A stretch of 51,005 nucleotides of DNA from assembly GCA_020846655.1 (NCBI GenBank), contig JADLDL010000132.1, positions 1 to 51,005 of the forward strand. Direction: 5' to 3'. The notes beneath the pieces were generated by a model. It was given only the letters and a program-made list of their open reading frames with translations. It did no database searches and was not told where the DNA came from. The position numbers were made by a program, and so were the translations under genes. Shown one piece after another: positions 1 to 51,005 of this stretch. The stretch is from Saprospiraceae bacterium (GTDB lineage: Bacteria; Bacteroidota; Bacteroidia; Chitinophagales; Saprospiraceae). The stretch's first letter is position 1. The number at the start of each line of letters is the position of its first letter.

Positions 1-1
1 A

Positions 2-1114
2 AATACTGGTTTGTCTGGCCAAATTACGGTAGATGCGGCCTGGCGCCCAAGGCTTTACCTTGTTCAGCCGGTGTATTACAAACAACTCATTTCGGCCTAC
101 GAAGGTACAGTAGTCGATTCGGCAGATCTTGCTCCGGATGGCTCCTTCGCTTTCGGAGATCTTTCCCGGGTTCGGGAAAAAGGCATTTACCTGCTGGTGG
201 TTCAGCCCAGGGATAGCCGTTTTCCTACCGCATTGGTCGATTCCCTGCCGGCGGAAAACTACATCTGCCTGGTTTTATCCCCCGGAAGCCACACCCGCCT
301 GAGGGGCGAGGCCCGGGCACTCGCCCGCTCCTACCAATTGTTGGAAGGCCACGAAGAGAGCCGGCTGCTGGCGCAATTGCGGGACCTGCGGGCGCCGCTG
401 TACCGGGAGGCGGAGGCTACGGATCAGGATTCGGAACCTACGCACAGCGAAGACTTGCCAGAGCGTTCGGTTGCTCAACAGACTGTTGACCGCGCATTGG
501 AATCCTTTTTGGATACCACGCGGGCCGTTTGGCCGGCATTTGCTGCCTTGCGGCTTCGGGCGCCGCAAAACGAATTTCGGGACCGGCCCGAGTTTTTTCT
601 CCGGGTACGGGACCGCCTGCGCCAGTTGGCGCCGGGCCATGCCTGGGTCGATCAGTTGGATTTTTTCCTGCAACCATCCCGACTGCCGTTGTTGGCCGGC
701 GAAAAACTGCCGGATTTCGCATTGCCAACTACAAAAGGAGATACCCTGCGGCTGAGTCAGTTGCGGGCAGATTTGTTGCTGGTGGATTTTTGGGCGTCCT
801 GGTGTGCGCCATGTCGGCGCGCGAATCGCGAAACGATCCGGCCTTTGTACGAGCGCTACCACGAACGTGGGTTCGAGGTGCTCGGGGTATCGATCGACCG
901 GAGCCGGGCGGCCTGGCTGGCGGGTATTGAAAAAGACAGCGCCAGCTGGCCCCAGGTATCCGATCTGTTGGGCGATGCGTCGCCGGTCCGGCAGTCGCTC
1001 CGGTTTGAATTTATACCCAATAATTATTTGCTCGATCGGGAAGGGCGTTTGCTGGCCCGAAACCTGCATGGGGAAGAATTGCGGATTTTTGTAGAAAACC
1101 ATTTTGCCCGCTGA
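2..1114 (+). CDS. TlpA/ResA-like thioredoxin-fold protein, 5' partial
   Basis: The C-terminal part is a thioredoxin-like domain of the AhpC/TSA-TlpA type. It begins at a GEKLPDFALP segment about 230 residues in, and a FWASWCAPC active site places the CxxC cysteines at about residues 265 and 268 counted from the TTG at 11. The family reduces disulfides in the periplasm. The N-terminal 200 residues resemble the beta-rich domain (DUF4369-like) that often precedes TlpA domains in Bacteroidota. The frame is open to the window edge (codons for N-T-G precede the TTG) and no signal peptide is visible, so the real start lies upstream and TTG 11 is probably internal. The partner is unknown. Family confidence is high; substrate is not inferable. 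Confidence 0.85.
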   Translation, partial: NTGLSGQITVDAAWRPRLYLVQPVYYKQLISAYEGTVVDSADLAPDGSFAFGDLSRVREKGIYLLVVQPRDSRFPTALVDSLPAENYICLVLSPGSHTRLRGEARALARSYQLLEGHEESRLLAQLRDLRAPLYREAEATDQDSEPTHSEDLPERSVAQQTVDRALESFLDTTRAVWPAFAALRLRAPQNEFRDRPEFFLRVRDRLRQLAPGHAWVDQLDFFLQPSRLPLLAGEKLPDFALPTTKGDTLRLSQLRADLLLVDFWASWCAPCRRANRETIRPLYERYHERGFEVLGVSIDRSRAAWLAGIEKDSASWPQVSDLLGDASPVRQSLRFEFIPNNYLLDREGRLLARNLHGEELRIFVENHFAR

Positions 1115-1176
1115 TCGCCTGCCCTGCCTGTTGGCAGCCGGAAAACCGGTTCACCATTTTCATCTTTACATCGCTT

Positions 1177-1767
1177 ATGCGCGCCTGGTTTTGTTTGTTT
1201 GTCATTTTGAGGATCCTCCAACCGGAACTACTGCCCGGCCAAAACCTGGACATCCGTTGGTTGGACCGGGTTAATTCGCCTGCCAACCCGCGCTGGGACA
1301 AAGCTTGGCAAGGGGTGTCCAACAGCATGGCGCCGGTGAGCCTTGTCACGCCGCTGGCGCTGTTTACCGTTGGAAAAATTCAACACGATCCGGCGCTGTT
1401 ATCCAGGTCTTATGAGGCGGGCGCCTCTTTTTTGTTGAGCACTACCCTCACCATGGCCTTGAAAGTGAGCATCCGTCGACCACGGCCCTTTGTTACGTAT
1501 CCGGATCGGATCACCCGCAAGGGACACGGGGGGAGTTTTTCATTTCCGTCCGGACACACGGCTGCTGCTTTTTCTACGGCCACCTCGCTTAGTTTGGCTT
1601 ATCCGAAGTGGTATGTGATTGCGCCCTCCTACTTGTATGCGGGCGCCGTAGCCTGGTCGCGGATGTACCTGGGCGTGCATTACCCCAGCGATTTGCTGGG
1701 GGGCATTCTGGTGGGCGTGGGCAGTTCTCTCCTGGCTTTTCAGGTTGGGAAATGGATTCGCCGGTAA
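1177..1767 (+). CDS. PAP2-family membrane phosphatase
   Basis: A 196-residue protein with the three signature motifs of the type 2 phosphatidic acid phosphatase superfamily: KVSIRRPRPF (motif 1), FPSGHTAA (motif 2) and SRMYLGVHYPSD (motif 3). The His in motif 3 is the expected nucleophile and the His in motif 2 the expected acid/base. A signal-like hydrophobic N-terminus is followed by several hydrophobic helices, so the active site should face the periplasm. Members dephosphorylate phosphatidate, undecaprenyl pyrophosphate or phosphatidylglycerophosphate; the substrate cannot be read from sequence. It starts at ATG 1177, 62 bases after the thioredoxin gene, and could share its transcript. 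Confidence 0.9.
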   Translation: MRAWFCLFVILRILQPELLPGQNLDIRWLDRVNSPANPRWDKAWQGVSNSMAPVSLVTPLALFTVGKIQHDPALLSRSYEAGASFLLSTTLTMALKVSIRRPRPFVTYPDRITRKGHGGSFSFPSGHTAAAFSTATSLSLAYPKWYVIAPSYLYAGAVAWSRMYLGVHYPSDLLGGILVGVGSSLLAFQVGKWIRR

Positions 1768-1928
1768 AAGATTGCTCTTGAATCCTGTTTATCTTGCGCG
1801 GCGTTCGGCGGAAAGCCATCGGGTGTTAACAGGGGCTTTGTCCGTTTTGGGCAATTCCGGGAAGCGCCGGGCGTTGTATTTTCGTTTGTTAAGAATTCCG
1901 CTCATTTTGCGGGCGGAAAACTGCATAT

Positions 1929-2912
1929 ATGAGGAAATTTTTGTTTGCCCTGCTGTTGCTGGCAGGTTTGGAGGTGTCGGCGCAGGACCCTATTTTTTCA
2001 CAATTTTATGCTGCGCCCTTACAGATCAACCCTGCATTTGCGGGCAGCGGCTACGCACCCAGGGTTGGTGCCGCATACCGTAATCAATGGACGGGGTTCA
2101 ACAACGCGTACCGCACCTACGCTATTTTTTACGACCAGAACCTGGATCGGCTCAACAGCGGTATAGGGTTTAATTTGGAAAGCGATGATGCCGGAAATGG
2201 GATCGTCAAAACGATGCGGTTTTCTGCCTTGTATGCGTACCGGTTGAAGATCAACGATAATCTGGCCGTGAAAATCGGGGTGGAAGGCGGTCTCCAACAA
2301 CGAACCATCGACTGGGACCAGTTGGTTTTTCCCGATCAGGTTGACCCCCTCGACGGGCCGGTGATCACCACCGGGGAACAGCGTCCGGATCAGTTGAACA
2401 AAACGGTGTTGGATATTTCTTCGGGTTTGGTGTTGCTCAGCGACCGATTTGTGCTGGGCGGCGCTATCAAACACCTCAATGCCCCGAATGAAGGTATTTT
2501 GCTGGTCAACGACAACTTATCGCGCGGGTTGCCGCTGCGGTATACCTTGCATGGCGGTACGGAGATCGTTGTTAAAGAAGGCAATAAACTACACCCCGCC
2601 TCGTTTATTTCACCGAATTTCCTGTTTTTGGCACAAGGCCCTTATAAACAACTGAATATAGGCGCCTACCTCGCGGCAGGTCCGGTTTTTGGAGGACTTT
2701 GGTATCGAACCACCTTTCGGAACACCGATGCCGGCATACTGCTGCTGGGTTTCCGGCAGGATATGTTCAAAATCGGGATTAGTTATGACCTCACCTTATC
2801 CGGCTTGGCGGGCCGCGCCGGTGGCACCTACGAGTTGACCGTGGGTATATTTTTTGACAAAGGCCGTAAAAAGTCTTTTGATTTGAACGATTGCACCCGC
2901 ATGTTTCATTGA
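1929..2912 (+). CDS. PorP/SprF family type IX secretion membrane protein
   Basis: A 327-residue outer-membrane beta-barrel with a clear signal peptide ending near VSAQ. The mature start, QDPIFSQFYAAPLQINPAFAGS, is the hallmark of the PorP/SprF family, as are the later AAYRNQW and the final barrel strands. PorP/SprF proteins work with the T9SS, often pairing with a gliding-motility C-terminal-domain protein to attach it to the cell surface. Here the downstream neighbour is gldJ, and the nearest type B cargo (31638) is 29 kb away, so the partner is unclear. Bacteroidota genomes usually carry several paralogues, so I give no symbol. Confidence 0.9.
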   Translation: MRKFLFALLLLAGLEVSAQDPIFSQFYAAPLQINPAFAGSGYAPRVGAAYRNQWTGFNNAYRTYAIFYDQNLDRLNSGIGFNLESDDAGNGIVKTMRFSALYAYRLKINDNLAVKIGVEGGLQQRTIDWDQLVFPDQVDPLDGPVITTGEQRPDQLNKTVLDISSGLVLLSDRFVLGGAIKHLNAPNEGILLVNDNLSRGLPLRYTLHGGTEIVVKEGNKLHPASFISPNFLFLAQGPYKQLNIGAYLAAGPVFGGLWYRTTFRNTDAGILLLGFRQDMFKIGISYDLTLSGLAGRAGGTYELTVGIFFDKGRKKSFDLNDCTRMFH

Positions 2913-2985
2913 CCCTGAATACCTGCGCTGCCAGCGACGAGTGGACGAAAAAATACCCCATTCGTTAAATTTGGCAAGTGCCCGA

Positions 2986-3014
2986 TTGTGAAATGTTTTA
3001 TTTGCCTACATTTG
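2986..3014 (+). promoter_or_regulatory. Bacteroidota-type promoter of gldJ
   Basis: TTG at 2986-2988 and TACATTTG at 3007-3014 are separated by 18 bases and match the Bacteroidota vegetative consensus (TTG, 17-20 bases, TAnnTTTG). Transcription would start near 3020, giving a leader of about 28 bases before the gldJ ATG at 3048. This also argues against the longer in-frame start at 2988, which would lie inside the promoter. Confidence 0.65.
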
Positions 3015-3047
3015 CTGCTCATTTTTCAAAACCTGCTATTTAATACA

Positions 3048-4556
3048 ATGAAAAAAACACTCATTCACGGGTTATGCCTGCTCCTGCTGGGTTTGATGGT
3101 GGCGAGCTGCGGTCGGAAGACCGAACGTTCGTCGACTACGAACTGGAAGTACAACGACCAAAAGTGGGGCGGCTTTGAAAAAACCGACTATGAAGGTCAA
3201 ACAACGGGCCCTAACCTCGTACTTGTCGAGGGTGGTACGTTTACGATGGGTCTTACCGACCAGGATGTCACATACGAATGGAACAACGTAGCCCGCCGGG
3301 TTACGGTTTCTTCCTTCTATATGGACGAAACGGAGGTGGCCAATATCGACTATCGCGAATATCTGTACTGGGTATTGAATACCTGGGGAGCTACGTATCC
3401 CGAGGTATGGAAGCGCGCCCTTCCCGACACGCTGGTCTGGCGGGAAGAGTTGGCCTACAACGAACCGCTGGTGGAAACCTACTTCCGCCACCCGGCCTAT
3501 GACGATTATCCCGTGGTTGGGGTGAATTGGAACCAGGCCAACGAATACTGCAAATGGCGTACGGACCGGGTGAACGAGATGATTCTCATCGAGCGCGGCA
3601 TCCTGGAAAACACGCCGGACCAGAAAAACGAAAACAACTTCAATACCGATGCCTACCTGGTAGGTCAGTATGAAGGTTCAGTGCGCAAAAACCTGCCCGA
3701 CCTCCGTACCGGTGGCGAACGCCACGTACGGCTGGAAGACGGCGTCCTGTTGCCGGCATACCGCCTGCCAACGGAAGCCGAATGGGAATATGCTTCGCTC
3801 TCGTTATTGGGCAACCAAGCCACGAGCAAAGACGAACTGATCACCGACCGCCGGATCTATCCTTGGGACGGCAACACGGTCCGCTACCAAAAACGCAACA
3901 AGTATCAGGGCAAAATGCTCGCCAACTTCAAGCGTAGCGGTGGTGACTATGGTGGTATGGCGGGTGCTTTGAACGATAAAGCCTTTACCCCTTCGCCGGT
4001 GCGGTCCAACTGGCCCAACGACTACGGCCTGTACAACATGGCCGGTAACGTCAACGAATGGACGGCTGACTTGTATCGTCCGCTGACGTCCACTGACCTC
4101 GTCGACGTAGAAAACATGGAACTTAACCCCTTCCGGGGTAACGTGTTCATGACCAAAGTGCTGGACCCGGAAACCGGCTCGCCGGTGCCAAAGGATAGCC
4201 TTGGCCGCCTGATCCAGGCAGTAGCCGATACGACATCGACAGCCCTGCGCGACAACTACAAGCGCCCGGAAGTGTACAACTACCTCGACGGCGACCGGGA
4301 ATCAGAAGCCGAATACCGCTACGGTATCAGCACCCTGATCAGCGACAAAGCCCGCGTCATCAAAGGTGGCTCCTGGGCTGACCGCGCCTGGTGGCTCTCG
4401 CCCGGCGCCCGCCGCTTCCTGGAAGAAGATAAAGCCAGCAAAACGGTAGGTTTCCGTTGCGTCATCACACGTACCGGTTCGCCAACCGGCAACGATGAAC
4501 CAGCCGGCAACCAATTTAAAGTGAAGAAAAAATCGGTGAAGCGTCGTTATAAATAA
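3048..4556 (+). CDS. gldJ: gliding motility lipoprotein GldJ
   Basis: A 502-residue lipoprotein with an FGE-sulfatase-like fold. The N-terminus MKKTLIH is followed by a hydrophobic stretch and lipobox VASC (Cys near residue 20). Next comes the GldJ-typical NWKYNDQKWGGF segment, then LVEGGTFTMG and SSFYMDETEVAN, and the domain closes with VIKGGSWADRAWWLSPGARR and VGFRCV. In Flavobacterium, GldJ is required for gliding and T9SS and stabilises GldK. I chose ATG 3048 because it gives a proper lipoprotein signal and lies downstream of the promoter. murF follows, as in Flavobacterium, which supports GldJ over GldK. The C-terminal tail is Lys/Arg-rich. Codon use looks biased, as in a well-expressed gene. 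Confidence 0.92.
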   Translation: MKKTLIHGLCLLLLGLMVASCGRKTERSSTTNWKYNDQKWGGFEKTDYEGQTTGPNLVLVEGGTFTMGLTDQDVTYEWNNVARRVTVSSFYMDETEVANIDYREYLYWVLNTWGATYPEVWKRALPDTLVWREELAYNEPLVETYFRHPAYDDYPVVGVNWNQANEYCKWRTDRVNEMILIERGILENTPDQKNENNFNTDAYLVGQYEGSVRKNLPDLRTGGERHVRLEDGVLLPAYRLPTEAEWEYASLSLLGNQATSKDELITDRRIYPWDGNTVRYQKRNKYQGKMLANFKRSGGDYGGMAGALNDKAFTPSPVRSNWPNDYGLYNMAGNVNEWTADLYRPLTSTDLVDVENMELNPFRGNVFMTKVLDPETGSPVPKDSLGRLIQAVADTTSTALRDNYKRPEVYNYLDGDRESEAEYRYGISTLISDKARVIKGGSWADRAWWLSPGARRFLEEDKASKTVGFRCVITRTGSPTGNDEPAGNQFKVKKKSVKRRYK

Positions 4557-4584
4557 ATAACGCCGCAACCACACCCGGTGAAAT

Positions 4585-4620
4585 AAAAACGGGAGGGCTT
4601 CAAAGTCCTCCCGTTTTTTT
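4585..4620 (+). terminator. intrinsic terminator after gldJ
   Basis: A hairpin with arms AACGGGAGG (4588-4596) and CCTCCCGTT (4607-4615), extendable on the A/T side, is followed by a run of seven T (4614-4620). It sits 30 bases after the gldJ stop and 40 before murF, so murF probably depends on read-through or on its own promoter. Confidence 0.85.
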
Positions 4621-4660
4621 GTTTCACTTTTGTCCGCTCAATCACCTGCGATATCCCGCT

Positions 4661-5974
4661 ATGGTCTCCTTGGACGATCTCTACGCACACTTTCGGAACC
4701 ATCCAGTCATCTGTACCGATACCCGCCTGCTCACGCCGGGCTGTATGTTTTTTGCCTTGAAAGGCGATTCGTTCGACGGCAACGCCTTTGCAGAAAAAGC
4801 CTTGAGCGCCGGCGCCGCGTGGGTTGTGGTAGACGATCCGGCATTGCAACACCTGGACCGCGCTCTTTTGGTGGAAAATACACTCCGGGCTCTGCAACAA
4901 CTGGCAATCTACCACCGCCGCCAATTTGATATTCCGGTCATCGCTATCGGCGGTTCAAATGGCAAAACAACGACGAAGGAACTGGTGTCGGCTGTATTGA
5001 GTAGCCACTACCCTTGCCATTTCACCCGAGGCAATTTCAACAACCATATCGGCGTGCCGCTTACCCTGCTGGCGATGCCCCTGGAGACAGAGGTGGCCGT
5101 CATTGAAATGGGCACCAACCAGCCTGGCGATATCGAAGAATTGTGTGCCATTGCAGCCCCCACACATGGCCTGCTGACCAACATCGGCAAGGAGCATTTG
5201 GAAGGTTTTGGCAGCCTGGAAGGCGTAAAAAAGGCTGAGGCCGAATTGTTTCGGTACTTGTCGCGTCACAATGGATGTGTATTTGTCAATACTTCTGAAA
5301 AATACCTGAAATCCTTGTCGCACCGAAACCGACAACGGATTTTTTACGGCGCCTCCTCCACCCTGAACCCGCAGGATAGCATCATCGATATTCATTTAGT
5401 GGATGAAAACCCGTTCATTCGCCTTGCGTTTTTATCGGAAAACAACCTGCCGGTAGAGGTGCAAAGTCAGTTGGTGGGCAGGCATAATTTTCACAACATC
5501 ATGACGGCTGTCGCCCTGGGTGTTTATTTTAAGGTGCCTGCCGAACGAATCAAACAAGCCATCGAGGGGTACCAACCGGCCAACAACCGCTCGCAACTGC
5601 TCCAACGGGGCTCCAATACGATCCTGCTGGATGCCTACAATGCCAACCCCACCAGTATGCGGGTTGCGCTCGAAACCCTTCGCTCCATACCCGCAGCGCA
5701 TAAGGTGGCGATCATCGGCGATATGCTGGAACTTGGCGCCGAAAGCCATGCCGAACACCTGGCTACCTTACAATTTGCTGTCCGCTGCAAATTCGACAAA
5801 GTGGTGGTGGTGGGACCGGAATTCAGTCGTTGCCAACCGGAAAAAAAAGGAGCGCTGCATTTTGCGGATGCCGCTGCCGCAAAAACCTGGTTGGACGCCC
5901 AGGCCTTTGAACAAACCCTGATCCTGCTCAAAGCCTCAAGGGGGATCCGGCTGGAAAAAGTCCTGGGCGCCTAG
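4661..5974 (+). CDS. murF: UDP-N-acetylmuramoyl-tripeptide--D-alanyl-D-alanine ligase
   Basis: A 437-residue Mur ligase that adds D-Ala-D-Ala to UDP-MurNAc-tripeptide in the cytoplasm. Seen in order: an N-terminal MurF domain with the STDTR-like CTDTRLLTPGCMFFALKG, the ATP P-loop IGGSNGKTTTKE near residue 97, the FNNHIGVPLTLL substrate loop, EMGTNQPGDIE, NIGKEHLEGFG, and the C-terminal LLDAYNANPTSM and IGDMLELG motifs. All typical MurF signatures are intact and length is normal. ATG 4661 removes 14 non-homologous residues of a longer open frame that overlaps the terminator. A second MurF domain, fused to alanine racemase, lies at 12466-14967. Confidence 0.95.
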   Translation: MVSLDDLYAHFRNHPVICTDTRLLTPGCMFFALKGDSFDGNAFAEKALSAGAAWVVVDDPALQHLDRALLVENTLRALQQLAIYHRRQFDIPVIAIGGSNGKTTTKELVSAVLSSHYPCHFTRGNFNNHIGVPLTLLAMPLETEVAVIEMGTNQPGDIEELCAIAAPTHGLLTNIGKEHLEGFGSLEGVKKAEAELFRYLSRHNGCVFVNTSEKYLKSLSHRNRQRIFYGASSTLNPQDSIIDIHLVDENPFIRLAFLSENNLPVEVQSQLVGRHNFHNIMTAVALGVYFKVPAERIKQAIEGYQPANNRSQLLQRGSNTILLDAYNANPTSMRVALETLRSIPAAHKVAIIGDMLELGAESHAEHLATLQFAVRCKFDKVVVVGPEFSRCQPEKKGALHFADAAAAKTWLDAQAFEQTLILLKASRGIRLEKVLGA

Positions 5975-6008
5975 ATGCCCTTCGGACACTAGGCGTTGGA
6001 TGGACGGT

Positions 6009-7118
6009 TTATTCAAACCGGCGTAAGGCTTGGAGCAAACGATCCGGCAATTCTTCGCGACAGGCCGCCTGGTAATCCTGAAACGAACACGGGACCAAGT
6101 AGTGGCGCTGGTGTTTTTTTCGCGTTGAAACTGGGGTTTGCATCCACCAGCGGCCGCTTCGGCTACTTTTCCAGAACGTAAGTTGATAATTGTGTCCCCG
6201 AAAATCAACAATATATTCCGTCAGCCCATCGGTGGAGACGGGGAAATCATTTTTTCGGTTAAAAAATCCTTCGAGAAAATACCAAAGCATTTGGCTGATC
6301 GCCTGCGCTGTTTGCCGGTCTTTGTCGAGCCGCTGTTGGTATCCGTAGATGCCAAACGAGCTGAGCTTGTCACTCATGCCCGCATACCGGCACAATTGGC
6401 AGGCTTCCTCCAGAAAATAGCCCGAGGGCGAGGCGTTTTCCACTGCAGCCGCTTCGCTTTGCTTTAGTGCGCCGAGGTGAAACGCCAGCAGATCAGCGTC
6501 CCGCAATACCGGTTCGGTTTCTTCAATGGCGGTACGGGATTTGCCCAGGCGAAGCATATCAAAATGTTGTTGTTGCAAAAAATCCAGTTGAGCGGGCGGC
6601 GTTTGGTGCGACTGAAAGCCAACCAGGCCAAAATGAAACAACAGCGGGTGCCGGGGCTGAACCAAAGGGGTATAAACTGCTTCGGAAGCGGGGCCCTCGG
6701 CGGTGCCGGCCAGGCGGGGGCGCTCATCAATCACCATAAGATTGACCAGCGATTTCGCTTCCTGGTAGGCCATAAATTGGGCGCGGGCCAGTTCGTCCTG
6801 TTGCGCGAGCAAAATCGGCAGCACTTTTCCACTCAGCAATTCGAATACCACCGGGATCAACATGGCGGGATCGGGCCGGCGCAAATTTCCCAGATCGACA
6901 ATCGAGTTTTTGGGAAATGGGCATGCCTGGCGGTACAGCACCTCGCGTACGGCGTTGGCTTCCTTTTCATCCACACCGACCAGTGCCACCCGCACCCCCT
7001 TCAAGTTGGGGATTTGGTTGCCATGCAGCAGCATATGCTTGCCCAGGCTATGCGCCGGAAGCGTGTCTGCGGCCAAAAAAATCGAAGGCGCAAGGGGTTT
7101 TAACCAGTTCTGCAACAT
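6009..7118 (-). CDS. arginase/formimidoylglutamase-family protein lacking canonical metal ligands
   Basis: A 369-residue protein of the ureohydrolase fold group usually annotated as formimidoylglutamase in Bacteroidota. Family landmarks include VALVGVDEKEANAVREVLY near the N-terminus, SGYFLEEACQLCRYAGMSDKLSSFGIYGY, and the C-terminal WYFLEGFFNR. True ureohydrolases bind two Mn ions through GGxH, DxHxD and SxDxD motifs. Here the equivalents read LLAQQDELA, VIDERPRLA and LLAFHLGAL, so nearly all ligands are missing. It may be a non-catalytic relative, and function is unknown. It is convergent with murF (34-base gap) and divergent from the dehydrogenase gene. Confidence 0.75.
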   Translation of the reverse strand: MLQNWLKPLAPSIFLAADTLPAHSLGKHMLLHGNQIPNLKGVRVALVGVDEKEANAVREVLYRQACPFPKNSIVDLGNLRRPDPAMLIPVVFELLSGKVLPILLAQQDELARAQFMAYQEAKSLVNLMVIDERPRLAGTAEGPASEAVYTPLVQPRHPLLFHFGLVGFQSHQTPPAQLDFLQQQHFDMLRLGKSRTAIEETEPVLRDADLLAFHLGALKQSEAAAVENASPSGYFLEEACQLCRYAGMSDKLSSFGIYGYQQRLDKDRQTAQAISQMLWYFLEGFFNRKNDFPVSTDGLTEYIVDFRGHNYQLTFWKSSRSGRWWMQTPVSTRKKHQRHYLVPCSFQDYQAACREELPDRLLQALRRFE

Positions 7119-7274
7119 GGTAGATTTTCAGTTTGGGCACAAAAAACGGAGATTGCGCCGGATTTTACCTGAAAAAGTTGAGCCCCGGCCGAAATGCCCT
7201 TGCCAGATGCCGCGCGATGTTGTCGGGGCGGATAAGTCTTTTGCCCGACGAACAAATTCCGAAGGGTTTTTACC

Positions 7275-7282
7275 TACTTTTG
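7275..7282 (+). promoter_or_regulatory. putative -7 box of the dehydrogenase gene
   Basis: TACTTTTG matches the TAnnTTTG element and lies 82 bases upstream of the ATG at 7364. No TTG is found at the ideal upstream spacing, so this is a half-supported promoter call. Confidence 0.4.
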
Positions 7283-7363
7283 CAGTTCCTTACACGAGAA
7301 CCGATCTGAGTATTTTCTCGCAATCCAATTATACACAGCCTTAACCAATTTATACGTTCCCGA

Positions 7364-8599
7364 ATGGAGGACCTGCTTGCGCGTTACAAAGAAAAAAAAC
7401 CAGAAATTGTATTTGAATGGCATGATGCCGAAACCGATGCCGAGGGGTGGATCGTGATCAATTCCCTGCGCAATGGCGCTGCCGGAGGCGGCACCCGGAT
7501 GCGAAAAGGCCTGACCCGGGAGGAAGTGACCTCGCTGGCGAAAGTCATGGAAATTAAATTCAGCGTTTGCGGCCCGAACATCGGAGGGGCAAAGAGCGGG
7601 ATTAATTTTGATCCTAAGGACCCCCGCCGTTGGGAAGTACTTACCCGTTGGTACAAAGCAGCATTGCCCTTGCTGAAACATTACTATGGCACGGGCGGCG
7701 ATCTGAACGTTGATGAACTAAAAGATGTAGTGCCTATTACCGAAGACCTTGGCCTTTGGCACCCGCAGGAAGGTATTGTAAAAGGACACCTGAAACCCAC
7801 GGAAGGCCAGCAAATCAGCCTGATAGGTCAATTGCGGTATGGGTGTACCAAAATCGTGGAAGACCCCGAGTATGTGCCGGAAGGCAGGGGGATTAAATAT
7901 GCAGTGGCCGATATGATTACCGGCTACGGGGTGGCCGAATCCGTCCGGCATTTTTACGACCTGTATGCCAACAGCAGCCCTGCCGGCAAAACCGTCATCA
8001 TTCAGGGTTGGGGCAATGTAGCTTCTGCGGCGGCTTGTTACCTGGCCAAGGAAGGCGCGCGGGTGATTGGCATTATCGACCGCGACGGCGGTATTATCCG
8101 GGAAGATGGTATGAGCTTGGAAGAAGTGAAACAAATCTTCCACACCAAAAAAGGCAACACCCTGGTTGCCCCGGATTTGCAGCCGTTTGAAGACGTCAAT
8201 GCAAAAATATGGCAGCTGGGCGCCGATATATTTATACCGGGTGCGGCATCCAAACTGGTGACCCGCGAGCAAGTGGACATGATGTTGAAGGGTGGAATAG
8301 AAGTGATCGCCTGTGGCGCCAATGTACCGTTTATCGACGATGGCGTGTTTTTTGGCCCAACTGCCCGATACACGGACGAGCACACCGGCGTGATCCCTGA
8401 TTTCATTGCCAACTGCGGCATGGCGCGTGTTTTTGCCTACCTGATGCAACCGGATGCGCCCATGACGGACGAGGCTATTTTCAAGGATGTTTCCTCTACA
8501 ATACGTCGGGCTTTGGAGGATGTGAGAAAAATTAACCCTGCGCCAAATAATATTTCCTCAAACGCCCTATATTTGGCCCTTAGAAAGTTGGGCATTTGA
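7364..8599 (+). CDS. Glu/Leu/Phe/Val family amino-acid dehydrogenase
   Basis: A 411-residue NAD(P)-dependent oxidative deaminase. The substrate domain contains NGAAGGGTRM, the catalytic-lysine loop NIGGAKSGI (near residue 75) and YGTGGDLNVDE with the catalytic Asp. The Rossmann half carries IIQGWGNVASAAA near residue 215. The family interconverts an amino acid with its 2-oxo acid and ammonia; glutamate is the likeliest substrate but leucine or valine cannot be excluded. Length and motif order are normal. It has its own leader of about 245 bases after the divergent arginase-family gene. It follows no obvious operon partner, since ompA downstream is separated by 130 bases. Confidence 0.88.
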   Translation: MEDLLARYKEKKPEIVFEWHDAETDAEGWIVINSLRNGAAGGGTRMRKGLTREEVTSLAKVMEIKFSVCGPNIGGAKSGINFDPKDPRRWEVLTRWYKAALPLLKHYYGTGGDLNVDELKDVVPITEDLGLWHPQEGIVKGHLKPTEGQQISLIGQLRYGCTKIVEDPEYVPEGRGIKYAVADMITGYGVAESVRHFYDLYANSSPAGKTVIIQGWGNVASAAACYLAKEGARVIGIIDRDGGIIREDGMSLEEVKQIFHTKKGNTLVAPDLQPFEDVNAKIWQLGADIFIPGAASKLVTREQVDMMLKGGIEVIACGANVPFIDDGVFFGPTARYTDEHTGVIPDFIANCGMARVFAYLMQPDAPMTDEAIFKDVSSTIRRALEDVRKINPAPNNISSNALYLALRKLGI

Positions 8600-8729
8600 A
8601 ATTCTTAGAAAAATCATACCTGAAATTCATTCAAGATAAAGAATTTTTGTTGCCGAATTCAACTTCAAGCCGTTGCAAACGTGCTTAACTAAACTGTTAA
8701 CATTTTTTAATTCTAAATGCAGTGACCCT

Positions 8730-10214
8730 ATGACAGTTAGAAACTTAGTATTAGCTGTTCTTTTTATTTCTGCAACTTTCGGCCTTACGGCCCAGGATGC
8801 TGCGGCGCCGGCCGGTGGTTCATACCGTTCGTTCACGCCAGCCGACCAATGGGAACTGGGTATTCATGCCGGTTTACCTTTTATTCAGGGCGACCTGGGT
8901 AGCAAAATTGGTTTCGGCGGTGGTTTGCATGTTCGCAAATCGCTCGACCACATTTTTTCTGTTCGCGTCAACGCGCTGTATGCGCAAGCCAAAAGCGAAG
9001 ACACCGATGTTTCCCTGACCCGCACAGCCGATATGAGCTGGTTCTCCGGTTCGGGTCAGTTGGTGGTTACGGTAAACAACTTCCGCTTTAACAAACCTTA
9101 CCGCAAAATAGCCCTGAATGTTTTCGCTGGCTTGGGTGCCACCAAATTCACGACCGACTACGAAAACGTAGTGCAGGAGAATGGCGCAAGCACCGGTAGC
9201 TACAAAAGCGACCTCAGTGGTACCTTCGAAGTTGGCGCTGGCCTCGGCTTCCGCGTTAGCCCGAAATTCAACATCGGCCTGGAGTACACCGCTACCTCCG
9301 TGTTTGGCGAAGGCGCTGACCTCCTCGACGGCAGCAACAACGTTGGCCGCGAAGTGACGACTTTCCGCGACTTCATGCACTACCCGCACCTTACCCTCAA
9401 TTTTAACCTGGGTGGTACGGACAAAGCAACCGGCGCGAAAAAATCCGAGCCGCTCTACTGGGCCAACCCACTGAGCCAGGTGAGCGATGCCATCACGGCA
9501 CTCGAAGCCCGTCCGGTGTATGACCCGACCGATACCGATGGCGATGGCATCATCGACATGATCGATCAGGAGAAAGAAAGCAAAGCCGGCGCTCGTGTTG
9601 ACACCAAAGGCGTGGCTATGGACAGCGACATGGACAAAGTACTCGACTACAACGACAAAGAGCCCTACTCGCCTCCGGGTTACCCGGTAGACGCTAATGG
9701 CGTTGCTCAAGTGCCGAAAGCCATCACCGAAGCCGACGTTAACCGCATCGTAGATGCCAAACTGGCCAACTTCAAACTGCCGGTTCAAAAAGGCCTCTCC
9801 GACTGGTTCCTGCCGATCATCAACTTCGACATGAACAGCTACAACATCGACTACAGCGAGTACGAAAAACTGTACCAAGTAGCTCAGGTGCTGAAAAACA
9901 ACACCGATGTGCGCATCGCTGTGACGGGCAATACCGACCTGTCCGGTTCGGAGCGCCACAACAACGTGCTGTCTTACAACCGCGCTAAAGCCGCTATCGA
10001 ATTCCTCGTGAATCAGTACGGTATTTCCCGCGACCGCCTGGTATTGGATTGGGCTGGCGAAACCAACGCGCTGGTGCCGGTGAAAGGCGCTACCTCACTG
10101 AACCGCCGCGCTGAATTCCGCGTAGCCAAAGCCGGCGAAGCCGACAAAGCACGCCCGGAAGGTCCGGAAGCCGGCAAAGGCCGCTTCATGGGCAACAAAG
10201 CCTCCGGCTATTAA
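8730..10214 (+). CDS. OmpA-family outer membrane protein with calcium-binding-like linker
   Basis: A 494-residue protein with a signal peptide ending FGLTAQD. An N-terminal eight-stranded-barrel-like region (residues 30-240, ending YPHLTLNFNLGG) is followed by a linker with DPTDTDGDGIIDMIDQ and SDMDKVLDYNDKEPY, which resemble thrombospondin type 3 calcium-binding repeats. A C-terminal OmpA peptidoglycan-binding domain (about 375-480) has VTGNTDLSGSERHNNVLSYNRAKAA positioned to hold Asp and Arg for diaminopimelate. It anchors the outer membrane to the wall. Codon choice is strongly skewed toward C-ending codons, suggesting very high expression. ATG 8730 gives the clean signal peptide; an upstream in-frame start at 8673 would add non-signal residues. 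Confidence 0.92.
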   Translation: MTVRNLVLAVLFISATFGLTAQDAAAPAGGSYRSFTPADQWELGIHAGLPFIQGDLGSKIGFGGGLHVRKSLDHIFSVRVNALYAQAKSEDTDVSLTRTADMSWFSGSGQLVVTVNNFRFNKPYRKIALNVFAGLGATKFTTDYENVVQENGASTGSYKSDLSGTFEVGAGLGFRVSPKFNIGLEYTATSVFGEGADLLDGSNNVGREVTTFRDFMHYPHLTLNFNLGGTDKATGAKKSEPLYWANPLSQVSDAITALEARPVYDPTDTDGDGIIDMIDQEKESKAGARVDTKGVAMDSDMDKVLDYNDKEPYSPPGYPVDANGVAQVPKAITEADVNRIVDAKLANFKLPVQKGLSDWFLPIINFDMNSYNIDYSEYEKLYQVAQVLKNNTDVRIAVTGNTDLSGSERHNNVLSYNRAKAAIEFLVNQYGISRDRLVLDWAGETNALVPVKGATSLNRRAEFRVAKAGEADKARPEGPEAGKGRFMGNKASGY

Positions 10215-10289
10215 TTTGAACACCGAAAGCCGGACCATGTGTGCCTGATGATTACCCTGGCATAATCGATTTCCGGTTTTTAAATACGT

Positions 10290-10331
10290 GCAAGGGCAAT
10301 TCCCGGTTTCGGGGGTTGCCCTTGCTTTTTA
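10290..10331 (+). terminator. intrinsic terminator after ompA
   Basis: Arms GCAAGGGCAA (10290-10299) and TTGCCCTTGC (10316-10325) form a perfect 10-base-pair stem, with an inner CCCG/CGGG pairing, followed by TTTTT. It lies 75 bases downstream of the ompA stop, consistent with a strongly expressed single-gene unit. Confidence 0.85.
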
Positions 10332-10406
10332 TGCCAAACTGGGTGTTACTTTCGATCCTGTATGCCATTGTCTACTGCTCGTATTTACTTGAGCCATCCG
10401 ATAAAA

Positions 10407-11396
10407 ATGCGTTGGCGACCTGCCTTGGGCGGGCTTGTGCTGCTGCTGCTGGGGGCTGCCTTGTGGTCCGATTTGGCGGCAAAAGATGACTTGGGCACGA
10501 TTTGGAAGGCCTTTTGGCTCCACATGCAAGGCGCTCATTGGGCATGGCTGGCCGCTACACTGGCCCTGATGCCGCTCAACTGGCTCGCCGAAACCCAAAA
10601 ATGGCATTCGTTTATGCAGCGCTACGAACCGCTTTCGCTGCGCAAAGCACTGCTCGCCGTGTGGGTGGGCGTAAGTTTCTCGCTGTTTACGCCCAACCGG
10701 ATCGGCGAATACGGCGGGCGCATGTTGCTGGTACGGCCAGAAAACCGCTGGAAAGCCGTGCTCTTTAACATTGTTGGAAATTACAGCCAATACCTCGTGC
10801 TCCTGACCGCCGGCGCCTGGGGGCTTGTATGGTTTGCGCCCCGGCTCTGGCCCACTCCACCCGAATGGCTACCCGTGCTGGCCTGGCTGGCCCTGCCCTT
10901 GTTGGTATTGTTATATGCTCTTTATTTTGCTTTGGGCCAGGTGCCGCGCCTGCTTGACCGCCTGCCCTGGCTCTCGCGCTGGCGCCGCACGCGGGAAGAG
11001 TTGGCGGTTTTGCAAGACCTTAACATCCGCGAGTTGCTGGAATTGCTGGCCTGGGCTTTTGTCCGCTATGGCATCTATTGTACCCAGTATTATTTTCTCC
11101 TCAACTTTTTTGGGATAACACCCGGTATCACAGCCGCTTATGCAGGTATTGCCCTTATTTTTTTGATCCAAACCAGCCTGCCGCTGCCCCCGCTTGCCGG
11201 GCTGTTGGCGCGAGGCAACCTGGCTTTGCAAGTTTGGTCTGTTTTTGGCGCCAATGCTGCCGGAAGCCTGGCTGCCACCTTTACATTGTGGATAATAAAC
11301 CTGATTTTGCCCGCGTTAATTGGTACTTTTTCTCTTTTCTACGTCCAATCAACCAAAACACCGGAATATGAAGACATTTCAAACAGCAGCGCTTAG
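10407..11396 (+). CDS. lysylphosphatidylglycerol synthase TM-domain (YbhN/UPF0104-like) membrane protein
   Basis: A polytopic inner-membrane protein of about 329 residues. Landmarks are ALMPLNWLAETQKW, the conserved VGVSFSLFTPNRIGEYGGR segment with its NRxGE motif, and GNYSQYLVL, all typical of the flippase-like domain of the LPG synthase/AglD/YbhN family. The catalytic aminoacyl-transferase half of MprF is absent, so it is not a full LPG synthase; lipid transport is a guess. An earlier in-frame ATG at 10362 is possible, but MRWRPALGG followed by a hydrophobic helix makes 10407 a better start. The 3' end overlaps the next gene by 29 bases. Confidence 0.82.
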   Translation: MRWRPALGGLVLLLLGAALWSDLAAKDDLGTIWKAFWLHMQGAHWAWLAATLALMPLNWLAETQKWHSFMQRYEPLSLRKALLAVWVGVSFSLFTPNRIGEYGGRMLLVRPENRWKAVLFNIVGNYSQYLVLLTAGAWGLVWFAPRLWPTPPEWLPVLAWLALPLLVLLYALYFALGQVPRLLDRLPWLSRWRRTREELAVLQDLNIRELLELLAWAFVRYGIYCTQYYFLLNFFGITPGITAAYAGIALIFLIQTSLPLPPLAGLLARGNLALQVWSVFGANAAGSLAATFTLWIINLILPALIGTFSLFYVQSTKTPEYEDISNSSA

Positions 11397-12222
11397 TTTC
11401 GGCTTCATCACCTTGTTTGCTCTGACATCCACCGTGCCAGTTCAACAGCCCGTAGCCGAGCTCGCCGCTACCCCCGAGCCCTGCGGCATCGCCAACAACA
11501 CCTTTCAACACGGCGAGCGCCTCACCTACAAAATCTATTACAACTGGAATTTTGTGTGGCTGGCTGCCGGAGAAGTGACCTTCAAAGTGACCGATGAGGG
11601 CAAACAATACCATTACCGCGCCCAAGGAGAGACCTATGATTCCTACGAATGGTTTTTTAAAGCCAACGACACCTACGAATCCTGGGTGGACAAAAATACC
11701 CTGCTGCCCAACTACTCGGAACGCACGGTGAACGAGGGGAACTACCATATTTTTGAAAAAATATCCTTCAACCAGGCCGGCCGGAAAATGACCGTCTGGC
11801 GGGCGCCCAAGCGCGGCGAAACAGAAACCAAGACCGAACACGCCGTGCAAGATTGTGTGCACGACGTGCTCTCCAGCCTTTACCACTTGCGCAACATCGA
11901 TTTTGCTAGTCGGGCCTCGGGTACCGAGGAGCCGTTCCGGATTTTTATGGACCAGGAAGAGTTCCCGCTCAAAATGCGCTATCAGGGCAAAGAAGAGCGC
12001 AAAAAAATACACGGCATGGGGCGCTACAAAACCCTGCGCTTCCAACCTCAGGTGATTGCCGGCAATGTTTTTAGCGAAAGCGCTAAAATGACCGTGTGGG
12101 TATCCGACGACCAAAACCGCATTCCCGTGCTGATCGAATCGCCGGTGTCGGTAGGTTCGGTAAAAATGGTCCTGAAAGAATACTGGGGCCTGAAATATGA
12201 TTTCAAAGCCAAAGTAGACTGA
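11368..12222 (+). CDS. DUF3108 domain protein, exported
   Basis: A 284-residue protein with an N-terminal signal-like stretch followed by a DUF3108 domain. FQHGERLTYKIYYNWNFVWLAAGEVTF and the later MTVWVSDDQNRIPVLIESPVSVGSVKMVL are the family's opening and closing patterns. The fold is a periplasmic beta-sandwich of unknown role. The ATG at 11368 lies inside the preceding membrane-protein gene (29-base overlap), which implies translational coupling and a shared function at the envelope. Family assignment is confident; function is unknown. Confidence 0.85.
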   Translation: MKTFQTAALSFGFITLFALTSTVPVQQPVAELAATPEPCGIANNTFQHGERLTYKIYYNWNFVWLAAGEVTFKVTDEGKQYHYRAQGETYDSYEWFFKANDTYESWVDKNTLLPNYSERTVNEGNYHIFEKISFNQAGRKMTVWRAPKRGETETKTEHAVQDCVHDVLSSLYHLRNIDFASRASGTEEPFRIFMDQEEFPLKMRYQGKEERKKIHGMGRYKTLRFQPQVIAGNVFSESAKMTVWVSDDQNRIPVLIESPVSVGSVKMVLKEYWGLKYDFKAKVD

Positions 12223-12265
12223 GGCCGGTGCCTGGAAATTTGCCCGGCGTTTTTGGAATTAAATT

Positions 12266-12273
12266 TACCTTTG
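12266..12273 (+). promoter_or_regulatory. putative -7 box of the tRNA gene
   Basis: TACCTTTG matches TAnnTTTG and lies about 48 bases before the mature tRNA 5' end. A TTTG at 12239-12242 is 23 bases upstream, slightly farther than ideal. Confidence 0.4.
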
Positions 12274-12321
12274 CCGCGTTTCCGGAGTGATTTGCCGGCA
12301 CCAATGGCAAGTTTCTTCAGC

Positions 12322-12395
12322 GGGCCCGTAGCTCAGGTGGTTAGAGCAGCTGACTCATAATCAGACGGTCGCGGGTTCAATTCCTGCCGGGCCCA
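12322..12395 (+). tRNA. tRNA with CAT anticodon (elongator Met, or Ile2)
   Basis: A full cloverleaf: acceptor arms GGGCCCG (12322-12328) and CGGGCCC (12388-12394) with discriminator A; D arm GCTC/GAGC; anticodon loop CTCATAA giving CAT; T arm GCGGG/CCTGC around TTCAATT. The anticodon stem has one G-A mismatch at its outer end. CCA is not encoded. G1:C72 pairing rules against initiator tRNA. CAT could decode AUG, or AUA if the C is lysidinylated; sequence alone does not settle which. Confidence 0.95.
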
Positions 12396-12405
12396 CTTGA
12401 TTTTC

Positions 12406-12444
12406 AACGACTTATGCGCGAAGGGCGGGTGAGTCGTTTTTTAT
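12406..12444 (+). terminator. intrinsic terminator of the tRNA transcript
   Basis: AACGACT (12406-12412) pairs with AGTCGTT (12432-12438), followed by a T-rich tail. It lies 11 bases after the tRNA and just before the convergent murF-alr stop. Confidence 0.75.
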
Positions 12445-12465
12445 TTGCAGACAATCCCCCCTCCC

Positions 12466-14967
12466 TCACTCCTGCCAATACACCCGCTTGACCCGTTCCG
12501 AAATATTCGTAAACACCTCATACGGAATGGTTTGCAAGCAAGCCGCCAACTCCTGTACCGGCAAATGCTCCCCAAACACCACCACCTCGTCTCCTTCCCG
12601 GGCTTCGGGAATGTCGGTGACATCCACCATGGTCATATCCATACAGACGTTGCCGATCGTGGGCGCTCGATGCCCGTGGACCAGGACCGGGTAGCGGCCG
12701 TTGCCAGCCAAGCGCAAAAACCCGTCGGCATAGCCAATACTGATCGTCGCAATCCGGCTCGGGTGCGTCACCGGGCCATTGCGGTTGTAGCCGACTGTTT
12801 CGCCCGGACTGATTTCCTTCACCTGGCTGATGGTGGCTTTCAGGGTGTTCACTACCTGCAACTGCGGCTGCAAGCCGCTCGAGTCGAGACCGTAGAGGCC
12901 AATCCCCAACCGCACCATATCGTAATGGTACTCCGGAAAGCGCGCAATGCCGCCGGTGTTGCAAATATGCCGGAGCGGACGGTAGCCCAACGCCTGTTGA
13001 ATCGCATCGTACATCGCCGAAAACGCCGCCGCCTGCTGGTGTGTGAAGGCGTCGTGGCCGGAAGCATCGCTGGCTGCCAGGTGCGAAAAAACAGTGCGCA
13101 CCTGCACCTTGGGGTGCCGGCGGAGGCGCTCGCACAACAGCGGGATATCGGCCGGCACGAAACCCAGGCGGTGCATGCCGGTGTCCAGTTTGAGGTGGAT
13201 GGCCAGTTCCTTGTCTTTGCCGGCAAAAGCCAACAATTCGTCCAGCAGGCTCAGGCTGTACACCTCGGGTTCGAGGCGGTAGCGAAACAAGGCGTCAAAA
13301 CTGGCCGGCTCGGGGTTCAGCACCAGCACCGGCAGCCGCACGCCGGCCTGCCGGAGTTCGATACCCTCATCGGCATAGGCCACGCCCAGGTAGTCGACCT
13401 GGTGAAATTCGAGCAACTTGGCTATCTCGGCCGAGCCGCTGCCATAGCCTGCGGCTTTTACCATCACCATCATGCGGGTGCCGGGCGTCAGCAGCCGGTT
13501 GTACACATTGAGGTTGTGAACCAGGGCGCTGAGGTTGACCTCCAGCACGGTTTTGTGCGCTTTTTGCGCCAGCCGGTGCGCAATGCGCTCGAACGCAAAT
13601 GCCCGGGCGCCTTTGATGAGCACCAGTTCGTCGTGAAAATCGTGCCACTGCGCGCCTTGCAGAAACTGATCCGTATCGGCGAAAAAACGGGACTCGATAG
13701 TTGCCGGCAAATCAGCGCGCAAGGCGGGAATTTCGGTGCCAATGCCAATCAGCCGCCCTACTTTGTATTCGACCAGGGTCTTGGCAACCTGCGCGTACAA
13801 GGCGCTCTGGCGTTGGCCGCTTTGCAAAAAATCGGATAAAATCAGCGTCAGCCGGCTGCCGCGCAACTGTTGGCCGGCAAACTGCAAGGCGATGCGCAGG
13901 GAAGCCAGGTCGTTGCTGTACGCGTCGTTGATCACCGTACAGCGGTTGATGCCGGCCTTCAGTTCGAGGCGCATCTCCACCGGCTCCAATTGCCGCAGCC
14001 GCCGGCTCAGGCGCGCTGCCGGAATGCCCAGGTGCCACAGTAAGGCAATACAATGGCAGGCATTTTCCAAAGAGGCTGCGTCTGAATACGGGATCCGGCA
14101 CTCGGTAGCCTCGTCGGCTGGCGCTCCAGAGCGTTGCAGGGAAAAGGCGGTTTGGCCGCCGGGCAGGGTTTGAAATCCTGAAAACGACAGCGAGGCAGGG
14201 CGGTTTTCCTTCGACCAGGAAACGAGCGTCCGTCCCGTTTTTTCGTTGGCCCAAGCCGCTGCGGCAGTGGCGATTTCGGGATGGTCGGCGCAAAAAACAA
14301 GGGTTTGGGCTGCCGCAAACAACAACATTTTCTCCGCTACTTTTTCGCGCAGCGAGCCAAATCCTTCCTGGTGCGCGGGTCCGATATTGGTAAAAATACC
14401 AATGTTGGGGGCAATAATATGGGCCAGGCGTTCCATTTCGTGGCGCTGAGAGATGCCGGCCTCAAAAATGCCGAGGGTATGGCGGGGGCGCATTTGCCAC
14501 ACAGAGAGCGGTACGCCCACTTGCGAATTGTAACTTTTGGGGCTGCGCACCACCTGGTACTCGCGGTGCAGCAGTTGGTAAAGCCATTCCTTGACCACAG
14601 TTTTGCCGTTGCTGCCGGTAATCCCGATCACGGGGATTTCAAAAGTGGCGCGGTGTCGGGCCGCCAGGGTTTGGAGGGCCAGCAACGAATCAGCCACCAG
14701 CAAAACGTTGGCCTCCGGCAGCACGTCCGGATCGATGCTGCGGCTGACGACGAAATTGCGTACTCCCGCGCGGTATGCATCGGCGAGGTAGCGGTGGCCG
14801 TCGTGCCGCTGGCCGGGCAGGGCAAAAAACAAGGCGGCAGTGGGCGCGCTGATGCCCCGGCTGTCGAGCAGCAGCAGTTCGATCGCAGCAGCCGGGTCGT
14901 TTTTTTGCACCCAACGGGCATCGATCCATTGGCAGATGAGCGATAGGGTATGGGTGGGTATATTCAT
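12466..14967 (-). CDS. bifunctional MurF-like ligase / alanine racemase fusion
   Basis: An 833-residue fusion known across Bacteroidota. Residues 1-470 are a MurF-like ligase with LLLDSRGI, P-loop ITGSNGKTVVKEW (Lys122), YNSQVGVPLSV, NIGPAHQEGFG and INDAYSNDLASL. Residues from about 475 are alanine racemase: the PLP-lysine region is MVKAAGYGSG (usual form KADAYGHG), then LKLDTGMHRLGF, VRLGIGLYGLD, the second catalytic Tyr in GETVGYNR, and IGNVCMDMTMVDVTD. It would make D-Ala and join D-Ala-D-Ala to the muramyl tripeptide in the cytoplasm. Because a complete separate murF exists at 4661, the MurF half here may be secondary or degenerate. Divergent from tsaE with a 71-base gap. Confidence 0.93.
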   Translation of the reverse strand: MNIPTHTLSLICQWIDARWVQKNDPAAAIELLLLDSRGISAPTAALFFALPGQRHDGHRYLADAYRAGVRNFVVSRSIDPDVLPEANVLLVADSLLALQTLAARHRATFEIPVIGITGSNGKTVVKEWLYQLLHREYQVVRSPKSYNSQVGVPLSVWQMRPRHTLGIFEAGISQRHEMERLAHIIAPNIGIFTNIGPAHQEGFGSLREKVAEKMLLFAAAQTLVFCADHPEIATAAAAWANEKTGRTLVSWSKENRPASLSFSGFQTLPGGQTAFSLQRSGAPADEATECRIPYSDAASLENACHCIALLWHLGIPAARLSRRLRQLEPVEMRLELKAGINRCTVINDAYSNDLASLRIALQFAGQQLRGSRLTLILSDFLQSGQRQSALYAQVAKTLVEYKVGRLIGIGTEIPALRADLPATIESRFFADTDQFLQGAQWHDFHDELVLIKGARAFAFERIAHRLAQKAHKTVLEVNLSALVHNLNVYNRLLTPGTRMMVMVKAAGYGSGSAEIAKLLEFHQVDYLGVAYADEGIELRQAGVRLPVLVLNPEPASFDALFRYRLEPEVYSLSLLDELLAFAGKDKELAIHLKLDTGMHRLGFVPADIPLLCERLRRHPKVQVRTVFSHLAASDASGHDAFTHQQAAAFSAMYDAIQQALGYRPLRHICNTGGIARFPEYHYDMVRLGIGLYGLDSSGLQPQLQVVNTLKATISQVKEISPGETVGYNRNGPVTHPSRIATISIGYADGFLRLAGNGRYPVLVHGHRAPTIGNVCMDMTMVDVTDIPEAREGDEVVVFGEHLPVQELAACLQTIPYEVFTNISERVKRVYWQE

Positions 14968-15016
14968 GTGGCAATGCCGAAATAGAGGCTCAAAGTTTTA
15001 AAAAAAAGGAACACCG

Positions 15017-15024
15017 TACCTTTG
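15017..15024 (+). promoter_or_regulatory. putative -7 box of tsaE
   Basis: TACCTTTG matches TAnnTTTG and ends 14 bases before the GTG start at 15039, implying a very short leader. No TTG is seen at the ideal upstream distance. Confidence 0.4.
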
Positions 15025-15038
15025 CAAAAAATTGGTTT

Positions 15039-15464
15039 GTGGAAATCTTTGTTTCGCAGCGCGCCGATCTGGACGGCGCCATCCCAGAACTGGCCGAAAT
15101 ACTCGGCTCCCGGCGCAAAATAGCGCTCTACGGCGACCTCGGGGCCGGTAAAACAACCTTGGTACAGGCCTTTTGCCAATGGCTGGGGGTGCCCGATACC
15201 CCCACCAGCCCGAGTTTTTCGCTGATCAACGAATATGAGTACCTCGATGCGGAGGGCGCGCCGGCCCTCGTGCACCACCTCGATCTGTACCGGCTGAATA
15301 CCGTCACGGAAGCGCTGGATATCGGTATTGACGATCTACTGTACGACCCCTGGTATTGTTTTATCGAGTGGCCGCAGCTCATCGAGACCTTGCTGCCGGA
15401 AGATACTGCAAAAATTCAGATCGACATTTTGAGCGAAACCGCCCGCCGACTGTTAATTTTGTAG
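15039..15464 (+). CDS. tsaE: tRNA threonylcarbamoyladenosine biosynthesis ATPase TsaE
   Basis: A 141-residue P-loop ATPase with GDLGAGKTTLVQ near residue 30, the switch-like TSPSFSLINEYEY and HHLDLYRL segments, and the C-terminal FIEWPQLIETLLP characteristic of TsaE. It supports the TsaB/TsaD complex that makes t6A37 on ANN-decoding tRNAs. The start is GTG; no in-frame ATG lies nearby and the homologous N-terminus begins here. The ald gene follows after 73 bases, so the two probably share a transcript. Confidence 0.93.
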   Translation: MEIFVSQRADLDGAIPELAEILGSRRKIALYGDLGAGKTTLVQAFCQWLGVPDTPTSPSFSLINEYEYLDAEGAPALVHHLDLYRLNTVTEALDIGIDDLLYDPWYCFIEWPQLIETLLPEDTAKIQIDILSETARRLLIL

Positions 15465-15537
15465 GCCGTACATACTGCTCCCCGGCCAAATCAACGTCCC
15501 AATTTTTCAAATATTCCTTTCTGGAAGATCGCAATCC

Positions 15538-16746
15538 ATGGAAACCTTCTCCTCAAGTACCCGGGGCCAAATGGCCACCCAAACGGAAATGCTGGAAGTT
15601 GTACCCCGGCAACAACACCTGTTTATCGGCATCCCGAGAGAAACCATCCTCCAGGAGAACCGGGTGGCATTGGTGCCCCATTCAGTGGCTACGCTGGTAG
15701 CCCAGGGGCACCGGGTAATGGTGGAAACCAACGCTGGCCACAAAGCCAAGTTTAGCGATCACGATTATTCCGAAGCCGGCGCACAGATCGTTCAAACACC
15801 GGAAGAAGTGTACAAAGCCGACGTCCTGCTCAAAGTAGCGCCACCTACGCTGGAAGAAATCGACTTTATGCGGCCCAACCAGGTCCTGATTTCACCGATT
15901 CACCTGCCCCTGCTCAACCCGGAATACATCATCCGCCTGCAAAAAAAACGCGTCATTTCCCTGGCTATGGAATACATCCGCGACGACGATACGGGGGTTT
16001 ACCCGATCGTGCGGGTGATGAGTGAAATAGCCGGTACCAGCGCCATCCTGATCGCAGCCGAACTTCTGTCGACTGCCCGGGGCGGCAAAGGTGTGTTGCT
16101 GGGCGGTATCGCCGGTGTGCCGCCTGCCAAAGTTATCATTTTGGGCGCCGGGGTGGTGGCCGAATTTGCCTCCCGTACGGCCATTGGACTCGGCGCCGAG
16201 GTGCGTATTTTTGACAACAATGTGTACAAACTCATGCGCCTGCAAAAACACGTGGGGCGCCAGTTGCACACCTCCGTTATCAACCCCCACCACCTGCGCG
16301 AACAACTCATCACGGCCGACGTTGCCATCGGCGCCATTCACTCCGCGCACGGCCGTACCCCCGTGGTGGTGCCCGAAGAAATTGTCAAACAAATGAAGCC
16401 GGGCTCGGTGATCGTCGATGTGAGTATCGACCAGGGCGGCATTTTCGAAACCTCCCAAACCACCAGCCTGGACAAGCCCACTTTCGTCAAGCACGGCGTC
16501 ATTCACTACGGCGTACCCAACATCCCGTCCCGGGTAGCACGCACGGCTTCCGACGCCATTAGCAATATCCTCACCTCCCTGTTGCTCAAAGCCGAAGCGG
16601 GCGGAATTCTGCCGCTCATCACCAGCCATGTCGGTCTGCGCAACGGCGTGTATACCTACAAAGGCTGCCTCACCAATACCTACCTGGGCGAGCGTTTTCA
16701 ATTGAAAAGCACAGATCTGGATTTGTTGATCACCTCGGATTTTTAA
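15538..16746 (+). CDS. ald: alanine dehydrogenase
   Basis: A 402-residue NAD-dependent L-alanine dehydrogenase/PNT-family enzyme that interconverts alanine and pyruvate plus ammonia. Seen: GIPRETILQENRVALVP with the substrate-binding Arg, LLKVAPP with the Lys (near residue 98), SPIHLPL with the catalytic His (near 121), the Rossmann VIILGAGVVAEFA, and VIVDVSIDQGGIFETS followed by HYGVPNIPSRVARTAS. An N-terminal extension of about 25 residues precedes the conserved domain, so translation could begin at the internal ATG 15571. It is convergent with the next gene. Together with the divergent racemase it may tune alanine supply for the wall (inference). Confidence 0.92.
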   Translation: METFSSSTRGQMATQTEMLEVVPRQQHLFIGIPRETILQENRVALVPHSVATLVAQGHRVMVETNAGHKAKFSDHDYSEAGAQIVQTPEEVYKADVLLKVAPPTLEEIDFMRPNQVLISPIHLPLLNPEYIIRLQKKRVISLAMEYIRDDDTGVYPIVRVMSEIAGTSAILIAAELLSTARGGKGVLLGGIAGVPPAKVIILGAGVVAEFASRTAIGLGAEVRIFDNNVYKLMRLQKHVGRQLHTSVINPHHLREQLITADVAIGAIHSAHGRTPVVVPEEIVKQMKPGSVIVDVSIDQGGIFETSQTTSLDKPTFVKHGVIHYGVPNIPSRVARTASDAISNILTSLLLKAEAGGILPLITSHVGLRNGVYTYKGCLTNTYLGERFQLKSTDLDLLITSDF

Positions 16747-16755
16747 CGGAACCCA

Positions 16756-17688
16756 TCATTTATCCCAACATTCCTGCTCCAGTAGTTGGGCGAATGCCGG
16801 TTCGCGCACAAGCCGCAAGTAGGTATCGCGGTTGTGCCCGGGGTTTTCTTCCGGCGGGGTGGACTGGAAAATCAGGTCCGCCAGTTGCGCCCAGCCTTTG
16901 CGCGCCAGGGTAAGTTGGGCCACACAGCGGCTGCGGGCTTCGCTTTGGCTGGGGTGAGCGCGGTGTTCGGCCTCAAGGGCCTGTTGCAGGTAGCCGGCCA
17001 GGGTTTGGTCGGTGGGCAATGTGAAATCGATCCGGTGCACCCGGGGCTCATCCGGCACATAGCGCACTGAAAAAGCGTCGCGGTCGGCCAGCGGAAACCC
17101 GTTGGGCAAGAGCACCGGCCCGGTGTCGGGCACCGAGAACAAGCCAGAAATTTGTTGGCCCGACGTGGCAGCAAACCCATAGTACACCTTTCGGCCTGCC
17201 GGCTCTTCCACCACCAGCAGTTGTGCCACGGCCGATTTTCCTTCCAGGAGCAGGCGTCGTTCGTTGTCGGGTGTAATGCTGCTGTAGAGGCTTTGCGTAC
17301 CGCTCGCTACACTGCGGTGGCTGCGTCCATACCAATTAAACCCAACAAACAGCAGGCCCACAAACAGGAGCACGCCGCCAAAAAACAGGGCGATTTGCCA
17401 GCGGTTGCGGCGTTCGCTGGTTTTGCGCAGGCGGTTGCGAGGGGTGTCTATTTTTTTATTGACCTGAAAGTCATACGAGTATCCGTTCGGCTCTTTGACA
17501 ATGCTGATTTCGCACAATTCGTCTTCGACAAAAAAGGAATAGGTGCGCGATTCTTTTACAGAAAAATCAACTTGCAGGACCCGCAAATTGCAGTGGATGA
17601 GCAAATGCCCCGTACGGTCGCCGTGGTACACCCCAATGCGGTGTTGGCTACCAAAGTCATCCAGATATACCCAGCCGACTTGCGCCAT
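16756..17688 (-). CDS. single-pass membrane protein, N-terminal FAIM1-like beta domain
   Basis: A 310-residue protein of unknown function. Residues 1-85 are beta-rich, with H16-R-I, H22-G, T26-G, a hydrophobic strand around V40-V44, F52-F-V, C59-E-I and G69-Y-S-Y-D followed by V76-N-K. By eye this spacing resembles the N-terminal domain of FAIM1. A very basic stretch (residues 84-96) precedes one transmembrane helix (about 98-119), predicting N-in topology. The extracytoplasmic C-terminal 190 residues match nothing I recognise. ATG 17686-17688 is chosen because the longer frame to 17844 runs through the ugd terminator. The gene is convergent with ald and downstream of ugd on the same strand. 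The FAIM likeness is a visual inference. Confidence 0.7.
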   Translation of the reverse strand: MAQVGWVYLDDFGSQHRIGVYHGDRTGHLLIHCNLRVLQVDFSVKESRTYSFFVEDELCEISIVKEPNGYSYDFQVNKKIDTPRNRLRKTSERRNRWQIALFFGGVLLFVGLLFVGFNWYGRSHRSVASGTQSLYSSITPDNERRLLLEGKSAVAQLLVVEEPAGRKVYYGFAATSGQQISGLFSVPDTGPVLLPNGFPLADRDAFSVRYVPDEPRVHRIDFTLPTDQTLAGYLQQALEAEHRAHPSQSEARSRCVAQLTLARKGWAQLADLIFQSTPPEENPGHNRDTYLRLVREPAFAQLLEQECWDK

Positions 17689-17829
17689 GAGCCAAAAAGA
17701 TATGCGGGTTAGTGTGATTTGCGAACATCCGGTGCTCCAGGGGAGCGTGCCAGATAAACGCTGAAAACAGGCTTTGTTGTGGTCGGTTGAACGAATTTCC
17801 GAAAAAAAATATCGCCGGGCAAGACGCCT

Positions 17830-17889
17830 AAAAAAATACGTCATCCCGGAGCCCTGCGCTGGATCAAAAGCAGGTGGGATGACGTATTT
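17830..17889 (-). terminator. intrinsic terminator after ugd
   Basis: AAATACGTCATCCC (17834-17847) is the exact inverse of GGGATGACGTATTT (17876-17889), with an inner CCTGC/GCAGG pair. Read on the minus strand the stem is followed by seven T (17836-17830). It lies 24 bases past the ugd stop. Confidence 0.9.
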
Positions 17890-17912
17890 GTTCGATGGAC
17901 AGAACGGGTCTC

Positions 17913-19250
17913 TTAGGCCTTTGCCGACCGTTTTTTGCCTTTTACCACCGGCCGGCCGATGCTCAGGTATTGGAAGCCCTGGCTTTTCATCTGTTCGAGA
18001 TCGTAGAGGTTGCGGCCGTCAAAAATAACGGGGTCCTTGAGCAGGTTTTGCATCCGCTCGAAATCAGGCGTACGGAACTCGCCCCACTCAGTCATGATGG
18101 CCAGGCAATCGGCGCCCTGCAGCACCTCGTACATGTTGTTCACAAACTGTATCCGGTCGCCGTATTGTTCCTTCACGTTGGGCATAGCCTCAGGATCGAA
18201 GGCTTTGACCTGTGCGCCGGCGGCCAGCAATTCGTCGATAATGACCAATGCCGGGGCTTCGCGGATATCGTCGGTGTTGGGTTTGAAGGCCAGCCCCCAG
18301 ACACCGATGGTGCGGCCGCTGAGTTCGTTTTTGAAAAAGCGGCGGATTTTCTTCGTCAGCACACTTTTTTGAACGGTATTGACCTTCATCACCGATTTCA
18401 GGATCTTGAAATCGTAGGATTTTTCACTGGCGGCTTTGGCCAGTGCCTGCACGTCTTTTGGGAAGCAGGAACCGCCGTAGCCGATGCCTGGAAACAAAAA
18501 CCGTTTGCCGATGCGGCTGTCGCTGCCCATACCGATGCGGACCTGGTCGACGTTGGCGCCCAGTTTCTCGCAGAGGTTGGCAATTTCGTTCATAAACGAA
18601 ATGCGGGTGGCCAGGTAGGAGTTGGCGGCATATTTGGTCATTTCGGCCGAGCGTTCGTCCATAAAATAGATGGGATTGCCCTGGCGCACAAAGGGTTCGT
18701 AGAGTTGGCGCATCACTTTGCGCGCTTTTTCGCTGCGGGTGCCAATGACGACGCGGTCGGGCTTGAGGAAATCTTCCACCGCCACACCTTCGCGCAGGAA
18801 TTCGGGGTTGGACACCACGTCGAAGATCTTTTTCGGCAATTTTTCCGCCAGAATGGCGGCTACTTTTTCGGCTGTGCCTACCGGCACGGTGCTTTTGTCG
18901 ACAATCACCTTGTAGTCGCTGATCATACCAGCCAACTCGCCGGCTACCCCCATGATGTAGGAAAGATCAGCGCTGCCGTCGCCGCCGGGAGGCGTGGGCA
19001 AGGCCAGGAAAATGATTTGGCTTTTGTCGATGGCTTCGCGCAGGTTTGTGGTGAAGTGCAGACGCCCCTCCTTGGTGTTCCGGTCAAACAGGACATCGAG
19101 GCCGGGTTCAAAAATGGGGATTTCGCCGTTTTTCAGGCGTTTCACTTTCTGTTCGTTGTTGTCGACGCAAATGACGTTGTTGCCGGTTTCGGCAAAACAG
19201 GTACCCGTTACCAAACCTACGTAACCGGTACCAACGACGGCGATATTCAT
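17913..19250 (-). CDS. ugd: UDP-glucose 6-dehydrogenase
   Basis: A 445-residue cytoplasmic enzyme that oxidises UDP-glucose to UDP-glucuronate with two NAD. The N-terminal Rossmann motif is IAVVGTGYVGLVTG. The catalytic cysteine lies in GIGYGGSCFPKDVQAL near residue 260, and the C-terminal UDP-binding half has IGVWGLAFKPNTDDIREAP and FDGRNLYD. Length is normal and all key residues are present. It supplies UDP-glucuronate for polysaccharide or glycan synthesis, though no glycosyltransferase cluster is visible nearby. The closing basic tail is short. Confidence 0.95.
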   Translation of the reverse strand: MNIAVVGTGYVGLVTGTCFAETGNNVICVDNNEQKVKRLKNGEIPIFEPGLDVLFDRNTKEGRLHFTTNLREAIDKSQIIFLALPTPPGGDGSADLSYIMGVAGELAGMISDYKVIVDKSTVPVGTAEKVAAILAEKLPKKIFDVVSNPEFLREGVAVEDFLKPDRVVIGTRSEKARKVMRQLYEPFVRQGNPIYFMDERSAEMTKYAANSYLATRISFMNEIANLCEKLGANVDQVRIGMGSDSRIGKRFLFPGIGYGGSCFPKDVQALAKAASEKSYDFKILKSVMKVNTVQKSVLTKKIRRFFKNELSGRTIGVWGLAFKPNTDDIREAPALVIIDELLAAGAQVKAFDPEAMPNVKEQYGDRIQFVNNMYEVLQGADCLAIMTEWGEFRTPDFERMQNLLKDPVIFDGRNLYDLEQMKSQGFQYLSIGRPVVKGKKRSAKA

Positions 19251-19288
19251 GTAATGCAGTGTTTTGTCGTATTTGTGAAATAGGCCCG

Positions 19289-19296
19289 CAAAGATA
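19289..19296 (-). promoter_or_regulatory. putative -7 box of ugd
   Basis: CAAAGATA on the plus strand reads TATCTTTG on the minus strand, matching TAnnTTTG, 39 bases upstream of the ugd ATG. A clear upstream TTG at ideal spacing is missing. Confidence 0.45.
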
Positions 19297-19349
19297 GCGC
19301 GCCAAATCCTGTTTTTCCACAGGGGGAAATATTACCCCCCGAATGAAAT

Positions 19350-19377
19350 TATATTTGGATCAAACCCAATACATTTG
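19350..19377 (+). promoter_or_regulatory. two tandem -7 boxes before the OmpA-family gene
   Basis: TATATTTG (19350-19357) and TACATTTG (19370-19377) both match TAnnTTTG and lie exactly 20 bases apart, the second 24 bases from the ATG at 19401. Two overlapping start sites, or one real site and one chance match, are both possible. Confidence 0.45.
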
Positions 19378-19400
19378 GACTATCGAAAATCGGGCCGCTT

Positions 19401-20525
19401 ATGCTGTCTTTGCTGCGCAATACTTTTGTTACGGTTGTCTTTCTCCTCTTTGTGCCCCTGCACCCGCTGCCGGCCCAGGCGCTCCGGGATGGCGACAATA
19501 TTGTGCCCAACCCGGGTTTCGAGCGCTACGCCAGTCCCCCGGTGGGCTGGTCCTACAAAGGGGCCTTTTTTGGGCAGGTCGTCAAATACTGGTTCAGTGC
19601 CACTACCGCCAGCCCTGACGTGTATGGCCCGGGGGTAAAAGTACCCCAGGATTGGGCCGAAAAAGGCTTTGGCGATCAGCTCACCCACGGTGGGCGCTCA
19701 ATGGCTGGCCTCACGCTCTACGGCTGCACCAACGGCAAGCCCCATTGTCGCGAATACGTCGAAATCCAATTGGCCGAGCCGCTGGTACCCGGACAGATGT
19801 ACCTCGTCGAATTTTGGGTAGCCCCCTTGCAGCGTTCTCTGCTGATCGACCATATCGGCGCCTTGTTTTCTGAAACCCGCATCGAGCGCCAGTCCGATGA
19901 ACTCCTGCTGTTCAACCCGCAGTTTCAAGCCAATGCTATTGTGGAAACGCCAAGCGGCAAATGGAAAAAACTCAGCGGCCAGTTTCAGGCCAGCAACGCC
20001 GCCGAATACCTGCTGATCGGCAATTTTACGGAAGACAAAGACACCCGTACAAAATCGCCCCGCGACGATAGTTTCAACTATGCCTACTACTATGTCGACG
20101 ATATTTTGGTCAAAAAAATTCCGCCGTTCATCAGCGTACCGGTGAAGCCCGACGACCTCACGCGGCAACCCCTGGAAGAAGGCACAGCCATTCGGCTGAA
20201 AGACATCTATTTTGAATTTGACAAACACGAACTCATGCCCCGTTCGTACGTCGAGTTGCACAAACTGCTGGGTATCTTGCGGGAAAACCCGAACATGCGG
20301 ATTCAGATTACCGGCCATACCGACAATTATGGCAGGCCGGAGTACAACAAATACTTGTCCCGCAAACGGGCCAAATCGGTGGTGTTGTTTCTCCTGGAAA
20401 ACGGTATTTCGGCGGGCCGGCTAAAGTATTCCGGGGAAGGAGAAGCCAAGCCTATCGCGCCAAACGATACGGAGGAAGGGCGTTTTCGCAACCGGCGGGT
20501 AGAGTTTGTGGTGCTCAAACGCTGA
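19401..20525 (+). CDS. OmpA-family protein with N-terminal jelly-roll-like domain
   Basis: A 374-residue exported protein. A signal peptide ends LPAQA. Residues 30-235 begin NIVPNPGFERY and include VPGQMYLVEFWVAPL and YYYVDDILV, a pattern seen in galactose-binding/carbohydrate-binding jelly-roll domains that start with a loaded N-P-G-F-E motif. A C-terminal OmpA domain (about 265-374) has LKDIYFEFDKHELMPRS, ITGHTDNYGRPEYNKYLSRKRAKSV and RNRRVEFVVL, so peptidoglycan binding should be intact. It thus couples wall binding to possible glycan or protein binding. The same architecture occurs in Bacteroidota OmpA proteins but its ligand is unknown. Confidence 0.87.
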   Translation: MLSLLRNTFVTVVFLLFVPLHPLPAQALRDGDNIVPNPGFERYASPPVGWSYKGAFFGQVVKYWFSATTASPDVYGPGVKVPQDWAEKGFGDQLTHGGRSMAGLTLYGCTNGKPHCREYVEIQLAEPLVPGQMYLVEFWVAPLQRSLLIDHIGALFSETRIERQSDELLLFNPQFQANAIVETPSGKWKKLSGQFQASNAAEYLLIGNFTEDKDTRTKSPRDDSFNYAYYYVDDILVKKIPPFISVPVKPDDLTRQPLEEGTAIRLKDIYFEFDKHELMPRSYVELHKLLGILRENPNMRIQITGHTDNYGRPEYNKYLSRKRAKSVVLFLLENGISAGRLKYSGEGEAKPIAPNDTEEGRFRNRRVEFVVLKR

Positions 20526-20567
20526 GGCGCCTATTTTTCGGAGGATTCGCTATTTAAATAATTGACT

Positions 20568-21458
20568 ATGCAACAAAAACATGTTCTGGCCCTGCTGCTA
20601 CTCCTGGCGGCGGCGGCGCTCAGCGCCCAACAAGTCCCCGACACCGCATTTATGTACGCCAGCCCGCAAGGGCGCTACGCTGCGGCCAAAGGCCCCGTCG
20701 TATGGCTCGACGAAGCCCATTACAATTTTCACACCCTGGATGGCCGCTACTCTGCCTTTGGCAAGGTGCTGCGGGCCGATGGCTTCCAACTCCAACCCAA
20801 CCGGGAGCCCTTCTCCAAAGAGCGCCTGGCCGCCTGCGATATCCTGGTGATTGCCAATGCGCTGGACAGTGCGAGCAACAGCGCCTGGGTGTTGCCCAAC
20901 CGCTCGGCGTTCAGCCCGGCAGAAATTGCCGCCGTGCAAGCCTGGGTGCAAAACGGCGGTCGGTTGTTTCTGATCGCCGACCACATGCCTTTTGCCGGCT
21001 CGGCACATGATCTGGCCATGGCGTTTGGTGTCGATTACCTGAATGGTTTTGCTATGGACAACCGGCACCGGGCGGACGAACGTTTTTTCAAAAGCAACAA
21101 AACCCTCCGCAACAATGCCGTAACACAGGGCATCGACACGGTGGTGACCTTCACCGGAAGTGCCTTCCGTTTGCCCAAAGGCGCCCAACCCGTGCTGGCC
21201 TTGCAGGGCTACACCATTTTGCTGCCGCAAACAGCCTGGCAGTTTGAGGAAACGACGCCTTATGTCGACAGCAAAGGCTTGTATCAATTGGCCATTCTCC
21301 CCTACGGCAAAGGGAAAGTGGCGGTGTCGGGCGAAGCGGCCATGTTTTCGGCCCAACTGGCCGGCCCCAACCGCAATCCTGTGGGCATGAACCAACCCGA
21401 AGCCCGCCAAAATGCCCAACTCCTGTTGAATATTTTGCATTGGCTGGCAGCGAAGTAG
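20568..21458 (+). CDS. exported DUF4350-like protein
   Basis: A 296-residue protein with a signal peptide (hydrophobic stretch ending LSAQQ). The core contains GPVVWLDEAHYNFH, CDILVIANALDS, EIAAVQAWVQNGGRLFLIADHMPFAG and later YGKGKVAVSGEAAMFSAQ. This is the glutamine-amidotransferase-like fold of DUF4350 and IFT52/GldG-type domains, without a visible catalytic Cys. Start ATG 20568 is preferred over the TTG two codons upstream, and a GGAGGA lies about 28 bases before it. It follows the OmpA-family gene by 42 bases and precedes a lipoprotein gene, so the three may be co-transcribed. Function is unknown. Confidence 0.75.
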   Translation: MQQKHVLALLLLLAAAALSAQQVPDTAFMYASPQGRYAAAKGPVVWLDEAHYNFHTLDGRYSAFGKVLRADGFQLQPNREPFSKERLAACDILVIANALDSASNSAWVLPNRSAFSPAEIAAVQAWVQNGGRLFLIADHMPFAGSAHDLAMAFGVDYLNGFAMDNRHRADERFFKSNKTLRNNAVTQGIDTVVTFTGSAFRLPKGAQPVLALQGYTILLPQTAWQFEETTPYVDSKGLYQLAILPYGKGKVAVSGEAAMFSAQLAGPNRNPVGMNQPEARQNAQLLLNILHWLAAK

Positions 21459-21523
21459 GGCCAGCGAAGGAAACAAGGGAGCATTGGCCCAAGGGCCCGC
21501 AGGGTATTGTATCTTGCAGATCT

Positions 21524-22330
21524 ATGTGGAAACTTTTCTGTCTGCTGGCGTTGGGGCTGCTCTGGCAATGCCAGGGTACGCCGCCGCAGCCGGCCGTTCG
21601 GGTGAATCAGGCGCCGCCCGATACCCTATCTCTTTGGCTGGGCGGGGGAGGCGTTGATACCCTCGAGGCCCAACCCATTTGGGGCTATCGCTTCCGGGTG
21701 GCCGGCGATTTTAACGGCGATGGCCGCATCGATACCCTCGCCGAATATTTTCGCGACAGCCTGAACCGGTTCGAAATCCCAAAATGCTACGAGGGCATGG
21801 ACTACATGGACTTGTGGCACATCATGGCCGCCAAACAACCTGCCGTTGGCTTGCAGAGCAGCCATCCGTCCATACCGCCCTTTGTGCCGGCATCGGCGTC
21901 TAACTCGCTCGGTTTTGTGTATGTGCACAATGAAGGCGACCTGAATGGCGACGGCACCGACGAACTGGGCTATGTGGTCGGCTGGCTGGATGCTTCCAGT
22001 TTGAACACCTGTCATATCCTGAGTTTGCGGGCCAACCGATGGGAAGAACTGGCTCATTTCCGGGTTCGGGAATGGGCAATTCCGCCGCTGCCGGAAGTCG
22101 CACTCAGCTATGGATTTATGGGCGCCGATGGGATATCGACCAATACGACAAACGAACGCCTCAACCGGCAACGCGACCGTGCATTGCGGCAATTTTCTTT
22201 TATCACCGGGCGCACCCGAAAAGGGGTGATCCGGGTAAAAACCCTCGTGGAAGAGGAATACATACGGCCGGATGGCATTCTGGCTACGCCGGGCGACGAG
22301 GTTGAAAAGGAAATTGTGTTGAAAAACTGA
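21524..22330 (+). CDS. putative lipoprotein with DxNxDG repeats
   Basis: A 268-residue protein with a lipoprotein signal (LLALGLLWQC, Cys near residue 16). Two acidic loops, DFNGDGRIDTLAEYF and DLNGDGTDELGYVV, resemble the calcium-binding loops of FG-GAP/VCBS propeller repeats, but two copies are too few for a full propeller. No enzyme motif is seen. ATG 21524 is chosen because the longer open frame starts inside the previous gene and lacks a signal. It is convergent with glgB, with an 11-base gap. The function is not recognisable. Confidence 0.65.
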   Translation: MWKLFCLLALGLLWQCQGTPPQPAVRVNQAPPDTLSLWLGGGGVDTLEAQPIWGYRFRVAGDFNGDGRIDTLAEYFRDSLNRFEIPKCYEGMDYMDLWHIMAAKQPAVGLQSSHPSIPPFVPASASNSLGFVYVHNEGDLNGDGTDELGYVVGWLDASSLNTCHILSLRANRWEELAHFRVREWAIPPLPEVALSYGFMGADGISTNTTNERLNRQRDRALRQFSFITGRTRKGVIRVKTLVEEEYIRPDGILATPGDEVEKEIVLKN

Positions 22331-22341
22331 GACGAGTCGCC

Positions 22342-24363
22342 TCAGATTTTTTTTGCTTTTCCGGGTTTGGCGCCAGCCGGCTTGCTGGTTTTAGATTCGC
22401 CTTTGGGCAATTTGCCCGCCGGCGCCTTGGCCGCCGGCGTTTTGCCCTTTGGCACTTGCTGGCCTTCAAACACCTGCACAGCCAGCGGCGCCAGGCGGAA
22501 GGTGATGGCTTGTTCGCGGCCGTGGGTTTCTTTTTTTACCGCTTTCAAATCGCCGGTATTGGTGACGCCGCCGCCGCCGAAGCGGGCATCGTCGCTGTTG
22601 AGCACTTCGCGCCAGGTGCCACCGTAGGGCACACCTACGGTGTATTCTTCGATAGCGTTGGGGTTAAAATGACAAACGACCAGCAGGATTTTGTCCTCGG
22701 CCTGTCCTTTTCGCAAAAAGGCAATGACGCTGTTGCCGGTATCGTCGCCGCTGACCCATTCAAAGCCTTCGGGCGAAAAGGAGTGCCACCAGAGTGCCGG
22801 GCGGCTGGTGTAGAGTTGGTTGATCGCGCGCACCCACTCCTGGCAGCCTTTGTGGTAGGCGAATTCGAGGAGTTCCCAGGTGACGCCGCGGTCGTGGTTC
22901 CATTCGGTCGTTTGACCAAACTCGCCGCCCATAAACAGGATCTGGGTACCGGGGTGCATCCATTGGTAGCCCAGGAGCGTGCGGAGGTTGGCAAATTTTT
23001 GCCATTCGTTGCCGGGCATTTTATACAACAGCGAGGCTTTCATGTGCACCACCTCGTCGTGGCTGAGCGGCAGCATGAAGCGTTCGGAAAAGGCATATAC
23101 CAGCGAAAACGTAATTTCATTTTGGTGCCATTTGCGGAACACTGGCGGTCGTTTGAAATAATTGAGCGAATCGTGCATCCAGCCCATCATCCATTTTTGG
23201 CCGAAACCCAGGCCACCGTCCCAGGTAGGCTTGCTGACACCCGGGAAAGCGGTGCTTTCTTCGGCAATGGTCTCGATGCCGGGGTAGTTTTTGTAGGCGG
23301 CGTCGTTGAAGTCGCGCAGAAACGAAATGGCTTCTAGGTTTTCGCGGCCCCCGTGGATATTGGGGATCCATTCGCCTTCTTTGCGGGAATAGTCGTGGTA
23401 CAGCATGGACGCCACGGCATCGACGCGCAGGCTGTCGACATGGTATTGGTCGAGCCAAAACAACGCGTTGGAAATCAGGAAAGAGCGCACCTCGTTTCGG
23501 CCATAGTCGAACACGTAGCTATTCCAATCGGGGTGAAAGCCCCGGCGCATATCGGCGTATTCGTACAGGTGCGAGCCGTCGAAGAGGTAGAGGCCGTGGA
23601 TATCGCCGGGAAAATGCGAGGGCACCCAGTCGAGGATCACACCGATGCCAGCCTGGTGGAAGGCGTCGATCAGGAACATCAGGTCTTCGGGTGTGCCGAA
23701 GCGGCTGGTTGGGGCAAAATAGCCGGTCACCTGATAGCCCCAGGACGGGAAGTAGGGGTGCTCGGTGACGGGCATCATTTCCACGTGGGTAAAGCCCATG
23801 TCTTTGACGTAGGGGACGAGCTCGTCGGCCAGTTCGCGGAAGTTGAGCGAGCGGTTGCCGTCTTCGGCAATCTTTTTCCAGGAGCCCATGTGCACTTCAT
23901 ACACCGACCAGGGTTGGGGTTGGTTGGCGCGTTCCAGGCGTTTTTCGAGCCAGTTGGCGTCTTTCCACTGGTACTCCGGGGCCCACACGATCGAAGCCGT
24001 ACCGGGCGGGGTTTCCCAACGCCGGGCATAAGGGTCGCCTTTGTCGAGTCCTTTGCCGTTGTGTATGGTGATGTGGTATTTGTAGACGGTACCGTGTCCG
24101 AGGGCCGGAATAAACCCTTCCCAGATGCCGCTTTTGTCCCAACGGGGCAGCAGGATGTGTGTTTCCGGGTTCCAGTTGTTAAAGTCGCCGGTCACCGACA
24201 CCCGCCGGGCATTGGGAGCCCATACGGCAAAGTAAACGCCCTGTACGCCTTCTGCTTCCACCAGGTGGCTGCCCAGTTTTTGATACATCCGGAAATGTTT
24301 GCCGGCCTGAAAAAGGGAAATGTCAAATTCAGTAAGCAGCGAAAAAGGTTTTACTTTTTGCAT
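22342..24363 (-). CDS. glgB: 1,4-alpha-glucan branching enzyme
   Basis: A 673-residue GH13 enzyme that forms alpha-1,6 branches in glycogen. The CBM48 N-terminus has YFAVWAPNARRVSVTGDFNNWN. In the barrel, DSLRVDAVASMLY holds the nucleophile Asp (near residue 312), TIAEEST the acid Glu (near 367) and PLSHDEVVH the transition-state His-Asp (near 432). The last 37 residues are an unusual Lys/Pro/Ala-rich tail (KTPAAKAPAGKLPKG and similar). ATG 24363 is chosen because the CBM48 region begins soon after; the longer frame adds 48 non-homologous residues. No other glg gene is adjacent. Confidence 0.95.
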   Translation of the reverse strand: MQKVKPFSLLTEFDISLFQAGKHFRMYQKLGSHLVEAEGVQGVYFAVWAPNARRVSVTGDFNNWNPETHILLPRWDKSGIWEGFIPALGHGTVYKYHITIHNGKGLDKGDPYARRWETPPGTASIVWAPEYQWKDANWLEKRLERANQPQPWSVYEVHMGSWKKIAEDGNRSLNFRELADELVPYVKDMGFTHVEMMPVTEHPYFPSWGYQVTGYFAPTSRFGTPEDLMFLIDAFHQAGIGVILDWVPSHFPGDIHGLYLFDGSHLYEYADMRRGFHPDWNSYVFDYGRNEVRSFLISNALFWLDQYHVDSLRVDAVASMLYHDYSRKEGEWIPNIHGGRENLEAISFLRDFNDAAYKNYPGIETIAEESTAFPGVSKPTWDGGLGFGQKWMMGWMHDSLNYFKRPPVFRKWHQNEITFSLVYAFSERFMLPLSHDEVVHMKASLLYKMPGNEWQKFANLRTLLGYQWMHPGTQILFMGGEFGQTTEWNHDRGVTWELLEFAYHKGCQEWVRAINQLYTSRPALWWHSFSPEGFEWVSGDDTGNSVIAFLRKGQAEDKILLVVCHFNPNAIEEYTVGVPYGGTWREVLNSDDARFGGGGVTNTGDLKAVKKETHGREQAITFRLAPLAVQVFEGQQVPKGKTPAAKAPAGKLPKGESKTSKPAGAKPGKAKKI

Positions 24364-24567
24364 AATAACACACGTTGGGTAGAATGATTCGGCGGCGGCC
24401 CGAAATGGCCAATTGGAACAGCCAGGTAAAAGTATAGCACTGGTACCCAATTCAAAAGAAATGCAGGAGAAAGAATGAGATGGCCGGGAGAAATCCGGCC
24501 TTGGCACAGTTTTGGATGGTTTGGGTTATTCTGACTATTGTGTCCTCAAACCGGGAAAATCTTCACT

Positions 24568-25239
24568 ATGGATGTTTTGTCTGTACTCCAACGGTATCCG
24601 CTGTTGTCATCGCTTTCGCCTGCCGAACTGAGCCAACTGGCCCAGGTGGCTGAAGTGCGAACGGCACATAAACATGGATTTATTTATCTGGCCGACGAGC
24701 CCAGCGATTATTTATGCTTGTTGGTACAGGGCACCATAAAGATTGGCATTTATTCGCCCGATGGCCGCGAGATTATCAAAAGCATTTTGCACCCCTACAC
24801 CATCTTTGGCGAGTTGGGCCTCACCGGCGAATGCCGGCGCTCCGAGTTTGCCTGCGCCATGAACCAGGAAGTGAAATACTGTGTGGTGCGGATGGAAGAT
24901 TTCCGGCGCATTATCCAGCAGAATTTCGAACTGGCTCAATCGATCATGCTTTTCCTGGGCGAACGCCTGCGCAAAGCAGAACGCCAGTGGGAATCGCTGA
25001 TCCTCAAAGACGTACGGACCCGCATCGTCGAATTTTTGAAAGAAAGCGCCGGCGCGCGCGGCCGTCAGGTGGGTTACGAAACCCTCGTGAAACACGGCCT
25101 TACCCAACAGGATATCGCCAACCTCGTTGGCGCCAGCCGCCAAACCGTGACGGCTATCCTCAACGAACTTCGCAAATCCAATCTGATCCACTTCAACCGG
25201 AATTCCATCCTTATCCGGGATATGGACAAACTCAACTGA
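24568..25239 (+). CDS. Crp/Fnr family transcriptional regulator
   Basis: A 223-residue regulator. The N-terminal cyclic-nucleotide-like domain has FIYLADEPSDYLCLLVQGTIKIGI and PYTIFGELGLTGE, followed by a dimerisation helix and a C-terminal winged helix with LTQQDIANLVGASRQTVTAILNELRKSNLI near residues 178-207. The Arg and Ser/Thr ligands for cAMP are not evident in the GELGLTGE loop, and no Fnr-type cysteine cluster is seen, so the effector is unknown. ATG 24568 is preferred to TTG 24538. It is divergent from glgB across 204 bases, so regulation of glgB is possible but unproven. Confidence 0.9.
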   Translation: MDVLSVLQRYPLLSSLSPAELSQLAQVAEVRTAHKHGFIYLADEPSDYLCLLVQGTIKIGIYSPDGREIIKSILHPYTIFGELGLTGECRRSEFACAMNQEVKYCVVRMEDFRRIIQQNFELAQSIMLFLGERLRKAERQWESLILKDVRTRIVEFLKESAGARGRQVGYETLVKHGLTQQDIANLVGASRQTVTAILNELRKSNLIHFNRNSILIRDMDKLN

Positions 25240-25310
25240 CAAACGACCCTCTTCGTTTCGATCACATGAAAACTGCCTCTCTCCATGGGCGGTAGTATTA
25301 CAGATGGAGG

Positions 25311-25343
25311 TTGCCGGGCTGCATAAGCCCGGCAATTTTTTTT
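25311..25343 (+). terminator. intrinsic terminator after the Crp/Fnr gene
   Basis: TTGCCGGGCT (25311-25320) pairs perfectly with AGCCCGGCAA (25326-25335) around a 5-base loop, then eight T. The T run touches the stop codon of the convergent AraC-family gene. Confidence 0.92.
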
Positions 25344-26370
25344 ATGGCCCGGCCTGCTCCTGCGCCCGGCGCCAATCGGCCGGGCTCCGGCCCTCCCAGC
25401 GTTTGAATGATCGTATGAAGGAACTGACGTCGGCATAATCGAGCAGATAGGCAATTTCTTTGACGCTCAGGTGTTCGCGGCGCAGGTAGTCGAGGGCAAA
25501 GCGGTGGCGCAAGGTATCCAACACCGATTGAAAACTCTGCCCGGCTTCCTGGAGGCGCCGTTGCAGGGAACGTACGCTGAGGTTGAGGTTGGCGGCCACC
25601 TGTTCGATGCCCGGAAATTGCGGCCGCACCAGGTGCAAAATGGATTGCTGCACCACCGATACAAAGCCGGTATCCTGCTGCATCAGCGCCAGTTTTTCTT
25701 CGGCATGCCGCACCAGCACCCGCAACAAGTCAAAATCGCTGGTGATCACCGGCTGGGCCACCTGCGATTTGTCCAGCCAAATGGCCGTCGTCGCTTGGTT
25801 AAAATAGACCGGACAGGGAAACAAGCGCTCGTACTCGGCCAGGCTGCCCGGGCGCGGGTAGGTAAAATGAACCCGCAGCGGTTTGTACTGCTGCCGGGTC
25901 AGGCTTTGAAATGCGCGGAGGGTGAACAACACTGCCCCGTCGAGGGTATGGCGCACGGCTTCGGGCGATTGCTCGACCCACAGCGGCGCCGGCACCATAA
26001 ACAACTCCCAGGCCTCGGGCAATTCCCGGAGTTGGTACGGCAAGGCTGAACAGCCCAGGTTGGCAAAGGCTACCATGTAGTGCAGGGCTTCCAGCACCGT
26101 GCGGCTGCTTTGCGCGATCTGAACGATCAGCCCGGCTGCCGAAAGACTCATAAACTCCCCCATGTGCAGGCCCAGGTGCTCATCGGCCGTCCAGGCCCGG
26201 GATTGCTCCAGCACGCGGTTGTACACCGGGGCTTCAAAGCGGAGTGCCGGATCGTTCAGTTCTTCCAGCATGGTTTTGCCTGTAATGGCCACCAGGCCTC
26301 GTTTGTCGGCGCCTTGCTGTCCGGCAAATTGAATGATATGGGCAATAAAGCGGGCGTTGAAATACAGCAT
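25342..26370 (-). CDS. AraC-family transcriptional regulator
   Basis: A 342-residue regulator. The N-terminal 190 residues match the ligand-binding type found in OruR/ArgR-like AraC proteins (GLHMGEFMSLSAAGLIVQIAQSS and LPEAWELFMVP are in the usual places). The C-terminal HTH pair (about 240-335) has VAANLNLSVRSLQRRLQEAG and VKEIAYLLDYADVSSFIRSFKRWEGRSPADWR, so DNA binding should be intact. The gene is divergent from an SRPBCC-domain gene, and the shared region holds two identical 8-base repeats 21 bases apart, the usual AraC half-site spacing. It probably controls that neighbour and itself (inference). The effector is unknown. Confidence 0.9.
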   Translation of the reverse strand: MLYFNARFIAHIIQFAGQQGADKRGLVAITGKTMLEELNDPALRFEAPVYNRVLEQSRAWTADEHLGLHMGEFMSLSAAGLIVQIAQSSRTVLEALHYMVAFANLGCSALPYQLRELPEAWELFMVPAPLWVEQSPEAVRHTLDGAVLFTLRAFQSLTRQQYKPLRVHFTYPRPGSLAEYERLFPCPVYFNQATTAIWLDKSQVAQPVITSDFDLLRVLVRHAEEKLALMQQDTGFVSVVQQSILHLVRPQFPGIEQVAANLNLSVRSLQRRLQEAGQSFQSVLDTLRHRFALDYLRREHLSVKEIAYLLDYADVSSFIRSFKRWEGRSPADWRRAQEQAGP

Positions 26371-26374
26371 GGTT

Positions 26375-26416
26375 CAAAAATAGGTACTTGGCGCCAAATG
26401 CCAATGCATTGGCGCC
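26375..26416. promoter_or_regulatory. AraC-type operator and minus-strand promoter
   Basis: TTGGCGCC occurs at 26388-26395 and again at 26409-26416, 21 bases start to start. The first copy is part of the palindrome TTGGCGCCAA and CCAATGCATTGG (26401-26412) is a second perfect palindrome overlapping the second copy. On the minus strand TTG (26404-26402), 19 bases and TATTTTTG (26382-26375) form an excellent Bacteroidota promoter for the AraC-family gene, whose ATG then lies at or next to the start site (possibly leaderless). The repeats overlap this promoter. Confidence 0.65.
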
Positions 26417-26485
26417 GGCGGCTAATTGGGTTGGCCGGTGCCGGGCCGACCTTTGTTCCATCAATTTTTACAAAAAAACAAAGAG

Positions 26486-26932
26486 ATGAAAAGCATTCGC
26501 ACCGAAATCACCATCCAGGCGCCGGCCAGCACGGTTTGGGCCATTCTGATGAATTTTGAACAATACCCCAACTGGAATCCCTTCATGACCATCAAGGGCG
26601 AGCCCCGGCTGGGTAGCCGGCTCGAAAACGCCATCACCCTGGCGGGCCAGCCGCCGCAGGTATTCAAGCCGGTTATCATCGAACTGAGCCCCGGCCATTC
26701 GTTTCGCTGGCTGGGCCATTTGTGGGTCAAGGGCCTGTTCGACGGCGAGCATTATTTCGAACTGGAACCCATCGGGCCGCAGCAGACACGCCTGGTACAC
26801 GGCGAACATTTCGGCGGTCTGCTGCGCGGGCTGATTCTCCGGCTGATCGCCGAAAAAACAGTGCAAGGCTTTGAAAACATGAACGCCGCCCTGAAAGCCC
26901 TGGCCGAGCGACAGTTTGCCGAAGGCAGGTAA
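26486..26932 (+). CDS. SRPBCC (START-like) domain protein
   Basis: A 148-residue cytoplasmic protein filling one polyketide-cyclase/START-like fold: TEITIQAPASTVWAILMNFEQYPNWNPFM at the N-terminus, a beta-sheet core, and a C-terminal helix starting LRLIAEKTVQGFENMNAALKALAE. This subgroup binds small hydrophobic ligands or acts as a cyclase or Hsp90 co-chaperone-like module; no catalytic residues are assignable. ATG 26486 is chosen because homology starts there. A GACCTTTG at 26448-26455 may be its -7 box. It is divergent from the AraC-family regulator and convergent with the next gene (7-base gap). Confidence 0.88.
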   Translation: MKSIRTEITIQAPASTVWAILMNFEQYPNWNPFMTIKGEPRLGSRLENAITLAGQPPQVFKPVIIELSPGHSFRWLGHLWVKGLFDGEHYFELEPIGPQQTRLVHGEHFGGLLRGLILRLIAEKTVQGFENMNAALKALAERQFAEGR

Positions 26933-26939
26933 AAAAACG

Positions 26940-27737
26940 TTAGAAGGACGTGTGGGCCAAATCGAAGCGGAAGTAAATGTTGAGGCCCGCGTTGCGCATC
27001 CGCGCCCCGGCCTGACGCTTGGTTTCGTCCGTCAAATCGAAATCGTAGTAGGCTTCGATACCAATAGCCGAGCGTTCTCCGGCCCCGATCACATGGCCAA
27101 ACCCGGCGCGGGTTGTCAGCAACACCCCGCTGCGTTTTTTGATTTCGTCTTTGGGATCGTAGTAGGTCTCGATATAATCCCGGGCTTCCTCGTTGCCGAT
27201 GCTGTTGGTGTAGATTTCCCGGCCGATAAATCCGAAATCATACACCCATTTGAGGCCACCCTGTACGGTAAAGAAAAAATCGCGGTCAAAAGGCCGGATG
27301 TCTTTGCCAAAACCGGGTAGCGTGAGTGCAATCATCGGTTTTTGATAGGTCGCAATGGAGGACATGACCTCCAGGTTGGCAAAAAGAGGAAAATACCGGG
27401 TGGCGGCGTACAAATTCAACCCGAAGCGGGGCATCAAGTAGCGGTCTTGGATGTCGTAGTCTGCTACAAAATCTTCCCATTGGTAGGAATTTGGCGGGTC
27501 GTGGCTGAAACTAATGGTTTTCCACAGGGCGGCCATGTTGGTGGTTTCGAACAAGGTGTTGTGGTACAGTACACCGGCGCCGGCATTGAATCCCAGGCGC
27601 ACAAAAAATTTCTCTTCCAATGATTTTTTGGCGCCGGGCTTTATCCCCAAGCGGCTAAAAAAATCATCTCTCCCCTGCGCACCCGCCGCCGTAACGATAA
27701 AGGTGAGTGCAAGGATGGTAAAAACGTGTCTCAACAT
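26940..27737 (-). CDS. putative outer-membrane beta-barrel protein
   Basis: A 265-residue protein with a signal peptide ending TAAGAQG. The mature part alternates polar and aromatic residues as in outer-membrane strands and ends with the C-terminal Phe typical of barrel proteins (AHTSF). No domain is recognised. Intermediate segments such as LPRFGLNLYAATRYFPLFANLEVMS look like adjacent hairpins. It is convergent with the SRPBCC gene, and 235 bases separate it from trmB upstream; I see nothing coding in that gap. Confidence 0.65.
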   Translation of the reverse strand: MLRHVFTILALTFIVTAAGAQGRDDFFSRLGIKPGAKKSLEEKFFVRLGFNAGAGVLYHNTLFETTNMAALWKTISFSHDPPNSYQWEDFVADYDIQDRYLMPRFGLNLYAATRYFPLFANLEVMSSIATYQKPMIALTLPGFGKDIRPFDRDFFFTVQGGLKWVYDFGFIGREIYTNSIGNEEARDYIETYYDPKDEIKKRSGVLLTTRAGFGHVIGAGERSAIGIEAYYDFDLTDETKRQAGARMRNAGLNIYFRFDLAHTSF

Positions 27738-27972
27738 GGTTATTTTTCGTAAGTGAACAAAACGGGCTTACCCAACCGAAGTGTCAGGAAAGGCGGTGTT
27801 ACACAATAAGATTACGAGGGATTTGTCACGCGCTGCAAAAACTGTTCCGGCTTGGCGGGTCTGCGCATCAGGCGACAATCATTCCATGAGGAGGAAACGG
27901 CGGCGAAGGTAGGTTTTTCGGGCTGAATCTACCCGACCCGCAGGGGCTGGGAAATGTTAAATCTTCGTCATT

Positions 27973-28668
27973 TCACCCATGAATGGTAAAGCGGACATAT
28001 TTGATGGTTTTCCCGGCCTGGAGGTGCATGCTTTCGTAGAGGGTTTGGATACCCAATTCGGGATAGGCCAGGGGGCCGCTGTAAATATGGGCATGGGTGT
28101 AGAGCAATTGGCAGCGCGGGTCGGCAGCAATGGTATCGAGGGTAAACTGGTAGAATTCGGGGTCATCGTGCTTGAGGTGTACCAGGCCGCCAGGCCGCAG
28201 GATGCCGCGGTATTTTTCCAAAAAGAAAGCGGATGTGAGGCGGCGGTTCTCCTTGCTGGGCCTCGGGAACGGATCGGGGAAGGTGATCCAGATTTCATCC
28301 ACCTCGCCGGGCGCGACGAAGCGGTCGATTATTTCGATGCGGGTGCGCAGGAAGGCGGCGTTGGGCAGGTTTTTATCCAGGGCGTCTTTGGCGCCTTTCC
28401 AGATGCGGTTGCCCTTGATGTCTACGCCGATGAAGTTGCGCTCCGGGTATCGTTGCGCGAGCGCCACGGTGTACTCGCCGCCGCCGCAGGCCAGTTCCAG
28501 CGTGATCGGGTGGTTGTTTTTAAAATGCTCCGCTTGCCAGCGCCCGCTCAATTCCACGGTTTGCATTCCGGGCCCCACGAGGGCCGGTTGCTGGAAATCG
28601 TAGCACTCGAACACGTTCGGGAACGACAATATTTCGGCAAATTTGCGGAGTTTGTTTTTTCGACCCAT
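27973..28668 (-). CDS. trmB: tRNA (guanine-N7-)-methyltransferase
   Basis: A 231-residue SAM enzyme that makes m7G46 in tRNA. The SAM-binding LELACGGGEYTVALA, FIGVDIKGNRIWKGAK, the WITFPDPFPRPSKENRRLTS catalytic loop and the C-terminal LYESMHLQAGKTIKYVRF are all typical TrmB. ATG 28668 (MGRKNKL) is chosen; the longer frame reads 95 residues through the upstream gene. It follows the nucleotidyltransferase gene by 46 bases on the same strand and likely shares its transcript. Confidence 0.95.
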   Translation of the reverse strand: MGRKNKLRKFAEILSFPNVFECYDFQQPALVGPGMQTVELSGRWQAEHFKNNHPITLELACGGGEYTVALAQRYPERNFIGVDIKGNRIWKGAKDALDKNLPNAAFLRTRIEIIDRFVAPGEVDEIWITFPDPFPRPSKENRRLTSAFFLEKYRGILRPGGLVHLKHDDPEFYQFTLDTIAADPRCQLLYTHAHIYSGPLAYPELGIQTLYESMHLQAGKTIKYVRFTIHG

Positions 28669-28714
28669 GCCTTCAAATGTTGTGCAATGCTGGTTTTTTA
28701 GTATAAAAATAGAA

Positions 28715-29614
28715 CTACCAGAGTCCCGGCCGGTAAATGCCTTCCGAAGCCATCCCGCGGAGCGCGTCCTGCACGGTGTCTTTGTCGGCCGGATACGTAA
28801 CGCCGTACCACTGGCTGTCGCTCGACAGCACCTGCACCCGCACTTGTCCGGAATGCAACAGGTTGTTGACCACCGTTGGGATGTAAAATTCGGCTTTGGG
28901 CTTGTCCAGGTTGGCCTCCACAAAGGCACGGAACTGTGTTTCCAGTTCCTCAAAAATGGAGGGCGGGAAGCCCCAGAAATTCATGGATACCGGCGTGTTG
29001 TCGGCCAGCGGGAAGCGGGTGCCCGACTCGTCGGTGTAGAAAATACCGTCGGCGAACCGTTCAATTTTGGTGCGCTCGGTCACTTCGGTGAGCAAACCTT
29101 CCGGGTTCACGGCGCATACCCCGCGCGACACGGTACCGTTTTCAGACAAGGTATTGGCCAGGCGGTAGGCCACCATGCCGTAACAATCGGGCGCACATTG
29201 GTTGCGCAAAAAATCGCCGATGGCCTGGAAGGCGTCGGCGCCATAAAAATCGTCGGCATTGATCGCCACAAAGGGTTCGCGGATGCAGTCGCGGGCGGCA
29301 AAAATAGCATGGCCGGTGCCCCAGGGTTTTTCGCGCTGCGGCGCTTGCGGGAGCCATTCCAGCCCGGTGTGCATTTCCTGAAAGGCATATTCGACGGCGA
29401 TATGTTGCTCGATTTTGTTGCCGATGCGTTCGCGAAATTCGGCTTCGATGTCTTTTCGAATTACAAAAACAACTTTGCCAAAGCCAGCCCGGAGGGCATC
29501 AAAAACAGAAAATTCGAGTATGGCTTCGCCACCGGGGCCCATGCCATCCACTTGTTTGAGTCCGCCATAGCGCGAGCCGATGCCGGCAGCCAGGATTAAA
29601 AGTGTTGGTTGCAT
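28715..29614 (-). CDS. sugar nucleotidyltransferase-like protein
   Basis: A 299-residue NTP-transferase fold protein. The nucleotide-binding loop LILAAGIGSRYGGLKQ is followed by a GEAILEFSVFDALRAG segment, and the metal-binding region is AINADDFYGADAF. The second half has SMNFWGFPPSIFEELE and PKAEFYIPTVVNNLL, resembling glucose-1-phosphate thymidylyl- or uridylyltransferase relatives. The final substrate is unknown. ATG 29614 gives the canonical N-terminus MQPTLLILAAG; the longer frame is spurious. It is divergent from a FucP-like transporter, hinting at sugar metabolism. Confidence 0.85.
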   Translation of the reverse strand: MQPTLLILAAGIGSRYGGLKQVDGMGPGGEAILEFSVFDALRAGFGKVVFVIRKDIEAEFRERIGNKIEQHIAVEYAFQEMHTGLEWLPQAPQREKPWGTGHAIFAARDCIREPFVAINADDFYGADAFQAIGDFLRNQCAPDCYGMVAYRLANTLSENGTVSRGVCAVNPEGLLTEVTERTKIERFADGIFYTDESGTRFPLADNTPVSMNFWGFPPSIFEELETQFRAFVEANLDKPKAEFYIPTVVNNLLHSGQVRVQVLSSDSQWYGVTYPADKDTVQDALRGMASEGIYRPGLW

Positions 29615-29831
29615 AGGTGTTCGTTTGATGTTTGGTAAAAGAAAATTGTGGGTTTCGCCGGGTTTGCTACATTTGCCCAGGCTCGCAAAGAAGAACTTCG
29701 TAATTAAATTTTTGCGTTGCGGGCATTGAAAGAAAGGAAGCAGCCCTATTTCTTTGCCGGTGCCCGGAAAAACTCCGCAAAAGTCCAAAACCTGCGCCAA
29801 TTTCTTACTACACCTACCCAACTCTTGTCTT

Positions 29832-31034
29832 ATGAGCACGGCTTCGACCCGCAACTCCGGTTACCTCTACCAGATCTCCCTTATTGGTTTGTTGTTCTTC
29901 ATCTTCGGGTTTGTGACCTGGGTCAACAGCATTTTGATCACCTTTTTCAAACAAGCCTTTGGGCTCGACAACACGAGCTCGTACCTGGTTACGTTCGCCT
30001 TTTTTATTTCCTACACCGTCATGGCTATTCCGGCCTCGCGGCTCCTGAAAGCGACCGGTTTCAAAAAAGGCATGTCCTGGGGCTTGGGCACGATGGCGGT
30101 TGGCACCTTGCTGTTTATCCCGGCGGCTAAAATGGCGTCGTATCCCCTGTTTTTGATCGGCTTGTTTGTCATTGGCATCGGCCTGACGATCCTGCAAACC
30201 GCCTCCAACCCGTACGTGACCATTTTGGGCCCCCGGGAAAGTGCGGCACAGCGCATCAGTTTTATGGGCATCGCCAACAAACTGGCCGGCATCATCGGCC
30301 AATATATTTTCGGCGGCATCTTGTTGGTGGGCGCTGGCGCCGACCTGAACAATGTCGTCATGCCCTACCTCATCCTGACGGCTGTATTGGTGGCCCTGGC
30401 CGTGCTGATTCAATTCTCCAACCTGCCGGACATCAACGAGGAAGAAGATTCGGCCGGCGCCGAGGGGGGCCTGAGCACCAAAACCAGCGTTTGGCAATAC
30501 TCCAACCTGGTGTTGGGTGTGGTGGCACTGTTCCTGTACGTGGGCGTAGAGGTTATTGCCGGCGATACGATTATCAACTACGGTATTTCCAAGGGCTTCA
30601 GCCCCGATGAGGCCAAACATTTTACCACCTACACGCTCTACGGCATGCTGGCCGGCTATATCGTGGGCATTCTGGCCATTCCCAAGTGGATTTCCCAACA
30701 GGCGGCCTTGAAATATTCGGCTATTTTGGGTGTGCTTTTTGGCATATCAGGTCTTGTTACCGACGGGTTTATTTCGGTGCTCAGTATTGCGCTGCTCGGC
30801 TTGGCCAACGCCCTCATGTGGCCGGCTATATTCCCGCTGGCCATTGCCGGACTGGGCCGGTTTACGAAAATCGGATCAGCCCTGCTCATCATGGGTATTG
30901 CCGGCGGCGCCATTTTGCCACTGGTATATGGCCGTTTGGCCGATGGCATCGGCACACAAATGGCGTACGTGCTGGTGTTGCCGTGCTACCTGTATATTTT
31001 ATACTATGCAGTGAAAGGGTATAAACGGGCCTAA
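29832..31034 (+). CDS. FucP-like sugar:proton symporter (MFS)
   Basis: A 400-residue, roughly 12-helix major facilitator of the FHS (fucose-galactose-glucose) family. Key segments are FFIFGFVTWVNSILITFFKQAFGL in helix 1, SYTVMAIPASRLLKATGFKKGM, and LTILQTASNPYVTILGPRESAAQRISFMGIANKLAG, a characteristic FucP signature. Sugar specificity (fucose, glucose, galactose or other) is not determined. ATG 29832 is chosen as homology begins about eight residues later. It is convergent with a DUF4286 gene. Confidence 0.9.
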   Translation: MSTASTRNSGYLYQISLIGLLFFIFGFVTWVNSILITFFKQAFGLDNTSSYLVTFAFFISYTVMAIPASRLLKATGFKKGMSWGLGTMAVGTLLFIPAAKMASYPLFLIGLFVIGIGLTILQTASNPYVTILGPRESAAQRISFMGIANKLAGIIGQYIFGGILLVGAGADLNNVVMPYLILTAVLVALAVLIQFSNLPDINEEEDSAGAEGGLSTKTSVWQYSNLVLGVVALFLYVGVEVIAGDTIINYGISKGFSPDEAKHFTTYTLYGMLAGYIVGILAIPKWISQQAALKYSAILGVLFGISGLVTDGFISVLSIALLGLANALMWPAIFPLAIAGLGRFTKIGSALLIMGIAGGAILPLVYGRLADGIGTQMAYVLVLPCYLYILYYAVKGYKRA

Positions 31035-31081
31035 ACTACGGCCTGCCAGTGGCGCCTTTGTTAGATGGTTTATAACCAGGA

Positions 31082-31115
31082 AAGGGGTGGTTTTTTGCAG
31101 GAAAAACCACCCCTT
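31082..31115. terminator. hairpin between convergent genes
   Basis: AAGGGGTGGTTTTT (31082-31095) is the exact inverse of AAAAACCACCCCTT (31102-31115). It lies between the FucP-like and DUF4286 genes. The T-tract is inside the stem instead of after it, so its efficiency as an intrinsic terminator is less certain. Confidence 0.55.
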
Positions 31116-31129
31116 CCCTTGTTTAAGGC

Positions 31130-31453
31130 CTACGACAGGCCTTCGTTGGAATCGATCAATTCCATAACGGTGCGAAACGCCGCGTATTTGCCTTCGTAGC
31201 GTTGTTGGTGCTGGCGCTGGAGATCCGGAGCAAACTCCTCCATATAGCGCCGGAGTTGCGCCATGTCGCGCACGAGGTATTGCATCGTATAAATTTCAGA
31301 ACCTTCATGCTCGTGCCCCAGCAGCCGGCACATCCGGTACGATACGAACAAGCCCGTGGCCATCACATCGGGTAGGTGGGTGTTTTGCATCCATTGGAGC
31401 CAATCCTGGTGTGCATCCAAATCGATGGTAACGGTAACGTTGTAGAGCAGCAT
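31130..31453 (-). CDS. DUF4286 family protein
   Basis: A 107-residue single-domain protein: MLLYNVTVTIDLDAHQDWLQWMQNTHLPDVMATGLFVSYRMCRLL at the N-terminus and a YTMQYLVRDMAQLRRYMEEFAPDLQRQHQQRYEGKYAAFRTVME helical end, the pattern of the dimeric alpha-beta barrel DUF4286 seen widely in Bacteroidota. Function is unknown. ATG 31453 is preferred to the frame start at 31495, as homology begins at MLLYNV. It is convergent with the FucP-like gene. Confidence 0.88.
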   Translation of the reverse strand: MLLYNVTVTIDLDAHQDWLQWMQNTHLPDVMATGLFVSYRMCRLLGHEHEGSEIYTMQYLVRDMAQLRRYMEEFAPDLQRQHQQRYEGKYAAFRTVMELIDSNEGLS

Positions 31454-31637
31454 AAGTGTCGTAGAAATGCTTTTTAGTAGAAAGGCGCTGCGCAAATGTG
31501 CAAAACGGCGCCGCGTTTTCGTGTTTTACGCCGAAAATAATTTAATCTTGTAGGCCGTTCCAGTACCACTAGCTGCCGGCCTGCACACCGTTGCCGCCGG
31601 CTTTTCATAACCCAACTACGTAAACACATACCTGCAC

Positions 31638-34385
31638 ATGAACACGATTCTACGCCCCTTGCTGGCTCCCCTGCTGGCTATCTGGTTTCCTGTTGCATTG
31701 ATGGCCACACACAACCGCGCCGGTGAAATTCATATCGAACAAATCGGTGCGCTGACGGTGCGCGCCACCATCATCACCTGGACCCGGACCCTGAGTTTCA
31801 GTGCCGACCGCGACACCCTCACCATCGACTGGGGCGACGGCACTTTCCAGGCCGTCCGGCGCAGCAACGGCAATGGCAACGGCGTGATCCTGAACGATGA
31901 AGTCAAATACAACGAGTACGTGGCGGTGCATACCTACGCCGGACCGGCCACCTACCGGATCTCCATGACCGATCCTAACCGGAATGCCGGCATTGTCAAC
32001 GTCAATCCGCCCCAATCCGAAAATGTGCCTTTTCATATTGCCACGATCTATTCGTTTCAGGACCCCCAATTCGGCGGCACCAACACGACCCCAACCCTGT
32101 ACCAGCCGCCCATTGACAACGCTTGCATCGGCCGCCCGTTCAAACACAACCCCAATGCCTACGACCCGGATGGCGACAGCCTGTCGTACCACCTGACCGT
32201 GCCGGCGCAGGCCTCGGGAGCCGAAGTGCCCAGTTATTCCTTCCCCCATGAGGTGGGGCCCGGGAGCAACAACAAATTCCAACTGGACGAGCGTACCGGA
32301 GATATCCTCTGGCTTTCGCCTCAAATTGCAGGCGAGTACAACATCGCGTTTATCATTGTCTCCTGGCGCGGTGGCGTGCCCATCGACACCACGATCCGCG
32401 ATATGCAGATTTTTGTAGACAACTGCCAAAATAACCCGCCGGTCGTGGAAGCCGTGGATAAAATCTGCGTTATAGCCGGCCAAACTGTTCAGTTTCCTGT
32501 AACGGCTACCGATCCCGACACGGGTAATTTCATTCAACTTACTGCCTTGGGCGGCCCGCTCAGCAGCCCATACAGCCCGGCTACCTTCAATGCCCCTAGC
32601 AACTGGGTATTGCCGCCTATCACCAGCACCTTCCGCTGGGTGACGGCTTGCGAACACATTTCCAACCAGCCTTATTCGGTGGTATTCAAAGCCGTGGACT
32701 CGCTCAACAAGGTGACGCCCAAACTGGCCGACCTTAAAACGGTGTCCATCAAAGTAGTGGGCCCGGCACCGGAAGATGTGCAGGTAAAAGCCCAACAGGG
32801 CGCCGTAGAGGTATCCTGGGAAAAGCCCTACGCCTGCGACCAAACGGCAGACAACTATTTTTACGGGTTTTCCGTCTGGCGCCGCGAAGGCAGCAATCCT
32901 TTTGTGATCGACAATTGCAAGCCTGGCCTGGACGGCAAAGGGTATACCGAACTGGTCTTCGTCACCAAATCTGAAAAAGACGGCCGGTATTATTTCAAAG
33001 ACACCAAAGTGGAGCGTGGCCGCACCTATTGCTACCGCGTTTTGGCCAAATTTGCGCGTATTTCCAGCGGCGGCTACCCCTACAACCTGGTCGAAAGCCT
33101 GCCCTCCGAGGAGATGTGCGTACAACTGCCCCGCGACCTGCCGCTCATCACCAATGCTACTGTTTTGCAAACAGACCCCGCCAACGGCCAAATTCAGGTG
33201 TGCTGGTCCAAACCGGTGGCCAAGGACCTGGATACTGTAGTGAACCACGGCCCTTACCGCTACCAATTGTTGCGGGCGCCGGGCCTGAACGGCGGCACCT
33301 TGCAACCCGTGCCGGGCGCCTCCTTTGTGGCCGCAAATTTCTGGCAGGCCAACGACACCTGTTTTACCGACCAGGGCCTCAATACCCAGGATCAGGCCTA
33401 CCACTATCAGGTCGCTTTTTATGTGCGCGGCGAAGACGTGCCACTGGGTTCCACCAACCAGGCCTCCTCGGTGTTTTTGACCGTCAATTCCACCGACAAC
33501 ACCAACTTGCTCAGTTGGCAGGAAAAGGTCCCCTGGAACAACTACCAGTACACCGTGTACCGCCGGAATGAGTTCAACGGCCAATACGACTCCATCGGCA
33601 TCTCCAGCACCCGTTCGTACGACGACCGGGGCCTGGTCAATGGAAAGGAATATTGTTATTATGTGCGCAGTACCGGCACCTACAGCATCGGCGGGGTGAT
33701 CGACCCCATTTTCAACGCTTCGCAGGAAGATTGCGGCGTGCCGCTCGATACGATTCCGCCCTGCATCCCGACCCTGGTGGTCAACAATATTTGCACCGGC
33801 GGCAACAGCGTCGAACCCGATCCGCCCTACGAAAACAACCTGAGTTGGAACAACCCCAACAATACCTGCCCCGGCACCGACGATGCGGTAAAATACCATA
33901 TCTGGTTTGCCCCGGCGGTCAACGACCCTTTGTCTCTGCTGGCTGAAATCGACGGCGCCAACAATACACAATTTGTACACAGCCTGGAAGAGGGCCTGGC
34001 CGGCTGCTATGCCATTTCCGCCATCGACTCCACCGGCAACGAAAGCCTCAAGAGCGCGGCGCTTTGCGTCGATAATTGCCCGGAATACGTTCTGCCCAAC
34101 GCCTTTACGCCGGATGCAGACGGGCACAACGACGCCTTTACCCCCTTCCCGCACTGGCGGTTTATCGACCGGATCGACATGCAGGTTTTCAACCGCTGGG
34201 GCAACGTGGTGTTTGAAACCACCGATCCCGCCATCCTCTGGACCGGCCGCAACCTCAACGGCGAAGAATTGGCCGAAGGCACTTATTTCTACGTTTGCAA
34301 AGTCTACGAAAGCCGGGTAGGCGGCGTGGTGCTGCGCCCGGATATTTTGAGTGGGTATATCGAACTGGTGCGGGGGAAGCGCTGA
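31638..34385 (+). CDS. large secreted protein with gliding-motility (type B) C-terminal domain
   Basis: A 915-residue T9SS cargo. A signal peptide is followed by the ATHNRAGEI opening that is common in this family. Then come several immunoglobulin-like or fibronectin III segments (around 380, 510, 610 and 720; each carries WxxP and Y-x-Y patterns such as YCYRVLAKF). The last 100 residues are the gliding motility-associated CTD: YVLPNAFTPDADGHNDAFTP, MQVFNRWGNVVFET, GTYFYVCKV and GYIELVRGK. It should be secreted by T9SS and attached by a PorP/SprF-type partner, but no such gene adjoins it. No catalytic motif is visible, so an adhesin-like role is an inference. Confidence 0.9.
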   Translation: MNTILRPLLAPLLAIWFPVALMATHNRAGEIHIEQIGALTVRATIITWTRTLSFSADRDTLTIDWGDGTFQAVRRSNGNGNGVILNDEVKYNEYVAVHTYAGPATYRISMTDPNRNAGIVNVNPPQSENVPFHIATIYSFQDPQFGGTNTTPTLYQPPIDNACIGRPFKHNPNAYDPDGDSLSYHLTVPAQASGAEVPSYSFPHEVGPGSNNKFQLDERTGDILWLSPQIAGEYNIAFIIVSWRGGVPIDTTIRDMQIFVDNCQNNPPVVEAVDKICVIAGQTVQFPVTATDPDTGNFIQLTALGGPLSSPYSPATFNAPSNWVLPPITSTFRWVTACEHISNQPYSVVFKAVDSLNKVTPKLADLKTVSIKVVGPAPEDVQVKAQQGAVEVSWEKPYACDQTADNYFYGFSVWRREGSNPFVIDNCKPGLDGKGYTELVFVTKSEKDGRYYFKDTKVERGRTYCYRVLAKFARISSGGYPYNLVESLPSEEMCVQLPRDLPLITNATVLQTDPANGQIQVCWSKPVAKDLDTVVNHGPYRYQLLRAPGLNGGTLQPVPGASFVAANFWQANDTCFTDQGLNTQDQAYHYQVAFYVRGEDVPLGSTNQASSVFLTVNSTDNTNLLSWQEKVPWNNYQYTVYRRNEFNGQYDSIGISSTRSYDDRGLVNGKEYCYYVRSTGTYSIGGVIDPIFNASQEDCGVPLDTIPPCIPTLVVNNICTGGNSVEPDPPYENNLSWNNPNNTCPGTDDAVKYHIWFAPAVNDPLSLLAEIDGANNTQFVHSLEEGLAGCYAISAIDSTGNESLKSAALCVDNCPEYVLPNAFTPDADGHNDAFTPFPHWRFIDRIDMQVFNRWGNVVFETTDPAILWTGRNLNGEELAEGTYFYVCKVYESRVGGVVLRPDILSGYIELVRGKR

Positions 34386-34419
34386 TCCGTATGCAGCGTG
34401 AAAGCCCAAACGGGCATTG

Positions 34420-34457
34420 GTGCGCCGGGCTGCTTCGCCCGGCGCACTTATTTTTTC
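34420..34457 (+). terminator. intrinsic terminator after the type B cargo gene
   Basis: GTGCGCCGGGC (34420-34430) and GCCCGGCGCAC (34437-34447) form an 11-base-pair stem with a 6-base loop, followed by a T-rich tail. It lies 35 bases past the stop and just before the convergent meaB stop. Confidence 0.88.
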
Positions 34458-34469
34458 AAGAAACAACTT

Positions 34470-35462
34470 TTAAAACTGTCGCAGCACGGCTTCTGCTGCC
34501 GCAAACGGCGATATCCGCCCGGCCAGCACTTCGGGTTCAAGCGCTGCCAGGCTGGCCTGTACGGCTGGCCGGCTGAAAAAAGCGGCTTTTAAACCGGCCT
34601 CCAGGGCTTCCTGAAACCAATACTGCGCCTGAAGCCGCCGGTTTTCCATAAAAAAACCATTGGCCAGGGTCTGGGTCCGGTACGCTCCGATAGCCGCCCA
34701 AAGTTCGCCAATGCCACTGCCTTCCTGCGCGCTGCAGGTGAGGACCTGCGGCGCCCAGCCGCTGGGCTTGGGGGGCAGGAGATGGGTACCGTTCCAATAG
34801 TGCGCCCGGGCCTGCCGGGCCAGTTGGAGGCGGTCGCCATCGGCTTTGTTGACAGCCAGGATATCGGCCATTTCAACAATACCTCGTTTGATGCCTTGCA
34901 GCTCATCGCCGGCGCCGGGCAGCAACAAGAGCAAAAACACATCTGTCATCCGGTGCACCGCAATTTCGGATTGCCCGACGCCCACCGTTTCCACCAGCAC
35001 CACGTCGTAGCCGGCCGCTTCCACCAACAAGATCGTTTCGCGTGTTTTGCGGGCTACGCCACCCAGCGAGTCGCCCGAGGGCGAAGGCCGGATAAACGCC
35101 TGTTCGGCTACCGAAAGCCGCTCCATCCGGGTTTTATCACCCAGAATACTGCCCTTGCTGATCGAACTGGACGGGTCCACCGCCAGTACCGCTACCTTAT
35201 GGCCCTGTCCAACCAAATACATGCCCAGGGCCTCGATCAGGGTACTTTTCCCGGCGCCCGGTGCGCCGGTGACGGCCAGGCGCAGGCTGCCGGCTTCCCG
35301 GGCGCCCGGCGCCTCCAGCAAGCGGGCAATGACCGCATTGGCCAGTGCCTGATGCTCCGGGCGGGCACTTTCCACCAGGGTGATCGCCTGGCCCAATACC
35401 ACGCGGTCGCCCGCGCGGATGCCGGCTACATATTCGTCAAGGGTGCGGAGCGGACGGGCCAT
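34470..35462 (-). CDS. meaB: MeaB-family GTPase (methylmalonyl-CoA mutase-associated)
   Basis: A 330-residue G3E-type GTPase. The P-loop is TGAPGAGKST near residue 66, followed by VLAVDPSSSISKGSILGDKTRM, FIRPSPSGDSLGGVA, VETVGVGQSE and the NKADGD base-specificity motif. MeaB-type proteins load and protect adenosylcobalamin-dependent methylmalonyl-CoA mutase. No mutase gene lies in the window, so the partner is elsewhere. ATG 35462 (MARPLRTLDEY) is chosen over the 18-residue-longer frame. It is convergent with the cargo gene. Confidence 0.93.
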   Translation of the reverse strand: MARPLRTLDEYVAGIRAGDRVVLGQAITLVESARPEHQALANAVIARLLEAPGAREAGSLRLAVTGAPGAGKSTLIEALGMYLVGQGHKVAVLAVDPSSSISKGSILGDKTRMERLSVAEQAFIRPSPSGDSLGGVARKTRETILLVEAAGYDVVLVETVGVGQSEIAVHRMTDVFLLLLLPGAGDELQGIKRGIVEMADILAVNKADGDRLQLARQARAHYWNGTHLLPPKPSGWAPQVLTCSAQEGSGIGELWAAIGAYRTQTLANGFFMENRRLQAQYWFQEALEAGLKAAFFSRPAVQASLAALEPEVLAGRISPFAAAEAVLRQF

Positions 35463-35604
35463 ATGTGTACAATACCTTTGGAACAAAAGTGCGAAGGTTT
35501 GTGGAAAAGCCGGCAACCCGCCTGCACTGGCGGTTAAAGTTTTTTAAGAAATCGGGGAAACGGGCTTTAACAACAGCGGCAATACCCGAACGACAAACCT
35601 GAAG

Positions 35605-35625
35605 GGCGTTAATGGCCTTAACGCC
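35605..35625. repeat. short hairpin upstream of meaB
   Basis: GGCGTTAA (35605-35612) pairs with TTAACGCC (35618-35625) around a 5-base loop, inside a 289-base stretch that otherwise holds no gene. It shares the GCGTTAR core with the hairpin at 39008-39034. Its role (operator, repeat or RNA fold) is unknown. Confidence 0.4.
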
Positions 35626-35751
35626 ACTAAAAGAAGAGGTTAATCCCACCCGGGTAAGGAAAGGGCCTATTGCAAAAAGGCTTGGTACAGGGCAATCTTG
35701 TCTTCACTTTATCACCCGGTATAACCACATCCTTTTCTGCGCTACTCATTT

Positions 35752-36435
35752 TTGTTGTTCGCCACCATGCTGCTATTGGGCAGTTGCCGCAGCCTGAAAA
35801 CGCAAGATTTTCACCAGCAGGCAGCCCTCACGCAGCCCATGCCCCCGCTCGCCCTGAAGGTCCACGCCGAAAGTTTCCTCGGCCATTTTGCCGGCGATTT
35901 GGCCAAAGACGTACTGTCTGATGCCGCCATGTCGCGCCGTGGCCCCTGGATGCCCTTCCCTTCGCCATACGAAGTTCATTCCCGGGTAGCCGAGCCCATG
36001 CGCGATGTTTTCACTGTTCTGGGCAATGAACTCAGCGACAATATGCTCCAGTCGGCCGGTGAAAAATATGGCCAGCTCCGGTTCAAATTGGTGTATTACC
36101 AAAGCAACACACCGGGCTGGGGCTGGGTCATTCCCTCGGTGTTGACCCTGAACCTGGCCAACCTGGCCGGTATGCCTTTCCTGCGCTACCGGATCGATCT
36201 GGAATTGCAAATGGAAATCCTGGATCGAAACCAACAGGTCATCGCCCAATACCGCGCGCCGGGGAGTGGCAAAAGTACAGTGGCCATGTACTACGGGTAC
36301 TCGGGCCGGGACGCCTACCGCAAAGCCAATCTTCTGGCGCTGCAAGATGCCATGCGGGCCATTCGGTCCAAAATGGAGCCCGATTTGACCGTATTGCGCG
36401 ATGATTTGCTGGCGGCCGGGCCGGAGAAAAAGTAA
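35752..36435 (+). CDS. putative lipoprotein of unknown function
   Basis: A 227-residue protein with a lipobox-like LLGSC about residue 12. The interior includes MRDVFTVLGNELSDNML and RIDLELQMEILDRNQQVIAQYRAPGSG, which are not a family I recognise. The start is problematic: TTG 35752, TTG 35755 and ATG 35767 are the only candidates after the in-frame stop at 35722, and none gives a basic n-region. Upstream in-frame codons would read H-P-F-L-R-Y-S-F, including an Arg, so a non-standard start or a sequence error is possible. The next gene is 60 bases downstream on the same strand. Confidence 0.6.
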   Translation: MLFATMLLLGSCRSLKTQDFHQQAALTQPMPPLALKVHAESFLGHFAGDLAKDVLSDAAMSRRGPWMPFPSPYEVHSRVAEPMRDVFTVLGNELSDNMLQSAGEKYGQLRFKLVYYQSNTPGWGWVIPSVLTLNLANLAGMPFLRYRIDLELQMEILDRNQQVIAQYRAPGSGKSTVAMYYGYSGRDAYRKANLLALQDAMRAIRSKMEPDLTVLRDDLLAAGPEKK

Positions 36436-36495
36436 AGTGGGTATCTGCGGCTGAACACTTAGGTTTGTCGCATTGTTTGGCAACAAATATCCAGT

Positions 36496-37176
36496 ATGAA
36501 ACGACTTACCCTATTGTTCGCCCTCCTGGGCATGTGGCAGCTGGCCTGCAACTCCGGCAACTCTCCAGAGGCGTCCGCAAGCGCTTGGCCGAAACCGGAA
36601 GCCGGAGTTGCCGGCACAGGCGCCGCCCGCAAAAACATCGTCTTTTTCGGCAACAGCCTCACGGCCGCCTACCAACTTTCGCAGGAACAAGGTTTTCCGG
36701 CTCTGATCCAGCAAAAAATTGACAGCCTCCAGTTGCCCTACCAATGCATCAACGCCGGCCTGAGTGGCGAGACCACCGCCGCCGGCAAAAACCGGATCGA
36801 TTGGGTGCTGCAACAGCCGGTGGATGTATTTGTGCTCGAACTGGGCGCCAACGACGCGCTGCGCGGGCTGCCGGTGGAAGAATCCGTCAAAAACCTCCAG
36901 GCCATTATCGACCGGGTTAAAACCAAATATCCGGCCTGCAAAATCGTGCTGGCCGGTATGCTGGCGCCGCCCAACCTCGGCCCGGTGTACACGAAGCAGT
37001 TCCAGGAAATGTACCCCGCTCTGGCCAAACAAAACCAAACGGCCCTCGTGCCTTTTTTGCTGGAAAACGTAGGTGGGGTCCCTTCGCTCAACCTGGAAGA
37101 CGGCATCCACCCCAATGTGGAAGGCCAGAAAATTGTGGCCAACACGGTTTGGAACGTCTTGCAGCCGCTGCTGTAG
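36496..37176 (+). CDS. SGNH/GDSL-family esterase, lipoprotein
   Basis: A 226-residue enzyme of the TesA/arylesterase group. A lipoprotein signal ends QLAC. Block I reads VFFGNSLTAAYQL (Ser retained; the usual Asp of GDSL is Asn, a variant common in Bacteroidota), block II INAGLSGETTAAG, block III LELGANDALRGLP and block V EDGIHPNVEG with catalytic Asp and His. It should hydrolyse ester substrates on the outer face of a membrane. The natural substrate is unknown. It ends directly before a large perfect hairpin. Confidence 0.9.
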   Translation: MKRLTLLFALLGMWQLACNSGNSPEASASAWPKPEAGVAGTGAARKNIVFFGNSLTAAYQLSQEQGFPALIQQKIDSLQLPYQCINAGLSGETTAAGKNRIDWVLQQPVDVFVLELGANDALRGLPVEESVKNLQAIIDRVKTKYPACKIVLAGMLAPPNLGPVYTKQFQEMYPALAKQNQTALVPFLLENVGGVPSLNLEDGIHPNVEGQKIVANTVWNVLQPLL

Positions 37177-37182
37177 GCTTAG

Positions 37183-37220
37183 AACTGTTTTAAAACTCCT
37201 GCAGGGGTTTTAAAACAGTT
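37183..37220. terminator. perfect inverted repeat between convergent genes
   Basis: AACTGTTTTAAAAC (37183-37196) is the inverse of GTTTTAAAACAGTT (37207-37220), with a CCTGCAGG palindrome at its apex. It occupies nearly the whole 46-base gap between the SGNH gene and the radical SAM gene, so it may terminate both. Confidence 0.75.
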
Positions 37221-37222
37221 TC

Positions 37223-38728
37223 TTACATGCCCTCCCACTCGGGTTGGCGGTAGCGCAGCCAGAATTTTTGCAGGACCTTGATTTCGTAGGGGAAATGGAA
37301 AAAATCAAAGCGGTAGCGCAGGCCCGCCAGGGCGCTGATGGCCCGGCGTTGCAGTTGAGTGAGTTTGCGGTCCGATACCGTTGGGAAACGGGCGTTCAGT
37401 ACGGTTTCAAAATTGCGGATGCGGTTGATCATGGCCGGCGTCAGCCAGGGCGTAAGGGGGTTGCGGCGCAGGTCGAACGATTCCCATTGGGGCGATAGCC
37501 ACTCGTCGAGCGTGCGTGGGAAGGAAAAACCCGCCCGGGTGATCCGTTCGTACAATTCCGACCCTTCGGTGGGCACCGGCGAATACACGTAAATGATAAT
37601 CTCCGTGTCGGGGTTGATCGTTTTTATTTTTTTGATAAATGCGATATCGGCTTCGATTTGCGCCCACACTTGCTCCGGCGAGTCGGCCGGCAGGCCTAGC
37701 ACGAAGGAATATTCCGGGATGATGTCGAATTGTTTCATGCGGGCGGCAAAGCGCTGAATTTGCTCGCCGGTTTGCTTGCCGCCTTTGTCCATTTGTTTGA
37801 GGAGTTCGTCGTTGCCGGTTTCGGCGCCGAAAAAAATCATGCGGCAGCCGGCGCGGCGCATCAGGGCCAGGGTATCGTCGGAAAACTGGTCGATGGTATC
37901 AATGCGGCCTTCGCCCCACCAGCGCATGTTTTCGTTCAGCATCAGTTCGGAAAATTCACGAACGCGTTTTTCACTCACGAAGAAATTGTTGTCGTGAAAT
38001 TCAATGCTATCGGCGCCCCATTTTTCCTTGATGTACAAAATATCCCGGTACATGCCCTGCGCCGATTTTCCGCGCCAGCGGGCCTCAAAAATCGGCACTA
38101 CGGCGCAAAACGAACATTTGAACGGACAGCCCATGCTGCTGTGGTAGGCCAGGGTGCGGCGCCCCAAAAACGTGGGACTCAGGTAGCGCTGCATGGGGTA
38201 AAACCGGTCGAGCACATCATACGGGAGTGAAGGCAGGGTATCCGGATCAATCAGGGCTTCCTTGCTGTTTTTAATGACTACGCCCTCCGGCGTTTTCCAA
38301 ACCAGGTTGGGGATAAACTCATAGGGGGAGCCCGTATCGAGGGCCTGGAGCAGCGCCGGGAAAGCATGGTCGCCGGGGCCGTACACTACAAAATCCACAT
38401 AGCCGCTTTCCATCACCACGGGGTATTGGTTGCTGGCAAAATAGCCGCCCCAGATGGTGACAATGTCCGGAAACTGTTGTTTGATCCGCTTGGTCAACGG
38501 GATGGCTTGTTTCAACTGCGGGCCCGGCATCACCGTGCAGCCAAAATACCCGAACCCGCCGGTCGCCAGGTGCCCGGCAATGGTGGCCCAGGGATCGGCT
38601 TCCAGGTTGCCATCGACCAGCACAAAGTCGCGTTGTCCGTAAATCGAAGCACCAACCTGCAGGATACTGTTGGGCACCCGGTATTTGGAGTTGGCGCTTC
38701 GCGGATTGAAAAGAAGAACTTTTTGCAT
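37223..38728 (-). CDS. B12-binding-type radical SAM protein (BchE/P-methylase-like)
   Basis: A 501-residue radical SAM enzyme. Residues 1-135 have the cobalamin-binding domain layout (VLLFNPRSA, ASIYGQRDFVLVDGNL, VTIWGGYFASNQ, YVDFVVYGPGD) but lack the DxHxxG motif that supplies the cobalt-binding His. The radical SAM core has MGCPFKCSFC with cysteines at 201, 205 and 208, followed by SIEFHDNNFFVSE and MIFFGAETGNDELL. Members methylate, cyclise or rearrange lipids and cofactors; the substrate is unknown. ATG 38728 (MQKVLLFNPR) is chosen; the longer frame adds 33 residues without homology. It stands alone; no hopanoid or tetrapyrrole genes are adjacent. Confidence 0.88.
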   Translation of the reverse strand: MQKVLLFNPRSANSKYRVPNSILQVGASIYGQRDFVLVDGNLEADPWATIAGHLATGGFGYFGCTVMPGPQLKQAIPLTKRIKQQFPDIVTIWGGYFASNQYPVVMESGYVDFVVYGPGDHAFPALLQALDTGSPYEFIPNLVWKTPEGVVIKNSKEALIDPDTLPSLPYDVLDRFYPMQRYLSPTFLGRRTLAYHSSMGCPFKCSFCAVVPIFEARWRGKSAQGMYRDILYIKEKWGADSIEFHDNNFFVSEKRVREFSELMLNENMRWWGEGRIDTIDQFSDDTLALMRRAGCRMIFFGAETGNDELLKQMDKGGKQTGEQIQRFAARMKQFDIIPEYSFVLGLPADSPEQVWAQIEADIAFIKKIKTINPDTEIIIYVYSPVPTEGSELYERITRAGFSFPRTLDEWLSPQWESFDLRRNPLTPWLTPAMINRIRNFETVLNARFPTVSDRKLTQLQRRAISALAGLRYRFDFFHFPYEIKVLQKFWLRYRQPEWEGM

Positions 38729-38901
38729 GGACTCGGCCGGCGATCTGGTTAACAATGTGTAAATGCAAAGGTAAACAAATGACAGCCGGCGCCCGGACAG
38801 ACTGGATTTTCTGCCGTTTTCATCCAAAAAACCCTTGAAATTGTTAACGCGTTTTAAACCGGGCCTTTTTTCTGTGGGAGCGATGTGACGCGGTTTGTGC
38901 G

Positions 38902-38913
38902 GGTCACGTGACC
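38902..38913. promoter_or_regulatory. 12-base perfect palindrome upstream of the radical SAM gene
   Basis: GGTCACGTGACC is fully self-complementary. It lies 174 bases upstream of the radical SAM start and just before a possible plus-strand transcript that ends at the terminator at 39008. It looks like an operator for a dimeric regulator; no protein can be named. Confidence 0.4.
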
Positions 38914-39007
38914 AAATTTGTAGCTGGGCGTATAAATGTTGTCTTTACGAATGAGTAAGGACAGGCAAAAAAGGAAGATTGTTTTCATTTGGTTTTTTGG
39001 GGTTTTA

Positions 39008-39041
39008 GCCGCTAACGCGCAATGCGTTAGTGGCTTTTTTT
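39008..39041 (+). terminator. orphan intrinsic terminator
   Basis: GCCGCTAACGC (39008-39018) pairs with GCGTTAGTGGC (39024-39034; one G-T wobble) around a 5-base loop, then seven T (39035-39041). The T run is on the plus strand, yet no plus-strand gene lies upstream; the adjacent CotH gene is on the minus strand. Confidence 0.75.
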
Positions 39042-39043
39042 AT

Positions 39044-40567
39044 TTAGCGCAGCACCAACACTTTCAGGGCATACCGCTGTGCTGCTCCCGCCACAGAAAG
39101 GGTGTAAAAACCGGCTGGAATGCCTTCCAGTTCCAGGGTTTGTTGTTCCTGTTGCAGTGGCTGCCAGGTCCTGATGCTTCGCCCGGCGGCATCCAGCAGC
39201 CGCAGCGATTCCGGCGCCAGGCCCGGTGTTTCCAAAAACAAATACGTACTTGCCGGATTGGGCGATAGTCGCAGTAACGATCGGGCGGGCGGGTCAGCAA
39301 TAGCGGTGGCTACGCAGCCATAGGCCGCCAACTGTTGTTGGAGCGCGTCGTGGCGGGTTTTGATAAAGGGTTTGAGTCCTGCAATAAGGGTTACAGCCGG
39401 CGCCCCTGGCCCGGGCACGAGGTCCTGGCTCAGGTTTTGTTCGAACTGTGCATTGGAAAAAAATTTCAGGGTATCTGCATACACATGCGGGCGGATGAGC
39501 GTCGCCAGCGAATCGATATGGGCGTCCAGTCGGGCGTTGGTAAAACTGGGCAACAATGCGCAGAAGCGGTCGGCCAGTTGTTGTTTGAAAACGGGGTCGG
39601 GCAGGAGGCGGTTCATCAGGGGGCGCTGCGCCATAGGTTGCGGAATATGTGTGAACGGCAGCATCTTCAGATTGGGCAGGGAAATGCCCATTTGAAAATT
39701 GCCGAAGGCTTCGTTCACGTCCCAGGTGATCCATTCGAAGCGACCGGTTTCGGTATTGTGGTAGAGAAAATAGTTGTGGCCGCTGCCGATGTAGCTATCG
39801 AGGTTCACAAACAGGTTGTGTGCAGCCCAGTAGTCGACCCAGCTGTTGAGGTTGAGGTAGCGGCTGAGGCTGTCGCGCAGTTGAGCGGTCGGCGTGTTGT
39901 TGAGCACGTCCAGCAGCCGGAGCAGGTCCGACCAGTCATTGGCGGTTTCGTTGGTTTTGAGTTCGTAATCGCTCTGGTAAGGGCTGGGATCGGCGCCTTT
40001 CCAAGTGAGCGTACCTTTGGGGTCGCCTTTGAAGAGGTTGCCATCTTTGTTGCCGTAGCGGTCTTTCAGAAACGTTTTGTTGACGTCCTCCACTACAGTG
40101 TACAGGCCCCAGTAGTGGCCGTTCAGATACAAGCGCGCAAAGGTGGCCCGGGGGCCGGCAATCTGCTGTGCCTGCAGGAAATCGAGCATGAGTTTTTCGC
40201 GCAGGAGGCTGGGGTCTTTGAACCCATTGTTGAGTACGAGTTTTTTCAGTCCGTCGAGGGTTTGGTCCGCGGCATATTCTTCAAAATCAATGCGGAAGGG
40301 TTTTTTCCGGCTGGGGTTGTTGTACGACGAGTTGCCTTTGAATTTCACGCCGCACTGCGGGTAGGCCTGCCCATCCACGCTGACATCGCAGCGCATGTAG
40401 GTATCGGTTTTGTAGTTTTGGGTCAGGCTGTCCCAATAGCCGGGCTGGCTGAACTGAAGGCGGATGTCGTGCACCGTCCAGGCGCCGAAAAACTGGTCGC
40501 CTTCCTGTTGAGCGGGCAAGGATAGGCCGGCCAGCAAGAGGCCGGTGAGGAGGAGAAATTTTATCAT
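39044..40567 (-). CDS. CotH-kinase-like secreted protein with type A T9SS sorting domain
   Basis: A 507-residue exported protein. A signal peptide ends LSLPAQQ. Residues 60-340 match CotH: VKFKGNSSYNNPSRKKPFRIDF, LNNGFKDPSLLREKLML, LYLNGHYWGLYTVVEDVNKTFL, GNLFKGDP and FEWITWDVNEAFGN with kinase-like acidic residues. The C-terminal 75 residues form a Por-secretion-tail domain: LLRLSPNPASTYLFLE, LLDAAGRSIRTW and IPAGFYTLSV. CotH domains in spore-formers phosphorylate coat proteins; here the target would be extracellular. ATG 40567 gives the signal peptide. It follows ligA on the same strand by 58 bases. Confidence 0.92.
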   Translation of the reverse strand: MIKFLLLTGLLLAGLSLPAQQEGDQFFGAWTVHDIRLQFSQPGYWDSLTQNYKTDTYMRCDVSVDGQAYPQCGVKFKGNSSYNNPSRKKPFRIDFEEYAADQTLDGLKKLVLNNGFKDPSLLREKLMLDFLQAQQIAGPRATFARLYLNGHYWGLYTVVEDVNKTFLKDRYGNKDGNLFKGDPKGTLTWKGADPSPYQSDYELKTNETANDWSDLLRLLDVLNNTPTAQLRDSLSRYLNLNSWVDYWAAHNLFVNLDSYIGSGHNYFLYHNTETGRFEWITWDVNEAFGNFQMGISLPNLKMLPFTHIPQPMAQRPLMNRLLPDPVFKQQLADRFCALLPSFTNARLDAHIDSLATLIRPHVYADTLKFFSNAQFEQNLSQDLVPGPGAPAVTLIAGLKPFIKTRHDALQQQLAAYGCVATAIADPPARSLLRLSPNPASTYLFLETPGLAPESLRLLDAAGRSIRTWQPLQQEQQTLELEGIPAGFYTLSVAGAAQRYALKVLVLR

Positions 40568-40625
40568 GGCGGTTCGTTTTGGTTGAACCGGTATTGGACT
40601 GGGATGGAGGGGCAAGGTTAAAAGC

Positions 40626-42896
<2,271 letters not shown>

Positions 42897-42953
42897 TTAC
42901 CGACAGAACCGTACTTTTTGAAACCCTAAGTTTTCCACACGCCTGCGGGCGCG

Positions 42954-43568
42954 CTACCGCATTTTTGCCAACGCCAACCTTGCTACGGCGCGGGCTTTGT
43001 CGAGGTTGTCGTGCGGCTGATCGGCGTAGTCCAGCGTAATTTTTATCACTAGGTGGCCTTTTTTGACCATCAACGACAGTTGGGAATTGCTCCACAAGGC
43101 GCCGTCGCCGAGGCCGGTTATGGCTTCGGTGTAGACATTGGCCTGGTCGCGGCGCACCATGTCGAATTGGGCTCGCGAGATAGTTTCGGTACCGTAGTCG
43201 AGCACCTGGGTCACGAGCGTATTTTTAAATTCGAGGTATTGGGCGCCGGGTTTTTCATTGCCGCTTTCGCGTTCTTTCCAGTCGGGTTTCATCCAGGTGC
43301 GGAGGCAAAAGCCCTGGTCGGCGAGGGTACGGGCATTGAACACGTCGCGTTTGACTTCGATACCGAACAGGGCTTTGATCTCCTCGTCGGTGACCAGCTC
43401 GCAGCCCGCATTTTTCCAGGGGTTGGGCAGGCTGGTGGGGGTGCCAGTCAGGCTATCTACGGCCAATGGTGGCGCGCCCGCGCCGGCGGGTTCGGGGGTA
43501 TTGGATTGACAGGCGAGATATAACAAAGCGGGCAGCAGGAGGGCGATCCGACAACAGAGGCGTAACAT
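42954..43568 (-). CDS. putative lipoprotein of unknown function
   Basis: A 204-residue protein with a lipoprotein signal (LLPALLYLAC, Cys near residue 20) and a Pro/Ala-rich linker. The mature domain starts NPWKNAGCELVTDEEIKALFGIEV, a layout like actinobacterial DUF3558 lipoproteins that also begin Cys-x-Leu-x-T-x-x-E; this likeness is faint. A second Cys in GFCLRTW may pair with the first. ATG 43568 gives the signal peptide. It lies upstream of ligA on the same strand, 144 bases away. Confidence 0.7.
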   Translation of the reverse strand: MLRLCCRIALLLPALLYLACQSNTPEPAGAGAPPLAVDSLTGTPTSLPNPWKNAGCELVTDEEIKALFGIEVKRDVFNARTLADQGFCLRTWMKPDWKERESGNEKPGAQYLEFKNTLVTQVLDYGTETISRAQFDMVRRDQANVYTEAITGLGDGALWSNSQLSLMVKKGHLVIKITLDYADQPHDNLDKARAVARLALAKMR

Positions 43569-43646
43569 GGGTATCGATTTTTGGTTAAAACAAGACGACA
43601 ACTGGTATAATATTCTCTTATGGGGTTAAGATTTTTTTAAAGTGTG

Positions 43647-43674
43647 CAAAGATAATGCCTCAAAAGAGTACAAA
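43647..43674 (-). promoter_or_regulatory. Bacteroidota-type promoter of the lipoprotein gene
   Basis: On the minus strand TTTG (43674-43671), 16 bases, then TATCTTTG (43654-43647). The spacing is slightly short of the ideal 17-20. Transcription would start near 43640, with a leader of about 72 bases. It lies in a 312-base gap before the POT gene that shows nothing else coding. Confidence 0.5.
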
Positions 43675-43880
43675 ACCTGCCGGCGGGTGTAGGTTTGCTG
43701 CGGCCGAAAGCGCCCAAGCGGGGGCGGAAAGACCTTTTTAGTCGGAAAAAATGGCTTTCCTCTGGCCAAGCGGTATTTTGTTTTGACTTTTACGCGGCCC
43801 GGCGAATCACGCGGCTCGAAAAAAGTTGCACATTTGCCCGTTCAACCAAACATATCATTCATCAAAACCAGACACAACTT

Positions 43881-45464
43881 ATGGCGGGAAAGCTCGACAC
43901 GACAACTCCAGGCTCTGCAACACCCAAAGGAAAATTTCCATCCAGTATTCCGTACATCATCGGGAATGAAGCCGCCGAGCGCTTCAACTACTACGGTTTG
44001 CGGGCGATCCTGACTACCTTTTTGGTCGCACAGTTTTACAACCAATCCGGTTCTACGGACCCTAATGTGGTGCAAGCGGCCGAAGCCACCGCCAATGCCA
44101 AGACCCACGACTTTGTGGCCATGACCTACTTGTTGCCCATGTTTGGCGGCATGGTGGCCGACTGGTTCTGGGGCAAGTACAAAACCATTCTTTACCTGTC
44201 GTTGGTGTACGCCACCGGCAGTATTCTGCTGGCGCTCTCGGTCGATAGCGAGGTGATGTTTACCTCGGCGCTGATGCTGATTGCGCTGGGCGCGGGGGGC
44301 ATCAAGCCCTGTGTGTCGGCCAACGTAGGCGACCAGTTCGACGAGTCCAACAAAGAACTGCTCCCCAAGGCTTTCGATGCGTTTTACGCTTCGATCAACT
44401 TCGGCTCGCTGCTGTCCATTTTGCTGATTCCGTACCTGAAAGCCAAATTTGGCCCGATGGTGGCGTTTGGCGTTCCGGCTATCGCCATGTTGATCGCGGT
44501 ATTTTTCTTCTGGGCCGGCCGGCATAAATACCGCCGCGTACCGCCGCCCAAAAGCGACCCGAACAAAGTGGTTATCCTGGCTACGGCTTTTGGCTCGCTG
44601 TTGGCCAGTTACCTGTATTTCGACAAAGTGCAACACGCCGGCATCGGGCCGGTGTTGGGCGCCTGGCTGGTGCTGGTCCTGGTGTTGGCGCTGGTTTTCA
44701 AAAAACAGTGGTTTGCCAAGCCCGGCAACTTTGTCGGTATCAACTTGTATGCCCTCACCAACGGCGGTTTTGCCGCTGCGGCCCGGGAATATGGCGACGA
44801 AGCCGTCGAAGGCATCCGCTCGGTGTGGCGGGTACTGTCGGTGTTTGCCTTTATTCCCGTGTTTTGGGCCCTCTGGGACCAAAGCCAATCCGAATGGGTG
44901 GTACAGGCCACTAAAATGGACCTCGACTTCCTGGGCATTCATTGGCAGGCCGAACAAATTTCGTTTGTCAATGCGGCCTTTATCCTGGCCTTCATTCCGC
45001 TGTTCTCTTTTGTGTTGTATCCTGCCTTGAACAAAGCGGGTATCAAAGTGACACCCCTGCGTAAAATCGGCGCCGGATTCGTGCTCACCGCCTTGTCGTT
45101 TGTGATCATTGCGATCATTCAGGGCTGGATTGATGCCGGCGAGCGGCCGAATATTTCCTGGCAAATTCTGGCTTTCGTGGTGTTGACTGCCGGCGAGGTG
45201 CTCATTTCGATCACGGGCCTGGAGTATGCCTACACCCAGTCGCCCCCGTCCATGAAATCGACCATCATGGCGTGCTGGCTGATTTCGGTGACCATGGGCA
45301 ACGTGCTGGTGTCTGTCATTCAAAACAACATCAAAAATGCCGGTTTCTTTGCTCAGTTCCACGGGGCCGATTTCTTTTGGCTGTTCACCGGGATCTGCGC
45401 TGTTACGGCGGTTGCCTTTATCCTGATTTCGCCGCGGATCAAGGAGAAATCCTACGTGGGGTAA
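43881..45464 (+). CDS. POT-family peptide:proton symporter
   Basis: A 527-residue polytopic membrane transporter. Helix 1 contains the proton-coupling motif EAAERFNYYGLRAILTTFL (ExxERFxYY). Further typical POT features are MVADWFWGKYKTILYLSLVYATGS, GAGGIKPCVSANVGDQFDESN and the late TGLEYAYTQSPPSMKSTIMACWL. It imports di- and tripeptides using the proton gradient. ATG 43881 is selected because the longer frame adds 62 basic, non-homologous residues. It is flanked downstream by a strong terminator. Confidence 0.94.
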   Translation: MAGKLDTTTPGSATPKGKFPSSIPYIIGNEAAERFNYYGLRAILTTFLVAQFYNQSGSTDPNVVQAAEATANAKTHDFVAMTYLLPMFGGMVADWFWGKYKTILYLSLVYATGSILLALSVDSEVMFTSALMLIALGAGGIKPCVSANVGDQFDESNKELLPKAFDAFYASINFGSLLSILLIPYLKAKFGPMVAFGVPAIAMLIAVFFFWAGRHKYRRVPPPKSDPNKVVILATAFGSLLASYLYFDKVQHAGIGPVLGAWLVLVLVLALVFKKQWFAKPGNFVGINLYALTNGGFAAAAREYGDEAVEGIRSVWRVLSVFAFIPVFWALWDQSQSEWVVQATKMDLDFLGIHWQAEQISFVNAAFILAFIPLFSFVLYPALNKAGIKVTPLRKIGAGFVLTALSFVIIAIIQGWIDAGERPNISWQILAFVVLTAGEVLISITGLEYAYTQSPPSMKSTIMACWLISVTMGNVLVSVIQNNIKNAGFFAQFHGADFFWLFTGICAVTAVAFILISPRIKEKSYVG

Positions 45465-45508
45465 GCAAGCAATATGTGATCCAGTCCAGGACTGTTCTGG
45501 ACCGATTT

Positions 45509-45553
45509 TAAAAACACCCCTGTGGGCCCTGGCGCCTGCGGGGGTGTTTTTTT
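45509..45553 (+). terminator. intrinsic terminator after the POT gene
   Basis: AAAACACCCC (45511-45520) pairs with GGGGTGTTTT (45541-45550), followed by a T run to 45553. A smaller hairpin GTCCAG/CTGGAC (45484-45502) precedes it. Confidence 0.88.
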
Positions 45554-45709
45554 GCAAAAAACCGACGAAACAAACCCCTGTTTTTCCATGTTCCTGCCGA
45601 AACCTCTCTTTGGAATTCTATTGTGTAAAATCAACCCCGACCGCCCCTTGCAAACCGGCTGGCTACCGGTCGTTTGTTTCTTTGTCCGTTTCTAAAATTT
45701 GGCTGTATT

Positions 45710-48535
45710 ATGAATTTGGCTCTACTGCGCTACTCTTTTTTTACCCTTTTTTGCCTGGTGCTGTACGTAGCCCCGGCACAGCAATGTGTATTCCGGATCG
45801 ATATGCACGACGATTTTGGCGATGGCTGGGATGGCGGGGTGCTCACTCTGAGCAGCGGCGCCGCCAACTACACGCTTTACCTGGATTCGGACGCCTCGGA
45901 CAGCACGTTTTTCTTTCCGGCCAATACCGGCAGCACAATACAACTGAGCTGGGCTCCGCCGGTGCTCTACAACGACGAGGTTTCTTTTTCGCTGTTCAAC
46001 AACGACGGAGACCTCCTTTTTACCATGAGCAACCCCACAGCTGGCAGCGTGTACACCGCAGCAGCCAGCTGCATTACCTGCCTGAAGGCCGCAAATCTGC
46101 TGGTTGAAAATGTGTACGATACCCGCGCCAAACTGCGCTGGTCGCCAGCCACGGCCAGTGGCACGCCCATCGGTTACTGGGTGATCTACGGCCCCAAAGG
46201 TTTTACCCCTGCCCCCAACCTGGGCGATTCGGTGTATGTGAGCACTCCTAAAGTGACACTCACCGGGCTTACGCCCTATACCCGCTATGATTTTTATGTG
46301 CAGCAGGATTGTGGCAATGGCGACACTGGCGATGTGACGGGCCCTTTGTCCTTCCAAACTTACCGCTCCGACGATGTTGGCATTACGGCGGTGCTCAGTC
46401 CGGAAAACGGCTGTCAACTCGGGACCGAAATCGTGCGCATTCGAATGACCAATTTCGGGGCAAACGCCCAATCCCTCATTCCATTTAATTACAGCGTAAA
46501 CGGCGTGCCGGCGGGCATAATCCAGCCCCTGGATGGATTTTACACCGGCGTGCTGGGCAAAGACAGCAGTGCCGTCATCGAATTTGACAAAACCTCCAAT
46601 TTCTCGGCGCCGGGCGAATACCTCATCAAAGTTTGGACAGAAATGAAGGGCGACAACGAGCCGGCCAACGACACGTTTTACTACCGGGTCGTGAACCGCC
46701 TGCTGGCGCCCTACCGGCAGGATTTTGAAACCTGGAACGGCGGCTGGGCTGTCGACACGGCGAGTTTGAATTCCAGTTGGGCCTTCGGTCATCCTTCCGC
46801 CCCGGTGATCAACGGCGCGGCCAGCGGCCAGAATGCCTGGGTCACCAACCTGACCGGCTTGCACAACGCCAAGGAACAGTCGTACCTCGGTTCGCCCTGT
46901 TTCGATTTTTCAGCCCTGACGGCCGATCCGGTGATCGAGTGCTCCCTGCATTACGCCACCGAAACTACCTTTGACGGCGCCTACCTGGAAATGTCGCTGG
47001 ACGACGGCGCCAGTTGGCAAAAAGTGGGCGCCATCGGCGAGGGCATCAATTGGTACAACTTCTACAATGAAAAAACCGCCCTGGGCGATGTGTGGGATGG
47101 CAGCAGCAACGGCTGGGTGTTTGCCCGACACAGCCTGCCCGGCGCGGCCGGCCATTCGCCCGTGCGGCTCCGCTTTGCTTTCTCTGGTGATGAAATCGAA
47201 CACAAAGAAGGCATGGGAATCGACGATATTGCCCTGTACGAGCCGTTTACGGATGACCTGGCGGGGCTTTCGGCAAATACCGACGGCAAAGATGGCGCCT
47301 GTGGGCTGGAAACCGACCTGGTTCATTTTCGCTTTGCCAATTTCGGGACACAACCCAAAACCCTCTTCAACCTGGCATATTCTGTCAACGGCGCTGCTCC
47401 GGTGGTGGAAAATATTGGCGCCGTGACGGTAGCGCCCGATGAAATTTTCAACTACACGTTTTCGATGCCTTTCGACAGCCGCGACGGGGTTTTTGAAATC
47501 CGCTGCTGGCCCGAATTGAGCGGCGAATTAAATACCGCCAATGATACAGCAGTATTCGTAGTCGATCATTTACCCGCTCCGATTCCATTTCAGGAAGATT
47601 TTGAGGGCGGCTTGCCCAGCGGCTGGACCAGCAACGGCACCGTCTCCGCCGACCACAACAACGTATCCCAGGTGCTCGCGTTCCACATGTCGGGCGCCGC
47701 TTTTTCCTACAAAACAGAGTTACCCAATGTCGGGTTTGTCCATATCGGCGACTCCTTGACCTTCGACTACCGGATTACCAGTTTCTCCAGCAACGGCACC
47801 ATTCCTACCACCTTGGGCGGGACAACCCGTTTTGAAGTCCAAATTTCGACCGACTGCGGCGATACCTACCAGACGGTCTATACCATCGACCAGAACAGCC
47901 ACACCCCGAGTGCCGGATTACAAACGGTGGGTGTGGGCCTGTCCGATTACCCGGGCAAATCGATTCGAATCCGGATCGTCGGTTTTTGGTCGGCCGGCAA
48001 TTTCTACTTCGACCTCGACAACATCAACCTGCGGTCCTGTCCGGCCAAGATGAACCTGAGTGCCGACATCAGCCCGGCGGCGCCCGGCCAGAACAACGGC
48101 AGTGCTAGCGTCCAGGTGGGCATCGGCAACCCACCCTACCGTTTCGAGTGGAACACCGGTGATTCCACCCAAACCGTAGCCCAGTTGCCCGCTGGCACCT
48201 TTACCGTGACGGTGATCGACGCCTTTGGCTGCTCTGATGTGCTGATCTTCCAGATCCTGAGTGTTTCGGCAGCGGAAATCACGGGCCTGAAGCAGTTGAG
48301 CCTGCGGCCCAATCCCACGGCCGGCCAGGCCACGCTCCAGGTTGCGCTGGATCATCCGGCCAGCATGCAGTTGCAGTTGCTCGACCTGATGGGCCGCGTG
48401 CTGTGGCAGGCAGAGCGGCAGGATACCGATACGTTGTTGGAAACGATCGATCTCAGCGCCTATCCGGAAGGCTTGTATCTGCTGCGTTTGCAGGCGGAAG
48501 GGCAGGCTTTGGTGCGAAAATTGGTGAAAAATTAG
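45710..48535 (+). CDS. large secreted multidomain protein with SprB-like repeat and type A sorting domain
   Basis: A 941-residue T9SS cargo. The signal peptide ends VAPAQQ. The first domain has DMHDDFGDGWDGGVLTL, a common extracellular calcium-loop pattern. An fibronectin III domain follows (LTGLTPYTRYDFYVQQDCG). Then a two-part unit occurs twice: a CARDB-like domain (IRMTNFGANAQSL; FRFANFGTQPKTL) followed by a jelly-roll (PYRQDFETWNGGW; PFQEDFEGGLPSGW). Residues about 785-850 resemble a SprB repeat (GNPPYRFEWNTGDS, LPAGTFTVTVIDAFGC). The end is a Por secretion tail (LRPNPTAGQATLQV, DLMGRVLW, YPEGLYLLRL). No enzyme is visible; surface binding is an inference. ATG 45710 sets the signal peptide. 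Confidence 0.9.
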   Translation: MNLALLRYSFFTLFCLVLYVAPAQQCVFRIDMHDDFGDGWDGGVLTLSSGAANYTLYLDSDASDSTFFFPANTGSTIQLSWAPPVLYNDEVSFSLFNNDGDLLFTMSNPTAGSVYTAAASCITCLKAANLLVENVYDTRAKLRWSPATASGTPIGYWVIYGPKGFTPAPNLGDSVYVSTPKVTLTGLTPYTRYDFYVQQDCGNGDTGDVTGPLSFQTYRSDDVGITAVLSPENGCQLGTEIVRIRMTNFGANAQSLIPFNYSVNGVPAGIIQPLDGFYTGVLGKDSSAVIEFDKTSNFSAPGEYLIKVWTEMKGDNEPANDTFYYRVVNRLLAPYRQDFETWNGGWAVDTASLNSSWAFGHPSAPVINGAASGQNAWVTNLTGLHNAKEQSYLGSPCFDFSALTADPVIECSLHYATETTFDGAYLEMSLDDGASWQKVGAIGEGINWYNFYNEKTALGDVWDGSSNGWVFARHSLPGAAGHSPVRLRFAFSGDEIEHKEGMGIDDIALYEPFTDDLAGLSANTDGKDGACGLETDLVHFRFANFGTQPKTLFNLAYSVNGAAPVVENIGAVTVAPDEIFNYTFSMPFDSRDGVFEIRCWPELSGELNTANDTAVFVVDHLPAPIPFQEDFEGGLPSGWTSNGTVSADHNNVSQVLAFHMSGAAFSYKTELPNVGFVHIGDSLTFDYRITSFSSNGTIPTTLGGTTRFEVQISTDCGDTYQTVYTIDQNSHTPSAGLQTVGVGLSDYPGKSIRIRIVGFWSAGNFYFDLDNINLRSCPAKMNLSADISPAAPGQNNGSASVQVGIGNPPYRFEWNTGDSTQTVAQLPAGTFTVTVIDAFGCSDVLIFQILSVSAAEITGLKQLSLRPNPTAGQATLQVALDHPASMQLQLLDLMGRVLWQAERQDTDTLLETIDLSAYPEGLYLLRLQAEGQALVRKLVKN

Positions 48536-48553
48536 GTACGCGGTACTGCCGGG

Positions 48554-48610
48554 AAACAGAAAAGCGGCAGCGCAAAGGGAAATGGCCTCTGCGCTGCCGC
48601 TTTTCTGTTT
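48554..48610. terminator. bidirectional terminator with 21-base-pair stem
   Basis: 48554-48574 and 48590-48610 are perfect inverse complements over 21 bases, containing GCGGCAGCGCA and an A/T-rich base so that a U-tract follows the stem in both directions. It sits between the convergent cargo gene and proS, and can serve both. Confidence 0.9.
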
Positions 48611-48624
48611 TATTCAAACGAAGG

Positions 48625-50091
48625 TCAATAAGCCCGCGCAAACAACACGCGTCGGGCGCTGGGTTTGCCGGTCAGGATGCAGGCGCCGGCTTCTTCTTCC
48701 CAATCGAGCGGGATACAGCGAATGGTTGCTTTGCTGCGTTCCTTGATTTCCAGTTCTGTTTCGGTGGTACCATCCCAGTGGGCGTACACAAAACCGCCTT
48801 TGTTTTCGAGCAAGTCTTCAAATTCGGCCCAGGTATCCGCTTTGGTGATGTGTTCGTCGCGGTGTGCTTTGGCGCGGTTGAACAGGTTGGACTGGATCTC
48901 TTCGAGCAGCTGGGCCACATAATCGGCGATGCCGTCGAGGGGGACGCTGGTTTTTTCTTTGGTATCGCGGCGGGCCACTTCGACCTGGCCGGCATCCAGG
49001 TCGCGTTGGCCGAGGCCGAGGCGCACCGGTACGCCGATCATTTCATATTCGGCAAATTTAAAGCCCGGGCGGTTTTGGTCGTCGTTGTCGATTTTGACCG
49101 ACACCCCTTTGGCGCGCAGGGCTGCGGCAATTTTGTTGGCCACTTCGGTCAGGGCATCGGCGGGTTTGGGGATCGGCACGATCACCACCTGAATGGGCGC
49201 GAGTTTGGGCGGCAGCACCAGGCCGTCGTCGTCGGAGTGCGTCATGATGAGGCCACCGACGAGGCGGGTGGATACGCCCCAGGAGGTCGCCCAGACGTGT
49301 TCCTGTTGGTTTTCTTTGTTGAGGAACAGAACATCGAAGGCTTTGGCAAAATTCTGTCCCAGGAAGTGGGACGTTCCGGCTTGCAGGGCTTTGCCGTCTT
49401 GCATCATGGCTTCGATGCAGAAGGTTTCGTCGGCGCCGGCGAAACGTTCGTTGGCCGTTTTGATGCCTTTGATCACTGGCATGGCCATGAATTCTTCGGC
49501 AAACTGGGCGTAGATATCGAGGATACTGCGGGTTTCGGCCATGGCTTCGGCGGCGCTGGCGTGGGCGGTGTGGCCTTCCTGCCAGAGAAATTCGGTGGTG
49601 CGCAGAAACGGCCGCGTGCGCATTTCCCAGCGCACGACGTTGGCCCATTGGTTGATCAGGATGGGCAGGTCGCGGTAGCTCTGAATCCAGTCTTTGTACG
49701 TATGCCAGATGATCGTTTCGGAGGTAGGCCGCACGATCAGTTCTTCTTCCAGTTTGGCTTCGGGGTCCACGATCACGCCGCCGCCGTTGGGATCATTTTT
49801 GAGGCGGTAGTGGGTCACTACGGCGCATTCTTTGGCGAAGCCTTCCACGTGGGCGGCTTCTTTGCTGAGAAAACTTTTAGGGATAAAGAGCGGGAAGTAG
49901 GCGTTGACGTGACCGGTTTCCTTGAACATGGCGTCCAGGGCGTCGCGCATTTTTTCCCAGATGGCAAAGCCGTGGGGCTTGATCACCATGCAGCCGCGGA
50001 CGGGAGAATTGTCGGCCATGCGGGCTTTGTGAACGATATCGAGGTACCACTGCGAGTAGTCTTCCGAGCGAGGTGTTATTTCTTTGGCCAT
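48625..50091 (-). CDS. proS: prolyl-tRNA synthetase (archaeal/eukaryotic type)
   Basis: A 488-residue class II synthetase. It lacks the bacterial YbaK editing insert, and length plus the C-terminal Tyr (RAY) match the type 3 ProRS of archaea, eukaryotes and Bacteroidota. Motif 1 region is [16 protein letters not shown], motif 2 [26 protein letters not shown], and motif 3 lies around [14 protein letters not shown]. The C-terminal anticodon-binding domain and extra zinc-binding-like end are complete. It charges tRNA-Pro in the cytoplasm. It is divergent from a secreted-protein gene at 50362. Confidence 0.95.
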
Positions 50092-50297
50092 GTATAAAAA
50101 TGAAATTTGAATTTTAAGACAAACTAAAAATTGCCGTTAAGTTCCGGTTAAAACCCTTTCGGCTTGTTACCTTGCCGAAGCCATTTGGTCTAAGAATAAA
50201 ATTTTTTAACAATTCTAAGTTCCAACTTTGCCAGTTTAAGCCAACTTTAACGGCTTCAAACTGTTGAATTAAATGGGTTTTAACCAAAAAAAGCGGG

Positions 50298-50314
50298 CAA
50301 AGGTAATATTTTTG
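50298..50314. promoter_or_regulatory. overlapping divergent -7 boxes
   Basis: CAAAGGTA (50298-50305) reads TACCTTTG on the minus strand toward proS, and TATTTTTG (50307-50314) points toward the gene at 50362. The two boxes abut, so polymerase could engage only one direction at a time. Upstream TTG elements at ideal spacing are not clear in either direction. The remaining gap (50092-50361, A/T-rich) has no gene. Confidence 0.45.
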
Positions 50315-50361
50315 AGCCTGTAAACGCGATTTGCGGAACAATGTAAAATCTAACTCACGCC

Positions 50362-51005
50362 ATGAAAAGAAATAAGCATTTGCTGTGGAGTTTCCTGATG
50401 CTCGCCGCATCCATGATCAGCCTGCAAGCCCTGGCTCAAGACGACTTGTATTATGATCCGGCGACGGATGCTCCCGCACCGACCTATGATAATTCGAGCC
50501 GGGAAGAGAACCACCTCACCCAACAGTACCGCGAAGACGACTATTACGACGAGGATGAATACGCCTATGAGTATTCCTCGCGTATTCGCCGCTTTCACCG
50601 CCCCTCGCCGGCAGTTGTGGATTACTACGATCCGTTCTACGTGGACATGTGGAACTACGACCCGTTTTACCTGCCGGGCGCTACCATCTACGTAGGCGGC
50701 TACAACGACTACTGGACCTGGCGCCGCTGGAACCGCTGGCAGCGCTACAACCGCTATTCCTTCTATGACCCGTACTGGGGCAATGGATTTAATAGCTGGG
50801 GTTTCGGCTGGAACCGCCCCTGGGGATATAGCCCCTGGAACAATATGAACGTGTACAACAACTACTACTACGATCCGTATTGGACCTACAACGGCTACAA
50901 CCCCTACTACTGTCAGAATAATGCCTGGGTGAACAACTCGTATTATTACAACAACAACAACAACGGCGGGAACAACAACGGCTACAAGCCCAAGACGTAT
51001 ACCGG
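50362..51005 (+). CDS. Tyr/Asn/Trp-rich secreted protein, 3' partial
   Basis: At least 214 residues, open to the window end. A signal peptide (MKRNKHLLWSF, ending LQALAQ) is followed by an acidic Tyr-rich part (DDYYDEDEYAYEYSS), a short basic segment (RIRRFHRP), then extended low-complexity sequence of Tyr, Asn, Trp, Pro and Gly (YDPFYVDMWNYDP, YWGNGFNSWGFGW, YNNYYYDPYWTYN, YYYNNNNNGG). No fold is recognised. Such composition suggests an exported, partly disordered envelope or matrix protein (inference). One Cys is seen, in YYCQNN. The stop and C-terminal domain lie beyond the window. Confidence 0.75.
   Translation, partial: MKRNKHLLWSFLMLAASMISLQALAQDDLYYDPATDAPAPTYDNSSREENHLTQQYREDDYYDEDEYAYEYSSRIRRFHRPSPAVVDYYDPFYVDMWNYDPFYLPGATIYVGGYNDYWTWRRWNRWQRYNRYSFYDPYWGNGFNSWGFGWNRPWGYSPWNNMNVYNNYYYDPYWTYNGYNPYYCQNNAWVNNSYYYNNNNNGGNNNGYKPKTYT

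Follow-up and report, generated by a model that had tools for sequence, protein, structure and literature searches.

Animal FAIM (FAIM1, Pfam: PF06905) consists of a tandem pair of domains, represented in human by FAIM-NTD (3mx7) and FAIM-CTD (2kw1 and 2kd2), and is a soluble cytosolic protein without a membrane helix, which counters aggregation and apoptosis. In passages of three papers, FAIM is said to share no homology with any known protein, so that its mechanism is hard to predict (PMC6628066, PMC7056718, PMC9570119). FAIM-NTD reportedly forms a dimer (PMC6628066). The accessible part of a 2025 proposal places human FAIM-NTD close to the ciliary membrane, with a conserved surface offered to an unknown partner (PMC12642653). 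Among the rows listed in a literature search outside most subscription journals there was no mention of a bacterial FAIM.

Here we describe a protein with a FAIM1-like N-terminal domain, encoded in the window, by which we mean the whole 51,005-nucleotide stretch of Saprospiraceae DNA that was analysed. Its family differs from animal FAIM in being bacterial, in having one domain instead of a tandem pair and in carrying a predicted membrane helix. A second tandem FAIM domain is absent, and a linker and the helix come after the domain instead. Because the window protein also lies below the Pfam cut-off for FAIM1, we do not class it as FAIM proper. We see in it a new bacterial variant of the FAIM fold, with a single domain that is tethered to the membrane.

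The gene and its parts

The gene runs from an ATG at 17688 to a stop at 16756, the place given by a sequence-only reading of the window, and encodes 310 amino acids. The parts of the protein and the features next to the gene are as follows.

16756..17688, minus strand: whole gene, 310 amino acids plus stop, with FAIM1-like domain, transmembrane helix and outer domain
17452..17688, minus strand: seven-stranded FAIM1-like beta-sandwich domain, predicted to be cytoplasmic (residues 1-79)
17395..17451, minus strand: basic linker with a conserved T-P-x-N and the start of a long helix (residues 80-98; from family alignments and model helix 83-132)
17338..17394, minus strand: single predicted transmembrane helix (residues 99-117; hydropathy 2.65)
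17011..17241, minus strand: beta part of the outer domain, predicted to be periplasmic, weakly DUF3592-like (residues 150-226; from model strands)
16759..17010, minus strand: helical tail of the outer domain, in which C255 and C307 are conserved (residues 227-310; from model helices)
17913..19250, minus strand, as the gene: upstream neighbour, taken to be ugd
17831..17892, no strand: 17-nt inverted repeat with 94% pairing, in the interval that separates the gene from ugd

A longer in-frame alternative starts with an ATG at 17844. Similarity to relatives begins at 17688, where most relatives of the genus also have an ATG. Compared with its nearest relative the gene has a dN of 0.28 and a dS of 2.72, so the changes are mostly silent, which indicates purifying selection. 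Of 37 genomes of the window's genus, 31 have a nearly full-length match to the gene and two more a partial one, which makes 33 in all; two of 23 other genomes of the order have weak, partial matches. The substitution rates together with the matches in the genus show that this is a real gene. With the window protein as the sole query, a search of a contig collection found three loci; the three relatives named there come from metagenome assemblies of Saprospiraceae and Bacteroidota.

Relation to FAIM

FAIM1 is the top Pfam match of the window protein, with an E-value of 0.054 for the whole protein and 0.01 for residues 1-90. The scores of 13.6 bits for the protein and 16 bits for its domain are both below the Pfam gathering cut-off of 22 bits; the family relative L034 (genome G270) reaches 27.6 bits, above this cut-off. 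At E ≤ 1, FAIM1 was matched by 22 of 24 N-terminal domains of relatives searched one by one, by 30 of 37 whole proteins (best E-value 5.9e-7), by 7 of 11 proteins from f12, the sister family, and by 19 of 27 proteins of a divergent mix. Because the four Pfam scans share proteins and those proteins are themselves related, the counts should not be read as independent tests. In each scan, every other Pfam family was matched by two members at most.

The cleanest of the sequence tests is the reverse search, in which the FAIM1 model was run against 298 whole genomes of the order. It gave 12 matches at E ≤ 0.01, where about three are expected by chance, and ten of the 12 are members of the protein family described here. 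Matches of the FAIM1 model at L035 and L040 contain internal stops and have no tblastn similarity to the window protein, and these were not counted as members.

Further comparisons used a profile of the N-terminal domain, built from 65 of 75 domains after removal of near-copies. This profile scores 13.6 bits on FAIM-NTD, a value reached by none of 5,000 shuffles of FAIM-NTD (best shuffle 11.4 bits). On FAIM-CTD it scores 0.1 bits, which is not separated from the shuffles of FAIM-CTD, 918 of 5,000 reaching that score. As the best of the 5,000 FAIM-CTD shuffles also has 13.6 bits, equal to the real FAIM-NTD score, the shuffle test by itself is moderate evidence. Searched against the PDB sequences, the wider A5 profile has FAIM-NTD first of 177,635 with an E-value of 0.25; the narrower A2 profile lists six weak matches, from which FAIM is absent. 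In a profile-profile comparison with a single FAIM sequence, FAIM-NTD is found with 55% probability over 30 columns and FAIM-CTD with 1%, and because of the latter value sequence alone does not prove a link to FAIM-CTD.

The window domain is identical to human FAIM-NTD in 16 of 83 aligned positions (about 19%). The motif match to FAIM1 that had been noticed by eye holds in part. The conserved positions W6/W8, H22-G23/H23-G24, G27/G28, F52/F54 and Y72/Y77 (window/human) are common to both domains and in the same order. The C-x-I-x-I element of the noticed match is not common to them, as human FAIM-NTD has no cysteine, and in place of I-N-K the human domain has I-N and then G-K.

The predicted structure of the window domain has the beta-sandwich fold of FAIM-NTD. 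Foldseek searches with this structure gave modest E-values for FAIM of 4.1e-3 and 8.5e-3, and both FAIM halves head the list of the VIA structure comparison. FAIM-CTD is absent from the best 50 rows listed by Foldseek and from the whole-model lists. Taken together, the profiles and the predicted structure make it highly probable that the N-terminal domain is homologous to the FAIM beta-sandwich unit.

MsrA/MsrB was the top phmmer match of the single protein in the PDB (E-value 0.016). This candidate was rejected, being absent from the best 50 rows of either Foldseek search, with no relative pointing to it among the Pfam rows listed.

Membrane anchor, long and short forms

A single helix, with its start near residue 100, is predicted in 72 of 75 loci, all but L114, which contains masked bases, L124 and L127. 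The 15 residues that precede the helix contain on average 5.5 K/R in these 72 proteins, and in 42 of 43 long forms they contain more K/R than the residues after it. Such an excess before the helix is the usual sign of a cytoplasmic N-terminus. Hydropathy and the K/R bias across loci thus agree, at the level of prediction, with the suggested order of cytoplasm, membrane and outside, and the protein very likely is a single-pass inner-membrane protein with a cytoplasmic N-terminal domain and a periplasmic outer part. The underlying observation, a FAIM1-like N-terminal domain followed by a basic stretch and one helix, is confirmed; Pfam and Foldseek bear out its fold, and the idea of an unusual prokaryotic setting is also supported.

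In the sequence-only reading the FAIM-like domain was tethered to the outer domain. The latter is not an essential partner, since short forms without it, many of about 120 amino acids, make up 31 of the 74 scoreable loci. Of these short forms, 29 stop within 0-8 residues past the helix, the other two being L124 and L127, and they resemble tail-anchored proteins in that they end directly after it. All 11 aligned proteins of family f12 are long. On a tree of 74 N-terminal domains the short or long state needs five changes (four to six over the bootstrap trees); the well-supported branches force only two, on a tree with few columns and a bootstrap that is not settled. As the outer domain is absent from 31 of 74 loci and the helix present in 72 of 75, the constant unit is the FAIM-like domain with its anchor.

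The outer domain

In the model, a helix (residues 140-149) is followed by five strands (151-225) and five helices (227-306). C255 and C307 are each found in 35 of 37 alignment rows, the remaining two rows having gaps, and the outer part of the 11 aligned f12 proteins has four invariant cysteines. Such cysteines would suit disulfides outside the cytoplasm.

The fold of this domain, earlier described as unknown, may not be wholly so for its beta half. DUF3592 (Pfam: PF12158) is weakly matched by two of the 11 f12 proteins (best E-value 0.0037), and hhalign aligns the outer part with DUF3592, again weakly, with 27% probability over 69 columns; no DUF3592 match is listed by Pfam for the window protein. 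DUF3592 proteins are membrane proteins too, and the alignment covers the first half of the outer domain; they differ in that here a helical, cysteine-bearing tail follows. On these profile matches the likeness of the beta half to DUF3592 is suggestive only. The Pfam and structure lists contain no FAIM match in the outer part.

Elsewhere, L151 699-1580 (minus strand) encodes a protein of 294 amino acids in which, by eye, the N-terminal region is rich in beta structure and hydrophobic stretches precede a DUF3592 match. Its parts are ordered like those of the window protein, without a FAIM1 match.

Distribution of the family

A profile search of 298 sampled genomes of the order located the domain in 75, with one match each. 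Of these 75 genomes, which represent 36 of 140 genera, 64 belong to the window's family and 11 to f12. A divergent f12 member in genome G101, matched by the FAIM1 model, was missed by this search. We examined 76 loci including the window's own (L001), and the gene was recognised by the profile in 75; the one missed, L061, is outside all counts. L114 is, because of its masked bases, outside the tree and the count of long and short forms, and L140, also of f12, is outside the 11-protein alignment.

In 395 genomes of the class the A2 profile gave seven matches, five in the window's family and two at L054 and L055, which were dropped because they carry a stop and lie antisense to an ORF of 472 amino acids. 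Candidates at L047 and L048 lie within long ORFs and appear unrelated by eye. The A5 profile had five matches in 385 genomes of the phylum, all in the window's own family and none outside the order in this sample. A viral scan found no member of the family.

A further protein with a FAIM1 match was seen at L046 1330-1857 (minus strand) in genome G614, which belongs to another class of the phylum. It has 175 amino acids, scores 25 bits with PF06905, above the cut-off, and by eye has a long hydrophobic stretch past the domain; the family profile gives it only 2.0 bits. A FAIM1 search of its order had hits in two of 128, L046 itself and one weak match. Judged by these profile scores, L046 is possibly a second bacterial FAIM-like lineage. 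Since L034 and L046 both score above the Pfam cut-off, a few such bacterial sequences may already be catalogued in public domain databases.

Genomic neighbourhood

The neighbour at 17913..19250 was named ugd (UDP-glucose dehydrogenase) by the sequence-only reading and is putatively this gene. Within flanks of mostly 1.5 kb, on contigs that are in some cases cut, 14 of 31 genus loci have ugd next to the gene and three of 31 have ald; in one more locus, L032, ald is further off. The association with ugd is local to part of the genus and the one with ald incidental. The inner 11-nt pair of the inverted repeat at 17831-17892 occurs once in the genome as an exact pattern, and the repeat is probably the ugd terminator.

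In other genera the gene is often followed on its own strand by an scpB-like gene, which is present in 26 of 75 loci and within 300 bp in 20 of the 26. This linkage is seen in 14 of 28 sampled genera of the family, and within the flanks it was not found in any of the nine loci of the window's genus, the 14 of genus g27 or the 11 of f12. A DUF2480-like gene is likewise located downstream in 26 of 75 loci. Pfam confirmed ScpB for two loci and DUF2480 for one, and among the eight neighbour proteins scanned with Pfam there was no sigma factor or chaperone.

A recurrent string of genes downstream of the FAIM-like gene, at L057 2061-3211, L059 7307-8536 and L065 7347-9436, comprises scpB-like and DUF2480-like genes. 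Some loci add to it a gene for a protein of about 300 amino acids, which in L065 has a transglycosylase SLT domain. In the window itself, 12466-14967 (minus strand) is an ORF of 833 amino acids that by eye looks like a MurF-alanine racemase fusion. Such fusions are common in Bacteroidota.

Possible function and alternative explanations

We consider it likely that the family is built on a membrane-anchored FAIM-like domain, a constant core to which an outer module is added. The one hydrophobic helix with its basic cytoplasmic collar would be the anchor, and the outer part, first beta and then helical, an optional addition. The FAIM-like domain would bind proteins with its surface and keep a cytoplasmic partner, or a partly unfolded client, at the inner membrane face, and the outer part, where present, would tune this holding from the periplasm. 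We propose this binding mechanism as the likeliest, though only tentatively. The scpB-like gene, linked in half of the sampled genera of the family, would hint at a partner that works on the chromosome or in the cell cycle at the membrane, and we take it as no more than a lead.

Anti-sigma factors have a cytoplasmic domain, a linker, one helix and a periplasmic domain, the same layout as the window protein. By analogy the protein could be a single-pass signal transducer, whose outer domain senses a periplasmic cue while the FAIM-like domain binds a regulator or lets it go, and the anti-sigma family NCBIfam NF052375 does match eight of 37 members at E ≤ 0.1 (best E-value 8.5e-5). Its four placed matches, however, cover residues ~78-170, which take in the linker, the helix and the early outer part, and leave the FAIM-like domain outside; the best of them scores 22.7 bits against a cut-off of 100. 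The window protein has no such match, eight other relatives have none at E ≤ 0.01, the scanned neighbours include no sigma factor, and the supposed sensor is missing from the short forms, so that we regard this reading as rather unlikely. A membrane-bound holdase that prevents client aggregation, as reported for animal FAIM, would follow from the homology, and FAIM is described as recruited to ubiquitinated, stress-induced protein aggregates in the accessible text of PMC7056718. Yet function need not follow fold, and no chaperone was among the scanned neighbours. Moreover, animal FAIM has two domains, and a passage of PMC6628066 states that interdomain residues matter for its anti-apoptotic activity. 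We hold a holdase to be unlikely. The role of a stress or chaperone sensor, suggested in the sequence-only reading, is speculative.

Two other explanations concern the origin of the resemblance. A small beta-sandwich could have arisen convergently, without common descent with FAIM, which would agree with the low identity, with FAIM being missed by the single-sequence and A2-profile searches of the PDB, and with the best FAIM-CTD shuffle equalling the real FAIM-NTD score. Against this, the W, HG, G, F and Y residues stand at equivalent places, both FAIM halves top the VIA list and most matches of the FAIM1 model are family members. That the same FAIM family was picked independently by sequence and by structure counts against convergence, which we find very improbable. 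Recent transfer from, or contamination by, an animal might be suspected, as the window's assembly is in 398 contigs and FAIM, according to part of PMC7056718, is known from animals and choanoflagellates. It is hardly credible for a gene present in 36 genera of two bacterial families, including on contigs of 8.37 and 7.51 million bases, with bacterial neighbours, a membrane helix and a single FAIM-like domain rather than a pair.

Implications

The interpretation given in the sequence-only reading is partly supported, and FAIM may have bacterial relatives open to study. The membrane-tethered bacterial family fits, without proving, the proposal that FAIM-NTD acts close to the ciliary membrane, as far as the accessible part of that paper sets it out (PMC12642653). 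The FAIM fold could be an old bacterial membrane-tethered module, of which a single-domain Bacteroidota ancestor was transferred to the animal/choanoflagellate ancestor, where it was duplicated in tandem and lost its anchor; we see this as a doubtful scenario. Should the bacterial family be related to FAIM, as we hold, it would provide FAIM with an out-group and possible genetic hosts, and also with a minimal version for purification and deep alignments that reveal the kept surface.
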